NCBI GenBank assembly: GCA_021201135.1
Contig: JAJQGT010000006.1
Span: 561,548-625,547 of the forward strand
DNA length: 64,000 bases
Source of the DNA: Oscillospiraceae bacterium
GTDB lineage: Bacteria > Bacillota > Clostridia > Oscillospirales > Ruminococcaceae
Reading direction: 5' to 3'
Shown here: one piece after another, positions 1-64,000 of the stretch
Layout of the letters: every line of letters begins with the position of its first letter
Numbering within the stretch: the first letter of the stretch is position 1
The notes under the pieces: model-generated
Databases searched by the model: none
Seen by the model: only the letters and a program-made list of their open reading frames with translations
Told to the model about the DNA's origin: nothing
Position numbers and translations under genes: made by a program

Positions 1-6
1 AAAGAA

Positions 7-29
7 AAAGCCGACACAAGGTCGGCTTT
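7..29 (-). terminator. Intrinsic terminator of the tRNA unit
   Basis: Read on the minus strand, a 9-bp stem (AAAGCCGAC with GTCGGCTTT, 5-nt loop) is followed by a T-rich run. It lies 7 bases past the CCA end of tRNA-Gly, so it ends the two-tRNA transcript. Confidence 0.75.
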
Positions 30-35
30 CTTCTT

Positions 36-109
36 TGGAGCAGATGACGGGAATCGAACCCGCATATTCAGCTTGGGAAGCTGATGTTCTGCCACTGAAC
101 TACATCTGC
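36..109 (-). tRNA. tRNA-Gly (anticodon CCC)
   Basis: The minus strand folds as a 74-nt tRNA. The acceptor stem GCAGATG pairs with CATCTGC, followed by discriminator T and an encoded CCA. The anticodon loop TTCCCAA sits between TCAGC and GCTGA, giving anticodon CCC for glycine GGG codons. The T loop has the usual GGTTCGATTCC sequence. It is transcribed after tRNA-Leu from one promoter and ends at the stem-loop at 7-29. Confidence 0.93.
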
Positions 110-131
110 GATTATGTTATGGCGGGAGAAA

Positions 132-214
132 TGGTGCACCTGACAGGACTTGAACCTGCACGCGAAAGCAATAGAACCTAAATCTATCGTGTCTGCCAAT
201 TCCACCACAGGTGC
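132..214 (-). tRNA. tRNA-Leu (anticodon TAG)
   Basis: The minus strand gives an 83-nt class II tRNA. The acceptor GCACCTG pairs with CAGGTGC, with discriminator A and an encoded CCA. The anticodon loop TTTAGGT between ATAGA and TCTAT gives anticodon UAG (leucine CUA). A long variable arm is present, as expected for leucine. It is the first gene of a two-tRNA unit with tRNA-Gly. Confidence 0.93.
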
Positions 215-252
215 ATTCCCTGCTCTTGCCCGTGGGAATTCCCGCAGGGATT

Positions 253-281
253 ATTATAGCACTTGGATGGGAAATTGTCAA
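253..281 (-). promoter_or_regulatory. Consensus promoter for the tRNA pair
   Basis: On the minus strand TTGACA (276-281) is separated by 17 bp from TATAAT (253-258), a perfect consensus match as is common for stable RNA genes. The transcribed leader contains a stem TCCCTGC/GCAGGGA (217-250) before tRNA-Leu. Confidence 0.85.
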
Positions 282-302
282 CGGCGGATTTGAGGAGAAT
301 TT

Positions 303-701
303 TTAGATATAGCTCGAGACAAACTCTGCCGCTGTCAGTATTTCCGGCTTTTCGATTTCCACCGTCAATAAATCCTTATCGCCGGTAATCAGAACGTCGA
401 CATCCTCGATAATCGCCGAATAGAGCACCGGGTAGTCGTTCATGTCTCTGATTTCAAACAAGCCGCTTTTCATGACGTGGGGAGTGTACGAAAATTCAAA
501 ATTGAGTTGGGACAAAAACTTATCAACCGCATTCTTTTTCGTCGGGAATTTTCTGTCGGTTACGGCTTCCAACTCCTCAATTACAAATGACGGAAGAACA
601 AGAGTGTGCTCCCTTGTGACAGAGTCCAGAAGCAGACTGAATTTATCCGATGGAAAAAGCGCCATCGATATCAGAATGTTGGTGTCAAACATTATTCGCA
701 T
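303..701 (-). CDS. vapC: PIN-domain toxin, VapC-type ribonuclease
   Basis: This 132-residue protein looks like a complete PIN domain. It has the N-terminal FDTN motif (Asp6), acidic residues at Glu43 and Asp89, and a late TGDKD segment (Asp108). These are the positions that usually bind the metal ion in PIN nucleases. Its start overlaps the end of the upstream AbrB-type gene by 10 bases, the standard antitoxin-toxin layout. VapC toxins cleave tRNA or rRNA when free of antitoxin; the target here cannot be read from sequence. Some PIN proteins of this subgroup are annotated as putative toxins of the PilT N-terminal family. Residue spacing is normal and nothing suggests decay. Confidence 0.85.
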   Translation of the reverse strand: MRIMFDTNILISMALFPSDKFSLLLDSVTREHTLVLPSFVIEELEAVTDRKFPTKKNAVDKFLSQLNFEFSYTPHVMKSGLFEIRDMNDYPVLYSAIIEDVDVLITGDKDLLTVEIEKPEILTAAEFVSSYI

Positions 702-961
702 CTGTATTCCCCGCTCTTCTCCTTGCGGATTTCTTTCACCATGTCCACGACATCCTGCTCATCTTTGATTTCCTGCTCCTCGGCAACGCCGGAAAACGCG
801 GACTGGAGATCCATCAGAGCGTTGAGCGAAGCGTTCATCATGACCACCTTATTGCCGTCCTGAACAAACATAACCTTGTCGCCGTCTTTGACGCCTAAAA
901 AGCGGCGGATTTCGATTGGGATTGTTATCTGTCCCTTGGAAGTTATCTTTGCAAGCTCCAT
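692..961 (-). CDS. vapB: AbrB/MazE-fold antitoxin, VapB-type
   Basis: This 89-residue protein has a swapped-hairpin SpoVT/AbrB DNA-binding domain at residues 1-45 (KITSKGQITIP, then FLGVKDGDKV). Its C-terminal tail is acidic and probably helical (EEQEIKDEQDVVDMVKE), a typical toxin-binding region. It lies directly upstream of the PIN toxin with a 10-base overlap and is preceded by AAGGAGG. In such pairs the antitoxin neutralises the toxin and represses the operon by binding near the promoter, here the consensus promoter at 1014-1042. That the two form a toxin-antitoxin pair is inferred from family and gene order. Confidence 0.85.
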   Translation of the reverse strand: MELAKITSKGQITIPIEIRRFLGVKDGDKVMFVQDGNKVVMMNASLNALMDLQSAFSGVAEEQEIKDEQDVVDMVKEIRKEKSGEYRCE

Positions 962-1013
962 TATAAAGCCTCCTTTTCAGCTATTCATTGTATTCCGTGA
1001 ATTCCTTACTTAT

Positions 1014-1042
1014 ATTATACTCGCTTCGAAACTGTCTGTCAA
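1014..1042 (-). promoter_or_regulatory. Promoter of the vapBC unit
   Basis: On the minus strand TTGACA (1037-1042), a 17-bp spacer and TATAAT (1014-1019) form a perfect sigma-A type promoter about 50 bp upstream of the antitoxin start. Confidence 0.82.
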
Positions 1043-1095
1043 GAAAAAATCTCAACGATTTACACACATTTTCACTCATTTTCTCAAGAAAACAG

Positions 1096-1124
1096 TTGAA
1101 AAGAATGCGGATTTATTATATAAT
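1096..1124 (+). promoter_or_regulatory. Promoter of the isomerase gene
   Basis: TTGAAA (1096-1101), a 17-bp spacer and TATAAT (1119-1124) lie 84 bp before the start codon at 1208. This promoter is divergent from the vapBC promoter. Confidence 0.78.
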
Positions 1125-1207
1125 ATAGGTGCATGATTGCATACACGTTCTTTGTTGTCCGTTTTATACGGAAGTAAAGAATGTAAATATTTATTTGGAG
1201 GTATAGT

Positions 1208-2692
1208 ATGACAAACATTCCTGTTGTGAAGCTCGGTATTGTTGCCGTATCGCGTGACTGCTTCCCGATTCAGCTTTCCGAAAAGAGACGCGCCGCAATC
1301 GCCGCCGAGTGCAAGGCAAAGAATCAGGACCTTTATGAGTGTCCCGTAACCGTCGAGAACGAGCTCGATATGCTCAAGGCTGTCGAGGACGTCAAGGCGG
1401 CAGGATGCAACGCACTCGTTGTATTCCTTGGTAACTTCGGTCCCGAGACTCCCGAGACATTGATTGCTAAGAACTTTGACGGTCCTTGCATGTTCGTTGC
1501 CGCCGCTGAGGGCGACGGAGACATGATTAACGGCAGAGGCGACGCTTATTGCGGCATGCTCAACTGCTCTTATAATCTCGGTCTTCGCAAGCTCAAGGGC
1601 TACATTCCCGAATATCCCGTCGGAACCGCTGAGGACATCACAAAGATGATTGCCGAGTTCGTTCCGATTGCAAGAGTAGTCTTGGGTCTTAAGAACCTCA
1701 AGATCATCACCTTCGGTCCCCGTCCGCAGGACTTCTTCGCCTGCAACGCTCCTATCAACGGTCTTTATGAGCTTGGCGTTGAGATTGAAGAGAACAGCGA
1801 GCTCGACCTCTTGGTCTCCTACAAGGAGCACGCGGGAGATCCGAGAATCCCCGGTGTCTGCGCCGAAATGGCGGCTGAGATGGGCGAAGGCAAGTATTAT
1901 CCCGACCTCAATGAGAGAATGGCTCAGTTTGAGCTCACTCTTCTTGACTGGGCTGAGAAGCACAAGGGTTCAAGACAGTATGTTGCATTCGCAGACAAGT
2001 GCTGGCCCGCTTTCCCGAGTCAGTTCGGCTTTGAGCCTTGCTATGTAAACAGCCGTCTCTGCTCAAAAGGCATCCCCGTTTCCTGCGAGGTTGATATCTA
2101 CGGCGCTCTCTCCGAGTATATCGGCATCTGCCTGACCGGCGACACCGTTACCCTTCTTGACATCAACAACAGCGTTCCTCAGTACATATATGACGAGGAC
2201 AAGATTGCCGACCTCGGCTACAAGCTCACCGACACATTCATGGGCTTCCACTGCGGCAATACTCCTTCCTGCAAGATGTGCGACGACAGAGCCGTCAAGT
2301 ATCAGCTCATCCAGCACAGAACTCTTGAGCCTGAGGGAAGCGACCCCGACTTCACAAGAGGAACCCTCGAGGGTGACATCGCCGCTTCCGACATCACCTT
2401 CTACAGGCTTCAGTGCGACAGCGACGGCAAGCTCCACGCTTACATCGCAGAGGGTGAGATTCTTCCCGTTGCTACCCGTTCGTTCGGCGGCATCGCAATC
2501 TTCGCAATTCCGGAGATGGGCAGATTCTATCGCCACGTTCTCATCCAGAAGAGATATCCTCACCACGGTGCGGTAGCGTTCAGCCATTGCGGCAAGCTCA
2601 TGTTCGAGGTTATGAAGTATCTCGGCATCGAGGACATTGCCTACAATCAGCCTGCTTCTCTTCCCTACCCGACCGAGAATCCTTTCGCCTGA
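1208..2692 (+). CDS. L-fucose/L-arabinose isomerase family protein
   Basis: This 494-residue protein is of the size and layout of the FucI/AraA-like isomerase superfamily, which interconverts aldoses and ketoses with a divalent metal. The N-terminal half has the Rossmann-like pattern (LGIVAVSRDCFP, NALVVFLGNFGPE). Later segments carry likely metal ligands: a Glu in CEVDIYGAL, an Asp in LLDINNS, and histidines in GFHCGN and FSHCG. The substrate cannot be told; this branch is often annotated only as fucose isomerase family. It starts at ATG 1208 after GGAGG. A stem-loop follows at 2703 and pyruvate kinase comes next on the same strand, consistent with sugar catabolism. Confidence 0.8.
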   Translation: MTNIPVVKLGIVAVSRDCFPIQLSEKRRAAIAAECKAKNQDLYECPVTVENELDMLKAVEDVKAAGCNALVVFLGNFGPETPETLIAKNFDGPCMFVAAAEGDGDMINGRGDAYCGMLNCSYNLGLRKLKGYIPEYPVGTAEDITKMIAEFVPIARVVLGLKNLKIITFGPRPQDFFACNAPINGLYELGVEIEENSELDLLVSYKEHAGDPRIPGVCAEMAAEMGEGKYYPDLNERMAQFELTLLDWAEKHKGSRQYVAFADKCWPAFPSQFGFEPCYVNSRLCSKGIPVSCEVDIYGALSEYIGICLTGDTVTLLDINNSVPQYIYDEDKIADLGYKLTDTFMGFHCGNTPSCKMCDDRAVKYQLIQHRTLEPEGSDPDFTRGTLEGDIAASDITFYRLQCDSDGKLHAYIAEGEILPVATRSFGGIAIFAIPEMGRFYRHVLIQKRYPHHGAVAFSHCGKLMFEVMKYLGIEDIAYNQPASLPYPTENPFA

Positions 2693-2702
2693 TTTAACTC
2701 TT

Positions 2703-2731
2703 GTGCCCGCATGGGTTTCCTATGCGGGCAC
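2703..2731 (+). terminator. Strong stem-loop after the isomerase gene
   Basis: GTGCCCGCAT and ATGCGGGCAC form a perfect 10-bp stem with a 9-nt loop just after the stop codon. No clear T run follows, so it may be a weak terminator or a 3' stabilising hairpin that lets some transcription pass into pyk. Confidence 0.5.
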
Positions 2732-2822
2732 ACTTCAGGTTGCCGGGAATAACAAGCCTTCAAGGCCTTTGAAGACTTATTACTCTTGACAATTACTACA
2801 AGACTATTCGGAGGAATACATT

Positions 2823-4235
2823 ATGAGAAAGACAAAAATCATCTGTACCATAGGTCCCGCTTGCAGTGATGAAAATACACTTCGGGAAATGATGCTCTCG
2901 GGGATGAACGTCGCCCGCCTCAACTTTTCCCACGGAACTCACGAAGACCATCTCGAAAAAATAAACCTTATCAAAAAGCTTCGCGACGAGCTCGACCTGC
3001 CGGTTGCAATCATGCTCGACACCAAGGGTCCCGAATACAGAATCCGTTCTTTTGAGAACGGGAAGATTACTCTTAATGAGGGCGACAAGTTTATATTCAC
3101 GACTGAGGACGTCGTCGGAAATCAGGAAAGAGTCACCGTCAACTATAAAGGACTGGCTCATGACCTCGAAGAGGGAGATATAATCCTACTTAATAACGGT
3201 CTGCTCAAGTTCACCGTCACATCGGTTGACGACACAAACGTCTATACGGTCGTAAACGAAGGCGGCGAGCTTTCGAACAACAAGTCGATGAGCTTCCCGA
3301 CCAAGCTTCTGAAACAGGAATACTTAAGCGAACAGGACAAGTCGGATTTGCTGTTTGGAATCGAGAACGGCGTTGATTTTGTCGCCTGCTCGTTCGTTTC
3401 CTGCAAGCAGGATATGATTGACATCAAGACGCTCCTTGACGCCAACGGCGGAGGAGACATCGACCTTATCGCAAAGATCGAGAATCAGGCGGGCATCGAC
3501 AACATCGAGGAGATATGCGAGGTTGCCGACGGAATTATGATTGGCAGAGGCGACATGGGCGTTGAGATTGCCTTTGAGAAGCTCCCCGCAATTCAGAAAC
3601 AGCTCATCACGAAGTGCAGACTCCTCGGAAAGCGCGTTATAACCGCCACCGAAATGCTCGAGTCGATGATACATAATCCCCGTCCGACAAGGGCCGAGAC
3701 CTCGGACGTTGCGAACGCCGTTTATGACGGAACGAGTGCTATAATGCTCTCCGGCGAGACCGCCGCGGGCAAATACCCCGTTCTGGCGCTTCAGACAATG
3801 GCGAAGATTGCTGAGACCACCGAAAAGAGCATTGACTACACCAAGCTCTTCAGGACCTCGGAATTCAAGATTCAAAACACCGTCGACGCTATCTCCCATG
3901 CTACATGCGGAATGGCGGTTGACGTAAATGCCAAGGCGATTGCGGTCTGCTCGCTTTCCGGCTCGACTGTAAGAATGGTTTCGAGATTCAGATGCCCCGT
4001 TGATATCCTTGGACTTACCACCAACGTCAAGACCTGCTATAAGCTTGCGCTTTCGTGGGGCGTAACTCCCTATATGTGCGACACCTACGAGTCGACAGAC
4101 GTTCTTTTCTACACCGCAAAGAATACTTCTCTCAAGGTATTCAACCTCGAAAGAGGCGACAAGATTGTCGTCACCGGCGGCATGACCAACGGTCGTTCGG
4201 GAAATACGAATCTTATTAAGGTTGAGACTATCTGA
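2823..4235 (+). CDS. pyk: Pyruvate kinase
   Basis: This enzyme converts phosphoenolpyruvate and ADP to pyruvate and ATP in the last step of glycolysis. The 470-residue length matches the classical short form without the C-terminal PEP-utilising extension seen in some Firmicutes. Recognisable pieces are the N-terminal TKIICTIGPA, DTKGPEYR, the metal/substrate segment IGRGDMGVE, the signature near IAKIENQAG, and SGETAAGKYP. It starts at ATG 2823 after CGGAGG. No sharp promoter was found between 2732 and 2822, although an isolated TTGACA occurs at about 2786. Co-transcription with the isomerase is possible. Confidence 0.95.
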   Translation: MRKTKIICTIGPACSDENTLREMMLSGMNVARLNFSHGTHEDHLEKINLIKKLRDELDLPVAIMLDTKGPEYRIRSFENGKITLNEGDKFIFTTEDVVGNQERVTVNYKGLAHDLEEGDIILLNNGLLKFTVTSVDDTNVYTVVNEGGELSNNKSMSFPTKLLKQEYLSEQDKSDLLFGIENGVDFVACSFVSCKQDMIDIKTLLDANGGGDIDLIAKIENQAGIDNIEEICEVADGIMIGRGDMGVEIAFEKLPAIQKQLITKCRLLGKRVITATEMLESMIHNPRPTRAETSDVANAVYDGTSAIMLSGETAAGKYPVLALQTMAKIAETTEKSIDYTKLFRTSEFKIQNTVDAISHATCGMAVDVNAKAIAVCSLSGSTVRMVSRFRCPVDILGLTTNVKTCYKLALSWGVTPYMCDTYESTDVLFYTAKNTSLKVFNLERGDKIVVTGGMTNGRSGNTNLIKVETI

Positions 4236-4251
4236 TAAAGTCAAAAAGAAA

Positions 4252-4288
4252 GGCAACAGTGCTGTAGTGGCGCTGTTGCCCGATTTTT
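4252..4288 (+). terminator. Intrinsic terminator after pyk
   Basis: GGCAACAGTGC pairs with GCGCTGTTGCC (one G-T pair) and is followed by ATTTTTT. An A run precedes it, so it can also end the convergent minus-strand gene at 4298. Confidence 0.85.
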
Positions 4289-4297
4289 TGGTATTGA

Positions 4298-5260
4298 TTA
4301 TTTCAGCTTCTTCATTTCGCCGCGGAATCTGAATATCAGGACTCCGAAGCAAATCTGAACTGCCGCTCCGATGACGCAGTTGCAGAAGGCTGTTATCGAA
4401 CCCGTGGATATTATAACGGCGGAGTTATCTGAAATAGATGTCAATAATACTACGAGGTTTGAGATGGCGGAGATGACGTTTATCGCACCGCCGATGAAGC
4501 AGACGACGCCGACGAATGCCGAGGCGTTCCTGCCGAGATGCTTGCCGTGATCCTCGGTTGACGCTTTCTTTGCGGCGTTCAGGCTCTTTATTATCATTGC
4601 GAGCCACAGGATGATGACTCCGAAGAAGACGTCCAAAAACAGTACTCCCAAGAAAACTATCATTGCATCGGACCAGTTATCGGTGTTGAGTGTGGCGATG
4701 AGCATCACTACCATCATAAGCGCAAGAAGTATGCACATCAGAACAAGCTCTATGACATAGATAACCTTTATCATGGTGAGACCGGCGGTGTTGAAGCGTT
4801 CACCCTTCTTGCTTGCGGCGGAGGCATAGGTCATCCAGAGACCGACAGCTATGAGGATATTCGGAAGCTGAGAGAAGATTGCAGTGACCAAGCTGAAGCC
4901 GCCTAAAAACCTTGACGCTTCGCTTACCATATCCGGGTCGATGTTGTTGAATATCTCGGTGTATATTCCCCAGAAATAGCTCGTGTCGAACATCGCCAGA
5001 ATATTCGAAAGAATAAGAGAGCAAAAAACAAACGCCGTGAATCTGAATAAGCCCGATGAAGCTACTTTGCTGAGCGCCGCAAGCGGAGACTCGGGGCTCG
5101 GTTCGCTATAGACGGCAGGATTTGGGTTCGGGGACGGTGCGGATTGATACATGTATGTGTTGGCACTGTTATCCTGAGACGGATTATTAAGCGGTGAGCC
5201 GCAACCCTGACAGAAATTTGCGTTGTCGGGATTTTTGGTGCCGCATTTTGAACAAAACAT
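4298..5260 (-). CDS. Zinc-ribbon multipass membrane protein
   Basis: This 320-residue protein starts with a zinc ribbon (CxxC at residues 3-6 and 17-20), then a flexible Pro/Ser/Asn-rich linker (about 25-60), then roughly six hydrophobic helices between residues 70 and 315. Proteins of this type, with a zinc_ribbon_2 domain followed by membrane helices, are common in Clostridia and mostly uncharacterised. Transport or sensing roles are not supported by any motif seen here. It starts at ATG 5260 after GGAGGG and has its own promoter at 5295-5324. It converges on pyk and shares the terminator at 4252-4288. Confidence 0.75.
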   Translation of the reverse strand: MFCSKCGTKNPDNANFCQGCGSPLNNPSQDNSANTYMYQSAPSPNPNPAVYSEPSPESPLAALSKVASSGLFRFTAFVFCSLILSNILAMFDTSYFWGIYTEIFNNIDPDMVSEASRFLGGFSLVTAIFSQLPNILIAVGLWMTYASAASKKGERFNTAGLTMIKVIYVIELVLMCILLALMMVVMLIATLNTDNWSDAMIVFLGVLFLDVFFGVIILWLAMIIKSLNAAKKASTEDHGKHLGRNASAFVGVVCFIGGAINVISAISNLVVLLTSISDNSAVIISTGSITAFCNCVIGAAVQICFGVLIFRFRGEMKKLK

Positions 5261-5294
5261 TATATTCCCTCCTGTTTAAAAAATCGGTTTTGTT

Positions 5295-5324
5295 AATAAT
5301 ATCACAGTTTTATCGCTTCTGTCA
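5295..5324 (-). promoter_or_regulatory. Promoter of the zinc-ribbon protein gene
   Basis: On the minus strand TTGACA (5319-5324) is separated by 18 bp from TATTAT (5295-5300), about 35 bp upstream of the start codon. Confidence 0.72.
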
Positions 5325-5434
5325 ATACCCGAATCAGTCGAAGTGGTGCAGATTTCTTCGGATTGCAGGAGAACTGCCGACTTTCGGCACAAATCACAGG
5401 TCTGTTACGGGAAAATTTTCGGTGAAAATACCAC

Positions 5435-5476
5435 TTGACTTTATCGTGCTAACATGGTAACATGATAGCACGATAA
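5435..5476 (+). promoter_or_regulatory. His operon promoter overlapped by a palindromic operator
   Basis: TTGACT (5435-5440), a 17-bp spacer and TAACAT (5458-5463) form the promoter. Perfect 11-bp inverted arms TTATCGTGCTA (5441-5451) and TAGCACGATAA (5466-5476) lie between -35 and -10 and just after -10. The core also contains a direct repeat TAACATGG/TAACATGA. The first downstream gene encodes a TrpR/YerC-like regulator, so this is very likely its autoregulatory operator controlling the whole operon. Confidence 0.82.
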
Positions 5477-5496
5477 CAAAAAGGAGTGTGCCCCGT

Positions 5497-5811
5497 ATGG
5501 CTACATCCAGTATGGATACATCCCGTGTGGATACATATGAAGAAAACATCTTAAGGCTTTTTGAAGCAATACTCAAGCTTGAAGACGTGGAAGAGTGCAA
5601 GCACTTTTTCGACGATTTGTGCACCGTGAAGGAGCTTAAGGACATGAGTCAGCGGTTTGAGGTTGCAATGCTCCTTGACGACGGGCTCGTCTATTCGGAC
5701 ATTGTGAACAGAACCGGTGCGAGCACCACCACGATAAGCCGTGTCAACCGCTGTCTTATGTACGGCGAGGACGGCTATAAAACGGTAATCGAAAGGATGA
5801 AGGACAAGTGA
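5497..5811 (+). CDS. TrpR/YerC-family regulator of the histidine operon
   Basis: This small all-helical protein has about 104 residues. It matches the YerC/YecD subgroup of the Trp repressor family, with a dimerising N-terminal half (LRLFEAILKLEDVEECKHF) and a helix-turn-helix near residues 60-90 (MSQRFEVAMLL, GASTTTISRVNRCL). The ATG at 5497 is chosen because AAGGAG at 5481-5486 sits 10 bases upstream. The in-frame GTG at 5488 overlaps that ribosome binding site. It is the first gene of the his operon, and its stop overlaps the hisZ start (GTGA). Family members placed at his loci have been predicted to repress histidine genes; the palindrome at 5441-5476 is the obvious target. Histidine as co-repressor is inference. 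Confidence 0.82.
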   Translation: MATSSMDTSRVDTYEENILRLFEAILKLEDVEECKHFFDDLCTVKELKDMSQRFEVAMLLDDGLVYSDIVNRTGASTTTISRVNRCLMYGEDGYKTVIERMKDK

Positions 5812-6908
5812 GCACAGTAAGCTCTCTTAGAACAGATGAAGAAGCGATCCTGAAGCTTCGGAGCCTCTATGAAAGCAGGGGCTATCAAGGCTACAAGATG
5901 AACGGCTTTGAAGAATACGATATATACGCACAGAATAAGGATTTCTTAGGCGGTGAAGCGGTTATCACATTTACTGATACCGAAGGGCGTCTGATGGCGC
6001 TGAAGCCGGACGTGACGATGTCGATAATCCGCTCGAGGACGGAGCGGGACAACGTGACCGAAAAGCTCTATTACGACGAGAACGTCTGCCGTGTGTCGCA
6101 CGATTCGCACAGGCTGAAGGAAATCCTCCAGTCGGGGCTTGAGTGCATCGGAAATATAGATTTATACAACACCTGCGAGGTCGTAAGCCTCGCCGCCGAA
6201 AGCCTCGGGCTGTTCGGGAGGAAATACATACTCGACATCTCGCATATGGGAATCGTGACGGGGCTTATAGACAATCTCCCCGTTTCGGAATCCCAGAGAA
6301 AAGAGCTCACAAGGCTTATAGGCTCGAAGAATCTTCACGGGATTGAAAGCCTCCTGTCGGGCGTTTCCGCCGATGACGAAGCAAAAGAAAAGCTTCTTAA
6401 GCTTGCGGATTTGTCTGGTTCGCCGGACAAGGTTCTCCCCTCCCTTAAAGAGATTTGCGTCGGCACTCCTGCCGAAGAGGGGCTCCGGGAGCTCGAGAGA
6501 GTTACGGGAGTTCTCAGGGAAAGCGAGATATTCGGAAGCCTCCGGTTTGATTTTTCGGTTGTTCAGGACATGAGCTACTATAACGGAATCGTCTTTCAGG
6601 GCTTTATCGAAGGAATCCCCGAGAAGGTGCTAAGCGGAGGAAGGTACGACCCGCTCCTCAAGCGTATCGGCAAGAACAAGGGTGCAATCGGATTTGCACT
6701 GAATGTCGAATCGCTCGAGAGGATACTTGATGCGAGGGATTTGCTCGATGCGGACATCGCGCTTGTATATTCAGAAGATGACGACGCCGCAGAGGTGGCG
6801 AAACGCGCCAGAGAGCTTTCCGAAAGCGGCAAACGGGTTCGGGTGCTCGATGAAATCCCGAAAAGAGCACGCTTCGGCGAGATAATCTATTTTAACGAGA
6901 GGCATTGA
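5808..6908 (+). CDS. hisZ: ATP phosphoribosyltransferase regulatory subunit
   Basis: HisZ is a histidyl-tRNA synthetase paralog without charging activity. It joins the short HisG to form the active hetero-octamer for the first step of histidine synthesis. The 366-residue protein shows the class II synthetase-like motifs KPDVTMSIIR, a glycine-rich SGGRYDPL and IGFALNVESL. It starts at GTG 5808, overlapping the regulator's stop codon, which suggests translational coupling. The next gene is a short HisG, exactly the partner expected. A true hisS would be longer (about 420 residues) and carry an anticodon-binding domain, which is largely lacking here. Confidence 0.92.
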   Translation: MSTVSSLRTDEEAILKLRSLYESRGYQGYKMNGFEEYDIYAQNKDFLGGEAVITFTDTEGRLMALKPDVTMSIIRSRTERDNVTEKLYYDENVCRVSHDSHRLKEILQSGLECIGNIDLYNTCEVVSLAAESLGLFGRKYILDISHMGIVTGLIDNLPVSESQRKELTRLIGSKNLHGIESLLSGVSADDEAKEKLLKLADLSGSPDKVLPSLKEICVGTPAEEGLRELERVTGVLRESEIFGSLRFDFSVVQDMSYYNGIVFQGFIEGIPEKVLSGGRYDPLLKRIGKNKGAIGFALNVESLERILDARDLLDADIALVYSEDDDAAEVAKRARELSESGKRVRVLDEIPKRARFGEIIYFNERH

Positions 6909-6914
6909 GTTTGC

Positions 6915-7547
6915 ATGATTAGTATAGCACTGCCCAAGGGACGCTTGGGCGAAAAGGCAATAAAGCTGTTTCAGGAGTCGGAAATCATCCCCGACGGAGA
7001 CATCGGATTCAGCTCGAGAAAACTGGTTCTGGAGCTCCCCGAGTCGGGAGTCCGGTTCTTCTGGGTGAAGCCGTCGGACGTGGCTATTTATGTCGAAAGA
7101 GGCGCCGCCGACATCGGAATCGTCGGAAAGGACATTCTCGTTGAATCGTCTCCCGATGTCTATGAAGTATTGGATCTCGGGATGGGCAAATGCAGGATGT
7201 GTGTTGCCGCAAAGAAGGACTTCCGGGACAACCCGAACAGAACGCTCTCGGTTGCGACGAAGTTCCCTACTATCGCATCGGAATATTACGAAAGACAATC
7301 GCGCAGAATCGACGTCATCAAGCTGAACGGCTCGATTGAGCTGGCACCAATACTCGGGCTGTCGGACGTAATAGTTGATATAGTCGAAACGGGAGACACA
7401 TTACGGGAAAACAATCTCGAGGTGTTCGAGACGATATTTGAGATATCCGCAAGGCTTATCTTAAACAAGTCGGCGGCGAAGTTTAAATCGGACGAAATTT
7501 CGGGAATCGTGTCGAAAATTTCGGAAATTATTGAGGCAAAGGGGTAG
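6915..7547 (+). CDS. hisG: ATP phosphoribosyltransferase catalytic subunit, short form
   Basis: HisG condenses ATP with PRPP to phosphoribosyl-ATP, the committed step of histidine synthesis. At 210 residues this is the short form that lacks the C-terminal regulatory domain and needs HisZ. Visible motifs are ISIALPKGRLGE at the start, the AADIGIVGKDIL segment, and the PRPP-binding loop DVIVDIVETGDTLREN. It begins 6 bases after hisZ. Feedback inhibition by histidine in this class acts through the HisZ-HisG complex. Confidence 0.95.
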   Translation: MISIALPKGRLGEKAIKLFQESEIIPDGDIGFSSRKLVLELPESGVRFFWVKPSDVAIYVERGAADIGIVGKDILVESSPDVYEVLDLGMGKCRMCVAAKKDFRDNPNRTLSVATKFPTIASEYYERQSRRIDVIKLNGSIELAPILGLSDVIVDIVETGDTLRENNLEVFETIFEISARLILNKSAAKFKSDEISGIVSKISEIIEAKG

Positions 7548-7555
7548 ACATAAGT

Positions 7556-8830
7556 ATGATGAAGATTTATAATTATTCGGAAGCAAGCGATGAGATATTC
7601 AAAAAGCCGGTTGATGCGCAATCAGTGGCTGACACTGTTTCGGAGATTATCGCGAACGTCAAGGAAAACGGCGACAAGGCTCTGAAAGAGTATTCTTTGA
7701 AGTTCGATAAAACCGAGATTGAAGATTTCAGGGTTTCGGACGAAGAGATTGAAGCGGCTTATGAGTCTGTTGAGCCGGAATTCATAAGAATTCTTAATGA
7801 AGCGGCAGATAATATCCGCGACTTCCACAAGCACCAGTTAAGGAGCTCGTTCGTCGTCTCCGAGAAGGACGGCATCGTTTGCGGGCAGAAGATTATTCCT
7901 TTTGCGAAAGTGGGGCTCTATGTCCCCGGAGGAACTGCGGCTTATCCGTCGACGGTTCTGATGGACGCCGTTCCCGCAAAGCTTGCAGGTTGCGGCGAGA
8001 TAGTCATGGTCACTCCCCCATCGAAGGACGGTGGCATCAACAAATATATCCTTGCCGCCGCTAAGATTGCCGGCATCGACAGAATTTACAAGGTCGGCGG
8101 TGCACAGGCTGTTGCGGCTCTGGCATACGGCACCGAGAGCATTCCGAGAGTCGACAAGATTGTCGGTCCCGGAAACGCATTCGTCGCAGAGGCGAAGCGT
8201 CAGGTTTACGGCGAGGTCGCTATCGACATGATTGCGGGTCCGAGCGATATTCTTGTAGTTGCCGACGACAAGAGCAATCCCCGGTTTGTTGCGGCGGATT
8301 TACTCTCACAAGCCGAGCATGACAAGCTTGCAAGCGCTGTCTTAGTTACAGATTCAAAAGAGCTTGCCGAAGCGGTTCAGGCTGAGATAGAAGTACAGCT
8401 TTCGAAGCTCCCGAGAGAAGAGATTGCAAGGGCATCCATTGAGCGCAACGGGAAAATCATCGTTACAAAAGATATTTCCGAGGCAATAGAGGTCGCGAAC
8501 CTGATAGCTCCCGAGCACATCGAGCTTTGCCTTGACAATCCGTTTGACGTCCTGGACAAAGTCAAGAACGCCGGCTCAATCTTTATGGGAAGGTACTGCC
8601 CGGAAGCTCTCGGCGACTACCTGAGCGGCGCAAACCACACTCTTCCTACGAACGGTTCGGCAAGGTTCTCCTCTCCCCTTTCGGTTGACGACTTTGTCAA
8701 AAAGTCGCAGTTCACCTATTACACCAAAGAAGCTTTCGAAAAAGTGTATGGCGACGTTGCCTACTTCGCCGAAAAAGAGGGCTTGCAGGCACACGCAAAG
8801 AGCGCACTTATAAGATTTGAAGAAATATAA
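7556..8830 (+). CDS. hisD: Histidinol dehydrogenase
   Basis: This NAD-dependent zinc enzyme oxidises L-histidinol to histidine in two steps, the end of the pathway. The 424-residue length is normal. Conserved pieces include YVPGGTAAYPS, the GPGNAFVAEAKR signature, AGPSDILV, a zinc-ligand region SQAEHDKLASA, and the catalytic pair in IAPEHIEL. Two adjacent ATG codons (7556, 7559) follow AAAGGGG; either could start. It lies 8 bases after hisG. Confidence 0.96.
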   Translation: MMKIYNYSEASDEIFKKPVDAQSVADTVSEIIANVKENGDKALKEYSLKFDKTEIEDFRVSDEEIEAAYESVEPEFIRILNEAADNIRDFHKHQLRSSFVVSEKDGIVCGQKIIPFAKVGLYVPGGTAAYPSTVLMDAVPAKLAGCGEIVMVTPPSKDGGINKYILAAAKIAGIDRIYKVGGAQAVAALAYGTESIPRVDKIVGPGNAFVAEAKRQVYGEVAIDMIAGPSDILVVADDKSNPRFVAADLLSQAEHDKLASAVLVTDSKELAEAVQAEIEVQLSKLPREEIARASIERNGKIIVTKDISEAIEVANLIAPEHIELCLDNPFDVLDKVKNAGSIFMGRYCPEALGDYLSGANHTLPTNGSARFSSPLSVDDFVKKSQFTYYTKEAFEKVYGDVAYFAEKEGLQAHAKSALIRFEEI

Positions 8831-8847
8831 TGGGAGTTTATGTTTAT

Positions 8848-9918
8848 ATGAACAGCTTTCTGATTTCAAAATACAAAGATGTTGAGCCCTATGTTCCCGG
8901 CGAACAGCCGAGAGACAAGAAGTACATCAAGCTCAACACGAACGAATCGCCCTATCCTCCGTCGGAGGCGGTGTTGAAGGCGGTTGAGGACTCGGGAAGA
9001 AGCCTACAGCTCTATCCCGACCCTGCTTGCAGAGACCTGAGAGCGGCGCTCGCCGGAAGCCTCGGGCTCGAACCCGGGAATATCCTCCCGACAAACGGCT
9101 CGGATGAGGTTTTGAGCCTCAGTTTCATGGCGTACGCTCACGACGAGAAGCCGGCATATTACGCAAATGTCACCTATGGGTTCTACGACGTTCTGAGCGG
9201 GCTTTTCAATGTCAAGGCAAAGCACTTTGCACTTGAAAGCGATTTCACGATTGATATCAACCGATACTGTGGGCTCGACAGGGGGCTTATCGTGATTGCG
9301 AATCCGAATGCGCCGACGGGAATTGCCATCGGCGTTGACGAAATCGAAAAGATTTGCAAAGAGAGTCCCCGGTGCGTGGTTCTCATTGATGAGGCTTATG
9401 TCGAATTCGGTGCCGAAAGCTGTGTCGGGCTCGTTAAGAAATACCCGAATCTCATCGTTTCGAGAACATACTCGAAATCGATGTCTTTGGCGGGTGCAAG
9501 GCTCGGCTATGCGATTGCGAATGAAGAGAGAATCAGGGAGCTTGAAACACTCAAGTATGCCCTGAACCCCTACTCGGTCAACAGAACAGCCCTTGCGGCG
9601 GGAGTTGCGGCAGTTAAGGACATCGAGTACTATCGTAACAACTGCAAACTGGTTGCCGAGACGAGAGGCAGAACGACTGAAAAGCTTAAGGAGCTCGGAT
9701 TTGAGCTCACCGATTCGAAGACGAATTTTGTATTTTGCAGGCACCCGGGTGTTCCGGCTTCGGAGCTTTCCGAAAAGCTTCGCGAGGCGGGAATACTTGT
9801 CAGACACTTCACCGGAGAGCGGACAAACGACTGGTTAAGAATCAGCATCGGCACTCCCGAGAATATGCTTGCACTGACCGATACACTAAAAGAAATATTG
9901 AACGGAGGTAAGTCATGA
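8848..9918 (+). CDS. hisC: Histidinol-phosphate aminotransferase
   Basis: This PLP enzyme transfers an amino group from glutamate to imidazole acetol phosphate. It is a fold-type I aminotransferase with KLNTNESPYPPS near the N-terminus, NPNAPTG, the DEAYVEF segment, and the PLP lysine in SRTYSKSMSLAGARLG. The start is set at ATG 8848 (MNSFLISKYKD), which matches the family's usual N-terminus and has GGGAG 11 bases upstream. An in-frame ATG at 8830, overlapping the hisD stop, would add six residues. The stop overlaps the hisB start (ATGA). Confidence 0.93.
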   Translation: MNSFLISKYKDVEPYVPGEQPRDKKYIKLNTNESPYPPSEAVLKAVEDSGRSLQLYPDPACRDLRAALAGSLGLEPGNILPTNGSDEVLSLSFMAYAHDEKPAYYANVTYGFYDVLSGLFNVKAKHFALESDFTIDINRYCGLDRGLIVIANPNAPTGIAIGVDEIEKICKESPRCVVLIDEAYVEFGAESCVGLVKKYPNLIVSRTYSKSMSLAGARLGYAIANEERIRELETLKYALNPYSVNRTALAAGVAAVKDIEYYRNNCKLVAETRGRTTEKLKELGFELTDSKTNFVFCRHPGVPASELSEKLREAGILVRHFTGERTNDWLRISIGTPENMLALTDTLKEILNGGKS

Positions 9919-10502
9919 GAGAAGCTGTTATTGAAAGAAAGACCGCCGAGACGAATATCAAGCTATATCTGAACCTGGATGCTCCCGACGGGTCGGAAAT
10001 CGACACCGGTTGCGGATTTCTTGACCATATGCTGACGCTTTTCGCCAAGCACTCGGGCTTCTGCCTTAAAGTGAATTGTAAAGGCGACACGCTTGTCGAC
10101 TATCACCACACGGTTGAGGATATCGGCATCTGCCTGGGGCTTGCTCTGAAGGAAGCACTCGGAGATATGGCGGGCATCACACGCTACGGCTGGGCAGTTA
10201 TTCCGATGGATGAGGCTCTTGTCCTTACTTCCGTCGACATTTCGGGAAGAGCGTATCTTGCCTGCATTCTTGACATTCCCACCCAGAAGGTCGGGGATTT
10301 CGACACGGAGCTTTGCGAGGAATTCATGGCGGCTCTGGCAAGAAGCGCAGGACTCACACTTCACATCCGTCAGCTTGACGGCAGAAACAGCCACCATATT
10401 ATAGAGTGCACGTTCAAGTGCCTTGCGAAAAGTTTAAAAACGGCGGTGTCCATTGACCCCAAGGCTATGGGTGCGGTGCCGTCAACAAAGGGAGTAATCT
10501 GA
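9915..10502 (+). CDS. hisB: Imidazoleglycerol-phosphate dehydratase
   Basis: This monofunctional HisB dehydrates imidazoleglycerol phosphate to imidazole acetol phosphate using two manganese ions. At 195 residues it has no fused phosphatase, which agrees with the separate PHP phosphatase later in the operon. Metal-binding histidine motifs are visible: DHMLTLFAKHSG, YHHTVEDIG and SHHIIECTFK. The start overlaps hisC by four bases (ATGA). Confidence 0.96.
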   Translation: MREAVIERKTAETNIKLYLNLDAPDGSEIDTGCGFLDHMLTLFAKHSGFCLKVNCKGDTLVDYHHTVEDIGICLGLALKEALGDMAGITRYGWAVIPMDEALVLTSVDISGRAYLACILDIPTQKVGDFDTELCEEFMAALARSAGLTLHIRQLDGRNSHHIIECTFKCLAKSLKTAVSIDPKAMGAVPSTKGVI

Positions 10503-10503
10503 A

Positions 10504-11121
10504 TTGGGAACTGTTATTATTGACTACGGCGTCGGGAACCTGTTCTCCCTGTCGATGGGGCTTCGGAAAATCGGTGTGAGCGCCGAGATAACCGCCGATG
10601 TCGAAAAGATTAAGAACGCCGAGCGGCTCATTCTCCCCGGTGTGGGAGCCTTTGAGGGTGCGGCGAACAAACTTCGCGAATCGGGGCTTGCGGACTTGAT
10701 TAAAGAAGAGACCGGAAACGGCAAGCCGCTGATGGGCATCTGCCTCGGAATGCAGTTACTTTTTGACGAGAGCTACGAGTATGGCACCCACAAGGGTCTC
10801 GGGCTTATCCCCGGGAAGGTTGTGCCACTCAAGGGCTATATCGACGAAAGCCTCAAGATTCCGCACATCGGTTGGAATGCTCTTGAGATACTCAAGCCCG
10901 AGTGCCCGATATTCAAGTATAGCGAGCAAGGCGACCACGTTTACTTTGTGCATTCGTTCTATGCAACGGATTGCGAAGCCGATACGGCGGCGGTTACCGA
11001 GTATTCGAAGGCGGTGACGGCGACTGTGTGGAAGGATAACGTCTATGGTTGCCAGTTCCACCCGGAAAAGAGTGGCGAGAAGGGGCTTAAAATCCCGAAA
11101 GCTTTCTGTGAGCTGAGTTAG
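10504..11121 (+). CDS. hisH: Imidazole glycerol phosphate synthase, glutaminase subunit
   Basis: HisH releases ammonia from glutamine and passes it to HisF. This class I amidotransferase of 205 residues has the nucleophile elbow GICLGMQLLF (catalytic Cys) and the His-Glu pair in QFHPEKSG. The start is TTG at 10504: GGGAG at 10490-10494 is 9 bases upstream and no ATG or GTG fits better. It begins one base after the hisB stop. Its partner hisF lies two genes downstream, with hisA between, a common order. Confidence 0.95.
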   Translation: MGTVIIDYGVGNLFSLSMGLRKIGVSAEITADVEKIKNAERLILPGVGAFEGAANKLRESGLADLIKEETGNGKPLMGICLGMQLLFDESYEYGTHKGLGLIPGKVVPLKGYIDESLKIPHIGWNALEILKPECPIFKYSEQGDHVYFVHSFYATDCEADTAAVTEYSKAVTATVWKDNVYGCQFHPEKSGEKGLKIPKAFCELS

Positions 11122-11133
11122 TGAGGTTTTAGT

Positions 11134-11847
11134 ATGAAAATTTATCCCGCTGTTGACATCCTCGGCGGTAAGGCTGTCCGGCTTTACAAGGGCGACTATT
11201 CGGAGAAGACCGACTATGGCGACCCGGTCGAGGCAGCTATGAGATTAAAGGAGCTCGGCGCCGAGTTCTTACACATCGTCGACCTCGACGGTGCTAAGAG
11301 CGGAGACACGCCGAACCTCGGCATCATCTCCGAAATTGCCAAGAAAACCGACGTTTTTGTCGAAGTCGGAGGTGGAATCCGCTCGATTGAAACGGTCGAG
11401 AAATATCTGTCGAACGGGCTCAGCAGAGTTATAATCGGCACTGCGGCTGTGACGGACAGAGATTTCCTTTGTAAAGCTGTTTCGCGTTACAGCGACAGGA
11501 TTGCTGTAGGTGCCGATATTCTTGACGGAAGCGTCAGGATTTCGGGCTGGCTTTCGGACAGCGGAATCACAATCTCCGATTTCATGACCAACATGGAGGC
11601 TATCGGGGTCAAGACCGTTATCTGCACGGATATCTCGAAGGACGGAGCTTTGAAGGGCACGAACATTGCCCTTTACGAAAAGCTCTGCCGGGACTTCCCC
11701 ACTGTTGAGATAGTCGCTTCCGGAGGAGTTACAGCTCTCGAAGAAATTACGGAGCTCAAGAGTGCCGGAGTTTCCGGGGCTATCATCGGAAAAGCGTATT
11801 ACACGGGAATGATTGATATAGGAAAGGCGATTGAGGCGGCAAGATGA
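11134..11847 (+). CDS. hisA: Phosphoribosylformimino-AICAR phosphate isomerase
   Basis: HisA is a TIM-barrel enzyme that isomerises ProFAR to PRFAR. The 237-residue protein has the N-terminal [15 protein letters not shown] (catalytic Asp near residue 8), a central EVGGGIRS phosphate-binding segment, and the second catalytic Asp in [12 protein letters not shown]. It ends with ASGGV and an IIGKAYYTG segment. The stop overlaps the hisF start by four bases. Confidence 0.96.
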
Positions 11848-12602
11848 TTACGAAAAGAATTATCCCCTGCTTGGACGTCAGGAACGGCAGGGTTGTTAAA
11901 GGGACGAAATTTGAGGGGCTGGCGGACGTGTCCGACCCGGTATCCCTCGCAGAGTTTTACTCGGGTTCGGGAGCCGACGAGCTCGTCTTTTATGATATCA
12001 CGGCTTCGAGCGACGGTAGAAGACTTATCTGGGACGTGCTGAGGCGGACTGCAGAGAATGTGTTTATCCCTCTCACCGTCGGCGGAGGAATCAACTCAAT
12101 AGACGACTTCGACATGGCTTTAAAGTGCGGAGCCGACAAGGTGAGCGTCAATTCGGGAGCTATTGCGAACCCGGAGCTCATCCGCGAGGCGGCGGAGCTT
12201 TACGGCTCGCAGTGCGTGGTTCTGAGCATCGACGCAAAAAGAACGGAAAGCGGCTTCACCGTCTTCACGAAGGGCAATCGAGTCAGAACCGAGCTTGATG
12301 CGGTTGAATGGGCGAAGTATGGCGAAAGCCTCGGCGCCGGAGAGATAGTCTTGAACTCAATCGACACGGACGGAGTCAAGGACGGCTTCGACCTCGAGAT
12401 GCTTAAGGCGGTTTCGGACGCCGTGAGCATACCGGTTATCGCTTCGGGCGGAGCCGGAAAAAAAGAGGACTTCCTCGAGCTCTTCAAGACACTTGACAAA
12501 GTCGACGCAGGGCTTGCGGCTTCCGTCTTCCACTTCGGGACGATTGATATAAGAGATTTAAAGAAATATCTTGCCGAGAACGGCATCAATATGAGAATAT
12601 AG
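11844..12602 (+). CDS. hisF: Imidazole glycerol phosphate synthase, cyclase subunit
   Basis: HisF uses ammonia from HisH to convert PRFAR to imidazoleglycerol phosphate and AICAR. The 252-residue TIM barrel shares the pattern of His[16 protein letters not shown] at the N-terminus, LTVGGGINS, and the second catalytic Asp in [13 protein letters not shown]. The C-terminal phosphate loops are intact ([11 protein letters not shown]). The start overlaps hisA (ATGA). Confidence 0.96.
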
Positions 12603-12610
12603 GTGATAAA

Positions 12611-13273
12611 ATGCTTAATATAGACGAACTTAAATTTGATGAAAAGGGGCTTATTCCCGCGATTGTGGTTGACGCTAAGTCTGGAAAAGTGCTGACTCTG
12701 GCATATATGAATCGGGAGAGTCTCGGGATTTCTATGGAAAAAGGGCTCACCTGCTTCTGGTCACGTTCACGGCAGGAGCTCTGGCTCAAGGGCGAGACGA
12801 GCGGCAACTATCAGCACATAGTGAGCATCACCGCCGACTGCGACAGGGACGCCCTTGTCGTTACCGTTGAAAAAGACGGTCCCGCTTGCCACATGGGCAC
12901 AGACAGTTGCTTTAACGACAAGGTCTATCAGTCGGAGACGCTCCGGGATTTCAGCTATCAGGAGCTCTACGACCAGATTTCTGGGAGAAAGGACAGTCCG
13001 AAGGAGGGCTCCTACACCACCTATCTCTTCGAGAAGGGTCTTGACAAGATTCTCAAGAAGGTCGGCGAGGAGTGCACAGAGGTCATCATCGCCGGAAAGG
13101 CTGAGGACAAAAAAGAGACCATCTACGAGATTTCCGACCTAATATACCACCTGTTCGTTCTGATGGCGGAGTCGGGCATCAGCCTTGACGACATCTGGGA
13201 CGAGCTTGCGAGCAGACACGTCAAGGACAGCCTCGTCGTCGACAAGAAGGTCAAGCAGGAGAAGATGGTATGA
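12611..13273 (+). CDS. hisI: Bifunctional phosphoribosyl-AMP cyclohydrolase / phosphoribosyl-ATP diphosphatase
   Basis: This fused HisIE protein performs steps two and three of the pathway. Residues 1-110 form the cyclohydrolase, with [18 protein letters not shown] and the zinc/metal segment DCDRDALVV. Residues 115-215 form the MazG-like pyrophosphohydrolase, with [14 protein letters not shown] and an all-helical remainder. The length of 220 residues suits the fusion. The stop overlaps the next gene's ATG. Confidence 0.95.
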
Positions 13274-14076
13274 TTCCCAAGCAGAATCTCCACACCCACT
13301 GTACTTTCTGTGATGGCAAGGACGAGCCGGAAGAGGTTGTAAAAGAAGCGATTCGGCTCGGAATGACCTCTCTTGGATTCTCTTCTCACAGCTTCACGGG
13401 AAACCCGAAGGTTGACGGGATGCGGGACGAGCGAGGATATATCGACTGCATCAATGCCCTGAAAGTGAAGTATCAAGGCAAAATCGAGATTTTCTTGGGC
13501 GTCGAGCGGGACTGCTTCACCGAGATTTCGGGGCTCGAGGACGAATACGACTACAAAATCGGGTCGGTTCACTACCTGAAAATCGGCGAGGAATACGAAG
13601 CGGTCGACTGGTCCAAGGACAGGCTCAAGAACACCTGCGAGAAGTATTTCGGCGGCGATATGACGATGCTTTGCGAGGCTTATTTTGAGCTTGAAAGCAA
13701 TGTAGTTAAGATGACCGACTGCAATATCATCGGGCACTTCGATCTTATTACTCTTTTTTCCGGGATGGACGACAGAGAAAACCGGAGATTTATAGATGCC
13801 GAGATGGCGGCTTTGGATGAGCTATTAAAGACAGATGCTCTGTTTGAGGTGAACACCGGAGCGATGGCAAGAGGATATCGGACTGTCCCCTACCCGTCCG
13901 AAAGATGCCTGAGAAAAATCCGTGAAAAGAATGGCAGGGTTATCATCTCGTCCGACTGCCACGACCGCTCGAAGCTTCTTTATGGGTTCGATGCGGCGGC
14001 GGAGCTTATCAAAAAATGCGGATTCAGGGAAGTGTACATTCTGACTGACGGCGGATTTGAGCCGGTCGGTCTTTAG
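13270..14076 (+). CDS. hisK: Histidinol-phosphatase, PHP family
   Basis: This 268-residue PHP-domain phosphatase should remove phosphate from histidinol phosphate, the one step not covered by the other genes here. The metal-binding motifs are HTHCTFCDG at the N-terminus, a GFSSHS segment, a GSVHYL segment, IGHFDLI, and [11 protein letters not shown] near the C-terminus. Its ATG overlaps the hisIE stop. Its place at the end of a complete his operon makes the histidinol phosphatase role much more likely than another PHP hydrolase. Gene names in use are hisK or hisJ. Confidence 0.92.
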
Positions 14077-14090
14077 AAAGGATTTTGGAT

Positions 14091-15098
14091 ATGAGTAAAT
14101 TTATTGTTCCGGAAGGCTACACAAGCAGTCTCACGCCCTACGAGACGCAGACGGCAATCGGACTTATCAAGCGGAGCTTCGAGATAAGCCTTTGTCAGGC
14201 ACTGAACCTCAAGCGTGCCTCCGCTCCCCTGTTTGTCGACAACATGCGGGGCTTGAACGACGACCTTAACGGCGTCGAGAGACCGGTTTCGTTCGAAATC
14301 AAGGAGACCGGTGAGAACGCCGAGGTTGTCCATTCGCTTGCGAAGTGGAAGAGGCTTGCCTTGAAGGAATACGGCTTCCACGAGGGCGAGGGCATCTATA
14401 CCGACATGAACGCCATCAGGCGGGACGAAGAGCTTGACAATCTCCACTCGGTCTATGTCGACCAGTGGGACTGGGAGCGAATCATCACCCGCGAGGACAG
14501 AAACCTTGATTTCCTCAAGGGCATTGTCCAGAAGATTGTTGACTGCGTTGTGGACACATCTGAAATCGTAACTAAAGTCTATCCGAATGTCAGGTGCCGT
14601 CTTTCAAGAAACGTCTCGTTTGTCACGGCTCAGGAGTTAGAGGATATGTACCCCGACCTCACTCCGAAAGAGCGCGAAAATGAATATCTGAAGCTCCACA
14701 AAACCGCCTTCATCATCGGCATCGGCGACCTGCTCAAGTCCGGCGAAAAGCACGACGGCAGAGCTCCCGACTATGACGACTGGAGCCTGAACGGCGACAT
14801 TCTCATGTGGAACGAAACCCTCGGCTGTGCGTTCGAGCTCTCGTCGATGGGAATAAGAGTTGACGCCGAGTCCCTCAAGGCTCAGCTCAAAAAAGCCGGT
14901 TGCGAATGGCGCTCGGGACTACAGTTCCACAAGATGCTCCTCTCGAATGAGCTCCCCCTCACCATCGGCGGCGGCATCGGTCAGTCAAGACTCTGCATGC
15001 TCCTCCTCGGCAAAGCCCACATCGGCGAGGTGCAGGTTTCCATCTGGGACAAAGACACGATGGAAACTGCCGAAAAAGCCGGCATCAAGCTTCTGTAA
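14091..15098 (+). CDS. asnA: Aspartate-ammonia ligase (asparagine synthetase A)
   Basis: AsnA makes asparagine from aspartate, ATP and ammonia. It is a class II aminoacyl-tRNA synthetase-like enzyme of about 335 residues, matching the family. Visible segments include RPVSFEIKETGENAEVVHSL, YVDQWDWE and the C-terminal TIGGGIGQSRLCMLLL. ATG 14091 is chosen because AAAGGA lies 8 bases upstream; a TTG two codons earlier is less well placed. It begins only 14 bases after hisK and ends before a strong terminator, so it is probably transcribed with the his genes. A link of asparagine synthesis to histidine control is unusual. Confidence 0.93.
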   Translation: MSKFIVPEGYTSSLTPYETQTAIGLIKRSFEISLCQALNLKRASAPLFVDNMRGLNDDLNGVERPVSFEIKETGENAEVVHSLAKWKRLALKEYGFHEGEGIYTDMNAIRRDEELDNLHSVYVDQWDWERIITREDRNLDFLKGIVQKIVDCVVDTSEIVTKVYPNVRCRLSRNVSFVTAQELEDMYPDLTPKERENEYLKLHKTAFIIGIGDLLKSGEKHDGRAPDYDDWSLNGDILMWNETLGCAFELSSMGIRVDAESLKAQLKKAGCEWRSGLQFHKMLLSNELPLTIGGGIGQSRLCMLLLGKAHIGEVQVSIWDKDTMETAEKAGIKLL

Positions 15099-15113
15099 CG
15101 TAAAATTTGCATT

Positions 15114-15148
15114 AAAAATCCCGTCCGGATTAATGGGCGGGATTTTTT
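15114..15148 (+). terminator. Terminator of the his-asnA operon
   Basis: AAAAATCCCGTCC pairs over 13 bp (one G-T) with GGGCGGGATTTTT, followed by further T. It can work in both directions and also faces the end of the minus-strand gene at 15158. Confidence 0.9.
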
Positions 15149-15157
15149 AATGTAGGT

Positions 15158-15733
15158 TTACATATTCAGCTCAAAAGTGGCGACTTCGTCATGGAATTTC
15201 ATAAGCATTCTTCTGCCACTGCCGATGATGTCGTAGCTGACGACAACATCGAGGCGGGCGCCGACTTCACCGGTCAGGAGGATTTCGGCATCTATGCTGT
15301 TGTCGCCGGCACATATTACGACTTCGCAGCCGTCGTTATAGGTGATGTCGGACTTTGAGACTTCCGAGCCGTCGGAATTATACGCCATGCGGGAGATAGT
15401 GCCTTCAGGGAGCTGAATGCTTGCCTTGATATTCTTGATATCATAAGAGCCTGCAGAGTCGCTTTGATAGAGATTCAGCCTGAGGATATAGACGTTGTCC
15501 TCCTCGGAAAGAGGTTCGAGGCTGTAACTGCACAAGAGCTCGATGCTCTCGCCGCTTTTCATAACAGTTTTCTGGGATTGAAGACAGTTCATGCCGTCGA
15601 CAACCTGCTCAAGCGCTGAAATCTCCTCGATTTCGTCATAGGAAAGTGCCGCACAAACGGCTGTTATCCCAATCGCAATCACTAAAAGCAGAAGTATTGA
15701 CTTTTTCAGAATTGATTTGGAAGCTTCGTTCAT
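15158..15733 (-). CDS. Small exported or membrane-anchored protein of unknown function
   Basis: This 191-residue protein has one hydrophobic segment at residues 10-30 (ILLLLVIAIGITAVCAAL), which could be an uncleaved anchor or signal peptide. The rest is predicted to be beta-rich and acidic, with several Tyr-Asp and Ser-rich strands. No family was recognised. It starts at ATG 15733 after GGGGGA. An extended -10 (TGCTATAAT, minus strand, near 15767-15775) is a possible promoter. It lies alone between the his operon and the MutS-like gene. Confidence 0.65.
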   Translation of the reverse strand: MNEASKSILKKSILLLLVIAIGITAVCAALSYDEIEEISALEQVVDGMNCLQSQKTVMKSGESIELLCSYSLEPLSEEDNVYILRLNLYQSDSAGSYDIKNIKASIQLPEGTISRMAYNSDGSEVSKSDITYNDGCEVVICAGDNSIDAEILLTGEVGARLDVVVSYDIIGSGRRMLMKFHDEVATFELNM

Positions 15734-15836
15734 ATTGATTCCCCCGATAATTATTTTTCCGATTACATTATAGCATAAAAATTATTAAGACGCCATACGA
15801 AAAAACATTAAGTTTTTGCGGGATTTCTTAATAATT

Positions 15837-15858
15837 AAAGCCCGATTGCTCGGGCTTT
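15837..15858 (-). terminator. Terminator after the MutS-like gene
   Basis: AAAGCCCGA and TCGGGCTTT form a 9-bp stem with a 4-nt loop just beyond the stop codon. T-rich sequence follows on both strands. Confidence 0.65.
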
Positions 15859-15862
15859 TGAT

Positions 15863-17560
15863 TTATTGCTGTTCTGCTTTCTGCCGCTTCTGGACCTCTT
15901 CGAACGAGACGCCGAATTTTTCGTAGATGCTTCGGGCGTAGCCGAATTCCTGAGGCTCGGCTCTTTGGATCTTGTAGAGACGGCGGTTGTCGGCAGTCGT
16001 GTCGACGGTTGTTACTATGCTCACGAGCTTGGTGTCGCCCTCGACATCAGAATTAATCTTGTCAAGGCTTCTTGCGAGCTCCAGAAGGTGCGTGGCGTAG
16101 ATGCCTCTGACGCCGATGCAACGGAAGCACTTCACGAGCTCCGTCGCGATATAAACGCACTCGGTCGGGGTGGTCGACTGGATGGATTCATTGAGGAGAA
16201 GCAGGCTGTGCGAGGTGCAGTTGTCAAGCGTGACCTTGAACTGCTTGCACTCCTGAGTGAACCGGGAAGTGTTGAGTCCGACCTCCTCTTCCTTCGGGAA
16301 GTGGGTGTAGATATAGTCGACGGGGCTAATCTCGCAGTGGGTGCAAGGGACATAGAGCCCCGCCTGTGCGAAGACCTGAATTATGCCGATAGCACGGGTA
16401 TAGGTTGTCTTGCCGCCGTTGTTGGCGCCTGTCAGGACGAAGAACCTGCCGTCAGAATCCATAGTGCAATCGTTCGTGATAATCTTATTATCGAGCTTGC
16501 TCATCGGATCTTCGGCGGTCATCTGAATATAGAAAGAGAGGTCGAACGTACCTCTGGCGTCAAGCCTGCGCTCTTCCATCGGGAGATACTTGGGTCTGAC
16601 CATGTCGAGACCTCTTGCCTTGACGGCTTCGATGAGCTTTTTGGCGCCGATGTAGAAGCTGAGCTGACTTTCAAACGTCAGGATGTCCTCGGTGCTCTTT
16701 TTGAAATATGCCCTCACTGCACGGTCAAGATGGGTGATGTATTCGCTATTGACCTCTCTGAGCTCTCTGAAGAGAGGAGCCTCGAGATCGTTGGTGCCGC
16801 CGTTTTCGTTATAGAGGGAGTGGGTTCTCCCGATGGCACGGGTACCCTCGCCGTCAAGATGCTTGAAGAGCCAATCGAAGCGGCTCTTTTTCTTTATCGA
16901 ATCTGTCGAGACACTTAAAAGCATTGCCTCAACAGGGCGCATCATGTCGTCGAAGTTGATGCCGACGGTGACGCTCTTGACGCCCTTTGCAAGGATTGTG
17001 AGGCATTCGTCCGTTTCTTTCTTGACTTCGGCGAAATAATCGGAATTGTAGACAGAGGCAAAATAGTCGGCGACCTCACAGAGAGCCTTCGACTTGAAGG
17101 AGCCGCGATATTTATCGCAGAATTCATGGCACTTGGTGATGCACTCGATATAGGTCTTAAGCGAGTTGAAGCGGGTATTCAGCGCATAGAAGCTGTCGGC
17201 GAGACCGAGCTTCTGGATGTTGACATGCTCGTTTATATAGAGCTTGTGGACGTTCTCATAGAGGATTGCCTCGAGTGAGGGGACGTTTAAGAAATCCTCC
17301 AAGATGTCAAGGCGGTAGTTAAGCGTCTCTTCGTCGGTCGAAAGCTGGGTGAAAACCCGCATTGCGTTCAGGGAATTCTCGGGACAGATGAGGCGCGACA
17401 ATGTCTCAAGCTCAAGGTCCCTGACATAGTCCTGCGGAAGCTTCGAGAGGTCCGCTCCCCTCTTCATGTGTTCCTGCTTTTTCTCTGCCGACGGATACAG
17501 CAAGTCCGCTAAGTGGAATTCTTCTGCATTCGAAACGGCTTCTTCGGTGTTCTTTGCCAT
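15863..17560 (-). CDS. MutS-family ATPase lacking the mismatch-recognition domain
   Basis: This 565-residue protein carries the C-terminal MutS core and clamp region and the ATPase domain, but has no N-terminal mismatch-binding domain and no C-terminal Smr domain. Residues 40-340 are helical lever/clamp-like. The Walker A motif is TGANNGGKTT at about 377-386. The Walker B region reads LLLLNES, with Asn where classical MutS has Asp, followed by STTPTE. Such MutS-related proteins are frequent in Clostridia and Bacteroidetes and are not proven to act in mismatch repair. It starts at ATG 17560 after GAGGAG. The MalY-like gene lies 23 bases upstream, so the two may be co-transcribed. Confidence 0.82.
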   Translation of the reverse strand: MAKNTEEAVSNAEEFHLADLLYPSAEKKQEHMKRGADLSKLPQDYVRDLELETLSRLICPENSLNAMRVFTQLSTDEETLNYRLDILEDFLNVPSLEAILYENVHKLYINEHVNIQKLGLADSFYALNTRFNSLKTYIECITKCHEFCDKYRGSFKSKALCEVADYFASVYNSDYFAEVKKETDECLTILAKGVKSVTVGINFDDMMRPVEAMLLSVSTDSIKKKSRFDWLFKHLDGEGTRAIGRTHSLYNENGGTNDLEAPLFRELREVNSEYITHLDRAVRAYFKKSTEDILTFESQLSFYIGAKKLIEAVKARGLDMVRPKYLPMEERRLDARGTFDLSFYIQMTAEDPMSKLDNKIITNDCTMDSDGRFFVLTGANNGGKTTYTRAIGIIQVFAQAGLYVPCTHCEISPVDYIYTHFPKEEEVGLNTSRFTQECKQFKVTLDNCTSHSLLLLNESIQSTTPTECVYIATELVKCFRCIGVRGIYATHLLELARSLDKINSDVEGDTKLVSIVTTVDTTADNRRLYKIQRAEPQEFGYARSIYEKFGVSFEEVQKRQKAEQQ

Positions 17561-17583
17561 TTTTATCTCTCCTCTTAACCTGT

Positions 17584-18762
17584 CTATCTGTTCTTATACT
17601 GTTCGATTCCTGCTTTCAGTCTTGCCATGCCGTCCTCTACAAGAGTCCTCGGGCAGGCGATGTTGATTCTCAAGAAGTATTTGCCACTGCCGCCGTACAT
17701 TGTTCCGGCGCAGACATAGAGTCCGGTCTTTTCACGGATGAACTTCTCAAGATCAAGCGAATCCTCTGTTACATCCGAGCAGTCGACCCAGAGAAGATAT
17801 GTGGCATCAGCCTTGATTAGCCTTATATCGGGGATATTCTTATCTATATAGTCCTCGCAATATTTGCGGTTTTGGTCGATATAGACCATCAGGTCGTCAA
17901 GCCACTGCCCGCCTTCGTTGAATGCGGCAATGGCAGTTGTCACGGAGAATGTATTCGGCTCGGCAACTTCATCGGTATTGATGGCACGGACAACTCGGTT
18001 TCTTATGCCCTCGTTCGGGATGATTATCGCGGAGGTCTGGATGCCGGCGATGTTGAAGCACTTTGTGGGTGCTACGCATGTGACGCTTATATCTCTGCAA
18101 ATATCCGATGCCGCCGCGAAGGGTGTGTAATGCTTCCCGGGCTCGACGATGTCGCAGTGGATTTCGTCGGAGATGACCGTGACGTGGTGCTTGTAGCAGA
18201 GCTCACCGATTTTTGCAAGCTCGTCCTTTGTCCAGATTCTGCCGACGGGGTTGTGGGGATTGCAGAGAATCATTAAAGTAGTCTGCGGGTCGGAGAGCTT
18301 TTTCTCGAGGTCTTCGAAGTCGATATAGAACTCCCCTGTTTCCTTCTTATAGCCGAGGGGGCTGTCGATGATGACTCTGCCGTTATTCAGAGTGGAGTTA
18401 TAGAACATGTTATAGACCGGCGACTGGATCAAAACCTTTTCGGCGGGAGAGCTGAGTTTTCTGACAGAGCTCGAGATTGCCGGAATGGCACCGCCACAAT
18501 AAACAATCCAGTCCTTGTTGATTTCAAAGCCGTGGCGGGACTTCCACCAGTTTATGTAGGCATCATACCACTCATCCGGAACCTCGCTATAGCCATAGAT
18601 TCCGTGTGCGGCACGGGTCTTTATAGCTTCGATAATAGAAGGAGCGGTCGGGAAATCCATGTCGGCTATCCACATGGGGAGCTCGTTCTCGCCGACGTCC
18701 CACTTGACGGAGTCGGAATTACGGCGGTCGGTTATCTTGTTGAAATCATACTCAGTGTTCAT
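17584..18762 (-). CDS. MalY/PatB-family PLP-dependent C-S lyase / aminotransferase
   Basis: This 392-residue fold-type I PLP enzyme is of the MalY/PatB group, usually cystathionine beta-lyases. Visible features are the N-terminal MWIADMDFP, CNPHNPVGR, the cofactor-binding SDEIHCD near residue 200, and the PLP lysine in APTKCFN (Lys234). It probably cleaves cystathionine or cysteine conjugates to give a thiol, pyruvate and ammonia; other substrates are possible. It starts at ATG 18762 after AGGAGA. The DUF3737 gene lies 12 bases upstream on the same strand, so an operon of DUF3737, MalY and MutS-like genes is likely. Confidence 0.87.
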   Translation of the reverse strand: MNTEYDFNKITDRRNSDSVKWDVGENELPMWIADMDFPTAPSIIEAIKTRAAHGIYGYSEVPDEWYDAYINWWKSRHGFEINKDWIVYCGGAIPAISSSVRKLSSPAEKVLIQSPVYNMFYNSTLNNGRVIIDSPLGYKKETGEFYIDFEDLEKKLSDPQTTLMILCNPHNPVGRIWTKDELAKIGELCYKHHVTVISDEIHCDIVEPGKHYTPFAAASDICRDISVTCVAPTKCFNIAGIQTSAIIIPNEGIRNRVVRAINTDEVAEPNTFSVTTAIAAFNEGGQWLDDLMVYIDQNRKYCEDYIDKNIPDIRLIKADATYLLWVDCSDVTEDSLDLEKFIREKTGLYVCAGTMYGGSGKYFLRINIACPRTLVEDGMARLKAGIEQYKNR

Positions 18763-18774
18763 GTTTCTTGTCTC

Positions 18775-19617
18775 CTATTTATTATTGACGATAATCTTTG
18801 TCTTCGAAGGGTCAATCTTGTCCTTTTCAAGTTTAAGCTCGCCGATGTAATCGGCTTTGATTCTTCCGGAGGTCGGGTTGATGACGCTGTCAACCCCGCC
18901 GGTGATTTCGGCATCGACAGTCGAATACTCAAATGCCAGAGTTGTGTTGATGAGCTTGCAGTTCACCATTTTTAGATTCTCTATATAGCAAAGCCCCTGC
19001 AAGCTCTCAATAGTGCAGTCGATAAGCGTGAGGTTCTTTGCGTTCCAGCCGAGATATTCGCCGGAAATGAAGCAATTCGTGACGGTGACGTTGTCGCCGT
19101 TCCAGAAGGCATCCTTTGAAAGAAGCTTCGAATTGCGGATATTCACGTTCTTGGCGCCGTCAAAAGAGTAGTTGCCGTAAAGTGTCAAGCCGTCCACGTC
19201 CATCCCGTCGCAGTTCATTGCGAAATAGTCACCCCTGGCGGTGACATTATCGAGGGTCACCCGATTGCATGCCCAAAGGGTTTCCTCAGCGTTCGAGAAG
19301 CTGACGTTCTTGAGGCTCAGGTTATTGCAACGCCGGAAATTCTTTGGGGCTTCGATTACCGAATCGCTGACGGAGATGTTGTCCGTATACCATACTCCGG
19401 CTCTCGCCATGTCGAACCAGACGCAATTCCGGGCTTCGATGTCCTTGCAGTACCAGAGCGGATATTTCCACTTGAACATGCAACCGTCGAGGGTGATGTT
19501 TCTTGATTCCTTGAGAGGTGATTCACCGTCATTGAATATAGTGTCCTTGATGGCGAGGTCTCTGCTCATGAAAAGCGCTCTCTCGCCGGTTAAATATTGT
19601 CTTTCAACTGTTGTCAT
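18775..19617 (-). CDS. DUF3737-family right-handed beta-helix protein
   Basis: This 280-residue protein consists of repeated short strands with regularly spaced Asn, Cys and hydrophobic residues (for example NISVSDSVIEA, NLSLKNVSFSN, NVTVTNCFISG, NLTLIDCTIES), the look of a parallel beta-helix. It matches the DUF3737 family, which is widespread in gut Firmicutes and of unknown function. No signal peptide is seen, so it is probably cytoplasmic. It has its own promoter at 19671-19699. Its place directly upstream of the MalY-like gene may hint at a shared condition, but no function is inferred. Confidence 0.75.
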   Translation of the reverse strand: MTTVERQYLTGERALFMSRDLAIKDTIFNDGESPLKESRNITLDGCMFKWKYPLWYCKDIEARNCVWFDMARAGVWYTDNISVSDSVIEAPKNFRRCNNLSLKNVSFSNAEETLWACNRVTLDNVTARGDYFAMNCDGMDVDGLTLYGNYSFDGAKNVNIRNSKLLSKDAFWNGDNVTVTNCFISGEYLGWNAKNLTLIDCTIESLQGLCYIENLKMVNCKLINTTLAFEYSTVDAEITGGVDSVINPTSGRIKADYIGELKLEKDKIDPSKTKIIVNNK

Positions 19618-19670
19618 TTAATAAGATACTCCCTGTTCTTTGCGTGATGTAAATACTTTTCTAATCTCTT

Positions 19671-19699
19671 ATAATAGCACATTTCGAGCCTGATTGCAA
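19671..19699 (-). promoter_or_regulatory. Promoter of the DUF3737-MalY-MutS unit
   Basis: On the minus strand TTGCAA (19694-19699), a 17-bp spacer and TATTAT (19671-19676) lie about 55 bp upstream of the DUF3737 start. Confidence 0.68.
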
Positions 19700-19718
19700 G
19701 ACCCGGGAAAAGCGATTT

Positions 19719-19768
19719 TTAGCACTGTGAAAATTCGAGTGTTAGCACTTAACCGATTTGACTGCTAA
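19719..19768 (+). promoter_or_regulatory. Two overlapping CIRCE-like HrcA sites upstream of hsp20
   Basis: The CIRCE consensus is TTAGCACTC-N9-GAGTGCTAA. Site 1 (19719-19745) reads TTAGCACTG-N9-GAGTGTTAG, three differences from consensus. Site 2 (19742-19768) reads TTAGCACTT-N9-GACTGCTAA, two differences. The right arm of site 1 shares four bases with the left arm of site 2. A TTGACT at 19758-19763 within site 2 could be a -35 box. The sites lie in the 323-bp gap before hsp20, so HrcA control of the small heat-shock gene is likely. Confidence 0.75.
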
Positions 19769-19870
19769 TTTTCACCGTATCGTAACTGTTTCGATATCAT
19801 ATCGTCACATATGGGGTCTATACTAATAATCGTTGAAGGGAACGAGAGCTCCCGGGGACAAAAATAAAAA

Positions 19871-19906
19871 GCAACGGCTCTGAGAATAAACTCAGGGAAC
19901 AGCCGC
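19871..19906 (+). promoter_or_regulatory. Hairpin in the hsp20 leader
   Basis: CGGCT (19875-19879) pairs with AGCCG (19901-19905), and CTGAG (19880-19884) with CTCAG (19891-19895), leaving a GGAAC bulge. It lies in the transcribed leader 36 bases before the start codon and does not cover the ribosome binding site, so a thermometer role is uncertain. Confidence 0.45.
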
Positions 19907-19941
19907 AAAATAATAGAAAGATTTTTTAGGAGGAATTTATT

Positions 19942-20388
19942 ATGTTAGTACCGTATGTAAGACCTTACGGAGTAAGACGCAATGTTTCAGTTTTCGATCC
20001 GTTCAGAGAGATCGACGAAATGGAAAAGGCATTCTTTGGGGAGACTCCAGCATCGAGAGCAGCTTTCTCCACCGACATCAAGGAAGTGGATGACCACTAT
20101 GTTCTCGAAGCTGACCTTCCCGGAGTAAAGAAGGAGGACATCAACCTCGAGCTTACCGACAACGTCCTGACAATCACCGCCGAGAGACATTCGGAGTATG
20201 AAGAGAAGGACAAGAAGGGCAACTACGTCCGCTGTGAGCGTTCGTACGGCTCTTATCAGAGAAGCTTTGACACCACCGGAATTGACACCGAGAACATCGA
20301 CGCAGAGTTTACCGACGGAGTTCTGAAGCTCACGTTGCCGAAGGTTCAGGAGGTAAAGCCCGAAACCAAGAAGCTTGAAATCAGATAA
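19942..20388 (+). CDS. Small heat-shock protein, Hsp20/alpha-crystallin family
   Basis: This 148-residue ATP-independent holdase binds unfolding proteins during stress. After an N-terminal arm (residues 1-40) the alpha-crystallin domain spans about 42-135. It contains the typical EADLPGVKKEDINLEL, a central NVLTITAER segment and the family signature near GVLKLTLPK. The C-terminus ends in a short charged tail. It starts at ATG 19942 after AGGAGG. Overlapping CIRCE-like sites upstream suggest repression by HrcA and release on heat shock. A clear terminator follows. Confidence 0.94.
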   Translation: MLVPYVRPYGVRRNVSVFDPFREIDEMEKAFFGETPASRAAFSTDIKEVDDHYVLEADLPGVKKEDINLELTDNVLTITAERHSEYEEKDKKGNYVRCERSYGSYQRSFDTTGIDTENIDAEFTDGVLKLTLPKVQEVKPETKKLEIR

Positions 20389-20441
20389 TCGCTTGATTAT
20401 CCGCCTGCGACGGGCACAGCCCACTTGCCCATTATATAAAT

Positions 20442-20474
20442 GAGAGGAACCGAAAACCGGTTCCTCTCTTTGTT
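20442..20474 (+). terminator. Bidirectional terminator between hsp20 and the permease
   Basis: GAGAGGAACCG pairs over 11 bp with CGGTTCCTCTC, then TTTGTTT. It serves hsp20 on the plus strand and may also stop the convergent permease gene. Confidence 0.85.
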
Positions 20475-20490
20475 TATGCTGTTTTTGTGC

Positions 20491-21840
20491 TTACTTGTCA
20501 GATTTATCTGTTTTTTCGCTCTTCTTGGAAAGTACGAGATTTACGATAATTCCTAAGATAAGAGCGCAGGCGATGCTCGTGATGGTGACAGAGCCGAAGG
20601 TGAGCTCCATTCCGCCGATACCGCAGATTAAGATTACCGAGACGGTGAAGACGTTCTTGTTATCGTTGAAGTCAACAGACTGAATCATCTTAAGACCGGA
20701 TACAGCGATGAAGCCGTAAAGGGTGATGCAAACGCCGCCCATTACGCAAGAAGGAATGGTCGCGAGGAGCGTTACGAACGGAGCGAAGAAGGAAATCAGG
20801 ATTGCAATGATAGCAGTCGTGAGGATTGTGATAACCGAAGCGTTACCGGTGATTGCTACGCATCCGACGCTCTCGCCGTATGTAGTGTTCGGGCAACCGC
20901 CGAAGATTGCACCAACCATTGAGCCGACACCGTCGCCGAGGAGGGTTCTCGAAAGACCCGGATCCTCTAAGAGGTCCTGACCGATGATTGAGGAAAGATT
21001 CTTGTGGTCAGCGATATGTTCGGCAAATACTACCAAGGCTACAGGGATATAGGCAACTGCTATTGTTCCAAGATATGCTCCGATGCTTCCAACCTCGCCG
21101 AAGTCATAGCTTCCGCTGAAAGCCTTGAGGAAGGTGAAGTCGGGATACCACTGCATGTTGGAGAACTGCGAGAAGTCGATGATGAGAAGCTGTTCGTTGC
21201 CGGTGGCGGTGCCGATTACCGTGAAGATTGCCGCAACGACATAGCCGCAGGCGATGCCGATGATGAACGGGATGAGCTTCGCCATCTTCTTGCCGTAAAC
21301 CGAGCTGATTACTACAGCGAAGAGGGTTACGAGGGCACAGAGAAGGCAGATGGTGCTGTGAAGGTTCATGTCATATGTAGCGTCAAGGGCATCGCTTACC
21401 GCATTTCCCGCAAGCGAGAGTCCGATAATTGAAACTGTCGGACCGATTACGACCGCAGGCACGAGCTTTGAAATCCATCCGACACCTGCAAACTTGACGA
21501 TGATTGCAAGCACGACATAGACGAGTCCCGCCATTACCGCACCGATGATTAAGCCCAAATAACCCACTGACATAGAAACGCCGCCTGCGAATGCGGCTGT
21601 CATAGAGCCGATGAACGCAAACGACGATCCAACGAATACAGGGCTTTTGAATTTGGTGAATAAGAGGTAGACGATTGTGCCGACGCCTGCACCAAAAAGA
21701 GCAGCTGACTGGGACATACCGTTGCCGACGATTGCGGGGACTGCAATAGTGGCGGCAAGGATTGCCAGAAGCTGCTGAAGGGCGAAGACGATGAGCTGAC
21801 CGAATTTCGGTTTGTCTGAAATTCCGTAGGTAAGATTCAT
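20491..21840 (-). CDS. NCS2-family nucleobase permease (uracil/xanthine type)
   Basis: This is an integral membrane protein of about 449 residues with 12-14 hydrophobic helices, of the NCS2 (UraA/xanthine) transporter family, which imports uracil or purine bases with protons. Typical parts include FALQQLLAILAATI in helix 1, a glutamate in FAEHIADHK and the GGCPNTTYGES motif, which resembles the uracil branch more than the xanthine branch. ATG 21840 is chosen because GGAGG lies just upstream; a longer frame starting at 21861 lacks this support. The promoter at 21876-21905 leaves a leader of only about 30 bases, too short for a riboswitch. Confidence 0.88.
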   Translation of the reverse strand: MNLTYGISDKPKFGQLIVFALQQLLAILAATIAVPAIVGNGMSQSAALFGAGVGTIVYLLFTKFKSPVFVGSSFAFIGSMTAAFAGGVSMSVGYLGLIIGAVMAGLVYVVLAIIVKFAGVGWISKLVPAVVIGPTVSIIGLSLAGNAVSDALDATYDMNLHSTICLLCALVTLFAVVISSVYGKKMAKLIPFIIGIACGYVVAAIFTVIGTATGNEQLLIIDFSQFSNMQWYPDFTFLKAFSGSYDFGEVGSIGAYLGTIAVAYIPVALVVFAEHIADHKNLSSIIGQDLLEDPGLSRTLLGDGVGSMVGAIFGGCPNTTYGESVGCVAITGNASVITILTTAIIAILISFFAPFVTLLATIPSCVMGGVCITLYGFIAVSGLKMIQSVDFNDNKNVFTVSVILICGIGGMELTFGSVTITSIACALILGIIVNLVLSKKSEKTDKSDK

Positions 21841-21875
21841 GATACTTCCTCCAATAAGCAAATTTTTCGTTGTTT

Positions 21876-21905
21876 ATTATATAACACGCTTCTGTATCTT
21901 GTCAA
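21876..21905 (-). promoter_or_regulatory. Consensus promoter of the permease gene
   Basis: On the minus strand TTGACA (21900-21905), an 18-bp spacer and TATAAT (21876-21881) lie about 36 bp upstream of the start codon. Confidence 0.82.
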
Positions 21906-21930
21906 TAGAAAATTAAAAATAATTCGACAA

Positions 21931-21961
21931 AAAGCCCGCTTTCACTGCGAAAACGGGCTTT
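21931..21961 (-). terminator. Terminator of the rnj-to-ftsH unit
   Basis: AAAGCCCG and CGGGCTTT (7-8 bp) flank a 14-nt loop, followed on the minus strand by TTTTTG. It lies 13 bases after the ftsH stop. Confidence 0.72.
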
Positions 21962-21973
21962 GGTGTTTTTTGA

Positions 21974-23881
21974 TTACTGTGCCGGTGCTGGCTCGGGAGC
22001 TATACCATCGGTAAGTGCGGGTGTCGGGTCGTCAGGATTGATGCCCTGCATAAGCTGCATGAACTGCTCGCCGGTGACCTTTTCGTGCTCGTAGAGATAG
22101 CCTGCAACGGTGTGAAGCTGGGCGATGTGCTCGGTGAGGATTGACTGTGCTTTGTCATATGCACCGTGAATAATGGAGCGGACCTCTTCGTCGATTTCGC
22201 TCGCGATAACCTCGGAATAAGCCTTGTTAGAGTTGTAATCACGACCGAGGAAGACTTCGTCATCGTCTCTGCCATATACAACGGGACCAATCTTGTCGCT
22301 GAAGCCGTACTGAGTAACCATGCTACGGGCTATGCTCGTTGCACGCTCGAGGTCGTTCGAAGCACCGGTTGAGATGTCATCGAGGACAACCTTTTCGGCG
22401 GCTCTGCCTCCGAGGAGAGTGATAATTTCCTCGCCCATTTCCTTTCTGGTGGCGTATGCCTTGTCATGGTCGGGAAGAGCCATTGTGTAACCGCCAGCCT
22501 GACCACGAGGGATAATCGAGATTTCCTGAACCTTATCCTGAGTCGGGCAATAGTAGTGGCAGATGGCGTGCCCCGATTCGTGATAAGCCGTAATCTTCTT
22601 GTCGTTTTCGGTGACGACTTTGGACTTCTTCTCGGGACCGGCGATTACCTTTATGGAAGCGTCGTTCAAGTCCTGAGCGGTGATAGCCTTTCTGCCACTC
22701 TTTACAGCAAGAAGTGCCGCCTCGTTTACGAGGTTTGCAAGGTCTGCGCCGGTGAATCCGACGGTAGCCGCCGCTACTGTATGGAGGTCAACATCGGGAG
22801 CAAGAGGCTTGTTCTTCGAGTGAACCTTGAGGATTGCCTCTCTTCCCTTGATGTCGGGATAGTTGACGTAAACCTGTCTGTCAAAACGTCCGGGTCTCAG
22901 GAGTGCGGGATCCAATACATCCTTACGGTTGGTAGCCGCCATGACGATGACATTTGAGTTGCCCTCGAAGCCGTCCATCTCAACGAGGAGCTGGTTGAGG
23001 GTCTGCTCACGCTCGTCGTGACCGCCGCCAAGACCTGTGCCTCTACGACGACCGACCGCATCAATCTCATCTATGAAGATGATGGAAGGTGCGGCTTTCT
23101 TCGCCTGGTCAAAGAGGTCTCTTACTCTTGCGGCACCGACACCGACATAAAGTTCAAGGAAGTCGGAACCGGAAATCGAGAAGAACGGAACTCCCGCTTC
23201 GCCTGCAACTGCCTTGGCAAGGAGGGTTTTACCGTTACCGGGAGGTCCCACAAGAAGGACGCCCTTCGGAATCTTTGCGCCGATATCCTGATATTTCTTC
23301 GGGTCCTTAAGGAGCTCGACGATTTCCTGGAGCTCAGCCTTTTCTTCGTCCGCTCCGGCAACATCATCGAATGTTACCTTTGTCTGACCGCCGTTTTCGA
23401 CCTTGACGTTAGCCTTGCCGACCGAGCCGATTTTGCCCGCCGACGAGATGCTTCTTGACATTGATATCACAAGGAATATCATCACGCCAATCATAAGAAG
23501 CGTCGGGATAAGGTTCAGCCAAAAGGAACTGTCGGTTGCGGCAACCAGATCGTACTCAAGAGGGGTCGAATGGGTTGCATTGTACTCGTCGCGATAGTTG
23601 CTCGTCTCGCTGAAGAGCTCGTTATAAAAAGCATTTACGCTTGGAACGTCGTAGGTTATCTGCTCTCCCGAATCGAGCGTCATTTCAAGCTCGCCTGAGC
23701 CGAGATTAAGGGAGAAATAGCTGACCTCGTAGTTGTCGAAGTGGGACATTATCTCCGAGTAGGAATAAGTCTCCCCTGTCGACATCATGCTCTGGAAAGC
23801 TACTATCATAATCAAAAGGATTACTGCGGCAAATATGAAGTACGCAATCAAGCCTCTTGAACGGTTATTTCGCAAATTCAA
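21974..23881 (-). CDS. ftsH: ATP-dependent zinc metalloprotease FtsH
   Basis: FtsH is a membrane-bound AAA+ protease that degrades damaged membrane proteins and some regulators. The 635-residue protein has helix 1 at about 10-30, an extracytoplasmic domain, and helix 2 at about 118-140. Then follow the AAA domain (Walker A GPPGNGKT, Walker [12 protein letters not shown], second region of homology near [10 protein letters not shown]) and the zinc protease motif HESGH (usually HEAGH, still HExxH). The start is TTG at 23881, supported by GAGGAG a few bases upstream. It is the last gene of a long minus-strand unit, 37 bases after hpt, the same pairing seen in many Firmicutes. Confidence 0.97.
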
Positions 23882-23918
23882 ATGTTACTCCTCATTTCTT
23901 GTTGGAATTGGCGGCAGT

Positions 23919-24443
23919 TCAGAGAATCACCTCTCCGATATAGTCGAGGTTTCTGTACTGCTCGTCGTAGTCAAGACCGTAGCCGACTACAAATCTGTCT
24001 TCTATTGTAAAGCAGCAATAGTCTGCCGTTATTTCTATCGTTCTGCGGGATGGCTTATCCATGAAGGCGGCTATTTTGACATCCTTGGCGCCACGGGCAA
24101 GCATGGTTTCCTTGAGAACGCTCAGGGTTCTGCCGGTGTCGAGGATATCCTCTACAAGAAGAATGCTCTTCCCCGCCACATCAAGCTCGGTGTCCATATA
24201 TACTTTGACTGCCCCAACCGACTGAGTTCCAACATAGCTCTTGGCACTGATGAAGTCGAGAGTTATGGGCAGGTCGATAGCTCTTATCAGGTCTGCCATG
24301 AATACAAACGAGCCCTTGAGAACGCCGACAAGCTCTATTTCCTTGTCTTTATAGTCCTCGGTAATCTTCGCGCCAAGCTTTTTGACTGCTTCGGCGATTT
24401 CCTCTTTCGTAATCATGACCTCAATATTATCTGAATATTCCAT
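23919..24443 (-). CDS. hpt: Hypoxanthine phosphoribosyltransferase
   Basis: This purine salvage enzyme joins hypoxanthine or guanine to PRPP to give IMP or GMP. The 174-residue protein has the PRPP-binding motif ILLVEDILDTGRTL, a flexible loop region near SAKSYVG, and FVVGYGLDYDEQYRNL near the C-terminus. ATG 24443 is chosen because AAAGGG is 9 bases upstream; in-frame starts at 24452 and 24464 overlap that site. It begins one base after the tilS stop. The order tilS-hpt-ftsH is conserved in many Firmicutes. Confidence 0.94.
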   Translation of the reverse strand: MEYSDNIEVMITKEEIAEAVKKLGAKITEDYKDKEIELVGVLKGSFVFMADLIRAIDLPITLDFISAKSYVGTQSVGAVKVYMDTELDVAGKSILLVEDILDTGRTLSVLKETMLARGAKDVKIAAFMDKPSRRTIEITADYCCFTIEDRFVVGYGLDYDEQYRNLDYIGEVIL

Positions 24444-24444
24444 G

Positions 24445-25755
24445 TCAATCATCCCTTTTGTCAAATTTTTCTCTTACGTTTATTTTCAAAGCGGTGGTAG
24501 TGTGTTCCCCGCATGAAACCCTTTCGGAAACACCGTGACCCGTTACGAAAATTGCGCCCAAATCGTCCGAAATTATCGGGACGAGGTGGCGATTCCCTGC
24601 GGGAACATCGGCGAGAAGCTTTTTGACCGTGGATGTGAAGCCATTTCCTGATAGTTTTATTTTTTCGGATCCCCGATAGCTTCTGACGGTAAGACCGCCA
24701 GTAATCCTATCTTTATCCATCAGCCATTTTAAACTTCTTTTGTTATAAGTCGATATATCAAATTGTGAAATCTCTGTGAATTCTATCACCTTGGTCCCCC
24801 AGTTGTAACAGCCGGTGTCGGACAGTTGAATCGGCTCGGGAGCAGACTCCCGTTCACCCGTGATTTCAAGCCTTCCGTTTTTACAGACGGCGTAAACGCC
24901 TTTTTTCAGGTTTACCTTGCCGCCGGTTTTAACCAAGCTTTTAAGCTCATCGATTTTCTGCTTCGAAGGCTCAACGCCGTTCTTGCGCAGGATTTTGCCC
25001 AAAGCTGTTGCCAAGACAAAGTCGTCGCAATCCTCGGGAAAAGCATATTCCGAGCCCTCAAGAAGCTTTTCGGCTTCGCTGTCAATATAATTTTCCGCAT
25101 TCTCGAAATTCTCAAGGCTCGATTTATAGGTCTTAAGTAGCGACGGATTAATCCTAGTAAGCTCCGGGATTACGTTGAGCCTGATTATATTGCGGGAGCA
25201 GTCGTCTTCGAGGTTAGTGCTGTCTGTAACGAAAGTCTCGCCTCTTGATTCCAAGAACTCAAGAATTTCGGATCTTGAAACGCCTATCAATGGACGGATG
25301 ATATTGTCCCTGATGGGAGGGATGCCTGTCAATCCGCCTATTCCGCAACCCCTGACGAGATTGAAAAGTGTCGTCTCGAAGCAGTCGTCCAGGTTGTGGG
25401 CAGTGGCGATTTTACAATCTCCGGCATGCTTGTTAAGCGCTTCATAGCGTAAAACTCTTGCGGCTTCTTCGACCGACTTGCCGGTTTCAGAGCAATAGTT
25501 CCTGACATCGACGTGTTCATCATAGAGCGTGACACCGAGCCTTTCGCATAAATCTCTGCAAAAAGCTTCGTCTCGGTCACTCTCTTCGCCTCTCAGATGG
25601 TGGTTCACATGGACTGCGAAAACAGAGTAGCCGAGCTCCTTAAGTGCCAGAAGAAGCGAGACGCTGTCGGCTCCACCGGAAAGGGCTACGAGAACCCGCT
25701 CGCCGTCAGAAAGCATATTGTATTTTCTTATTGTATCCGAAACAAGATCAAGCAT
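24445..25755 (-). CDS. tilS: tRNA(Ile)-lysidine synthetase
   Basis: TilS attaches lysine to the wobble cytidine of the tRNA-Ile CAU anticodon so that it reads AUA, an essential step. The N-terminal PP-loop ATPase domain carries ALSGGADSVSLL near residue 25, AVHVNHHLRGEES and IATAHNLDDCFET. The C-terminal third is the TilS-specific tRNA-binding domain (VRSYRGSEKIKL). ATG 25755 is chosen as it matches the usual N-terminus and overlaps the dnaB stop (436 residues). An upstream in-frame start at 25809 lies inside dnaB and has no ribosome binding site. Confidence 0.92.
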   Translation of the reverse strand: MLDLVSDTIRKYNMLSDGERVLVALSGGADSVSLLLALKELGYSVFAVHVNHHLRGEESDRDEAFCRDLCERLGVTLYDEHVDVRNYCSETGKSVEEAARVLRYEALNKHAGDCKIATAHNLDDCFETTLFNLVRGCGIGGLTGIPPIRDNIIRPLIGVSRSEILEFLESRGETFVTDSTNLEDDCSRNIIRLNVIPELTRINPSLLKTYKSSLENFENAENYIDSEAEKLLEGSEYAFPEDCDDFVLATALGKILRKNGVEPSKQKIDELKSLVKTGGKVNLKKGVYAVCKNGRLEITGERESAPEPIQLSDTGCYNWGTKVIEFTEISQFDISTYNKRSLKWLMDKDRITGGLTVRSYRGSEKIKLSGNGFTSTVKKLLADVPAGNRHLVPIISDDLGAIFVTGHGVSERVSCGEHTTTALKINVREKFDKRDD

Positions 25756-27109
25756 CGCCGTTTTCCCGTGTGGTGCTTCTGAATAATGTGTATTCGCCGA
25801 TGAAGGCAAGGGGAACCGTGCCGGTGCCGCCGTGACGGTTCTTGCCGATTATGCACTCGGTTGCCGCCTGATTCTCCTCTTCCTTGTTGTAAACGCCCTC
25901 GCGGTAGATGAAGAGAATGATGTCAGCATCCTGCTCGATTGAGCCGGACTCACGAAGATCGGACGGAAGCGGACGGTGGTCCTGTCTTGCTTCTACGGAA
26001 CGGTTAAGCTGTGACAGAAGCATGACCGGAACGTCGAGTTCCTTCGCCATAAGCTTTATTTGCCTCGTGATTTCCGAGACCTCATTAACGCGGCTGGCGT
26101 GGTTGCCGGTCGATTCCATGAGCTGGAGATAGTCGATGATGACAAGCCCGAGATTCTTTACCCGGCGCAGCTTCGCCTTTATCTGCGGGACGGTCACGCC
26201 GGCGGTGTCGTCGATATAGATATTCATCTTCGAGAGGGATTCCGCCGCCTGCGCAAGCTTAATCCAGTCCTCGGGGGTGAGTTTGCCGGATGTTAAGTTG
26301 GTATTCGGAACGAGGGCTTCAGAGCTCAGCATTCTTATACCAAGCTGTTCCTTGCTCATTTCAAGAGAAAACGCACAGATTGCCTTGTCGGGGTTCCTTT
26401 TGGCGACGTTCGCCGCAATGTTGAAAGCGAATGCGGACTTACCCATACCCGGGCGAGCCGCAACTATTATCAGATCCGACTTATTAAGACCGGATATGTA
26501 GCTGTCAAGAAGCGAAAATCCACTGCTCAGCCCCTTGTATAAATCCTTATCGTCGCCCGAGAGCTTCTGGATATGGTCATAAGCGGAGACGACGATATCG
26601 CTGAGCCTGGTCAGTCCTTCGACCTCCCTGCCCTGACGGATTTCATAGATTTTCTGCTCCGCCAGGTCAAGAAGGGTTTTTGAATCCTCAGAGCCGTCCA
26701 TTGCTGTATCGAGAATCTCACGCGACGCGTTGATAAGAGAACGGGTCAGATATTTATCCTCGACAATCTTGCAATAAGACTCGATATTCGAGGTTGAGGG
26801 AACGCTGTCCATGATGCCCTTGAGATAGACCTTCGCCATTTCGGGGGTCTCAAAGACCTTCTCGTTGACCGTTTCGTTCATGACGGTGATGATGTCCGAG
26901 CGCTGACCGTTTGAGAACATCCGAAGGATTATCGAATAGAGCTCCCTGTGCTGGTCACGATAGAAGCTTTCCGGCTTCAGGTGAGCTATCGCAATCGGCA
27001 GAGCATCGGGATTAAGAAGAAGTGCGCCCAGAACCGTCTGCTCGGCTTCAAGGTTATACGGAAGCTCCCTCCCGCCCAGGTCGGCGGCTGTCAGATTATT
27101 TACAGGCAT
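25748..27109 (-). CDS. dnaB: Replicative DNA helicase
   Basis: DnaB unwinds DNA at the replication fork as a hexamer. The 453-residue protein has the N-terminal scaffold domain (LPYNLEAEQTVLGALLL), a linker region, and the RecA-like domain with Walker A ARPGMGKSAF and Walker B LVIIDYLQLM. The C-terminal arginine finger region follows (FIYREGVY). There is no intein. It starts at ATG 27109 and lies 70 bases after rplI in the usual rplI-dnaB order. Confidence 0.96.
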   Translation of the reverse strand: MPVNNLTAADLGGRELPYNLEAEQTVLGALLLNPDALPIAIAHLKPESFYRDQHRELYSIILRMFSNGQRSDIITVMNETVNEKVFETPEMAKVYLKGIMDSVPSTSNIESYCKIVEDKYLTRSLINASREILDTAMDGSEDSKTLLDLAEQKIYEIRQGREVEGLTRLSDIVVSAYDHIQKLSGDDKDLYKGLSSGFSLLDSYISGLNKSDLIIVAARPGMGKSAFAFNIAANVAKRNPDKAICAFSLEMSKEQLGIRMLSSEALVPNTNLTSGKLTPEDWIKLAQAAESLSKMNIYIDDTAGVTVPQIKAKLRRVKNLGLVIIDYLQLMESTGNHASRVNEVSEITRQIKLMAKELDVPVMLLSQLNRSVEARQDHRPLPSDLRESGSIEQDADIILFIYREGVYNKEEENQAATECIIGKNRHGGTGTVPLAFIGEYTLFRSTTRENGDA

Positions 27110-27151
27110 GTTGTTCCCTCCTTTGCTGATTATTTTTCTTTCTGATTACTC

Positions 27152-27186
27152 CACGAGGACTTTTAGTCCATGAGGACTATTAGTCC
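27152..27186 (-). repeat. Two tandem mini-hairpins between rplI and dnaB
   Basis: On the minus strand GAGGACTAATAGTCCTC, overlapping the rplI stop codon, is followed by GGACTAAAAGTCC. They form two near-identical stems with 3-4 nt loops. No T run follows, so they look like processing or pausing elements, not a terminator. Confidence 0.5.
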
Positions 27187-27629
27187 TCTGGAACCACGCT
27201 GACAGTGAGCTTGGCGTTTACACCTTGAGTCATCTTGATTTCGACGTCATAGTCGCCGTAAGCCTTGATGTCGCCGTTAAGGGAAATCTTCTTTTTGTCA
27301 ATCGTTGCGCCGAACTGCTCTTTTATCTTGTCGCTGATGATGCTTGTGGTGACAGAGCCGAAGAGCTTGCCGTTCTGACCGGCTTTGGATTTGATTACAA
27401 TCTTCCCACCGTTGATGGCTTTTGCCGCCGCTTCCGCTTCGGCTTTTGCGGTGTCGAGCTTATACTGAGCCGATGCCTTCTTGCCCTCGAGGTCGTTTAT
27501 GTTCTTTGCTGTAGCCTCGATTGCGAGACCCTTGACGATAAGATAGTTTCTTGCGTAGCCGTCTGCTACTTCAAGAACCGTTCCGGCTTTGCCGGAGCCC
27601 TTTACGTCTTTTAAAAGAATTACTTTCAT
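27180..27629 (-). CDS. rplI: 50S ribosomal protein L9
   Basis: L9 is a two-domain protein of the large ribosomal subunit. The 149-residue sequence has the N-terminal RNA-binding domain ([32 protein letters not shown]), a long connecting helix rich in Ala, Glu and Lys at about 45-75, and the C-terminal domain ([15 protein letters not shown]). It starts at ATG 27629 after AAAGGA. It lies between the gdpP-like gene and dnaB, a conserved Firmicutes order. Confidence 0.96.
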
Positions 27630-27664
27630 ATTGAGTATATCCTTTCTCGCAATTATATTGCGAA

Positions 27665-29614
27665 TTATGCTATTATAAAGTCCTCTATTGCGGACTTGAT
27701 TTTGTCTACGGTTTCTTCGATGGAGAGGTCAAGCTGTGCGCCCGCCATCGTCTGATGACCGCCGCCGCCAACCGATTCCATTATGAGCTGAACGTTGAAG
27801 GAGCCGAGAGACCTTGCCGAAACACGGCATTGACCGTCGAGCCGATAGACGACAAACGATGCCTTGACGCCGTTGATGCCTAATAGCTCGTCGGCAGCCT
27901 GAGCCGCCGCAAGGATAAGCTCCGGCTTCTCTGAATCTGTCGTTGCGATGGCACAGCCGTGGAAGAGCTCCGCCGCCTGAATAAGCTTGCTTCTTTCGCG
28001 ATAGGTCTCGAGGCTGTCGCTGAAGAAGCCCTTGACGGTGACCGTGTCGGCTCCAAGCTTCTTTAAGTATGCCGCCGCTTCGAAGGTGCGGGTGCCGGCA
28101 CGCATGACAAAGTTCTTGGTGTCGAGGTTGATTCCCGAGAGAAGAGCCTCGGCATCGGCAACGGAAATTCTGCAATCGACTCCGAAATACTGGACGAGCT
28201 CGGTCGCCATTTCGCAGGTGCTAGAAGCAAACGGCTCGTGGAAGAAGATTACCGAGTTGTCGATGAAGTTGACCATCTTTCTGTGGTGGTCGATGACGAC
28301 AACAGTCTTCGCCTTTTCGTAGAGCTTCTTCGAATCGAGGAAGTTCGGGTTATGGGTGTCGCAGATGATGAGAAGCGAATCGTCGGCGATTTCACCGACC
28401 GCCTGCTCGCAGGACTTAAAATAGTCGCCCTCTCCGCTTGCGGATATGTAATCTATAAGCTTCTTTGCAAGGTTCTTTTCAGGGTCGACAACGACATAAG
28501 CCTCTTTGCCGACGCTTCTTAGTGCCCCGCAAAGACCTATGCAGGAGCCGACAGCGTCGAAGTCTGCAAGGTTATGACCCATGAGGTAAACCGTGCCACA
28601 GCTTTCGGCGAGCTCCCGAAGAGCCGTTGCGATAATACGGGAGCGGACCCTGTTCGACTTCTCGACAGCCTTTGAGATGCCGCCGAAGAACTCGAAGCCG
28701 CTTTCCGTCTTGACTGCGGCTTGATCTCCGCCACGCCCTAAGCACATATCAAGTGCCTGCTTGGCATAGACCTCGCTCTCGGCGAGGGTTTTGGCTCCCC
28801 TGCCGACGCCGATTGAAAGCGTCACGCAGGGTCTGCCACCGAGCTGAATCGAACGGATTTCGTCAAGGATATCGAATTTGCCCTCGATGATTTTCTTTAA
28901 ATGTCTTTCTTCTATTACCGCAAAGAAGCGGTCGTTGGAAATCTTATGAAGCACGCCGTTTGTGTGCTCGATGAACTGCTCAAAAATCTGCTCAATCTGA
29001 GCCTGAACGCTCGCCTTGTCGCTCTCCTTCGAGTTCTGGAAGGCGTCGTCATAGTTGTCGACAGTCATTATGAGCACCGTCTTCTTCTGGGCGTTATATT
29101 CCTCTTCAAGAAGAACCCTGTCGGTGACATCCGAAAGCCTTATTATCGACAAAGGACCGGTGTCCGACTTCTTGGCATAGACGTTATAGTATCTTTCGAA
29201 AATTCTTACGCATGCGCCGGTGTCGGAATAGATTTTCGCAACGTTATTTCCGACAAGATTCGTAAGCGGCATTCCATATGCCTTGTCGTCCTCGAAGAAT
29301 TTCTCCTCGAAGCGCTTGTTGTACCAGACAATCTTGTCATTGCTGTCGGTTATGATAATCGGCTCAGGGAAATCATAGAAAGCCTCGCGGTTTATAGCCT
29401 CAACGGACCTATCCATTTTGGTGACATACTTTGCAATATCCTTGTTCATGATTATAATCACTATGAACATGATAAGTGCGCAAAGGAGCACCATTCCGGC
29501 GGCAACGCACATTGCGGTTCTCCCGTCGGCGAACAGCACGACGCAAAGCGCCAGTGATGTTATTCCGAGGAGAAGCAGTGCGACTGTCAGCACCCACGAA
29601 AAGCGTTTTTTCAT
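27665..29614 (-). CDS. gdpP: Cyclic-di-AMP phosphodiesterase, GdpP family
   Basis: GdpP degrades the second messenger c-di-AMP to pApA and so adjusts cell-wall and potassium homeostasis. The 649-residue protein has two N-terminal membrane helices (about 5-55), a PAS domain (about 75-165), a degenerate GGDEF domain (about 170-300), a DHH domain with [13 protein letters not shown] and VVVIDHHRK, and a DHHA1 domain with [13 protein letters not shown] 29614 is chosen because GAGGTGGG lies just upstream; an earlier in-frame start overlaps that site. It lies between rnj and rplI; gdpP-rplI-dnaB is a conserved Firmicutes order. Confidence 0.93.
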
Positions 29615-29660
29615 AATATCCCACCTCACTCAGGATGATTTTGAACTGAAAAGCAATATT

Positions 29661-31634
29661 TTAAATGTCCAGAACGGTTACTATGATTGTAGGTCTGCGC
29701 TTGGTCTTGGAGAAGACGAAGTCGCTGATTTCGTCGCGAACCTTGTTCTTGATGGCTGTATAGTCGTGCCTGGTCGAGAGCTCCTGCTGGAGCACCTGAT
29801 GAGCCTTCTTCTTCACTTCGGCAAAGAGCTCCTCGTTGGTCTTTTCGTATACAAAGCCCTTCGAGACAATCTCGGGTCCCGAGAGAAGCTTGCGGTCAAT
29901 CTTGTCTATGGTGGCGCTTACGGAGATAACTCCGTCCTCGGCGAGGCGCTTTCTGTCCTTGAGAACAGCCGCACCGACGTCGCCGACGCCCAAGCCGTCA
30001 ACCATAACCTTGCCGGCGGGAACACTGCCGGTTACCTTCATACCGTTCTTTGAAAGCTCGATTACGTTACCGACATCAGCGATGAGAATATTCTTCTCGG
30101 GGATGCCGATTTCGCGTGCGGTTTCAGCGTGACGTGTAAGATGCTTATATTCACCGTGAACAGGGATGAAATACTTTGGTCGAACAAGGCTTATGATGAG
30201 CTTCTGTTCCTCCTGACATGCGTGTCCGGAAACGTGAACCTCGTACATTTCCTCATATACAACCTCCGCGCCGAGCTTGAGGAGCTGATTTACAACCCTT
30301 CCGACAAACTTTTCGTTGCCGGGAATAGGTCTGGCGGAGATTATGATAAAGTCGTTTGAAGTGATACTTACCTGACGGTGGTCGTTGGTTGCCATTCTCG
30401 TAAGCGCGCTCATCGGTTCGCCCTGACTGCCCGTCGTGATTAAAACTATCTCGCCGTCGGAATAGTTGTGCATGTCGGCGATATCAATCATGACGCCCGC
30501 AGGAGCCTTGAGATAGCCGAGTTCGGTTGCGAGACCGATTACGTTAATCATGCTTCTGCCGAAGACGGCAACCTTGCGGTTGTGCTTGGCGGCACAGTTG
30601 ATAATCTGCTGGACACGGTGGATATTCGACGAGAAGGTCGCAATTATGATTCTCTTGTCGCCGGCTTTGTCGAAGAGCTTTTCGAAGCTCTCGCCGACGG
30701 TTCTCTCGCTCGGGGTGAAGCCGCGGCGCTCGGAGTTGGTCGAGTCGCTCATGAGAGCCAACACGCCCTCGTCGCCGAGCCGTGCGAACCTCGGGAGGTC
30801 GATGATGCCGCCCTCGATGGGGGTATAGTCGACCTTGAAGTCGCCCATATGGACAACTGTCCCTGCAGGGGTATGAAGAGCTATTGCAACGGCGTCGGGA
30901 ATAGAGTGATTTACTTTTATGAATTCGGCAGTAAATACGCCGAGCTGAACCTTGTCGGACGGAGTGACAACGTGGAGCATGGATTTCCCGAGATTATGCT
31001 CCTTTAGCTTGTTTTCGATAAGCCCGATTGTGAGCCTTGTGGCATAGACCGGCACGTTTATCTTCTTGAGTAAATACGGGATACCGCCGATATGGTCCTC
31101 GTGACCGTGGGTAACCAATACGCCTCTTACTCTGTCGGCGTTCTTCTCGACATATGTGAAGTCGGGGATGACCATGTCGACGCCGGGCATTTCACTGTCG
31201 GGGAAGGTCATTCCGCAGTCGATGATTACTATATCGTTGCCATACTCGACGAGGGTCATATTCTCGCCGATTTCGCCGAGACCGCCGAGAGGAATTATCT
31301 TGAGCGGTGTTTTGGAATTCGTAGCTACGGCGTTGCTTACTATCGGTACAGGCTTATTGACCTGCTGTGCTGTTTGTTGTGTCTGTGCTGGTTTTGTTTC
31401 GCGTGATTCGGTCTTCTGGGATTTTGATTTCTTGCTTGATTGTGATTTCTGGCTTTTTCTTGAGGTCTGAACACCTCTTGACTTCTGGGACTGTGCCGCC
31501 TTCTTCGGGGGCTTCGGTGCGGATATTGCCGCGGCTATTGCGGCATCGAGCGCACTGTCCCTCGTCACACTTGCTTCTGACTTGGAGCGGCTTTTTCTTG
31601 GTGACTTGATCTTCTTTTCTTCAGTTGTTGACAT
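29661..31634 (-). CDS. rnj: Ribonuclease J with a long basic N-terminal extension
   Basis: RNase J matures and degrades RNA by endonuclease and 5' exonuclease activity. From about residue 105 the protein is a standard metallo-beta-lactamase/beta-CASP enzyme: IIPLGGLGEIGENMT, THGHEDHIGG with the zinc ligands, a GDFKVDYTP segment, VHVSGHACQEE and PVHGEYKHL. The first 105 or so residues are an unusual tail of Lys, Ser, Arg and Gln, low in complexity and probably disordered. Total length is 657 against about 555 for typical RNase J. It starts at ATG 31634 after AAAGGAA. It heads the minus-strand unit, with a promoter at 31756-31784. Confidence 0.93.
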   Translation of the reverse strand: MSTTEEKKIKSPRKSRSKSEASVTRDSALDAAIAAAISAPKPPKKAAQSQKSRGVQTSRKSQKSQSSKKSKSQKTESRETKPAQTQQTAQQVNKPVPIVSNAVATNSKTPLKIIPLGGLGEIGENMTLVEYGNDIVIIDCGMTFPDSEMPGVDMVIPDFTYVEKNADRVRGVLVTHGHEDHIGGIPYLLKKINVPVYATRLTIGLIENKLKEHNLGKSMLHVVTPSDKVQLGVFTAEFIKVNHSIPDAVAIALHTPAGTVVHMGDFKVDYTPIEGGIIDLPRFARLGDEGVLALMSDSTNSERRGFTPSERTVGESFEKLFDKAGDKRIIIATFSSNIHRVQQIINCAAKHNRKVAVFGRSMINVIGLATELGYLKAPAGVMIDIADMHNYSDGEIVLITTGSQGEPMSALTRMATNDHRQVSITSNDFIIISARPIPGNEKFVGRVVNQLLKLGAEVVYEEMYEVHVSGHACQEEQKLIISLVRPKYFIPVHGEYKHLTRHAETAREIGIPEKNILIADVGNVIELSKNGMKVTGSVPAGKVMVDGLGVGDVGAAVLKDRKRLAEDGVISVSATIDKIDRKLLSGPEIVSKGFVYEKTNEELFAEVKKKAHQVLQQELSTRHDYTAIKNKVRDEISDFVFSKTKRRPTIIVTVLDI

Positions 31635-31755
31635 GAATTTCCTTTCTCAAAAAATTTTTATTTTAAGGTTATATTTAATATGTAACACGGGTTTCGGCTC
31701 AGCATCGCCTCGCCCGCGCATAAGATTCCATGATGAAAATACAAATATATCTGAT

Positions 31756-31784
31756 ATAATACCACAAATCTTCGTAAATGTCAA
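31756..31784 (-). promoter_or_regulatory. Promoter of the rnj-gdpP-rplI-dnaB-tilS-hpt-ftsH unit
   Basis: On the minus strand TTGACA (31779-31784), a 17-bp spacer and TATTAT (31756-31761) precede a leader of about 115 nt. The -35 box overlaps the end of the upstream gene. Confidence 0.78.
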
Positions 31785-33928
31785 GATTGATGTGCCCGAA
31801 GTCGTGATATTATATCGTCACAAATTGCGGTCGCCGCCTCCTGTGACACCGATTCGACATACATCCGTAGCTCTTTGCCGCTTTTCAGGGGTCGGACGTA
31901 TGCCCTTGCGCCGGAGGATTCGACGATAATATCCGAGCCTCGGCGGTTTGCAGCAAATTCACGGTGCAACAGCTTCGGCAGTCCCCTGCCCATCCGTGCG
32001 GTTTTGCGGTAGTAACAGATATCCGGTAGCTCGGAAAGTGCAACGGAAGCCGAAATCTCTCTTTTTGTGAGATATCCAATCATCTCGGCTATCAGAAACA
32101 GCGGATCCAGAGAGAACATCGAAAGCTCGCCGTCATCGGGCGGAGATATCCTGAATACTTCGCAATCCGATTGTTTTGCATACTCGTCGCAGACAAGAGG
32201 TACCCGCTCTGGAAGGACGACGTTTTCACCGTCATAATAATGCGAACGGCAGGACAAAAGAAGCAACTGCTCATAAGTCAGCTTTCCGCTCGGGAATTCA
32301 CAGACGGTGTCTTCTATGCTTCTGCCTGTCATGAATTTCAGCTTTTCGCCTTCCGACCAGTTGAGATTCTGCACGGCTTCCGAGAAAATCCCTTTTTCTA
32401 TTGCATCCTTGGAAGAAAGCTGAACGCTTCCGGCGAAGCGCTTCGGGAGAGTTTCTCGCAATACATTTATATATAGCTTACGCTCGGCGTCGGCGTTGAT
32501 TTCGGGAGCGATTTCCGAGTCGCCAAGCTCGCTGCGATTGTACTTTTCGCAAAGTTTTCGCTCCTCAGAACGGGCAAGCTCGCAGTTGCCGCTTCGGAAA
32601 ATCCGGACGTTGCCGCCCGAAATATAGGCGCAATATCGGGTTTTCAGCCTTCTTGCCGCGAAAACAGTCTCGCCGAAGGCGGCATTATTAAGATAGTACA
32701 CCACCGTGCCGCAGGAGCGAAGCCCCAAAGACAGCGCCTCAAACATGCTTCCGCTGTCGCTTGAATACCCGACTGTGATGCTCTCTTGATTGAATGCTCT
32801 GGCGATAGCTTTGCCCAAGAACAGGAGATTTTCGGTCGTGAGCTCTATTCCGTCGGCACGACCGCCCTCGCCCATCTCAAGGAGCTTATAGCCGGAGGGC
32901 GACACGTCACGCCTTACCCTGATTCCGGCGGGGATTTTCGAGTTCGGAGCTATCTTCACGCCCGGGTCTATCGTCACAGCCGAACCGATCACGCTTCCGC
33001 TTCCGACCGCCGAGAGCTCGCCGAAGCGCACTCCCCTGCCGATTGTCACGTCCTCGCAGATGACGCACTTATTAAGCTCACAGCCGTCGCCCATCGAAGA
33101 GCCGTTCATCACAAGCGAGGACTGGATTCGGCAGTTACGCCCGACGGTTGCGCCCTGCTCGATTACGCTTCCGCCGGTGACGGTTGTGCCATCTCCGACC
33201 GATGCGCCCTCGAAAATTAGATAATCTTTGTCTTCTTCGTCAAGAAGCACCGTCTGGCATGTGAGAAGTGAGGAGATATCGCCGATGTCGAACCAGATTC
33301 CCGTTTCGGGGATGGTGAAAATCCTGCCGCCCGATGCCAAGACCTCTGGAAAGACATCCGATGCAAAATCGACTTTTTCGCCTTCCGGAATTCTTGAAAT
33401 GATATCTCTTGAAATAATATATGCTCCCGTGTTGGCAAGGTCTGTCAGGCAGGAGTCGTAGGCGGGCTTCTCGGAGAAGCCGATAACTCTGCCGGTTGGA
33501 TCAGAAGTGACGAGACCGTATTCCCGAGGGTCGCTGACCTCATGGGAGACGATGGTCACATCGGCGTCGTTACGCTCGTGGAAGTCAACGATTTTCGGGA
33601 GGTTGAACTCGCAGACACCGTCGCCGCTCAATACCATCACGTCGTCGCCGTTCCATGCCTTCCGGACACAGCCGGCGGTGCCGAGCGGCACATCTTCTCT
33701 GACATAGCTTAGCTTTATGCCGTTTGAAAAGCCGCCGAGGGTCTCCTCAAGCTTATCGGCAAGATAGAAGTCGGCGATTGTCGCCTCCTTGAAGCCGCTT
33801 CGGAAAAGAAGCGCCGTAAGCCGCTCGATTGCCGGGATTCCGAGAACGCGCACGAGGGGCTTAGGAGTATCGAAAGTAAGCGGTCGGAGACGCGTCCCCT
33901 CTCCTCCCGCAAGTATAATAATCTGCAT
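31781..33928 (-). CDS. Sugar-nucleotidyltransferase fused to a degenerate phosphomannomutase-like domain
   Basis: Residues 1-230 form a nucleotidyltransferase: the GGEGTRLRPLT signature, a SGDGVCE metal segment and WFDIGDIS. Residues 240-345 are a left-handed beta-helix of hexapeptide-like repeats (for example GDGCELNKCVIC). The rest, to 715, has the outline of a phosphomannomutase (VGYSSDSGSMFEALSLGL). However, the active-site TASHNP loop is replaced by AYISGGN, and the DGDGDR loop and C-terminal RPSGTEP motif are not recognisable. The first part probably makes an NDP-sugar such as GDP-mannose; the mutase part looks catalytically dead and may be regulatory. It starts at ATG 33928 after AAAGGAA. 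It lies 71 bases after hflX. Confidence 0.82.
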   Translation of the reverse strand: MQIIILAGGEGTRLRPLTFDTPKPLVRVLGIPAIERLTALLFRSGFKEATIADFYLADKLEETLGGFSNGIKLSYVREDVPLGTAGCVRKAWNGDDVMVLSGDGVCEFNLPKIVDFHERNDADVTIVSHEVSDPREYGLVTSDPTGRVIGFSEKPAYDSCLTDLANTGAYIISRDIISRIPEGEKVDFASDVFPEVLASGGRIFTIPETGIWFDIGDISSLLTCQTVLLDEEDKDYLIFEGASVGDGTTVTGGSVIEQGATVGRNCRIQSSLVMNGSSMGDGCELNKCVICEDVTIGRGVRFGELSAVGSGSVIGSAVTIDPGVKIAPNSKIPAGIRVRRDVSPSGYKLLEMGEGGRADGIELTTENLLFLGKAIARAFNQESITVGYSSDSGSMFEALSLGLRSCGTVVYYLNNAAFGETVFAARRLKTRYCAYISGGNVRIFRSGNCELARSEERKLCEKYNRSELGDSEIAPEINADAERKLYINVLRETLPKRFAGSVQLSSKDAIEKGIFSEAVQNLNWSEGEKLKFMTGRSIEDTVCEFPSGKLTYEQLLLLSCRSHYYDGENVVLPERVPLVCDEYAKQSDCEVFRISPPDDGELSMFSLDPLFLIAEMIGYLTKREISASVALSELPDICYYRKTARMGRGLPKLLHREFAANRRGSDIIVESSGARAYVRPLKSGKELRMYVESVSQEAATAICDDIISRLRAHQS

Positions 33929-33999
33929 AACATAGTTCCTTTCAGGTTTTGGTAATATGTTAAGCAGGAAATTCCGAAATATTCAAAAGTGGACAGCTA

Positions 34000-35241
34000 T
34001 TAACTGTCCACCCTGTATCTTTCTGCTGAATTGCAAAGCTTGATATCCACAAGCACATCGGCTTTTATGCCCTCGGGGGTGTATTCCTCCGAATAGACGG
34101 TGCCGTCTTTTCTTATCTCCGAAAGAAGTCCGGCTTCGGTGTATGGGAGAAGAAGGTTCATCCGTCTTGCAGTTTCCGGCAGGGCTTTTGCGATGCCCTC
34201 AAGAAGAGAATCCAAGCCCGTGGCATTTTTCGCCGAAATCCGGATGATTGAGTCGTCTGATACGGATATTTCGGGAATCAAATCGCATTTATTGAGCACC
34301 GTCAGTGTCGGGATGCCGTCACAGCCGAGGTCGTGCAACAATTCTTCGGTGACGTGCTTTTCTTCTTCGTAATACTCGCTCGAGGCATCTATAAGATGTA
34401 TGAGCAGGTCGGCACTGGCGGCTTCTTCGAGGGTCGACTTGAAGGCTTCGACGAGCTGATGAGGGAGCCTCGAGATGAGCCCGACCGTATCGATAAGGGT
34501 CACGCTTCTGCCGTCGGGCAAGAGTATTGCCCGGGATGTGGTTTCGAGAGTGGCAAAAAGCTTATCTTCCGAGAGGACTCCGGCATCGGTCAATGCGTTA
34601 AGAAGCGTCGACTTGCCGGCGTTGGTATAGCCGACGATGGCGGCGGTGAGAACGCCATCCTTCTTGCGGCGCTTGCGGGTTATGTCGCGGCGCTGTTCGA
34701 CTTCTTTCAGGTCTTTTTCAAGAGCCGAGATTCGGGAACGGATATGACGGCGGTCGGTCTCTAACTTGGTTTCGCCGGGACCTCGGGTGCCGATTCCTCC
34801 GCCGAGGCGGGAGAGCTTTATGCCCATTCCCGCAAGCCTTGTCAGGCGGTATTTGTTCTGTGCAAGCTCAACCTGAAGCTTGCCCTCGCGGGTGGTGGCA
34901 CGCTGTGCGAAGATGTCAAGAATAAGCATTGTGCGGTCTATCGTAAAAGTATCGGTTGCGTCTTCGATGTTTCGGATCTGCGTTGCCGTCAGTTCACGGT
35001 CAAAAATAAGCTGGTCTATCTCGAGGGCTTCGCACTGCTCGGCGAGCTCGGCAAGTCTTCCCGAGCCTATGCAGGTTGCGCCTTCTATAGACGGTCTTTT
35101 CTGGATGACGGTTGCGACGACCTCCGCACCGGCGGTATCACAAAGAGCGCAGAGCTCTTCCATACTGCGCTCTGCGTCAAACTCGCCCGTATCGACAGAT
35201 ACGAGTATCACTCTTGGTTTTTCCTGATTGTTTTCTATCAT
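34000..35241 (-). CDS. hflX: Ribosome-associated GTPase HflX
   Basis: HflX rescues stalled or heat-damaged ribosomes by splitting subunits. The 413-residue protein has the N-terminal HflX domain (residues 1-185), including the glycine-rich GGGIGTRGPGETKLE and a coiled-coil segment. The GTPase domain carries G1 GYTNAGKST, a DTVGLI G3 motif and NKCD for G4. It starts at ATG 35241, 10 bases after the argC-like gene, with no strong ribosome binding site of its own, so coupling is likely. Confidence 0.95.
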   Translation of the reverse strand: MIENNQEKPRVILVSVDTGEFDAERSMEELCALCDTAGAEVVATVIQKRPSIEGATCIGSGRLAELAEQCEALEIDQLIFDRELTATQIRNIEDATDTFTIDRTMLILDIFAQRATTREGKLQVELAQNKYRLTRLAGMGIKLSRLGGGIGTRGPGETKLETDRRHIRSRISALEKDLKEVEQRRDITRKRRKKDGVLTAAIVGYTNAGKSTLLNALTDAGVLSEDKLFATLETTSRAILLPDGRSVTLIDTVGLISRLPHQLVEAFKSTLEEAASADLLIHLIDASSEYYEEEKHVTEELLHDLGCDGIPTLTVLNKCDLIPEISVSDDSIIRISAKNATGLDSLLEGIAKALPETARRMNLLLPYTEAGLLSEIRKDGTVYSEEYTPEGIKADVLVDIKLCNSAERYRVDS

Positions 35242-35251
35242 AAAGCTTGTT

Positions 35252-36196
35252 TTATAGTACCCCCGTTAATTCATCAAGACCTAACATTAAATTCATGCAT
35301 TGGACTGCCGCGCCGGCTCCGCCCTTGCCGAGGTTGTCATATCTCGCCGCTAAAAGACAAATGTCATTGTCGCCGAAGACGAAAATCTGCATCTTGTTCG
35401 AGCCCGCCATGCCGTTCGCCTCAAGGAATCCATCCAAATCCTGAATCGAGGTCTCGAAATTCATGACATCAATAAGCGGCTCGTGCTCGTAGGCTCTCGA
35501 GATGTAGTCCCAGACCTGGCGGGAATGGAGGCGCTTTGCGAGGGTTCTCAGGTGCAGGGGCACGGTTATAAGTGCTCCGCTCGGGTAGTCGTCGATAATC
35601 GGACTGATTGCGGGCTTATAGGAAAGTCCGCAGGCGTGCATGAGCTCCTTCTGGAGCATCATTGTCTGCTCAAGGGCATACATACGAGCCGAAGAGAAGC
35701 CATAGGGACGGCTTGAGCTCTCGTACATAGCTATCATGTTCGAGCCGCCGTTAGTATAGCCGATGACGGAATTTATTATAAGAGGATGATAAGGCGGCAT
35801 GATTTTTGCCTTGACAAGGGGCGCAAGAAGCAAAGCCGCACCGGTCGCCATCGGGTTCGGGAGGGCGGTATAGCGGGACTGAGATATCTTTTTGCGGTGG
35901 TCGGGCGAAAGCTCCGGCAGACCGTATGCCCACTGGGGCGACAATCTGTAGGCGTTTGACGTGTCAAGCACCTTGGTTGCGGGATTCTGAATGAGAGGCA
36001 CCGTTTCGGTAACAGTCTTCGTCGACTGGCAGAGGATGACTATATCCGCGGTGTTCAGAAGATTCAGCCTCTGCTCCTCGGTGAACTTGGTTCTGTCCTC
36101 AAGGTGGATTACTTCGAGGTCGTCCCTACCGCTCAGCATTGCATTTATATTAAGACTTACGGCACCATAGTGCCCGTCGATTAAAACTTTATTCAA
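35252..36196 (-). CDS. ArgC-like protein without the catalytic cysteine
   Basis: The sequence is clearly related to the type 2 form of N-acetyl-gamma-glutamyl-phosphate reductase (about 315 residues). It has KVLIDGHYGAVSLNI at the start, DTSNAYRLSPQWAYGLPELS, VPLHLRTLAK, and the C-terminal FVFGDNDICLLAARYDNLGKG. At the active site, where ArgC has NPGC followed by ATG, this protein reads LPNPMATG, so the nucleophile is missing. It may be a paralog with a new role. No other arginine genes are near. The start is set at TTG 36196 (10 bases after GAGGGA); a GTG at 36205 lies only one base from that site. It forms an operon with hflX. Confidence 0.8.
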   Translation of the reverse strand: MNKVLIDGHYGAVSLNINAMLSGRDDLEVIHLEDRTKFTEEQRLNLLNTADIVILCQSTKTVTETVPLIQNPATKVLDTSNAYRLSPQWAYGLPELSPDHRKKISQSRYTALPNPMATGAALLLAPLVKAKIMPPYHPLIINSVIGYTNGGSNMIAMYESSSRPYGFSSARMYALEQTMMLQKELMHACGLSYKPAISPIIDDYPSGALITVPLHLRTLAKRLHSRQVWDYISRAYEHEPLIDVMNFETSIQDLDGFLEANGMAGSNKMQIFVFGDNDICLLAARYDNLGKGGAGAAVQCMNLMLGLDELTGVL

Positions 36197-36234
36197 AAGT
36201 TTCACATCCCTCGGATTTTGAGTTACACACGAAC

Positions 36235-36263
36235 ATCATCTCATATTTTTTGGATTTTGTCAA
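36235..36263 (-). promoter_or_regulatory. Promoter of the ArgC-like/hflX unit
   Basis: On the minus strand TTGACA (36258-36263), a 17-bp spacer and GATGAT (36235-36240) lie about 40 bp upstream of the start. The -10 box is imperfect. Confidence 0.55.
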
Positions 36264-36376
36264 TACTATAGGGCGAAAAAAGTTTTAATTTCACCGTTTT
36301 TTGCGAAATTCGCGGCGATATTCGCGTTTTGTATTGCTCATGTAAGAAAAAATCTCGGCTATTCGAAGAAAATGGG

Positions 36377-36404
36377 TTTACTTTTCGAAAATTTCTGATA
36401 AAAT
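36377..36404 (+). promoter_or_regulatory. Candidate promoter of the ECF sigma factor unit
   Basis: TTTACT (36377-36382), a 16-bp spacer and TAAAAT (36399-36404) lie in the 330-bp gap before the sigma factor gene. If used, the leader is about 125 nt. The rest of the gap holds only the divergent promoter at 36235-36263. Confidence 0.42.
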
Positions 36405-36535
36405 ATTTTGTATGGATGCAATAATCCGCCGCTCTGATGTGTATTAGTAGTGAAAGTATGATTCAGGAGCGCGATTACATATGTGTGAAAGGAGTTCTTT
36501 GCCGCAGGAATTCAGGTGCGGTAAGAGGAAAAATC

Positions 36536-37036
36536 ATGGCTAAGAAGGATGTAAATGCCTACATAGCCTCCGTGATTGATAAATATTCGGACATGGTATA
36601 CAGGACGGCGTTCCACGCGCTATCCGATACCCACTATGTCGAGGATATCGTGCAGGAGGTATTTCTGAAGCTGTGCCGCTCACTCCCCGATTTCGAATCG
36701 GAGGAACACGAGAAGGCGTGGCTTCTGAGGGTAACAATCAACATGTGCAAAAACTACAACAGAAAAGCCTACACTCATCCGAGCGTCGAGCTGTCCGAGA
36801 CGATTCCCGCGACAGACGAATACGCTCATGAGGGTTCGGTTTTAAGCGCGGTGAGAGAGCTTCCGGAGAAATACCGGACACCTATCTACCTCTACTACTT
36901 CGAGGGGTACCCCACCAAGGAGATTGCCGAGATTACAGGTACCAATCAGAACACGGTGCTTTCTCTTCTCATGCGCGGAAGAAAGAAACTTAGCGAAATG
37001 CTGAAAGGAGAGTTTGGCGATAATGAAATTATCTGA
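36536..37036 (+). CDS. ECF-type RNA polymerase sigma factor
   Basis: This 166-residue protein has region 2 (DTHYVEDIVQEVFLKL, about residues 30-60) and region 4 (LPEKYRTPIYLYYFEGYPTKEIAEI and the recognition helix NTVLSLLMRGRKKL, about 105-155). The start is ATG 36536, preceded by AAGAGGAA; an in-frame start 99 bases upstream would add an untypical arginine-rich stretch. It overlaps the next gene, which encodes a membrane protein with a cytoplasmic N-terminus, the usual sigma/anti-sigma layout. Which promoters it reads is unknown. Confidence 0.9.
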   Translation: MAKKDVNAYIASVIDKYSDMVYRTAFHALSDTHYVEDIVQEVFLKLCRSLPDFESEEHEKAWLLRVTINMCKNYNRKAYTHPSVELSETIPATDEYAHEGSVLSAVRELPEKYRTPIYLYYFEGYPTKEIAEITGTNQNTVLSLLMRGRKKLSEMLKGEFGDNEII

Positions 37037-38777
37037 TGACTACAAAAGTGAATTAAGCCGCCTTACTCTCAGTGAAGATTTCAAGGCGAAGCTTAAAGAA
37101 CAGTGCATTGCCGAGGCGGGACTTGACAAGGCGACTGAAGCTGAAGAAGAAAAAACTCCCGAGATTCAGGAATCGAAATCGGGCAAAATCTACAAGCAGA
37201 TGAAAATCTACCGTTACGTTGCCATTGCGGCATGCGTCGTGGCGGCAGTATCCATCGTCGGTGGAGCGTCGATTATGTCGAGTGTCTTCTCGACAACCAC
37301 AAGAAGCTCAGATTCCGCGAATGAGGAAATGATGGAATTGTACGACACGGATACGGATTGGGAAGACGAGACCGCAGAAGACGATCCCGTGGAAGATACA
37401 AACTGGGCTGTTGAAGACACGGAAGAATTGGCAGTTGACGACGATATTCCCGAAGATTCTGCAGTCGAATATGAGGATGAAGAATTTGACGGAGCGGTCG
37501 AAGACCCTGTTGAAGACACTTCGCTCAGCTCTTCCGTAATCACCGCGAACCCCGCAAGCAGCTACACTCCCGACGACTACGACGGAGAATACAACACCGA
37601 GGACTATGTCCTTGGCGGAAGCAACACGAGCGCTTCGAACACGGCGACTATCTATGCAAGCTTCGGCTCTTCCTATGGAACCGCTTCGAGCTTCTATGAT
37701 GTGCTTTATAATCAGATGGGTGACGAATCGGAAACCATTGGCGTAAGCTTGGTATGGATTACGATTACCGGCACGCCGAGCTCATCGGGTGTCCCCTCAC
37801 CTTCAGAAGACAACTACACGCTCTACAGTGCAACAATCACTTATGACTATCTGAATGCTGTCTCCTGCGACATAGATGTTTATGTCTGGATTAAGGGCAC
37901 GGATGACAATCAGGTCAAGGGCATGCCGACTTATGAGGTCGGGGACGAGCTTATTGTCTCGCTGATGCTCGGCGATAACGGTTGCATAACGGTTGTGGAT
38001 GAGCTCATCTATGACGCTTACACGCTGAACGGCGTCGATATCGTCTACCACAGAGTTTACGGGAACGTCAACCCGGGTAGCACCGATATGGGAATCCTCC
38101 CGAGCGAAGAAGAGTATTACACGACAACCTCGAACAACCCGGCAATCTACGTCCACAAGGCATCAGCTCGTGAGCTAACGAGATATATCAGACGCAAGGT
38201 GACCGGCGAGGGCTATAACATCGCCGACCTCGAGAAGATTTCCCAGTACAGCATGGGCTTGGTCGGCTACAGCACCTTTGCCGACAACAGCAGCTCCGAA
38301 GAGGAAACGGAGACCTCGAGCGACGCCAAGGCAATGCTCAGCATCAATGCCGGCTCGTCGACAAGCTACTTCGACCTGACCGCCGCCGGTGAGACAATCT
38401 GGCTTAACGATGAGGCATCTGCCGTGCGCCTCGGCGAGCTCTATTCCGGCTCGATGACCGGAACCACGACAAGAACCGGAATTTCATCCGTTCTGTTCGT
38501 CGGCGGACACCTGAGATTCTCTTCGGAAACTCCGTTTACGGGCGGAGTTACCGAGATTGAGATTACAAGCTCCGGCTGTCCCCTCGACATCAAATTCAGG
38601 GGCATAGCCGTCGGCGACACGCTCGACGAGGTCAAGGAAAAGCTCTCGACTTCGTCGGTAGCGGTAACCGCCGAAAACCTCGCCGACGATTGCGTCATCA
38701 CCATTAACAGCAACTACGGAACGGTAACGCTGACGGTGGAATATGGCGTGCTGGCGAAGATTGAGATTATAGCATAG
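37023..38777 (+). CDS. Large single-pass membrane protein, putative anti-sigma factor
   Basis: This 584-residue protein starts with a short cytoplasmic part (residues 1-62, helical, KLSDDYKSELSRLTLSEDFKAK-like), then one membrane helix (about 65-88, VAIAACVVAAVSIVGGASIM). A very acidic Asp/Glu/Thr-rich linker (90-165) follows, and then a Ser/Thr-rich extracellular region with beta character to the end. It overlaps the sigma factor by 14 bases and was probably co-evolved as its anti-sigma factor. No zinc-binding HxxxCxxC was seen. The extracellular part was not recognised. ATG 37023 is preferred over the TTG at 37014, which sits only 3 bases from AAAGGAG. Confidence 0.72.
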   Translation: MKLSDDYKSELSRLTLSEDFKAKLKEQCIAEAGLDKATEAEEEKTPEIQESKSGKIYKQMKIYRYVAIAACVVAAVSIVGGASIMSSVFSTTTRSSDSANEEMMELYDTDTDWEDETAEDDPVEDTNWAVEDTEELAVDDDIPEDSAVEYEDEEFDGAVEDPVEDTSLSSSVITANPASSYTPDDYDGEYNTEDYVLGGSNTSASNTATIYASFGSSYGTASSFYDVLYNQMGDESETIGVSLVWITITGTPSSSGVPSPSEDNYTLYSATITYDYLNAVSCDIDVYVWIKGTDDNQVKGMPTYEVGDELIVSLMLGDNGCITVVDELIYDAYTLNGVDIVYHRVYGNVNPGSTDMGILPSEEEYYTTTSNNPAIYVHKASARELTRYIRRKVTGEGYNIADLEKISQYSMGLVGYSTFADNSSSEEETETSSDAKAMLSINAGSSTSYFDLTAAGETIWLNDEASAVRLGELYSGSMTGTTTRTGISSVLFVGGHLRFSSETPFTGGVTEIEITSSGCPLDIKFRGIAVGDTLDEVKEKLSTSSVAVTAENLADDCVITINSNYGTVTLTVEYGVLAKIEIIA

Positions 38778-38788
38778 CGACTATTTTT

Positions 38789-38816
38789 AAGGCTTCCTTG
38801 ACAGGGAAGCCTTTTT
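38789..38816 (+). terminator. Terminator after the anti-sigma gene
   Basis: AAGGCTTCC pairs with GGAAGCCTT, followed by TTTCG. The loop itself contains TTGACA, the -35 box of the next promoter. Confidence 0.8.
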
Positions 38817-38827
38817 CGTGTTATAAT
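38798..38827 (+). promoter_or_regulatory. Promoter of parE-parC, nested in the upstream terminator
   Basis: TTGACA (38798-38803), an 18-bp spacer and TATAAT (38822-38827) form a consensus promoter. Its -35 box is the loop of the preceding terminator and its spacer is the descending stem and T run. Confidence 0.8.
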
Positions 38828-38882
38828 AACTACATATAGTGCTCAATATGCAATTTTGACGCAACATTTGCGGAGGGATATA

Positions 38883-40862
38883 ATGCCTAAGAAGGATTAC
38901 GGAAACGAAGCGATACGCTCTTTGAAGGGAGCGGACAGGGTCAGAAAAAGACCGGCGGTTATCTTCGGCTCGGACGGGCTGGAGGGCTGTAAGCATTCTG
39001 TTTTTGAGATAATTTCAAACTCGATAGACGAAGCGAGAGAGGGCTACGGCTCAAAAATCACCGTCACCAGATATAACGACTTCTCGATTGAGGTTGAGGA
39101 CATGGGCAGAGGCTGTCCGGTCGACTTCAACAAGAGCGAGAACCGCTATAACTGGGAGCTTGTCTATTGCGAGCTCTATGCCGGCGGTAAATATGACAAC
39201 GTCTCCGGCGAAAACTATGAATACTCCCTCGGCTTGAACGGCTTGGGTGCCTGCGCAACGCAGTATTCCTCGGAATATATGGATGTCGAGGTCTTGAGAG
39301 ACGGATACAAATACAATCTCCACTTCGAAAAGGGCGAAAATGTCGGTGGGCTTAAGAAAGAGAAGGTCTCCACAAGAAAAACCGGCACCAAGACAAGATG
39401 GAAGCCGGACCTCGATGTTTTCACCGATATCGCCATCGAAAAAGAGTATTTCACCGATGTGCTGAAAAAGCAGTCTATCGTCAATCCGGGCATCACCTTT
39501 GTTCTCCGCTATCAGGACGAGGAGGGCGGCTTTTCGGAGGAGGAATATCTCTATGAGAACGGAATCCTCGACTACGTCACCGAGATTGTCGGGGATGAGG
39601 CGCTGACCACTCCCCAGCTCTGGAGCGCCGAGCGAAAGGGCAAGGACAGAGAGGACATGAACGAATACAAGGTCAAGTACAACTTTGCCTTTGTGTTCTC
39701 GAAAACGGTGAAGCAGGCGGAATACTTCCACAATTCGAGTTTCCTTGAATACGGCGGCTCGACCGAGAAGGCTGTCCGGCAGGCGTTCACATCCTATATC
39801 GACACTTATCTTAAGAATAACAACAAGTACCTCAAGAACGAGGCGAAGATTCAGTTCACCGACATCGAGGACTGCCTTGTCATGGTTTCGAGCTCCTTCT
39901 CAACGCAGACCTCATACGAGAATCAGACCAAGAAGGCTATAAACAACAGATTTATCTATGATGCGGCTGTTGCTTTTCTGAAGCACCAGCTTGAGGTCTA
40001 CTTCATCGAGAAGCCGGACGACGCGCAGAAGATTTGCGATCAAGTCCTAATCAACAAGCGCTCGCGCGAGAGCGCCGAAAAGACGAGAATCAACACAAAG
40101 AAGCTCTACGCCGAAAAGCTTGACATGGCGAACATGGTCAAGAAGTTCGTCGACTGCAGAACGAAGGACATCTCCCGCCGTGAGCTCTACATCGTGGAGG
40201 GCGATTCGGCGCTCGGTTCCGTAAAGCTCGCAAGAAATGCCGAGTTTCAGGCGGTTATACCTATCCGAGGCAAGATTCTTAATTGCCTCAAGGCAAGCTA
40301 CAACAAGATTTTCGAGAGCGAGATTATAACCGATCTCATGAAAGTTCTTGGCTGTGGCGTTGAGATAAAGAGCGCGAAGAACAAGGATTTGTCCTCATTC
40401 AATCTCAATAACCTAAGATGGAGCAAGGTCATCATCTGCACCGATGCCGACTATGACGGTTTCCAGATTCGAACCCTTGTCCTCACAATGATTTACACCC
40501 TCTGCCCCACCCTTATCGAGAAGGGATATGTGTTCATTGCGGAATCGCCACTGTATGAGATAAATACAAAAGACAGAACCTATTTTGCATACGACGAAAG
40601 CGAGCGAGCCGAAATCATGAAAATGATTGGCGACAAGAAGTTCACCATCCAGCGCTCAAAAGGACTTGGTGAAAACGAGCCGGACATGATGTCACTGACC
40701 ACTATGAACCCCGAGACGAGGCGGCTTATTCAGGTTTCGCCCGACGATGCGGAGCACACGAAGTTTATGTTTGATATGCTCTTAGGAGACAACCTTGCTG
40801 CAAGAAAAGAGTTCATAAACAACAACGGTCACGACTATCTTGAGATGGCTGATATCAGCTAG
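38883..40862 (+). CDS. parE: Type IIA topoisomerase subunit B (topoisomerase IV ParE-like)
   Basis: This 659-residue subunit hydrolyses ATP to drive strand passage. It has the GHKL ATPase domain (RKRPAVIFGSDG, EIISNSIDEA, DMGRGCPVD, GLNGLGACA), a transducer domain, and the TOPRIM domain with IVEGDSALGS and CTDADYDGFQIRTL. The C-terminal segment reads SKGLGENEPDMM. ATG 38883 is chosen with GGAGGG upstream. Pairing with a shortish A subunit and some divergent motifs suggest topoisomerase IV or a related third enzyme rather than the main gyrase, but this cannot be settled without the other copies. Confidence 0.85.
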   Translation: MPKKDYGNEAIRSLKGADRVRKRPAVIFGSDGLEGCKHSVFEIISNSIDEAREGYGSKITVTRYNDFSIEVEDMGRGCPVDFNKSENRYNWELVYCELYAGGKYDNVSGENYEYSLGLNGLGACATQYSSEYMDVEVLRDGYKYNLHFEKGENVGGLKKEKVSTRKTGTKTRWKPDLDVFTDIAIEKEYFTDVLKKQSIVNPGITFVLRYQDEEGGFSEEEYLYENGILDYVTEIVGDEALTTPQLWSAERKGKDREDMNEYKVKYNFAFVFSKTVKQAEYFHNSSFLEYGGSTEKAVRQAFTSYIDTYLKNNNKYLKNEAKIQFTDIEDCLVMVSSSFSTQTSYENQTKKAINNRFIYDAAVAFLKHQLEVYFIEKPDDAQKICDQVLINKRSRESAEKTRINTKKLYAEKLDMANMVKKFVDCRTKDISRRELYIVEGDSALGSVKLARNAEFQAVIPIRGKILNCLKASYNKIFESEIITDLMKVLGCGVEIKSAKNKDLSSFNLNNLRWSKVIICTDADYDGFQIRTLVLTMIYTLCPTLIEKGYVFIAESPLYEINTKDRTYFAYDESERAEIMKMIGDKKFTIQRSKGLGENEPDMMSLTTMNPETRRLIQVSPDDAEHTKFMFDMLLGDNLAARKEFINNNGHDYLEMADIS

Positions 40863-40864
40863 AA

Positions 40865-40910
40865 CAGTTGTCCTACGGACAACTGCTGAAGTTCGGCAAA
40901 GCCGAACTTC
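40865..40910 (+). repeat. Twin perfect hairpins between parE and parC
   Basis: CAGTTGTCC and GGACAACTG (40865-40885, loop TAC) are followed at once by GAAGTTCGGC and GCCGAACTTC (40888-40910, loop AAA). No T run follows. They occupy most of the intergenic gap and may protect or process the mRNA. Confidence 0.65.
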
Positions 40911-40950
40911 ACACACCCATACAACTTATACTTAGAAGGATGTGATATAC

Positions 40951-43197
40951 TTGCCAAAAAAGAAAAAGCCGACCGAGGACAAGCCGGTCAAGCTTACGGA
41001 AAGACAGCGTGATGCCTATATAGGCGGTGCGGGAACGGTTGTCGATGAACCGATAACCGTCACGCTTGAAAAGAACTATATGCCCTATGCGATGAGTGTT
41101 ATCGTCTCGAGAGCTTTTCCCGAAATCGACGGCTTCAAGCCCTCCCACCGCAAGCTCCTTTATACAATGTACAAGATGGGGCTTCTGACAGGTCCGAGGA
41201 CCAAGTCGGCAAATATCGTCGGTCAGACAATGAAATTAAATCCCCACGGCGACCAGGCTATCTATGAAACGATGGTAAGACTCGCCCGTGGCAACGAGGC
41301 GCTTCTGCACCCATATATCGATTCGAAGGGAAACTTCGGCAAGGCGTATTCGAGCGACATGGCTTTTGCGGCTCCGAGATACACCGAGGCGAAGCTTGAG
41401 CCCATCTGCAACGAGCTTTTCGGGGATATCGACAAGGACACCGTCAACTTTGTCCCGAACTATGACAACACAATGCTCGAGCCGGAGCTTCTGCCGGTCA
41501 CCTTCCCCTCTATACTCGTAAATTCCAACGTCGGTATCGGCGTTTCGATGGCGAGCTCGGTCTGCCCGTTTAACTTGCGGGAGCTCTGCGAGGCGACGAT
41601 TAATATCATCCGTGACCCCGATTTTGATGCCCTCGAAGTGATGAAAGGTCCCGACTTCCCCGGCGGAGGATATATGATTAACGAGCCGGACAAGCTCCGG
41701 CAGATTTTCGACACCGGTAGGGGCTCTGTAAAAGTCAGAGCAAAGTATACATTTGATAAAGAAGCCGGTTGCATAGAGATTACCGAAATCCCGCCGACCA
41801 CGACGGTTGAGGCTATCATCGAAAAAGTCATCGACCTCGCCAAGAACGGCATGAAGGAAATCACATATATCCGGGACGAAACCGACCTCGACGGCTTGAA
41901 GATTGCTATCGACGTCAAACGTGGGACAGATCCCGACCTTCTCATGAAGAAGCTCTATGCGAAGACTCCCCTGCAGGACAACTACTCGGCGAACTTCAAC
42001 ATCCTTGTCAACGGCTATCCGAAGGTTTTGGGCGTCAACGACATCATAAGAGAATGGATCAAGTTCCGTGTTGAATGCGTCAAGAGAAGAACGGCATTTG
42101 ATTTAAAGAAGAAGAACGAGAGATTGCACCTCTTGGAAGGTCTCGAAAAGATACTTCTTGACATCGACAAGGCTATCAAGATTGTAAGGGAGACCGAGGA
42201 GGAGTCGGACGTTGTCCCGAACCTTATGATTGGATTCTCGATTGACGAGATTCAGGCGGAGTATGTCGCTGAAATCAAGCTGAGACACCTGAACCGTGAA
42301 TTTATCTTAAACCGCTTGGCGGATGTCGAGCAGTTGAAGGCTGAAATCGACGAACTGAACGGAATCTTGGGCTCGGAGCGGAAAGTAAAGCTCATCATAA
42401 TAGACGAGCTAAAGAGGGTTGCCGAGAAGTACGGTCAGCCGAGAAGGACAGAGATTATCTATGTTTCGGACGAACCGCTCCCGAAGGAAGAGAAGACCGT
42501 TTCCGATTATCCCTGCAGAGTGTTCCTGACCCGCGAAGGCTACTTCAAGAAGATAACTCCGCAGTCGCTCCGAATGTCCGGCGAGCAGAAGGTGAAGGAA
42601 AACGACGTAATGATACAGGAGTTCGACACGACGAATTCCGCTGAGCTTCTCTTCTTCATGAACATGCACAACGTCTACAAGACGAAGGTGGCGCAGTTCA
42701 GCGACTCGAAGGCGAGCCTCTTGGGAGACTATATTCCCGTCACGCTCAAATTCTCGGAGGGCGAGACCGTCGTCAGGATGGCGGTAACGCAGAACTACTC
42801 GGGATGCCTGCTGTTTGTCTACAAGAACGGCAAGGTTGCAAAGGTGCCCCTTGAATCATATCAGACGAAGACGAACCGCAAGATGCTCCAGAATGCTTAT
42901 TCCGACAAGGAAGAGCTTGTCGAAATGCTCGATGTCGGCGAGGGTGCGGATGTTATGCTCCGGTCTTCGAACGGCAGAGCGATTCTCTTCAACACCGGCA
43001 TGATTCTGCCGAAGACCACGAAGAACACCATCGGCGTTCAGGCGATGACTCTCAAGGCAAAAGGAAGCTATGTCGATTCGGCTGTTATCGTCACCGAAGA
43101 GAAGGCTAAGGAGCTTTCGAAGTATCGAACGAAGACGCTTCCTGCCGCAGGACCCTTTGCAAAGGACCTCGAAGACCCGAACCAATACACGCTGTAA
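40951..43197 (+). CDS. parC: Type IIA topoisomerase subunit A (topoisomerase IV ParC-like)
   Basis: Subunit A cuts and rejoins DNA. The 748-residue protein has the N-terminal winged-helix breakage domain (AMSVIVSRAFPEIDGFKPSHRK) and the catalytic tyrosine in AAPRYTEAKL. A tower and coiled coil follow (RRTAFDLKKKNERLHLLEGL), then a C-terminal pinwheel with several blades (for example GEKVKENDVMIQEF-like segments). TTG 40951 is chosen because AGAAGGA is 10 bases upstream; the GTG at 40942 is only one base from it. No classical GyrA box was recognised, which supports a ParC-like role. Confidence 0.86.
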   Translation: MPKKKKPTEDKPVKLTERQRDAYIGGAGTVVDEPITVTLEKNYMPYAMSVIVSRAFPEIDGFKPSHRKLLYTMYKMGLLTGPRTKSANIVGQTMKLNPHGDQAIYETMVRLARGNEALLHPYIDSKGNFGKAYSSDMAFAAPRYTEAKLEPICNELFGDIDKDTVNFVPNYDNTMLEPELLPVTFPSILVNSNVGIGVSMASSVCPFNLRELCEATINIIRDPDFDALEVMKGPDFPGGGYMINEPDKLRQIFDTGRGSVKVRAKYTFDKEAGCIEITEIPPTTTVEAIIEKVIDLAKNGMKEITYIRDETDLDGLKIAIDVKRGTDPDLLMKKLYAKTPLQDNYSANFNILVNGYPKVLGVNDIIREWIKFRVECVKRRTAFDLKKKNERLHLLEGLEKILLDIDKAIKIVRETEEESDVVPNLMIGFSIDEIQAEYVAEIKLRHLNREFILNRLADVEQLKAEIDELNGILGSERKVKLIIIDELKRVAEKYGQPRRTEIIYVSDEPLPKEEKTVSDYPCRVFLTREGYFKKITPQSLRMSGEQKVKENDVMIQEFDTTNSAELLFFMNMHNVYKTKVAQFSDSKASLLGDYIPVTLKFSEGETVVRMAVTQNYSGCLLFVYKNGKVAKVPLESYQTKTNRKMLQNAYSDKEELVEMLDVGEGADVMLRSSNGRAILFNTGMILPKTTKNTIGVQAMTLKAKGSYVDSAVIVTEEKAKELSKYRTKTLPAAGPFAKDLEDPNQYTL

Positions 43198-43234
43198 CCC
43201 CTTTTGTCGCAATACTGAAAGGAATCCCTCGTAA

Positions 43235-44005
43235 ATGTTCTCTCTCAATCACTTTATATGGATAGGAATCTCGGTTGTTCTGATTGTAATTGCACTCACG
43301 CTTTTGCATAAATACCGACCGCCGATGAAAAACGTTCTGACGGCATGCTGTGTGATAGCGGTGCTGTCGGAGGTTACGAAGGTCACGAGCATGATTAAGC
43401 TTGTCCCGTCGAGCGACGGCTCGATGATGACGCCGTACCTTGAACTGAACCAGCTACCCTTCAACCCGTGCTCATTGCAGATTATATTCATATTCATTGC
43501 AAGGCTGACGAGTAACGAGACCCTTCGGAGGACAGCGCTTGGATTTATGTACCCCACCTGCATTGGCGGAGCTGTCGGTGCCATACTGCTCCCGACAATA
43601 TTCACCTACAGCATTGACGCTTCGCAGGCGTTCACCCATCCCTTGGGATATCAGTATTTCCTCTATCACACGATGCTCCTCACACTGGGAGTGTATATTC
43701 CGATGTCAAGGGAGGCTCACCTCGGGAGAAGGCAATATGCCACAACAATGGGGCTCTTCTTCTCTATGGGATTCGCGTCTATCTATATTAATGCGCTCTG
43801 TGCTTCTCCCACATACGTCGACGGAGAGCTCATAAGCGTGGACTTTGCGACGAACTTCTTCTTTACCGGCAGTCAAAGCTGGCTGATGACCTTCACGGAT
43901 ATAAGTCAGTGGCGACTCTACTTCCTCGGAATAGTGCTTTTCGCCGCCGTGGGAATAACGGCTCTCTACATTCCCTACATAAGAAAGCCGAAAAAGACGG
44001 AATAA
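43235..44005 (+). CDS. YwaF-family integral membrane protein
   Basis: This 256-residue protein has about seven hydrophobic helices and resembles the YwaF/TIGR02206 family. The NPCSLQIIF region and HTMLLTLGVY are typical in position. These proteins are widespread in Firmicutes and have no established role. It starts at ATG 43235 after AAAGGAA, 37 bases past parC. A long imperfect hairpin follows the stop codon. Confidence 0.75.
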   Translation: MFSLNHFIWIGISVVLIVIALTLLHKYRPPMKNVLTACCVIAVLSEVTKVTSMIKLVPSSDGSMMTPYLELNQLPFNPCSLQIIFIFIARLTSNETLRRTALGFMYPTCIGGAVGAILLPTIFTYSIDASQAFTHPLGYQYFLYHTMLLTLGVYIPMSREAHLGRRQYATTMGLFFSMGFASIYINALCASPTYVDGELISVDFATNFFFTGSQSWLMTFTDISQWRLYFLGIVLFAAVGITALYIPYIRKPKKTE

Positions 44006-44014
44006 AGAATATAT

Positions 44015-44064
44015 CACCCTTTTCCAAAATAAACTTGTACAAAGCTTATTTTAAGGAAAGGGTG
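44015..44064 (+). promoter_or_regulatory. Long hairpin covering the flippase ribosome binding site
   Basis: CACCCTTT (44015-44022) pairs with AAAGGGTG (44057-44064), and AAAATAA (44026-44032) with TTATTTT (44046-44052). The right arm contains the only good ribosome binding site (AAGGAAAGG) of the next gene. T-rich sequence follows, so it could act as a terminator of the YwaF gene, as a translational block, or both. Confidence 0.55.
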
Positions 44065-44104
44065 TTATTTTACGGCAAGAAAGAAAACTGCGCTTGCAGG
44101 GTCT

Positions 44105-45760
44105 ATGGTGCTTTTAATCTCTGTCGTTATTTCAAGGGCGGCAGGGCTTCTTTTAAAAATTCCGCTTACAAATCTCTTGGGCGGCACCGGAATGGGCTAC
44201 TATTCGGGAGCTTATGCCGTATTCATGCCGCTGTATTCTCTGTGTGCCGGAAGCCTGTCTATAGCCGTGGCGCAGATGGTTTCGGAGAGCTCGGCATTCG
44301 GAAACAGGCGAAGGATGCTTCTTATCCGAAGGCTTTCGGTCATATTCTTCGGTGCAATCGGGCTTATCCTGACGCTTATTCCCCTGCTGTTTTCGGGCTT
44401 CATCGCAGAAAGGCTTATCGGAATCCCCGAGGCGAAGCTGTCGATTATGGCTATTTCGCCCTGCGTATTTCTCGGGACGATTACAGCAATCCTTCGGGGA
44501 TATTACGAAGGGCTCGGGGACATGACGCCGTCGTCGGTGTCGCAGACGGTCGACGCGATTGTAAAGCTTGCGGTCGGGCTCGGGCTGTCGATGGCGGTGA
44601 AGAGCTATGCTTTGGGACTGTTTGAGACAGGAGAAGCAGTTTTCGGCGTGTACTGCTCGAGCGAATCCGAAGCTATTGAAATTGCTCTGCCGGTGATTGC
44701 CTGCGCCGCTGTTTTGGGAACTGCGGCGGCGGACCTTGCGGGAATGCTGAGCCTTTGCATCTTCGGGAGATTCCGCAGAGACAAGAGCGTCATCTGCGAG
44801 AGCCCCGAAAGAGCCGAGCAGAAGGAAATCATCAGGCGGCTCGTGAAGCTCTGTGCGCCGATTTCGCTTGCGTCGGTGGTTTCGAGCCTTCTTAACACGA
44901 TAGATTTGTCGACGATTGTCATGCTGATAGGAAACAGCCTCAGAAATAATCCCGAGCTCTATACGACGGAATACGCCGCCGTAATCGAGAGCGGCGTGAG
45001 CTTAAAAGACCTGCCGAGCTTTCTTTATGGGTCATTCACAGGGCTTTCTATGTCGATATTCACGCTTGCGCCGTCACTCTGCGCCGTATTCGGAAGAAGT
45101 GCGTTCCCGTCGGTTTCCGAGAACAACGCCAGAGGCAACAAAGAAGCGGTTTCAAAGGAAATAAGAAGAGTGATCTCCCTGTCGCTCTATATTTCGATTC
45201 CGGCGGGGATTGGACTCTGCCTCTATTCGAGACAGATTCTCGGGCTTATCTTCCCTTCCCGACCGGCGGAGGTGTCCGTTTCGTGGATGCCGCTGGCGAT
45301 ACTGTCAACGTCGACGGCGTTCATGACGGTCCTTAGCTCCGCCTGCTCGATGCTACAGGCACTCGGGAGGACGGATATTCCTCTCAAAATTAACCTCGGA
45401 GGCGCGATTTTAAAGCTTGCCTTAAACATGATTTTTATCCCGAACAGCAGATATGGGCTTTCCGGGGCGGCAGTGGCTACGGTAGTGTCATATTCGGCGA
45501 TGTGCATAGCCTCCGTAGTAGTTCTTTATAGACTCACGGGCACTAAGCCGAAGCTTCTCTACTCGGTCGCCATACCGACAATTCTGGGCGTTATTGCCTG
45601 CATTTCCTCGACTTATGTCTACAGATATGCAATAACATATTTATCCTTGACAATTTCCCTCTTGATTTCTGTTATATTTGCTGTAATAACCTACATTTTG
45701 ATGGTCGAATTATTGGACATAACCCACAAAAATCGAATTCGAACGCAAATTTTTGAATAA
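44105..45760 (+). CDS. MurJ/SpoVB-type polysaccharide flippase
   Basis: This multipass protein (551 residues from the ATG) has 12-14 helices and belongs to the MVF/PST flippase superfamily that moves lipid-linked cell-wall precursors. Typical early sequence is present: ISRAAGLLLKIPLTNLLG, then YYSGAYAVFMPLY. The SpoVB branch fits best. The start is odd: ATG 44105 lies inside helix 1 and has a poor ribosome binding site. The frame is open upstream and codes TARKKTALAGSM, with an ACG at 44072 exactly where an ATG is expected, 9 bases after AAGGAAAGGG. The true start may be this ACG, or an ATG lost by mutation or read error. Confidence 0.85.
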   Translation: MVLLISVVISRAAGLLLKIPLTNLLGGTGMGYYSGAYAVFMPLYSLCAGSLSIAVAQMVSESSAFGNRRRMLLIRRLSVIFFGAIGLILTLIPLLFSGFIAERLIGIPEAKLSIMAISPCVFLGTITAILRGYYEGLGDMTPSSVSQTVDAIVKLAVGLGLSMAVKSYALGLFETGEAVFGVYCSSESEAIEIALPVIACAAVLGTAAADLAGMLSLCIFGRFRRDKSVICESPERAEQKEIIRRLVKLCAPISLASVVSSLLNTIDLSTIVMLIGNSLRNNPELYTTEYAAVIESGVSLKDLPSFLYGSFTGLSMSIFTLAPSLCAVFGRSAFPSVSENNARGNKEAVSKEIRRVISLSLYISIPAGIGLCLYSRQILGLIFPSRPAEVSVSWMPLAILSTSTAFMTVLSSACSMLQALGRTDIPLKINLGGAILKLALNMIFIPNSRYGLSGAAVATVVSYSAMCIASVVVLYRLTGTKPKLLYSVAIPTILGVIACISSTYVYRYAITYLSLTISLLISVIFAVITYILMVELLDITHKNRIRTQIFE

Positions 45761-45765
45761 AACTC

Positions 45766-45794
45766 TTGTATTTTTTAAAAAATCAGTGTAAGAT
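45766..45794 (+). promoter_or_regulatory. Promoter of the HU gene
   Basis: TTGTAT (45766-45771), a 17-bp spacer and TAAGAT (45789-45794) give a leader of about 95 nt before the start codon. Confidence 0.68.
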
Positions 45795-45808
45795 AGGTGT
45801 ATCAAGTT

Positions 45809-45866
45809 GTCGGTGTATGCCGACGCATTTGCGAGTGCAAATACGGCTTATGGATATCGTATTTGC
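45809..45866 (+). promoter_or_regulatory. Structured HU leader with mutually exclusive hairpins
   Basis: GTCGG/CCGAC form a first hairpin (45809-45824). CGCATTTGC (45824-45832) can pair with GCAAATACG (45837-45845) with one mismatch, and the same GCAAATACG can instead pair perfectly with CGTATTTGC (45858-45866). The arrangement resembles an RNA switch or attenuator; no known class was recognised. Confidence 0.5.
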
Positions 45867-45896
45867 CATGGCGAAATAATTACGGAGGAAGTCATC

Positions 45897-46166
45897 ATGA
45901 CAAAAGTTGAATTAGTAAGCAAGGTTGCGGATAAGTCCGGTCTTTCCAAGAAGGATTCCGAAAAGGCTGTATCGGCAGTAGTTGCCGCAATCACAGAGGC
46001 TCTTTCCGAGGGCGAGAAGGTTTCCCTTATCGGTTTCGGCACATTTGAAGTAAGAGAGCGTCAGGCTAAGGAGGGCATCAACCCCAGAACCGGCGAGAAG
46101 ATTCAGATTCCCGCAAGAAAGGTTCCCGCTTTCAAGCCCGGCAAGGCTCTTAAGGAGTCCGTTTGA
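45897..46166 (+). CDS. hup: HU-family DNA-binding protein
   Basis: HU bends and compacts DNA as a dimer. The 89-residue protein matches the family length, with [19 protein letters not shown] at the start, the conserved [17 protein letters not shown] segment, and the DNA-binding arm [24 protein letters not shown] 45897 is chosen after GGAGGA; an upstream in-frame extension has no coding character. It is followed by a strong terminator, then rqcP, the same neighbour order as in many Clostridia. Confidence 0.96.
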
Positions 46167-46181
46167 TTTTATAACGAAAGA

Positions 46182-46212
46182 CAAAAGCCGACTTCGGTCG
46201 GCTTTGTTTTTT
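46182..46212 (+). terminator. Terminator after hup
   Basis: AAAGCCGAC and GTCGGCTTT form a stem with a TTCG-type loop, followed by GTTTTTT. Confidence 0.85.
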
Positions 46213-46235
46213 GAGATTAAAAAGGGAGAGATTAT

Positions 46236-46478
46236 ATGAGACTTGACAAATATCTGAAGGTCAGCCGCCTTATAAAGCGGAGAACCGTTGCCAACGAAGC
46301 CTGCGATGCGGGAAGAATCGTGGCGAACGGCAAGCCGGCAAGGGCTTCATATGAAGTGAAGGTCGGCGACATCATCGAGATTAATCTCGGGAAAAATCCG
46401 CTCAAGGTGAGAGTTCTGTCCGTTTCGGAATACGCAACGAAGGAAACCGCCGCGGGACAGTACGAGATTATATCCTGA
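46236..46478 (+). CDS. rqcP: S4-domain RNA-binding protein RqcP (YabO/Hsp15-like)
   Basis: This 80-residue S4-domain protein matches RqcP, which works with RqcH in C-terminal alanine tailing of stalled nascent chains on the 50S subunit. The S4 fold is clear: MRLDKYLKVSRLIKRRTVANEACDAGRI-type start, then VGDIIEINLG. Length is normal. It starts at ATG 46236 after GGGAG. It lies 69 bases after hup, beyond a terminator. Confidence 0.92.
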   Translation: MRLDKYLKVSRLIKRRTVANEACDAGRIVANGKPARASYEVKVGDIIEINLGKNPLKVRVLSVSEYATKETAAGQYEIIS

Positions 46479-46496
46479 CTGAATTGAAATCATCGG

Positions 46497-46526
46497 GACC
46501 GAAGTCTTTTTTTGGGCTTCGGTCCT
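46497..46526 (+). terminator. Terminator after rqcP
   Basis: GGACCGAAG pairs with CTTCGGTCC around a T-rich loop, followed by TTGAATTTT. Confidence 0.78.
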
Positions 46527-46562
46527 TGAATTTTCTTCTGTTTTTTCTGATATTCACCGAAA

Positions 46563-46598
46563 TTTAAGGTAGATTTTAGGTTGGAATAGTATTATAAT
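46563..46598 (+). promoter_or_regulatory. Promoter of the two-component system with tandem response-regulator motif
   Basis: TTTAAGG (46563-46569) and TTTTAGG (46574-46580) are direct repeats 11 bp apart, overlapping the expected -35 region. TATAAT (46593-46598) is the -10 box. The same 18-bp arrangement occurs at 48585-48602. Spacing of one helical turn is typical of OmpR-family binding sites. Confidence 0.7.
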
Positions 46599-46626
46599 AG
46601 TAGCAATAAATAAGGGAGGACAGGAT

Positions 46627-47307
46627 ATGAGACTTCTTCTTGCGGAGGACGAAAGGGCTTTATCGAAAGCACTGGTTGCTATTCTGGAGCGAAACAACTA
46701 CTCGGTTGACGCCGTTTATGACGGGCAGGAAGCCCTTTCGTATCTCGAGGCGGACAACTATGACGGGGTGATACTCGACATAATGATGCCGAAGGTCGAC
46801 GGATTCACCGTCCTTAAAGAAATGAGGGCAAAAGGAAACCAGATTCCCGTTCTCATGCTCACAGCCCGCTCGGAGGTGAGCGACAAGGTTACGGGGCTCG
46901 ACCTCGGGGCGAACGACTACCTCACGAAGCCGTTCAATTCGCAGGAGCTTCTGGCACGAATCAGGGCGATGACAAGGACCTCGACCCAGCATCAAAGCTC
47001 GCAGATAAAATTCGGAAACGTAACTCTGGACAGAGCCACTTTTGAGCTCTCAACTCCCTCGGGAAGCTTAAGACTTGCCAACAAAGAATTTCAGATGCTC
47101 GAATTCCTTATGAGCAACCCGCACAGCATTATCCCGTCGGAGAGGTTCTTAGAGAAAATCTGGGGCTATGACAGCGAATCAGAGATAAACGTCGTCTGGG
47201 TTTATATCTCCTACCTTCGGAAGAAGCTTGACGCGCTCAAGGCAAACATCCAGATCAGGGCTGTCAGAAACGCAGGCTACTCTTTGGAGGAGATTCCCGA
47301 TGATTAA
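46627..47307 (+). CDS. OmpR-family response regulator
   Basis: This 226-residue protein has a receiver domain with the acidic pocket near residues 7-9 (AEDER), phospho-acceptor Asp51 in VILDIMMPK, and Lys in LTKPF. The winged-helix DNA-binding domain follows (about 128-222: KEFQMLEFLM, SEINVVWVYISYLRKKL). It is coupled to the sensor kinase by an 8-base overlap. The tandem motif in its own promoter and before the VTC operon is the likely target. It starts at ATG 46627 after GGGAGGA. Confidence 0.94.
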   Translation: MRLLLAEDERALSKALVAILERNNYSVDAVYDGQEALSYLEADNYDGVILDIMMPKVDGFTVLKEMRAKGNQIPVLMLTARSEVSDKVTGLDLGANDYLTKPFNSQELLARIRAMTRTSTQHQSSQIKFGNVTLDRATFELSTPSGSLRLANKEFQMLEFLMSNPHSIIPSERFLEKIWGYDSESEINVVWVYISYLRKKLDALKANIQIRAVRNAGYSLEEIPDD

Positions 47308-48559
47308 TAATCTACGCCTCAAGCTCATCGGCGCGACTATGCTTTCCCTTATCATAGTTCTTTCAATCGTTGACGGTGTTATCACATATTCCACCTATCG
47401 CGGAATTATCGACGATGCGGATGCAGTTCTGGCACTTTTGGCGGACAACGGCGGAAGCTTTCCTGAAAGGATAGATGATCTTCCGGGAGATAATCTTTTA
47501 TCGCCGGACACCAACAGACATCAGAATGACATCCTCGAATCTCCCGAGCTCGAATATGAAACGAGATACTTCACCGTCACCTTCAACAACCGCTCGGGAA
47601 ACCTCGTTTCCGTGAACACCGGCAAGATTGCCGCCGTTGACAGCTCAGCCGCCGTCGAATATGCCGAGAGCGTTCTCGAAAAGAGCTCTACAAAGGGCTT
47701 TATGGACGACTACAGATATCTCGTGAACATAGGCGAAACCGAAACGACGGTTGTGTTCCTTGACTGTGCGAGAAACCTTACGACATTCAGAACGGTTATC
47801 ACGGCGAGCCTCGGAATTTCCGTTGCGGGACTTGTGATGGTGCTTATATTGCTTATTTTCCTTTCGGGAAGAATTGTCAAGCCTTTCTGGGAAAACTATG
47901 AGAAACAGCGCAGGTTCATCACCGACGCAGGTCACGACCTCAAGACTCCCCTGACGGTTATCGGTGCGGATGCGGAAGTGCTTGAGATGGACGTCGGCGA
48001 GAACGAGTGGATAACCGACATACGAAATCAGGTTTCAAGGCTTACCGACATGACAAACAGCCTTATAACGCTGTCGAGGATGGAAGAGCCGGAGCCGCAG
48101 TATCAGATGATTGACTTCCCTCTTTCGGACATTGTCGAAGAGACTCTTGAAGAGTACCGGTCTCTGGCTAAGACACAAGGCAAGAACCTTTCCGGCTCCG
48201 TTCAGCCGATGATAAGTCTCTGCGGCGACGAAAAGGCGATAAGAAGGCTTCTTGCAGTGCTTCTTGACAACGCAATGAAGTACTCGGACGAGAACGGCAC
48301 CATAAGTCTTACTCTCGAACAGCAGAGGGGCTCAATCCGGCTGTCGGTGTTCAACACCTGCCCCTATATGCCGAAGGAAAGCCTGCCGCACCTATTTGAC
48401 AGATTCTATCGGACGGATGAAAGCCGCAACTCGCAGACAGGCGGCTATGGGCTGGGGCTTTCGATTGCCGCGGCTATCGTCACCGCCCACAAGGGAAAGA
48501 TTTCAGCCTCGACCACGGACGAGAAATCGCTCCTGATGACTGTCACATTCCCTTCATAA
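47300..48559 (+). CDS. Sensor histidine kinase
   Basis: This 419-residue kinase has helix 1 (about 5-27), an extracytoplasmic sensor region of about 125 residues without a recognised fold, and helix 2 (about 155-178). The HisKA domain follows with FITDAGHDLKTPLTVI (phospho-acceptor His), then the HATPase domain with LLDNAMKYSDENG and YGLGLSIAAAIV. No HAMP linker is obvious. ATG 47300 is chosen after TTGGAGGAG, overlapping the regulator's stop. The signal sensed is unknown. Confidence 0.93.
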   Translation: MINNLRLKLIGATMLSLIIVLSIVDGVITYSTYRGIIDDADAVLALLADNGGSFPERIDDLPGDNLLSPDTNRHQNDILESPELEYETRYFTVTFNNRSGNLVSVNTGKIAAVDSSAAVEYAESVLEKSSTKGFMDDYRYLVNIGETETTVVFLDCARNLTTFRTVITASLGISVAGLVMVLILLIFLSGRIVKPFWENYEKQRRFITDAGHDLKTPLTVIGADAEVLEMDVGENEWITDIRNQVSRLTDMTNSLITLSRMEEPEPQYQMIDFPLSDIVEETLEEYRSLAKTQGKNLSGSVQPMISLCGDEKAIRRLLAVLLDNAMKYSDENGTISLTLEQQRGSIRLSVFNTCPYMPKESLPHLFDRFYRTDESRNSQTGGYGLGLSIAAAIVTAHKGKISASTTDEKSLLMTVTFPS

Positions 48560-48584
48560 AACTTTAGCTTTATTTTCACTTTTA

Positions 48585-48617
48585 TTTAAGGCAGACTTAA
48601 GGAATGTAAAGTATACT
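48585..48617 (+). promoter_or_regulatory. Promoter of the VTC operon with tandem response-regulator motif
   Basis: TTTAAGG (48585-48591) and CTTAAGG (48596-48602) are direct repeats 11 bp apart. The 18-bp motif matches the one before the response regulator at 15 of 18 positions. TATACT (48612-48617) is the likely -10 box, with the motif covering the -35 position. This suggests activation by the adjacent two-component system. Confidence 0.68.
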
Positions 48618-48623
48618 TTAGAT

Positions 48624-48703
48624 AATCCCTGAGGTACATCCGCCATTCGTACCCTTTCTGAACTCCTTTCGGAATCCAAATAGCGGATGTGCCCGGGGAT
48701 CCC
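48624..48703 (+). promoter_or_regulatory. Structured leader of the VTC operon
   Basis: ACATCCGC (48636-48643) pairs perfectly with GCGGATGT (48683-48690) around a 39-nt loop, and flanking CCC and GGG bases may extend it. GGGGATCCCC at 48694-48703 is a further palindrome. It lies in the transcribed region 50 bases before the first gene. No known RNA class was recognised. Confidence 0.45.
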
Positions 48704-48756
48704 CCCATTTATGATTTGAATTTCGCAAATACCCTGAAATCTTAAGGAGGACCACA

Positions 48757-49515
48757 ATGGACTATCAAGCCACGTTCAAGCGCTATGAAGTCAAGTATAT
48801 GCTGACACGCGCCCAGAAGTACGCGATAAAAGAGACCATGCGACCCTATATGGAGCTCGACAAGTACGGAAGAACGACAATCAGAAACATATACTTTGAT
48901 ACCGAAAACTACCGCCTCATAAGGCACTCGCTCGAAAGCCCTACTTACAAAGAAAAATTAAGACTTAGGAGCTATAAGAAGGTCGGTCCCGAGGACCCTG
49001 CTTTCGTTGAGCTCAAGAAGAAATACAAATCGGTCGTCTATAAAAGAAGGCTCGAACTTCCCGCAGGCGAAGCGACACTCTGTTTACTGCATGGCATTCC
49101 CCTTCCCGTTCACTCACAGATTGCGAACGAGATTGAATATTTCAGAAACTACTATGGCGACTTAAGACCGGCGATGTTTATCTCTTACGAAAGAGAAGCA
49201 TACTATTCGGACGACGGCTCGGATTTCAGAGTCACGTTTGACGAAAACATTCTCTGCCGTCAGGATGATTTCTCTCTGGAAAGCGACGCCTATGGGCTCT
49301 CACTGCTGGAAGACGGCATGACACTTATGGAAATTAAGACCTCGGGCGGATATCCCCTTTGGATGAGCCACGAGCTCAACAGACTTGGAATCTTCAAAAC
49401 CTCATTTTCGAAATACGGCACGGCTTATCGCAGGATGTTCGAGGAGCACAGCCTGAGCCACACGACACCCGTCAACACAATACAAGTAACAACCGGAGGA
49501 CGTCTTTATGCTTGA
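48757..49515 (+). CDS. VTC-domain protein, putative polyphosphate polymerase
   Basis: This 252-residue protein matches the VTC domain of the triphosphate tunnel fold, whose yeast member Vtc4 makes polyphosphate from ATP. Basic and acidic tunnel residues are seen in FKRYEVKYMLT, EKLRLRSY, VELKKKYKSVVYKRRL, FISYEREAY and LMEIKTSGGYP. No membrane helix is present; the next gene supplies one. The stop overlaps the DUF4956 start by eight bases. Whether it makes polyphosphate or another anionic polymer is not shown. It starts at ATG 48757 after AAGGAGG. Confidence 0.85.
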   Translation: MDYQATFKRYEVKYMLTRAQKYAIKETMRPYMELDKYGRTTIRNIYFDTENYRLIRHSLESPTYKEKLRLRSYKKVGPEDPAFVELKKKYKSVVYKRRLELPAGEATLCLLHGIPLPVHSQIANEIEYFRNYYGDLRPAMFISYEREAYYSDDGSDFRVTFDENILCRQDDFSLESDAYGLSLLEDGMTLMEIKTSGGYPLWMSHELNRLGIFKTSFSKYGTAYRRMFEEHSLSHTTPVNTIQVTTGGRLYA

Positions 49516-50077
49516 CAATCTTTTCAAAGGAATTTTCGACTCGGACACCACTTCAACCATCGCTGTTTCCGACTTCTTGACTTGCGTGGTTTCCGCACTT
49601 TTAATAGGACTGATTCTGGCGTTATGCTATATGTATAAGACCAGATATACAAAGAGCTTTGTCGCGACAATCGCACTTTTGCCGGCGGTTGTATGCGTTG
49701 TTATAATGATGGTAAACGGCAATATCGGCACTGCGGTTGCGGTTGCGGGAGCTTTCAGCCTCGTCAGATTCCGTTCTGCCGCAGGAACAGCAAAGGAAAT
49801 ACTGGCAATCTTTCTCGCGATGGGCACCGGACTTGTCGTCGGAATGGGCTATATAGGCTTCGGATTCCTGTGTGCCGTTCTCTTCGGAGCGGTAAGCATG
49901 CTCTATTCGACTCTTGACTTCGGCGTGAAGAAGAGAGCCCAGAAATACAAGACGCTTCACATCACCATCCCCGAGGACCTCGACTATACGGGAGTTTTCG
50001 ACGACCTCATGAAGGAGTACACCTCCGAGCATGAGCTCACCCACGTCAAGACCACCAACATGGGAAGCCTTTATTGA
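49508..50077 (+). CDS. DUF4956-family membrane protein, interrupted by an in-frame TGA
   Basis: The 189-residue product has about four membrane helices (FLTCVVSALLIGLILAL, FVATIALLPAVVCVVIMM, KEILAIFLAMGTGLVVGMGYIG, and one more), then a cytoplasmic domain. DUF4956 proteins are usually next to VTC-domain genes, as here. The frame stops at TGA 50075-50077 after KTTNMGSLY, but continues open in the same frame for 41 more codons to TGA 50201, coding LTYDIVLRDPSKEKEFIDQL and the rest of a domain expected for the family. So the gene carries a nonsense codon or is read through. It overlaps the VTC gene. Confidence 0.82.
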   Translation: MLDNLFKGIFDSDTTSTIAVSDFLTCVVSALLIGLILALCYMYKTRYTKSFVATIALLPAVVCVVIMMVNGNIGTAVAVAGAFSLVRFRSAAGTAKEILAIFLAMGTGLVVGMGYIGFGFLCAVLFGAVSMLYSTLDFGVKKRAQKYKTLHITIPEDLDYTGVFDDLMKEYTSEHELTHVKTTNMGSLY

Positions 50078-50203
50078 CTTACTTATGACATTGTCTTAAG
50101 AGACCCCTCAAAGGAAAAAGAATTTATCGACCAGCTCCGTTGCCGCAACGGCAACCTTGAGATTTCCATTTCGAAGCAGGAAACTCAGGTTGCGGAGCTT
50201 TGA
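50078..50203 (+). pseudogene. C-terminal remnant of the DUF4956 gene beyond the in-frame TGA
   Basis: This continues the reading frame of the preceding gene after a single TGA. It codes 41 residues with normal codon use (LTYDIVLRDPSKEKEF, CRNGNLEISIS) and ends at TGA 50201-50203. No start codon or ribosome binding site precedes it, so it can only be made by readthrough or in a strain without the TGA. Confidence 0.7.
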
Positions 50204-50238
50204 TACGCAGTTTGTAACCGCGTAAGGAGAGCAGAAAT

Positions 50239-52551
50239 ATGAATCACAGGATAAAGAGAATTTTGTCGCTTATAAGTTTAGCGGCTTTGTTTACTGCATG
50301 TCTTTCGGGGTGCTCATCGAGCGCTTCAAGCACCGACAACCCCATCGTGACTATCGACTCGAGCGAGATGTTCGTGGAAGCAGAATTATCGAGTACCGGC
50401 ACAAGTGAAATGTTCACCGACAGAGACTATGAAATTGGCTATGATGAGGATTCAAGCATTGCTATTACCCTTTCGGGCTCTTCAGCAGAATGCTCGTCGT
50501 CCTTGGTTACGATTTCGGGAAGCACCGTTACAATCACCGATGAAGGAACCTATATAGTATCGGGAACCCTCGACGACGGGATGATTATTGTCGACGCCGA
50601 CAGCAAGGACGATGTTCAGATTGTTCTGAACGGCGTTTCAATTACGAGCAAGACCTCTGCGGCTATATACGTTCTGAACGCCGACAAGGTTTATATCACG
50701 ACCGCTTCGGGAACCACGAACACCCTCGCGAACGGCGGAAGCTACGTCGCCATCGACGAGAACAACATTGATGCGGTCATCTACTCAAAAGACGACTTAA
50801 CCCTGAACGGCTCGGGCACACTTACGATAACCGCGAGTGCAGGGCACGGCATAGTTTCAAAAGATGATTTGGTCATCACAAGCGGAACCTACAATATTAC
50901 AGCCGCAAATCACGGTCTGAGCGGCAAGGACTGCGTCAATATTGCGGGCGGAACGTTCACAATATCATCCGGCAAGGACGGAATTCATTCGGAAAATACG
51001 GACGATACAAGCCTCGGATATATCTATATCACCGGCGGCACCTTCGATATCACTGCTTCCGACGACGGAATAAGCGCGTCGAATAATATCACCATAAACG
51101 ACGGCGATTTCACGATTGATTCTGTCGACGAAGGCATCAAAGCGGATGTGGCTTTGGTTATCACAGATGCCACAATCGGGATAACCTCTGACAGCCACGG
51201 TCTCTCTGCGGGAGAAAGCGTGAGAATCGCCAAGGGCAATTACACCATCACGGCTACCAAAGACGGAATCCACGCCGAGGATTCGGACGATACCACAATC
51301 GGGTTCGTCTACATCTCGGGCGGCAACTTCACGATAAACGCCGACGGCGACGGAATCAGTGCAGCGACATATCTCCAGATTGAAGACGGCGATTTCGACA
51401 TCACCACAGCCGACGGTGCGGGAGAGGTTTCGACTTCTTACACCTCGGGCGGAGCCTTCAGTTGGGACGGTTGGAGTTCGGGTTCAAGCTCGGATGACTC
51501 GTCGAGCACCAAGGGCTTGAAGGGCGGCTCGTCGGTCACTGTTTCGGGCGGAACCTTCAATATAAATTCCGAGGACGACGGAGTCCACTCAAACGGCAAC
51601 GTTACCATCTCCGGCGGCACGTTTGACATTGCGACCGGCGACGACGGAATGCACGCTGATGAAGAGCTGAACATTTCGGGCGGCACAATCAACATCTCAC
51701 AGAGCTATGAAGGTCTCGAGGGCGAGACGGTCGTCATCTCGGGCGGAAATATAGACCTCGTTTCGAGCGACGACGGCATCAATGCCGCAGGCGGAGGCGA
51801 TTCGAGCGGCTTCGGAGGATTCGGAGGCTTCGGCGGAGACTCGTTCTCCTCGGGCAGTTCAAGCTCATCCATCACAATTTCCGGCGGCGTCATCTATGTC
51901 AAGGCGAGCGGCGACGGAATCGACTCAAACGGAACATTCCTTATGTCCGGCGGTGAGCTCTATGTCTCAGGTCCTACGACGAGCGCCGATGCACCAGTTG
52001 ACTGGGAGAGCTCAGGAACCATTACCGGCGGAACGCTCATAGCGGTCGGTGCTTCGGGAATGCAGGAGAACTTCGGCTCGAATTCGACCCAGGGCTCGAT
52101 GCTTCTCTCGGCAAGCGGCTCCTCGGGCGACACCATTACTCTTAAAGATTCAAGCGGCAACGTGCTTGTCTCATATACATGCAGTTCTTCTTACTCCTGC
52201 ATACTCATCAGCTGTCCTTCCCTCTCTACCGGCTCAACCTATACAGTCACCTACGGCAGTTCGTCCACCGAAGTTACCCTCTCAAGCCTTATCTACAGTG
52301 AAGCCGCAGGCATGGGCGGAATGACCGGCGGCAATATAGGTGGTGGCAAAGGCGATAGTGGCAATAGCTTTGATAGCGGCATGACTGCTCCGGATTCAGG
52401 TACCACTCCTGACAGTGGGTCCACTCCTGACAGCGGTTCGACTCCTGACAGAGATATGGGCGGCAACATGGGCGACATGGGTGGCTTCGACGGCGGAGGC
52501 GGTCGAGGCGGCGACATGGGTGGCAACACAAACGGCGCCACTCAAACTTAA
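50239..52551 (+). CDS. Large beta-helix lipoprotein, Cthe_2159-like carbohydrate-binding family
   Basis: This 770-residue protein has a lipoprotein signal peptide with lipobox LSGC (Cys25). Residues 110-620 are a regular series of beta-helix turns, such as NISGGTINISQSYEGL and TISGGTFDIATGDDGM, with repeated DDGI/DDGM motifs that could bind calcium or acidic polymers. It resembles the Cthe_2159-type domain reported to bind cellulose or pectin-like polymers. The C-terminus is a Gly/Met/Asp-rich tail with PDSGSTPDSGSTP repeats, suggesting a disordered wall-spanning region. It follows the VTC and DUF4956 genes, a recurrent neighbourhood, and starts at ATG 50239 after AAGGAGAG. Confidence 0.8.
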   Translation: MNHRIKRILSLISLAALFTACLSGCSSSASSTDNPIVTIDSSEMFVEAELSSTGTSEMFTDRDYEIGYDEDSSIAITLSGSSAECSSSLVTISGSTVTITDEGTYIVSGTLDDGMIIVDADSKDDVQIVLNGVSITSKTSAAIYVLNADKVYITTASGTTNTLANGGSYVAIDENNIDAVIYSKDDLTLNGSGTLTITASAGHGIVSKDDLVITSGTYNITAANHGLSGKDCVNIAGGTFTISSGKDGIHSENTDDTSLGYIYITGGTFDITASDDGISASNNITINDGDFTIDSVDEGIKADVALVITDATIGITSDSHGLSAGESVRIAKGNYTITATKDGIHAEDSDDTTIGFVYISGGNFTINADGDGISAATYLQIEDGDFDITTADGAGEVSTSYTSGGAFSWDGWSSGSSSDDSSSTKGLKGGSSVTVSGGTFNINSEDDGVHSNGNVTISGGTFDIATGDDGMHADEELNISGGTINISQSYEGLEGETVVISGGNIDLVSSDDGINAAGGGDSSGFGGFGGFGGDSFSSGSSSSSITISGGVIYVKASGDGIDSNGTFLMSGGELYVSGPTTSADAPVDWESSGTITGGTLIAVGASGMQENFGSNSTQGSMLLSASGSSGDTITLKDSSGNVLVSYTCSSSYSCILISCPSLSTGSTYTVTYGSSSTEVTLSSLIYSEAAGMGGMTGGNIGGGKGDSGNSFDSGMTAPDSGTTPDSGSTPDSGSTPDRDMGGNMGDMGGFDGGGGRGGDMGGNTNGATQT

Positions 52552-52557
52552 TCACGG

Positions 52558-52644
52558 GTAAAACCCGCCCGGATGAACGTCTTCTACATTTTCACCAGCG
52601 TTTTTTCACCCTCACTTCCTGTTAGTTCATCCGGACGGTTTTAC
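52558..52644 (+). repeat. 20-bp inverted repeat after the lipoprotein gene
   Basis: GTAAAACCCGCCCGGATGAAC (52558-52578) and its near-complement GTTCATCCGGACGGTTTTAC (52625-52644) flank a 46-nt T/C-rich loop containing TTTTTT. It may end the operon; the length and loop are larger than a usual terminator. Confidence 0.6.
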
Positions 52645-52690
52645 TATACTTCAACAAGAAATTAACTCTCCTCCATATTCAGATACCTCA

Positions 52691-52733
52691 AAAAAGCCCG
52701 GGCAAGGAAATAATCCTTGTCCGGGCTTTTATT
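52691..52733 (-). terminator. Strong bidirectional terminator
   Basis: AAAAGCCCGG-CAAGGA pairs with TCCTTG-CCGGGCTTTT around an AATAA loop (one bulge), with A and T runs on both sides. It separates the lipoprotein operon from the convergent kdgA-kdgK operon. Confidence 0.87.
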
Positions 52734-52752
52734 TGCACTTGTATTATCTATC

Positions 52753-53778
52753 TTATCTCTGTACGCGACCCGAAGCGTTACCGCCTGCGAGGGATTCAAC
52801 CTCAGCTACCGAGCAGAGGTTGAAGTCGTGCTCGATGGAGTGCTTGAGGCAGGAAGCCGCAACAGCAAAGTCGATTGCCTTATGGGGCTCATAGCCGTTC
52901 ATGAGTGAGTAGATGAGTCCGCCGCCGAAGCTGTCGCCACCGCCGACACGGTCAACGATGTGCATGTGGTACTGCTTCGAGAAGTAGGCGTTGTCGCCGG
53001 TGTAGAGCATACCCGCCCAGTCGTTGTCGTTGGCGGAGATTGAGGAGCGAAGGGTGATTGCAACGTGACTGCAACCGAATCTTTCGTGGAGCTGACGAGC
53101 TACGCTGATATAGCCCTCGTGGTTGAGCTTGCCGGAGTCGATGTCGGTATTCTCAGCTTCGATTCCGAAGACGTCCTTGGCGTCCTCCTCGTTCGAGATG
53201 CAGACGTCGACGTAAGGAACAATCTTACTCATGCACTCACGAGCCTGCTCCCTTGTCCAGAGCTTCTTTCTGTAATTCAGGTCACAGCTGACTGTTACGC
53301 CCTTGGCGTGTGCCGCCTTGACTGCGTCGAGGCAGATTTCGGGGAGCTCACCGCCGAGGGCCGGAGTGATGCCGGTGAAGTGGAACCACTTGGCGCCTTC
53401 AAAAATCTTGTCCCAGTCAAACTCTTCCCTCTTGGCAAGAGAAATCGCACTGTAGGCTCTGTCATAGATGACCTTGGAAGGTCTCTGAGATGCGCCCTTC
53501 TCGGCAAAGTAGATTCCGACTCTGTCGCCGCCCCTGATAATATCCGAAGTGTCAACGCCGTAGCGACGAAGTTCATTGACTGCCGCCTGACCTATTTCGT
53601 GCTTGGGGAGCTTGGTGACGAACGAAGCATCCACACCATAATTGGCAAGAGATACCGCAACGTTTGCCTCTCCGCCGCCGAAGGTTGCTTCGTAAGTGTT
53701 AGCCTGCAAAAATCTTAAATATCCTTCGGGGTTGAGCCTGAGCATAATTTCGCCGAAGGTTACCGCTTTATTTCCCAT
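52753..53778 (-). CDS. kdgK: 2-keto-3-deoxygluconate kinase (PfkB family)
   Basis: KdgK phosphorylates 2-keto-3-deoxygluconate to KDPG. This 341-residue PfkB-fold sugar kinase has an N-terminal GGGEANVAVSLANYG motif, a substrate-binding centre, and the C-terminal DRVGGGDSFGGG with the catalytic Asp. The neighbouring KDPG aldolase and uxuAB make the assignment firm in context; a general sugar kinase would share the motifs. It starts at ATG 53778 after AGGAGG, 17 bases after kdgA. Confidence 0.9.
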   Translation of the reverse strand: MGNKAVTFGEIMLRLNPEGYLRFLQANTYEATFGGGEANVAVSLANYGVDASFVTKLPKHEIGQAAVNELRRYGVDTSDIIRGGDRVGIYFAEKGASQRPSKVIYDRAYSAISLAKREEFDWDKIFEGAKWFHFTGITPALGGELPEICLDAVKAAHAKGVTVSCDLNYRKKLWTREQARECMSKIVPYVDVCISNEEDAKDVFGIEAENTDIDSGKLNHEGYISVARQLHERFGCSHVAITLRSSISANDNDWAGMLYTGDNAYFSKQYHMHIVDRVGGGDSFGGGLIYSLMNGYEPHKAIDFAVAASCLKHSIEHDFNLCSVAEVESLAGGNASGRVQR

Positions 53779-53795
53779 TACTGTGTCCTCCTATA

Positions 53796-54755
53796 TTACT
53801 TTTTCTGTACAAGATGAATTGCGAAGCCCATGAATTCGTCCTTGAAGTATACCGCACCTGTCGGGATTGTGGACTCGTCCGCAAACTCGTAGCCCTTTGA
53901 CTTGAAGTATGCAACTGCCCTTGCGGTCGAGTTGGTTGCGATTGCAATGTGACCATACTTGCCGGGCTTCGGGGTCTTGCAGATTTCAATCTTCTTATCA
54001 GCCGTGAAGACGGAGGAATTGCCCTCGTTATAGCCGAAGCCGAACATTGTCTCAAGGAGCGACGCCGCCTTGAGCGCTTCCTCGGGAGCGTCGCAGTTGA
54101 TTCCCATGTGGGCAAACTCAAGACCGAGCATTGCATGGACGGCTTCTTTTGTGAGCCTTGTAATCTCAGCCCAGTTTCCGGCATCGATAAGATCCTTCTT
54201 GACCATCCATGTGCCGCCGCAGGCGATTATCTTGTTGAACTTGATATAGTCGACAAGATTAGTTGCATTTACACCGCCGGTCGGGATGAATCTTAATTTC
54301 TGATAGGGCGCCGAAACTGCCTTTAATTTTGCGAGACCGCCGTTCTGCTCCGCCGGGAAGAACTTGACGATATCGAGACCCAAGCTCATAGCCTGCTCCA
54401 TTTCGCCGGGAGTTGCGGTTCCGGGCATTATGACTGCGCCCTTCGAGAGTGCATACTTGACGATTTCCGGGTTGAAGCCGGGAGTGACTATGAATTCTAC
54501 TCCTGCATCGAGGGCATCGTCGACCTGCTCTTTTGTAAGAACCGTTCCCGCTCCTACGAGCATTTCGGGAAGCTCTTTTCTGATTCTCATGATGGCTTCC
54601 TTGGCGCAAGCGGTTCTGAAGGTGATTTCAGCCGCCGGAAGACCGCCGTCGCAAAGAGCCTTCGCAAGAGGAACAGCCTTGTCCGGGTCCTCAATCGCGA
54701 TTACGGGGAGGATTCCGAGATTATAAATTTTATCTGCAATAGCTTGATAAGACAT
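53796..54755 (-). CDS. KDPG/KHG aldolase fused to a VOC-like domain
   Basis: Residues 1-210 are a class I aldolase of the Eda family: AAEITFRT with the catalytic Glu, GAGTVLT, PGFNPEIV, and the Schiff-base lysine in DIVKFFPAEQNGG. The protein should split KDPG to pyruvate and glyceraldehyde 3-phosphate. Residues 215-319 form an extra domain (FAHMGINCDAPEEALKAASLLETMFGF, YGHIAIATNSTARAVAYFKSKGYEF, YFKDEFMGFAIHLV) with the repeated HxxI and beta-alpha-beta pattern of vicinal oxygen chelate proteins. Usual Eda proteins end near residue 210. It is the first gene of the kdgA-kdgK operon and starts at ATG 54755 after AAAGGAG. Confidence 0.9.
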   Translation of the reverse strand: MSYQAIADKIYNLGILPVIAIEDPDKAVPLAKALCDGGLPAAEITFRTACAKEAIMRIRKELPEMLVGAGTVLTKEQVDDALDAGVEFIVTPGFNPEIVKYALSKGAVIMPGTATPGEMEQAMSLGLDIVKFFPAEQNGGLAKLKAVSAPYQKLRFIPTGGVNATNLVDYIKFNKIIACGGTWMVKKDLIDAGNWAEITRLTKEAVHAMLGLEFAHMGINCDAPEEALKAASLLETMFGFGYNEGNSSVFTADKKIEICKTPKPGKYGHIAIATNSTARAVAYFKSKGYEFADESTIPTGAVYFKDEFMGFAIHLVQKK

Positions 54756-54792
54756 CGCTTTATCCGCTCCTTTGAAATTTTATTACAGCTTA

Positions 54793-54829
54793 ATTATAAT
54801 TGCTTGCGGGATAATTGTCAATAATCCCG
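54793..54829 (-). promoter_or_regulatory. kdgA-kdgK promoter with palindromic operator
   Basis: On the minus strand TTGACA (54816-54821), a 17-bp spacer and TATAAT (54793-54798) form a perfect promoter. A 23-bp palindrome (54807-54829, arms CGGGATAATTG and CAATAATCCCG, one mismatch) covers the -35 box and part of the spacer, so a repressor of LacI or GntR type is likely. Confidence 0.78.
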
Positions 54830-54872
54830 AATTCAAATTCAGAAAAAAGTCTATGCAATACTTAAAAAGGTC

Positions 54873-54901
54873 TTGAAAAGAATCACGCAAAATGTTATTA
54901 T
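54873..54901 (+). promoter_or_regulatory. Promoter of the uxuA-uxuB operon
   Basis: TTGAAA (54873-54878), a 17-bp spacer and TATTAT (54896-54901) precede a leader of about 75 nt. It is divergent from the kdgA promoter, 50 bp away. Confidence 0.7.
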
Positions 54902-54984
54902 TATCTTGTGAAATACTGAGTTGCCGTTTGCGTGCCCAAAATCCGCAGACGGACTCTATATACATTTGAAAGGCTGTGGTTATA

Positions 54985-56073
54985 TTGAAAATGACATTCA
55001 GATGGTTCGGTCACGACAGCGACAGCGTTACTCTCTCGCAGATTCGTCAGATTCCGAACGTAAGCGGACTTATGGGAGTCCTCGACTACAAAGCCGCCGG
55101 CAAGGTCTGGACCGAGGAGGAAATCAAGACTTATATCGACGAGGTTCATGCCGCTGGGCTTGAGTGCGAGGTTATCGAGAGCGTAAACGTACACGAGGAC
55201 ATCAAGCTCGGGCTTCCCACAAGGGACAAGTACATCGAGAACTACTGCATCACAATTCGCAACCTTGCAAAATACGGTGTCAAGTGCATCGTCTATAACT
55301 TCATGCCTGTTCTTGACTGGCTGAGAACCGACCTTGCAAAGCCGAATCCCGACGGCTCGACAAGCATGTATTACGACGAAGAAGAGCTCGGAAGCATGAC
55401 TCCCCTCGAGATAGTCCGGAAAACCTCCGAAGGTTCGAACGGCTTCACCCTTCCCGGTTGGGAGCCGGAAAGACTTGCCGACCTCGAAAAAGTTTTAAAG
55501 CAGTATGAGAGCGTCGACGAAGAACAGCTTCTTGCAAATTATAAATACTTCCTTGAGGGAATTATCCCGACCTGTGAGGAGTGCGGAGTTGTTATGGCGT
55601 GCCATCCGGACGACCCGGGATGGAAGATTTTCGGTCTTCCGAGACTTGCCCACACTCAGGAGGGCTACGACAAGATTGTCGGACTCGTCGACAGCCCCTG
55701 CAACACCCTTTGCCTCTGCACCGGTTCCTTGGGCTCCAACACCGAAAACGATGTCGTCTCCATCATCCGCCACTTCGGAGAGATGGGAAAAATCGGCTGT
55801 ATGCATGTAAGAAACATAAAGCATCTTGGGTCTGACCGCAGATTCTGCGAGACAAGTCATCTCTCCACCGACGGCGAGCTTGACATGTACGAGATTATGA
55901 AGGCGATTTATGAAGTCTGCCCCGACACCTACATCCGTCCCGATCACGGCAGAATGATCTGGGGAGAAACCGGCAGACCGGGCTATGGTCTCTATGACAG
56001 AGCTCTGGGCGTTTGCTACCTTAATGGTCTCTGGGAGGCTATTGATAAATCTAAAAAGGAGTGCAAGAAATAA
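54985..56073 (+). CDS. uxuA: Mannonate dehydratase
   Basis: UxuA removes water from D-mannonate to give 2-keto-3-deoxygluconate in glucuronate breakdown. The 362-residue protein has the family start [43 protein letters not shown], and the metal-binding region around HVRNIKHLG and [14 protein letters not shown] 54985 is chosen ([15 protein letters not shown] 11 bases upstream); the GTG at 54976 is only two bases from that site. The stop overlaps the uxuB start by one base. Confidence 0.94.
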
Positions 56074-57674
56074 TGAAGCTCTGTTTGGATTCGCTTAAGA
56101 ATACTTCCGCTTGGGGAGAAATCAGACTCCCGAAGTATGACGTTGAAAAAGTAACCGAGAACACACATAAAAACCCCGTCTGGCTCCACTTCGGCGCCGG
56201 AAACATTTTCAGGGGGTTCATTGCGAGCTTGCAACAGAGCTTGCTCGACAACGGTCTTTCCGAAACGGGAATTATCGCCGCCGATACCTTTGATTATGAG
56301 ATTATCGACAATATCTTCAAGGCTCATGACAATCTGACCGTCAGCGCAAGTCTGTTGCCCGACGGCTCGGTCGAGAGCGAGGTTATCGCTTCCGTATGCG
56401 AAGCTTTGAAGGCTGATGTCACCGACGAGACCGAGATGGCTCGGTTCTATGAGATTGCGAAGAGCCCGTCACTACAGATGATAAGCTTTACCATCACCGA
56501 GAAGGGCTATGCCGTCAGAAACACTCAGGGCGAGCTCACTCCCCTTGTGGTTGCCGATATTTCGGAAGGTCCGAAACACGCTCGGCACGCTATGAGCTTT
56601 GTTACCGGGCTGATGCTCGAAAGATACAAAGCCGGAAAGCTCCCCGTTGCGCTCGTAAGCATGGACAACTGCTCTCATAACGGCGAGAAGCTCAAGTCTT
56701 CTGTTATGACCATTGCGAACGGCTGGGTTGAGAACGGATTCGCCGATAAGGGCTTTGTCGACTATCTCAATGACGAGAGCGTCGTCGGATTCCCTTGGAG
56801 CATGATTGACAAAATTACTCCAAGACCTTCCGAGAAGGTCGAGGCTATACTCACCGATGCCGGGCTCGAGGAGATGTCCCCCATCGTCACCTCGAAGAAG
56901 ACCTTTATCGCGCCGTTTGTCAACGCCGAGAAGCCGCAGTACCTCGTTATCGAGGACAGCTTCCCGAATTCGCGCCCGGCTCTCGAAAAAGCCGGTGTTT
57001 ACATGACCGACAGGGACACTGTAAATAACGTCGAGAGAATGAAGGTCACTACATGTCTGAATCCTCTGCACACTGCCCTTGCTGTTTACGGATGCCTGCT
57101 CGGATATACCCTTATCTGCGAAGAGATGAAGGACGAGGATTTGGTCAAGCTCGTCCGCAAGCTCGGATATGACGAGGGTTTGCCGGTTGTTACAGATCCG
57201 GGAATTCTCTCACCAAAGGCATTTATCGACGAAGTCATCAACGAAAGACTCCCGAACCCGTTCATGCCGGACGCTCCGCAGAGAATTGCAACGGATACTT
57301 CTCAGAAGGTTGGAATCCGCTTCGGCGAGACCATCAAGAGCTATGAGGCTAACGGAAACGTCGACAAGCTCGTTGCCGTTCCCTTTGCGATTGCGGGATG
57401 GCTCAGATACCTCCTGGGTGTTGACGACAACGGCGAGGCTATGGAGATTTCAAACGACCCGCTCAAGGACGAACTTAGGGCTCATCTCGAAGGAATCGAG
57501 CTCGGCAAGCCGGAGACTGTGGGAGATAAGCTCGACGCTATCCTCTCGAATTCCGAGATTTTCGGAACCGACTTGGTCTCAAACGGCCTCTCGAAGAAGA
57601 TTACCGAGATATTCTTAAAAGAGATTTCGGGCACCGGTGCGGTCAGAGCTACTCTCAAGGCTTACTTGAACTGA
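56073..57674 (+). CDS. uxuB: Mannitol dehydrogenase-family oxidoreductase, fructuronate reductase
   Basis: UxuB reduces D-fructuronate to D-mannonate with NADH. The 533-residue protein has the NAD-binding HFGAGNIFRGF near the N-terminus, the family motif in CPLP-like and SMDNCSHNGE positions, VGFPWSMIDKITPRPS, and a C-terminal catalytic Lys/His region around TCLNPLHTAL. Length is slightly above the usual 480-490 of UxuB, as in other Clostridia. ATG 56073 follows AAGGAG by 11 bases and overlaps uxuA's stop. A mannitol or altronate reductase is possible, but pairing with uxuA favours fructuronate. Confidence 0.9.
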   Translation: MKLCLDSLKNTSAWGEIRLPKYDVEKVTENTHKNPVWLHFGAGNIFRGFIASLQQSLLDNGLSETGIIAADTFDYEIIDNIFKAHDNLTVSASLLPDGSVESEVIASVCEALKADVTDETEMARFYEIAKSPSLQMISFTITEKGYAVRNTQGELTPLVVADISEGPKHARHAMSFVTGLMLERYKAGKLPVALVSMDNCSHNGEKLKSSVMTIANGWVENGFADKGFVDYLNDESVVGFPWSMIDKITPRPSEKVEAILTDAGLEEMSPIVTSKKTFIAPFVNAEKPQYLVIEDSFPNSRPALEKAGVYMTDRDTVNNVERMKVTTCLNPLHTALAVYGCLLGYTLICEEMKDEDLVKLVRKLGYDEGLPVVTDPGILSPKAFIDEVINERLPNPFMPDAPQRIATDTSQKVGIRFGETIKSYEANGNVDKLVAVPFAIAGWLRYLLGVDDNGEAMEISNDPLKDELRAHLEGIELGKPETVGDKLDAILSNSEIFGTDLVSNGLSKKITEIFLKEISGTGAVRATLKAYLN

Positions 57675-57675
57675 A

Positions 57676-58920
57676 ATGCTGAAAAGAATTTTTGCGACAC
57701 TGATGGCGGGCATGCTTATGATGACTGCCGTCGGGTGCACACAGTTGGTTGAAAGCGACCCGTCGGAAACAGAAGCCGAAGTCACAGAGGCTACGACCGT
57801 AGCGACAGAAGCTACCACAGAACCGACCACCGTCACGGTCGAAGCGACGACCGTCACTACCGCCGAGCCGGAGCCGGACATAAGAACTGTAACGCTTCTC
57901 TGCGCCGGCGACAACCTGATTCACTCGTCTATTTATAATCAGGCTCACAGAAGAGCGAAGGCGAACGGCGACGAGGACGGATATGACTTCGACTATGTTT
58001 ATGAGAAGATAGAAAGCTACCTCGAGGACGTCGACCTTGCAATCCTGAATCAAGAGACCATCGTTACGGACGAGTTAGAGCCGAGCGATTACCCGAATTT
58101 CTGCTCGCCGGGAGACCTGGGAAGAAAGATGGTAGACCTCGGGTTCAACGTCATCTCGATTTGCAATAATCATGTTCTTGACAGAGGCGAAACGGGGCTT
58201 CTTGCCACCTTAAACTTCTGGAAGGAGCAGGACGGCGTCATCTGCTACGGAGCTTACGAGAGCGAAGAGGACATGAATAATATCCGCACCACCGAGATTA
58301 ACGGGATTACTTTCGCTTTCTTAGGCTACACCGAGCACACAAATGGGCTCTATCTCCCATCCGACACCGAGTGCTGGATTATAAGAATCACCGATGCGAA
58401 TATGGATCTGATTGAGGAGCAGGTCAGATATGCCGACAGCATTGCGGATGTGGTTGTTGTGTCTGTTCACTACGGCACGGAGGTATCGAACGAGCTCTCA
58501 ACTTTGCAGAAGACCTTCACGCCGAACCTCGTTGAATGGGGCGCTGACCTCATCGTCGGAACACAGGCGCACACCGTCGAGACTATGGAATACATAGACA
58601 AGCCCGACGGCGGACAGGCATTCGTCTTCTATGGACTCGGGAATCTCGTTTCCGCCATGGCTGATCCGCTGGCGATGGTCGGAATTTTAGGCAAATTAGA
58701 AATCACCAAAAATATGGACACCAGCGAAGTGACCATCGAGAACGTCAAGGCGATTCCGATTATCACCCAGTACGGCTATAACTACTCGAATATTCACATC
58801 GAGCCGTATGCGACTTATACCGACGACCTGCTGTCGTCACACGGCTGTTCGGGATTCACTCAAGACACTATCGACAAAGTTCTGAGCTACATCCCCGAAG
58901 AATTTCTCTCGATAGAATAA
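57676..58920 (+). CDS. CapA-family lipoprotein
   Basis: This 414-residue protein has a signal peptide with lipobox TAVGC (Cys21) and a Thr/Glu-rich linker (about 25-70). The CapA/PgsA metallophosphatase-like domain follows: LCAGDNLIHSSI, NQETIV, SICNNHVLDRGETGL, VVSVHYGTE and GTQAHTVETMEY. The family includes poly-gamma-glutamate synthesis proteins, but most members have no known substrate. It starts 1 base after uxuB, so it is co-transcribed with the hexuronate genes; why is unknown. Its stop is followed by a 42-base gap before the GH31 gene. Confidence 0.85.
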   Translation: MLKRIFATLMAGMLMMTAVGCTQLVESDPSETEAEVTEATTVATEATTEPTTVTVEATTVTTAEPEPDIRTVTLLCAGDNLIHSSIYNQAHRRAKANGDEDGYDFDYVYEKIESYLEDVDLAILNQETIVTDELEPSDYPNFCSPGDLGRKMVDLGFNVISICNNHVLDRGETGLLATLNFWKEQDGVICYGAYESEEDMNNIRTTEINGITFAFLGYTEHTNGLYLPSDTECWIIRITDANMDLIEEQVRYADSIADVVVVSVHYGTEVSNELSTLQKTFTPNLVEWGADLIVGTQAHTVETMEYIDKPDGGQAFVFYGLGNLVSAMADPLAMVGILGKLEITKNMDTSEVTIENVKAIPIITQYGYNYSNIHIEPYATYTDDLLSSHGCSGFTQDTIDKVLSYIPEEFLSIE

Positions 58921-58962
58921 CACCAAAATATAATCATTTATCAGGAAAGGAAGATGCAACAA

Positions 58963-61302
58963 ATGAAATTTGCAGACGGATATTGGCTTAATCAGGTCGG
59001 GTATTCGGTCAACTATGCCAATCAGGCTTATGAGGTTGACGAAATCCCGAACGGCGTCAAAATCTTGGCTACGAATGCTAAAATCTGGAACAGAGGTCAG
59101 ACCCTCGGAGGACCTACCCTCGAGCTTGAAATCACCTCCACAATGGAGAACGTTATCAAGGTCTCGGTTGTCCACTACAAGGGAACCCTCGATGATTCTC
59201 CGAAGTTCGAGCTTAACGAGGACACAGGCTATAAGCCCGTGGTCGAAAACGGCGAGAAGTGCGCCACTATTACGAGTGGCAACACCAAAGTCGTTATTAA
59301 CAAAGAAAACTGGGGCATCGAGTATTACTACGGCGACAAGCACCTGACAGGCGGAAGCTACAGGGCATTGAGCTACATCACCGAGCAGAACAGCCGCGCC
59401 GAGAAGAGGCTCCAGACGCACGTTGACGACACATTCTGGACCTATCCCGCAGACCCGCACACGTCCTATATCCGCGAACAGCTCACGCTCGATGTCGGAG
59501 AGTATGTTTACGGCTTCGGCGAGAAGTTCACCCCGTTTGTAAAGAACGGTCAGACCGTTCAGATCTGGAACTCCGACGGCGGAACCTGCTCGGATCAGTC
59601 ATACAAGTCGATTCCGTTCTATGTTTCTTCGAACAGCTACGGTGTGTTCGTAAATTCTTCAGATAACGTTTCGTTTGAGGTGGCTTCGGATACGGTATCC
59701 AAAGTCTCCATCACCATCCCCGGCGAGAGCCTTGAATACTTTGTAATCGGCGGCGAGAACCTGGAAGAAGTTCTTTCGAATTACACAACCCTCACCGGCA
59801 AGCCGGCACTTCCTCCGGCTTATACCTTCGGTCTCTGGCTTACAACCTCGTTCACAACCCAGTATGACGAGGCTACCATCACATCCTTCATCGACGGCAT
59901 GGCTGAGAGGGATATCCCGCTGTCTGTCTTCCACTTCGACTGCTTCTGGATGAAGGAGTATGAGTGGTGCAGCTTCGAGTGGGATTTGAAGCAGTTCCCC
60001 GACCCGCCGGCAATGCTCAAGCGTCTTCACGACGACAAGGGGCTCAAGACCTGCGTATGGATTAACCCCTATATCTCCCAGCGTTCGAAGCTCTTTGACG
60101 AAGGCGTAGAGAACGACTACTTCATCCTGAACCCCGACGGCTCCGTCTTCCAGTGCGACATGTGGCAGCCGGGAATGGCTATCGTCGACTTCACGAATCC
60201 TGAGGCTTGCGAGTGGTATGCTTCGAAGCTTCGCGCCCTCTGCGAGATGGGCGTTGACTGCTTCAAGACCGACTTCGGCGAGAGAATCCCCACCGAGTGC
60301 GTCTACTACAACGGTGCAGACCCGATCAAGATGCACAACTATTACACCTATCTTTACAACAAGACCGTTTTCAACGTTCTGAAAGATTACTACGGCGAGA
60401 ACAAGGCTTGCCTCTTTGCAAGAAGCGCAACCGTCGGCTCACAGCAATTCCCTGTTCACTGGGGCGGCGACTGCTCGGCGGAATACAGCTCGATGGCTGA
60501 GACCCTCAGAGGCGGACTTTCGCTCTCACTCTCCGGCTTCGGATTCTTCTCGCACGATATCTCAGGCTTTGAGCAGACTGCTACTCCCGACATCTACAAG
60601 CGTTGGTGTGCTTTCGGACTTCTCTCCACTCATTCAAGACTTCACGGAAACAGCTCCTACCGTGTTCCGTGGCTCTTTGATGACGAGGCCTGCGATGTCC
60701 TTGGGTTCTTCACAAAATTAAAGGGCAAGCTGATGCCTTACATCTTCTCTCAGGCTGTCAAGACGCACGAAAAAGGCGTTCCGATGATGAGAGCGATGGT
60801 TATGGACTATGCCGACGACCCGACCTGCAGAACTCTTGACATGCAGTATATGCTCGGCGACAACCTTCTTTGCGCTCCGATTATGAACGACAGAAGCGAG
60901 GCGCTCTGGTATCTCCCCGCAGGAAAGTGGACTGATGTCATCACCGGCGAGGTCTACGAGGGCGAAAAGTGGCACCGTGAAACCATGAACTACTTCCGCA
61001 TGCCGGTTCTTGCGAAGCCGAACTCCATCATCGTCTGGGGCGACTTCAAGAGAGATTTCGAGTATGACTATCTCAAGAACGCCGAGGTCGTTATCTACGA
61101 GCTCGACGACGGCAAGACCGCTTCGGCAGTTGTTTACGACAAGGACGCTGTCAAGATTACCGAAATCACTGCTTCGAGAAGTGGAAACACCGTTACTGTA
61201 AGCTATGACAAGTGCGATTGTGACTTTACCGTCAAGCTGAGTGGAAGCGATAAGGCTGTTGCTTGTGCGGCTGGGTCGACATCGGTCGAAATCGAGCTTT
61301 GA
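58963..61302 (+). CDS. yicI: Alpha-xylosidase, glycoside hydrolase family 31
   Basis: This 779-residue enzyme removes alpha-linked xylose from xyloglucan-type oligosaccharides. Sequence features closely follow YicI: MKFADGYWL at the N-terminus, the nucleophile Asp in FKTDFGERIP, and the acid/base Asp in WGGDCSAEYSS. The order is N-terminal beta-sandwich (1-250), TIM barrel (270-600) and C-terminal beta-domains. No signal peptide is seen, so it is cytoplasmic and works on imported oligosaccharides. ATG 58963 is chosen (AAAGGA 11 bases upstream) over ATG 58954. It lies at the end of the hexuronate unit. Confidence 0.93.
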   Translation: MKFADGYWLNQVGYSVNYANQAYEVDEIPNGVKILATNAKIWNRGQTLGGPTLELEITSTMENVIKVSVVHYKGTLDDSPKFELNEDTGYKPVVENGEKCATITSGNTKVVINKENWGIEYYYGDKHLTGGSYRALSYITEQNSRAEKRLQTHVDDTFWTYPADPHTSYIREQLTLDVGEYVYGFGEKFTPFVKNGQTVQIWNSDGGTCSDQSYKSIPFYVSSNSYGVFVNSSDNVSFEVASDTVSKVSITIPGESLEYFVIGGENLEEVLSNYTTLTGKPALPPAYTFGLWLTTSFTTQYDEATITSFIDGMAERDIPLSVFHFDCFWMKEYEWCSFEWDLKQFPDPPAMLKRLHDDKGLKTCVWINPYISQRSKLFDEGVENDYFILNPDGSVFQCDMWQPGMAIVDFTNPEACEWYASKLRALCEMGVDCFKTDFGERIPTECVYYNGADPIKMHNYYTYLYNKTVFNVLKDYYGENKACLFARSATVGSQQFPVHWGGDCSAEYSSMAETLRGGLSLSLSGFGFFSHDISGFEQTATPDIYKRWCAFGLLSTHSRLHGNSSYRVPWLFDDEACDVLGFFTKLKGKLMPYIFSQAVKTHEKGVPMMRAMVMDYADDPTCRTLDMQYMLGDNLLCAPIMNDRSEALWYLPAGKWTDVITGEVYEGEKWHRETMNYFRMPVLAKPNSIIVWGDFKRDFEYDYLKNAEVVIYELDDGKTASAVVYDKDAVKITEITASRSGNTVTVSYDKCDCDFTVKLSGSDKAVACAAGSTSVEIEL

Positions 61303-61304
61303 TT

Positions 61305-61628
61305 ATGTCAAGCTTCGATATAATCTACGAGACTGTAAAGAAAATTCCCAAAGGAAAAGTGGCTACCTATGGACAGGTAGCCACTCTTTCGGGTAATCCG
61401 AAATGGTCTCGTGTTGTAGGGTACGCCCTCCACCGAAACCCCGAGCCGGGAGTTATCCCCTGCCACCGGGTCGTCATGAAAGACGGCTCACTGACGCCGG
61501 CGTTTGCGTTTGGCGGGGAGGACAGGCAGAGGGAGATGTTGGAGAGTGAAGGGGTGGAGTTTTTGACGGATGGGAGGGTGGATATAGAGAAGTGTCGGTG
61601 GGAAACCTCTCAGTCAGCCTTCGGCTGA
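61305..61628 (+). CDS. Short MGMT-family alkyltransferase-like protein with a repeat-derived tail
   Basis: This 107-residue protein is the C-terminal domain of O6-alkylguanine-DNA alkyltransferases: KGKVATYGQVA, NPKWSRVVGYALHRNP, and the acceptor motif PCHRV. It lacks the N-terminal domain of Ogt/Ada and has the length of ATL proteins, but ATLs have Trp instead of the acceptor Cys, which is present here. It starts two bases after the GH31 stop. The final residues (after KCRW) and the stop codon come from the palindromic repeat at 61600-61654, so the original C-terminus has been replaced. Confidence 0.85.
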   Translation: MSSFDIIYETVKKIPKGKVATYGQVATLSGNPKWSRVVGYALHRNPEPGVIPCHRVVMKDGSLTPAFAFGGEDRQREMLESEGVEFLTDGRVDIEKCRWETSQSAFG

Positions 61629-61654
61629 CAGCTCCCCTAAGCGTAGGGAAGCCA
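61600..61654 (+). repeat. Short palindromic repeat element, copy 1
   Basis: The element runs from GGGAAACCTCTC through a stem-loop GTCAGCC-TTCG-GGCTGAC-like to AGCTCCCCT and AGGGAAGCC. Copy 2 at 63822-63868 is the same family in inverted orientation. Elements of this look are scattered in many gut Clostridia genomes; no transposase is encoded. Confidence 0.68.
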
Positions 61655-61667
61655 ATTTTCTTCTCTC

Positions 61668-61697
61668 AAAAAGCCGACGTGATGAGCGTCGGTTTTT
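61668..61697 (-). terminator. Bidirectional terminator
   Basis: AAAAAGCCGACG and CGTCGGTTTTT form a stem with a 7-nt loop. It ends the minus-strand lipoprotein gene and may also end the uxu operon. Confidence 0.8.
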
Positions 61698-61704
61698 GTA
61701 TTTA

Positions 61705-63105
61705 TTACTTGCTAATCATCAAATTTGTTGCACATACACAAGGATTAGAAGTAGTAGTCAGTACAGCAAATCCATCAGCCACGGAGACTCCCAATGTGCC
61801 AGACATGCAAATTTTCAATTCTCTAACGCCAGTTATGTCAACTTCGAAATTTAAAGTTTCATAAGTATTACTTGTTACTGCCTTAGTTTCATAAAGAAGA
61901 ACACCATCACCATATATCTCGACACTACTCGCCCATTCATCGCTGAATTGTAATGTACAGTAAGGTCGATACAAAGTTCCAGTCAACTTTGAATACTCAG
62001 CATTCAAATAGTATACAATGTAATTATCACCAGATGACGTATTGGTCCACGGATAGATAACTCCTGCCGCATCATACACGTTCCCTTCGACATCAGTATA
62101 GTCCGATGAAGAACTAGGTTTAATTCTAATGTGTTTTCCCCTTTGAGTATACTCAAGAGAAGTAAGTGCTATCGGCACATATTCCTGATACTCCGCTATT
62201 TTAGCATCGATATTGTCGCCAGTAAGACCGGAACGCTGAAGAACAAGGATAGCGGCTTCATAATCCTTGTCAGAGCCAAAGGCTTCTTCGGCTTCGTCGA
62301 TGACTGCGGCTTCCCATAGGGAAGCGACCTTGGTCACTTCGGCATCATAGAGGTCTACGCCCTCAAAGTCAAATGAGCTGTACTCATTCAGAAGAACATC
62401 ATATGCTTCACTGTAATTTCTTTCTGCAACGAGAGCTTCGGCATCAGCAATCAGTGCTTCCATGCATGAGTTGTCAATGAAATCGAGCTCAGCCCAGTAC
62501 TCATCACTGCCAATATAGATGGTCAAATAACTGAGGAGAATAGTCTGAGCGGTTTCATACTCGCCATTTGCGACCAGCTCATCAGCCTCAGTGATGAGAC
62601 TATCAAGAAGAGTTTCAAGAACTTCATCTCTTTTAGACTGAGCTGACTCATAGTTGGCGTCGTCAGATGATACTTGCTCATAAGCCTCATAGGCATCCAG
62701 GTATTCCCCGCTTTCTTCAAGCGCAACAGCCTCTTCATAGTAGGACTTTGAAGTCAGCAAATTTTCTAATTCGGTATAAGAGCTTGAAAGAGATGAGTAA
62801 CTATAAATATCAGCGCGGTCAATAACATCAAGGATGAGCAATGCATCATCGTAGGTCATTTCCCCATTATTGTAGCTTTCAACAGCATTGGAAATAATCT
62901 CGGTAAGCTGAGTCTCAACCTCGTTTTCAAGCGAAAGATTTCCTGATATTTTCTCGTAGTAAATCTCATTGGCTGTCAAATATTCCGAGCTATTGATTGC
63001 ATCGATTACTTGTTCAACAGGGTCGGCAGCCACGCCAGAGCAGCCAGTAGACATAACAAAAATAATGACACACAAAATACCCGCAATAGTCTTTCTAAAT
63101 TTCAT
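61705..63105 (-). CDS. Putative lipoprotein with TPR-like helices and NPCBM-like C-terminal domain
   Basis: The 466-residue protein has a signal peptide and possible lipobox STGC (Cys22). Residues 30-300 are acidic amphipathic helices rich in Tyr, Glu and Ala, with TPR-like repeats (for example EESGEYLDAYEAYEQV, AERNYSEAYDVLLNEY). Residues 310-440 look like an NPCBM/NEW2 carbohydrate-associated beta-sandwich (WASSVEIYGDGVLLYET, ITGVRELKICMSG). The DNA is clearly more AT-rich than its surroundings, and the gene lies between two inverted repeat copies, which suggests acquisition. Its own ribosome binding site is weak; a nine-codon ORF with a strong one overlaps its start. Confidence 0.72.
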   Translation of the reverse strand: MKFRKTIAGILCVIIFVMSTGCSGVAADPVEQVIDAINSSEYLTANEIYYEKISGNLSLENEVETQLTEIISNAVESYNNGEMTYDDALLILDVIDRADIYSYSSLSSSYTELENLLTSKSYYEEAVALEESGEYLDAYEAYEQVSSDDANYESAQSKRDEVLETLLDSLITEADELVANGEYETAQTILLSYLTIYIGSDEYWAELDFIDNSCMEALIADAEALVAERNYSEAYDVLLNEYSSFDFEGVDLYDAEVTKVASLWEAAVIDEAEEAFGSDKDYEAAILVLQRSGLTGDNIDAKIAEYQEYVPIALTSLEYTQRGKHIRIKPSSSSDYTDVEGNVYDAAGVIYPWTNTSSGDNYIVYYLNAEYSKLTGTLYRPYCTLQFSDEWASSVEIYGDGVLLYETKAVTSNTYETLNFEVDITGVRELKICMSGTLGVSVADGFAVLTTTSNPCVCATNLMISK

Positions 63106-63131
63106 ATCACTTTTGCACGATTTATAACCAT
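63102..63131 (-). CDS. Possible nine-codon leader peptide
   Basis: On the minus strand ATG at 63131 follows GGAAGGAGGG, the strongest ribosome binding site here, and reads MVINRAKVI. Its TGA overlaps the ATG of the lipoprotein (ATGA), so ribosomes could re-initiate there. Very short, hence uncertain. Confidence 0.4.
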   Translation of the reverse strand: MVINRAKVI

Positions 63132-63272
63132 TAAACCGTGCCCTCCTTCCAGTATGTACTAAATAAGATGAAATTTAAATACAAATTTCACCTACATTAT
63201 AACACACCGTTACCCCCCCGCAAGTACAAAGCAGAACGTCTAACAAAGCAAAAATTGTTGAAAATGCACAAA

Positions 63273-63304
63273 ATAAAAAGTCGATGCGGCGACGCATCGG
63301 CTTC
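63273..63304 (-). terminator. Terminator of the Nudix gene
   Basis: On the minus strand AGCCGATGCG pairs with CGCATCGACT around a short loop, followed by TTTTTATTTT. Confidence 0.82.
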
Positions 63305-63316
63305 TAAATCATCCAT

Positions 63317-63790
63317 TCAATCTTCAAATATGTTTCCGTTCAGCACCACTTCCACAAGCCTATCCCCTTCATACCTGAGCTTCAGCGAAAAGAACGGCTC
63401 GTCGCTGTCTAAGAGCTTGAAGAAGATTTTATCGCCTTCCCATATGGGGAGGTTTTTTATTTCCGATTTTTTCACCCATTCGAGGTCGCCCTCATTGCAA
63501 TCAAGGCTTAATTCGCCCTCGTAGTCGGTACAGGTGAATAAGTGCATCTGCTCGGTGTAAGTATCATCCGTTACGAAAGTGACGATGCCACGGTAACGGG
63601 GATTTATAAGATTGACGCCGGTTTCTTCGTAGGCTTCACGTCTGACGCAGTCATAGGGCGACTCGCCGAACTCAAAATGCCCGCCGATGCCAATCCACTT
63701 GTCGTGATTCATGTCGTTTTTCTTCTTGACGCGGTGCATCATAAGGTATGCGTCGTCTTTTTCGATGTAACAGAGAGTAGAGTTGTCCAT
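63317..63790 (-). CDS. Nudix hydrolase
   Basis: This 157-residue protein has a full Nudix box (G-x5-E-x7-REAYEETGV, about residues 38-60) preceded by KWIGIGG. Related proteins hydrolyse 8-oxo-dGTP or other nucleoside diphosphate derivatives; the substrate here is not known. ATG 63790 is chosen after AAAGGAG; a longer in-frame start at 63835 lies partly within the palindromic repeat. It is a single gene with its own terminator. Confidence 0.9.
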   Translation of the reverse strand: MDNSTLCYIEKDDAYLMMHRVKKKNDMNHDKWIGIGGHFEFGESPYDCVRREAYEETGVNLINPRYRGIVTFVTDDTYTEQMHLFTCTDYEGELSLDCNEGDLEWVKKSEIKNLPIWEGDKIFFKLLDSDEPFFSLKLRYEGDRLVEVVLNGNIFED

Positions 63791-63821
63791 GATAGTCTCC
63801 TTTGTGGATAGTAGCGGATAT

Positions 63822-63868
63822 GCCTCCCCTGTCAAGGGGAGGTGGCACGAAGTGCCGGAGGGGTTTCC
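63822..63868 (-). repeat. Short palindromic repeat element, copy 2
   Basis: Read on the minus strand it goes GGAAACCCCTCC, a stem-loop GGCAC-TTCG-GTGCC, then ACCTCCCCT and AGGGGAGGC. It is the same family as copy 1 at 61600-61654 but in inverted orientation. It lies just upstream of the Nudix start. Confidence 0.68.
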
Positions 63869-63952
63869 GATAGCATGTATATTTCCAAAAAAATCTGTTA
63901 ATACTTAGCTTTAAAGAACGCCCGAACGGGCAGAAAGCGAGTGCAAGTTAGT

Positions 63953-64000
63953 ATGAATGATAAAGTCAAGAAGAGTCTTAAATCGAGCGGGGTGTACATT
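63953..64000 (+). CDS. Possible start of a gene cut by the window edge
   Basis: An ATG at 63953 opens a frame reading MNDKVKKSLKSSGVYI to the end of the window. No clear ribosome binding site precedes it, only a GCCCGAACGGGC hairpin at 63920-63931. Too short to identify. Confidence 0.3.
   Translation, partial: MNDKVKKSLKSSGVYI

Follow-up and report, generated by a model that had tools for sequence, protein, structure and literature searches.

In Streptococcus, the CiaRH two-component system combines an OmpR-family response regulator with a tandem TTTAAG-N5-TTTAAG box that also stands at the regulator's own promoter (PMC3091779, PMC4938410), and in the published CiaR promoter search the spacing from the box to the -10 element was 10 bp, the same as in the locus described here (PMC3091779). 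In the yeast VTC complex (Vtc4/Vtc1), the VTC catalytic domain is found beside a membrane protein (PMC10657179). In Gram-positive bacteria, polyphosphate-polymerase, DUF4956, and CotH accessory genes adjoin Pel loci (PMC7112168). Deletion of the MgtC+ACT gene or the CotH gene of Streptococcus intermedius altered the Pel level and aggregation, with no such effect described for the polymerase gene (PMC12345266). An MgtC-ACT architecture has already been proposed for a streptococcal protein of a similar locus (PMC12345266), and we infer that the MgtC+ACT gene is the DUF4956 gene. Cellulose and polygalacturonic acid are the reported ligands of the founding Cthe_2159 protein (PMC6712302). Among the papers listed by our literature search, with subscription papers and preprints outside its scope, none connected VTC-DUF4956 with a two-component system, and the accessible parts of the literature examined reported no assay of enzyme activity for any bacterial VTC protein.

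A two-component system with CiaR-type boxes and genes for VTC, DUF4956, and Cthe_2159 proteins lie in one locus of the window, by which we mean the whole stretch of 64,000 nucleotides that was analysed. Its features are as follows:

46563..46580, + strand: CiaR-type box of the response regulator promoter (TTTAAG-N5-TTTTAG plus G)
46590..46595, + strand: -10 element TATTAT, starting 10 bp past the box
46627..47307, + strand: OmpR-family response regulator, type A (Pfam/NCBIfam; recognition helix VVWVYISYLRKKL)
47300..48559, + strand: sensor histidine kinase (Pfam), overlapping the regulator gene
48585..48602, + strand: CiaR-type box of the VTC operon promoter
48612..48617, + strand: -10 element TATACT, starting 10 bp past the box
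48622..48707, + strand: structured leader RNA of the VTC mRNA
48757..49515, + strand: VTC-domain (triphosphate tunnel) protein, 252 aa (Pfam VTC, E 3e-38)
49508..50077, + strand: DUF4956 membrane protein, predicted to be MgtC-like (Pfam; in-frame TGA at 50075-50077)
50239..52551, + strand: Cthe_2159-type beta-helix lipoprotein, 770 aa (Pfam, E 1.5e-129; lipobox by eye)

The gene calls were confirmed by Pfam domains (Response_reg and Trans_reg_C, HisKA and HATPase_c, VTC, DUF4956, and Cthe_2159). A Pfam scan of nine neighbourhood proteins revealed neither pel nor CotH genes. The same genome contains a second VTC/DUF4956 pair, which adjoins an apparent flippase gene.

The preliminary description had proposed that the two-component system controls the VTC, DUF4956, and lipoprotein genes through a shared tandem motif. 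The details of this motif were borne out: the two 18-mers at 46563-46580 and 48585-48602 (both on the + strand) share 15 of their 18 letters, each has half-sites spaced by 11 bp, and the box covers the -35 region in both promoters, since the -10 element begins 10 bp after the 17-bp core. The joint 18-mer pattern had exactly two exact matches in the 64 kb and none in 100 shuffles. The motif is a CiaR-type box, TTTAAG-N5-TTTAAG, 10 bp upstream of a -10 element, with one mismatch to the 12 repeat positions in each window site. When the 2.33 Mb genome was searched for the full promoter (box plus -10 element) with at most two mismatches, three sites were found, located before the response regulator gene, the VTC gene, and an unlinked gene for a Gly/Asp-rich lipoprotein; simulations gave no sites. 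At three mismatches, the search yielded eight sites vs seven in the reversed control, so that the five extra sites are at control level. The 18-mer alone, with two mismatches allowed, showed no enrichment (16 genome matches vs 31 in the reversed control), and a wider own-genome regulon based on it was rejected. A third one-mismatch match of the 18-mer (C9:275827) was dropped, being absent from the full-promoter matches at three mismatches.

We then compared the promoters of related loci. A VTC relative was found in 110 of 391 class genomes (E ≤ 1e-25), and gene regions were taken from 60 of the 110. The VTC start could be matched, with enough upstream DNA, in 136 of 140 loci (80 + 60), and 113 non-redundant loci were left after discarding those with at least 85% VTC identity. 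The results showed that a box of at least 15/18 precedes VTC in 35 of the 113 non-redundant loci (0.14 expected), and that 17 of 38 response regulator promoters in type-A loci carry a box of at least 14/18 (0.48 expected). Where a non-redundant locus combined a good box with a good -10 element, the spacing was N10 in 26 cases and N9 in 6, with 4 for all other spacings tested. Matches of at least 14/18 occurred in 57 of 113 VTC upstream regions on the forward strand and in 12 of 113 on the reverse strand; divergent response regulator promoters are read as a putative partial source of the latter. Absence of the motif from orthologous promoters, which would have told against the original proposal, was not observed, though many of these promoters are without a strong box. 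A box of at least 14/18 is missing in 39 of 84 non-redundant loci with Cthe_2159, a repeat of at least 10/12 is missing in 13 of 51 loci with a type-A regulator, and in two genomes (G325 and G014) a type-A regulator is present and the VTC gene examined has no box. The neighbourhood of two-component system, VTC, DUF4956, and Cthe_2159, sought in related genomes, was found to be conserved; Lachnoclostridium phytofermentans (locus L045) is among the carriers of the module.

The regulator subfamily and the box changed together. In loci with a type-B regulator, a TTCAAT repeat was present in 4/4 VTC promoters and 4/4 response regulator promoters, and TTTAAG in 0/4 VTC promoters (Fisher 1.2e-4 vs type A), the comparison being limited to the VTC-operon, regulator, and lipoprotein promoters open to examination. 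In G427, the type-B box stands before Cthe_2159, which there precedes VTC and DUF4956, and also before a homologue of the lipoprotein gene on a different contig; the promoters present in G417 and G412 agree with this pattern. Such a paired change of regulator and box at the same targets is a natural example of regulon rewiring.

The possibility that the shared motif is a chance likeness of AT-rich promoters would fit the 18-mer counts at two mismatches and the full-promoter counts at three, both of which were no higher, or hardly higher, than in the reversed control. It is opposed by the full-promoter search at two mismatches (three sites vs none simulated), by the conservation across genera (35 of 113 VTC promoters vs 0.14 expected), and by the box swap, and it was rejected as having next to no probability. 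The box could also be a generic CiaR-type site, in which case any CiaR-like regulator would read the VTC operon and the linked system would be one among several. Eleven class genomes have a good VTC box with neither a linked two-component system nor a response regulator close to type A. A response regulator matching that of the window (E ≤ 1e-60) was located elsewhere in 9 of these 11 genomes and in 3 of the 25 genomes that lack a box (Fisher 1e-4), in a comparison that comprised 36 of the 42 genomes without a linked regulator (6 scoring 13-14 were excluded) and in which 5 of the 11 box genomes represent one genus. These nine regulators show 46-48% identity to that of the window, and seven of them have the CiaR-like helix HVEVYVSFLRKKL. 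Since a box can be present in a genome that lacks a type-A regulator, and CiaR-like regulators are found elsewhere, the box is not private to the window regulator. The generic reading is nevertheless improbable in our judgement: when the window's own genome was searched with a type-B regulator, the single response regulator at E ≤ 1e-45 was that of the window, the box covaries with the subfamily of the linked regulator, and the regulator's own promoter carries the box. A shared-motif regulon of the linked two-component system is, as a prediction from sequence comparison, strongly supported. The regulatory half of the earlier interpretation was thus reinforced by the conserved box, the neighbourhood, the third predicted target, and the co-variation of regulator and box; for the functional half, synthesis, export, and surface retention of an anionic polymer, possibly polyphosphate, would be compatible with the sequences and is less certain, a hydrolase-type Glu in VTC (E11) and the truncation of DUF4956 in this copy counting against polyphosphate.

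The AlphaFold2 model of a kinase relative (424 aa, L019) contained a single domain of mixed alpha/beta structure, flanked by two long helices that were taken as membrane-spanning. The Foldseek matches listed for this model were signalling kinases, mostly catalytic cores, and were uninformative on the signal.

A structured leader RNA (48622-48707), which did not figure in the preliminary description, precedes the VTC coding sequence. It contains an invariant apical hairpin (48656-48674), whose CUCCU loop (48663-48667) shows complementarity to the Shine-Dalgarno sequence (48744-48750). The structure is supported by covariation, for which five measures were used, one of them (further pair types) being reached by 29 of 500 shuffles. 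A genome search with the leader model returned a single copy in each of 11 genomes, all of them the model's own training sequences and no new members, and there was no Rfam match within 46400-52800. The leader is likely to provide a second, translational control of VTC in this genus.

Profile comparison related the VTC protein to yeast Vtc4 (E 1.5e-13), and the core residues of the Vtc4 VTC domain are largely kept. R9, K13, R69, R71, E85, K87, K96, and R146 are invariant in 42 aligned sequences, and in the significant part of the alignment Vtc4 has identical residues at these positions; E192, K194, and K219 are likewise invariant, but are matched to Vtc4 only by a second part that lacks significance. 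Vtc4 has no Lys at the positions of K67 and K89. No SPX domain was found, Pfam (E ≤ 0.001) showing VTC alone.

The DUF4956 gene ends at an in-frame TGA (50075-50077), 42 residues short of its 231-aa relatives, and the frame continues for 41 further open codons to a stop at 50201-50203; this early stop was not noted in the preliminary description. In hhalign comparisons, DUF4956 matched MgtC at 91.5% over 141 columns with alignment A2 alone and at 96% over 200 columns when L163-L165, which had been picked using the MgtC model, were added (controls 0.2-0.6%). The Pfam MgtC model gave no match to the L019 DUF4956 protein and 16-23 bits for three other DUF4956 proteins (cut-off 31.4). Foldseek found nothing below E 0.001 for the DUF4956 model, and VIA-align covered only residues 140-229, a common ferredoxin-like fold, with hardly any of the membrane part included. 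We read DUF4956 as an MgtC-like protein whose tail is ACT-like.

The Cthe_2159 protein matched Pfam PF14262 in three stretches (E 1.5e-129) and the beta-helix domain of 4peu (E 3e-42). The computed charge of residues 26-770 is about -81; since the protein is itself very acidic, cations would probably be needed to hold a polyanion. The second, Gly/Asp-rich lipoprotein had no Pfam/NCBIfam family above the cut-off and no PDB relative, and its beta-helix character is therefore judged by eye only. A close VTC and a close Gly/Asp-rich lipoprotein occurred in exactly the same 7 of 25 same-genus genomes, which may represent one clade. CotH was seen once among ten proteins scanned in loci without Cthe_2159, too few to read it as a replacement in the same slot.

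These observations suggest the following model. The kinase would sense an envelope signal and phosphorylate the OmpR-family regulator, which would bind the tandem TTTAAG box standing in for the -35 region. Predicted activation would then affect three promoters, namely the regulator's own, that of the VTC-DUF4956-Cthe_2159 operon, and that of the unlinked Gly/Asp-rich lipoprotein, with the leader RNA as a likely added control of VTC translation. As judged from families and kept residues, a cytoplasmic VTC-type phosphate-polymer enzyme may work with an MgtC/ACT-like membrane partner, and the exported acidic beta-helix lipoproteins may assemble, or attach to, an anionic surface layer bridged by cations. 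We consider it probable that the locus represents an autoregulated CiaRH-type regulon driving the VTC operon and the unlinked lipoprotein, the operon comprising a phosphate-polymer enzyme, its membrane partner, and surface lipoproteins. A wider proposal is doubtful: that VTC with an MgtC/ACT-like subunit forms a widespread bacterial polyphosphate or polyphosphoanhydride synthase/translocase, with a cation-bridged polyanion on acidic beta-helix lipoproteins at the cell surface, a switch by CiaR-type envelope sensing, in this genus a leader able to mask the VTC start, and a regulator/box swap at several target promoters within Clostridia.

The regulon could instead be an adhesion or exopolysaccharide module, in which polysaccharide is the ligand of the beta-helix lipoproteins and VTC/DUF4956 adjusts glycan synthesis or attachment rather than making polyphosphate. 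The Pel neighbourhoods, the deletion phenotypes in S. intermedius, and the ligands of the founding Cthe_2159 protein cited above would all agree with such a role, as would the apparent flippase gene beside the second VTC/DUF4956 pair. The nine neighbourhood proteins scanned, on the other hand, include neither pel nor CotH, and the invariant VTC core residues argue for chemistry and not regulation only; we lean against the glycan module while regarding it as quite possible. The VTC protein might also act as a hydrolase of triphosphate type, like AtTTM3 and ygiF, rather than as a polymerase. Because hhalign of VTC vs CYTH relatives gave no useful alignment, residues could be matched to the hydrolases by pattern only. 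So placed, with the ExExK start as the guide, E11 stands at one Glu of the acidic patch (PMC4641920), but R9, R98, and K194 make the remaining patch positions basic, and each of the ten relatives found with a solved structure is a VTC subunit. We regard a hydrolase as unlikely.

VTC and DUF4956 proteins are common in bacteria. Since the wiring is kept in relatives, or sensor and switch are swapped together, the role of these genes becomes testable: the defined sensor, the DNA box, and the third, unlinked target provide a handle by which both the inducing signal and the product are open to test.

The locus resembles the Gram-positive Pel accessory genes in having a polymerase-DUF4956 pair and an exported third partner (PMC7112168, PMC12345266), and differs from them in that this partner is Cthe_2159, a two-component system is linked, and pel and CotH are missing from the nine proteins. 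As in the yeast VTC complex, a VTC catalytic domain is accompanied by a membrane protein; unlike in yeast, the enzyme consists of VTC only and the membrane protein of DUF4956 only, as seen by Pfam, the latter being predicted to be MgtC-like. To the MgtC/SapB family, DUF4956 shows profile-profile similarity over the membrane and C-terminal parts, with the Pfam MgtC model below the cut-off or silent. Unlike the founding Cthe_2159 protein (4peu), the lipoprotein is 770 aa long, carries a lipobox at its N-terminus, and has a tail rich in Gly and Asp (both judged by eye). CiaRH and the CiaR-like BAS0540-BAS0541 are grouped as the closest known systems, the present regulator being a putative CiaR relative. 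The accessible parts of PMC8317062, PMC3091779, and PMC4938410 name no VTC operon or such lipoprotein as a target of CiaR-type systems. With CiaRH, the locus shares the regulator family, the tandem box, its spacing, and its presence at the regulator's own promoter. In the recognition helix, 9 of 13 residues are identical to VVEVYVSKVRKKL; unlike in CiaRH, the predicted targets are the VTC operon and surface lipoproteins.

The preliminary description had claimed that 18-mers before the response regulator and VTC genes match at 15 of 18 positions with repeats 11 bp apart. The sequence bore this out: 15/18 positions were identical and both 18-mers had the 11-bp period. Each 18-mer is called the box here, a CiaR-type tandem repeat (TTTAAG-N5-TTTAAG). 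The joint pattern of the two 18-mers was matched exactly at two places in the 64-kb window and nowhere in 100 shuffles. The features concerned are as follows.

46563–46580, plus strand: 18-mer box before the response regulator, seen in the sequence
From 46590: -10 element TATTAT of the regulator promoter, 10 bp past the 17-bp core
46627–47307: OmpR-family regulator
47300–48559: HisKA kinase
48585–48602, plus strand: 18-mer box before VTC, seen in the sequence
From 48612: -10 element TATACT of the VTC promoter, 10 bp past the 17-bp core
48622–48707: leader RNA with a long stem and an invariant hairpin, from folding and covariation
48757–49515: VTC-domain protein
49508–50077: DUF4956 protein
49508–50203: DUF4956 region, cut by an in-frame TGA at 50075–50077
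50239–52551: Cthe_2159 protein
L215 2981–5002 (contig C9 of the same genome), minus strand: 673-aa Gly/Asp-rich lipoprotein, with the third genome-wide box in its promoter

Elsewhere in the window, the protein encoded at 43235–44005 matches Pfam TMEM164 (E 8e-18), a family named after a eukaryotic membrane protein.

To find the neighbourhood in related genomes, species genomes were scanned (80 VTC loci) and a class-wide search was performed, which found VTC in 110/391 genomes; regions were fetched for 60 of these 110. Once loci with ≥85% VTC identity had been removed, 113 of 136 usable loci were kept. DUF4956 was present in at least 109 of them, Cthe_2159 in at least 84, a response regulator within the region in at least 52 and all four genes in at least 46, these counts being minima because contig ends shorten some regions. 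The regulator lay divergently upstream of VTC in 24 loci, upstream on the same strand in 21 and downstream in 7. Thus, the VTC operon plus two-component system that the preliminary description had pointed to is a recurrent unit in Clostridia. A Thermoplasmata archaeon bin (L075) also has DUF4956, VTC and Cthe_2159 together, with no matching two-component system and no box in the fetched stretch. In a close relative's assembly (L024 4871–5188), the regulator frame stops after 105 aa despite a recorded similarity to the full regulator.

The motif was likewise found before related VTC genes. Within 300 bp upstream of VTC, 57/113 loci scored ≥14/18 (1.42 expected) and 35/113 scored ≥15/18 (0.14 expected), many sites reading TTTAAGGTTCA in tandem. 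Where a good repeat and a good -10 element occurred together, the spacing was 10 bp in 26 loci and 9 bp in 6, with 4 loci altogether at every other spacing tested. On the reverse strand of the same regions 12/113 reached ≥14/18, which may in part reflect divergent regulator promoters. The promoters of type-A regulators (≥55% identical to the window regulator; usual helix VVWVYISYLRKKL) reached ≥14/18 in 17/38 cases vs 0.48 expected. A box of ≥14/18 was absent from 39/84 non-redundant Cthe_2159 loci, and a good repeat from 13/51 type-A loci.

When the whole genome (2,333,572 bases) was searched, the 18-mer with 2 mismatches showed no enrichment (16 matches vs 31 for the reversed control). The full promoter, i.e. 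the box with a -10 element 10 bp downstream (18 fixed positions), had exactly three matches at ≤2 mismatches, and none in window-simulated sequence (150 × 64 kb, either of two Markov orders); at ≤3 mismatches there were 8 matches vs 7 for the reversed control. The three were the regulator promoter, the VTC promoter and C9:405041 (minus strand), where the box ends 39 bp upstream of the start of the secreted Gly- and Asp-rich lipoprotein gene. Neither a family above cut-off nor a PDB relative was found for this protein, which by eye resembles a beta-helix protein. VTC (≥92% identity) and the lipoprotein (≥86% identity) occurred in exactly the same 7 of 25 same-genus genomes, own included, which is supporting and not independent evidence because the seven may be one clade. 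A box with 2–3 mismatches of 18 preceded the lipoprotein gene in all seven, at 39 bp from the ATG in the four where the start was placed directly (in the other three, the start was placed inside the gene in two and none was found in one). The genome also carries a second, distant VTC/DUF4956 pair (L002 / L216 4514–5971, contig C26; VTC 23% identical), which adjoins a flippase-like gene and shows no match to the full promoter at ≤3 mismatches.

The strongest evidence here that the regulator may act on these promoters is the combination of the same targets with a different regulator and a matching box. The VTC promoters of type-A loci had the TTTAAG repeat at ≥10/12 positions in 38/51 cases. At four loci with regulators of another subfamily, type B (helix NVEVYMSFTRKKL or NVEVYMSFARKKL where read), TTCAAT repeats were found in 4/4 VTC and 4/4 regulator promoters and TTTAAG in 0/4 VTC promoters; the VTC promoters have 10 bp between repeat and -10, the regulator promoters 9 bp, and in the regulator promoters both elements are free of mismatches. 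When only the better of the two repeats is counted, TTTAAG:TTCAAT was 37:2 for type A and 0:4 for type B (Fisher 1.2e-4), the independence of the type-B evidence being limited because the four loci are mutually related. Type-B regulators also occurred, one each and at 69–72% identity, in three further genomes, and the results showed that: (i) in G427, a TTCAAT box stands before Cthe_2159, which there precedes VTC and DUF4956, and another before a lipoprotein homologue on a different contig; (ii) in G417, where VTC was not found at E≤1e-30, a TTCAAT box precedes a lipoprotein homologue, 9 bp from the -10; and (iii) in G412, which belongs to the window's genus, a TTCAAT box precedes VTC. Their own regulator promoters matched the TTCAAT repeat at 11/12 (G427), 12/12 (G417) and 10/12 positions (G412, tied with TTTAAG). 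In G427, a further type-B box lies downstream of DUF4956 (L260 7888 and following), and the gene behind it encodes, by eye, a secreted PepSY-like protein.

More than one regulator subfamily can probably read the box. Of 42 class genomes that have no linked two-component system, 36 were compared, six with middling scores being left out. Nine of the 11 good-box genomes have a regulator matching the window's at E≤1e-60 (46–48% identity), seven of the nine with the CiaR-like helix HVEVYVSFLRKKL, vs 3/25 box-less genomes, two of these three (G325, G014) being type A; the Fisher value of 1e-4 overstates the association because 5 of the 11 good-box genomes are one genus. A type-B query against the window's own genome matched a single regulator at E≤1e-45, the adjacent one. 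The proposed regulon under the adjacent two-component system is well supported in silico (box conservation, neighbourhood, third target, regulator/box co-change), as a predicted CiaR-type regulon whose predicted targets are new. Among the papers listed by the literature searches, none tied a two-component system to the VTC-DUF4956-Cthe_2159 operon.

The VTC start lies 139 nt from the -10 element, and the leader between them folded with a shuffle z-score of -3.2 (-3.1 to -4.1 in six relatives). Across 11 related leaders, 9/21 pairs change on both sides and stay paired, which 0/500 shuffles reached; another measure, that of further pair types, was reached by 29/500. The hairpin has the loop CUCCU, which complements the Shine-Dalgarno sequence of VTC, and we infer that the leader may act in translational control of VTC. 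A covariance model found a single copy apiece in the genomes of 11/60 relatives, all of which belong to the window's genus; because these hold exactly the training sequences, the search shows no second copy and not new members. The leader was directly upstream of VTC in 7/7 genomes where the place of VTC is known, and had no Rfam match. In more distant genera the box is often only 38–60 bp from the VTC ATG; none of 20 such loci tested with the model gave a leader.

By profile comparison, the DUF4956 protein, the putative membrane partner of VTC, is MgtC-like. Against 22 MgtC proteins, hhalign gave 91.5% over 141 columns with our DUF4956 alignment alone and 96% over 200 columns with three added DUF4956 proteins found by the MgtC model itself, vs 0.2–0.6% for unrelated and reversed controls; the C-terminal part is modelled with a ferredoxin/ACT-like fold. 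The ten closest relatives (L019–L028) all have an unbroken 231-aa protein. The window's is 42 residues short and lacks the conserved NGN-containing tail because the in-frame TGA ends the gene early; this stop could be genuine, peculiar to the strain or introduced during assembly.

Among solved structures, 4peu is a match to the Cthe_2159 protein (E 3e-42), whose residues 26–770 have a computed charge near -81; binding to cellulose and to polygalacturonic acid is reported for the founding member (PMC6712302). Holding a polyanion, e.g. polyphosphate, would probably require cations, and both the polymer and its retention at the surface are hypotheses. A role of the operon in a surface glycan is a serious rival, since in Streptococcus intermedius deletion of an MgtC plus ACT gene, as it is already described there, or of a CotH gene beside the Pel locus altered Pel and aggregation, no such effect being described for the polymerase gene (PMC12345266). 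We infer that the MgtC plus ACT gene is the DUF4956 one.

In streptococci, CiaR-activated promoters have been predicted from a TTTAAG-N5-TTTAAG repeat placed 10 bp ahead of the -10 (PMC3091779), and both window promoters show this layout. Calcium is reported to repress the ciaXRH operon in S. mutans (PMC8317062), a lead toward the signal of the window's two-component system. A profile match (E 1.5e-13) marks the VTC protein as a genuine relative of yeast Vtc4. Residues invariant across 42 VTC proteins include R9, E11, K13, K67, R69, R71, E85, K87, K89, K96, R146, E192, K194 and K219; eight of them (R9, K13, R69, R71, E85, K87, K96 and R146) align to the same Vtc4 residues in a significant stretch, and for E192, K194 and K219 such agreement is confined to a second, non-significant stretch. 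Four basic Vtc4 residues are reported to be Glu in the hydrolase AtTTM3 (PMC4641920). Placed by position pattern, three of these positions are basic in the window protein (R9, R98, K194) and the fourth is acidic (E11), and we therefore lean, with reserve, to polymerase-like chemistry.
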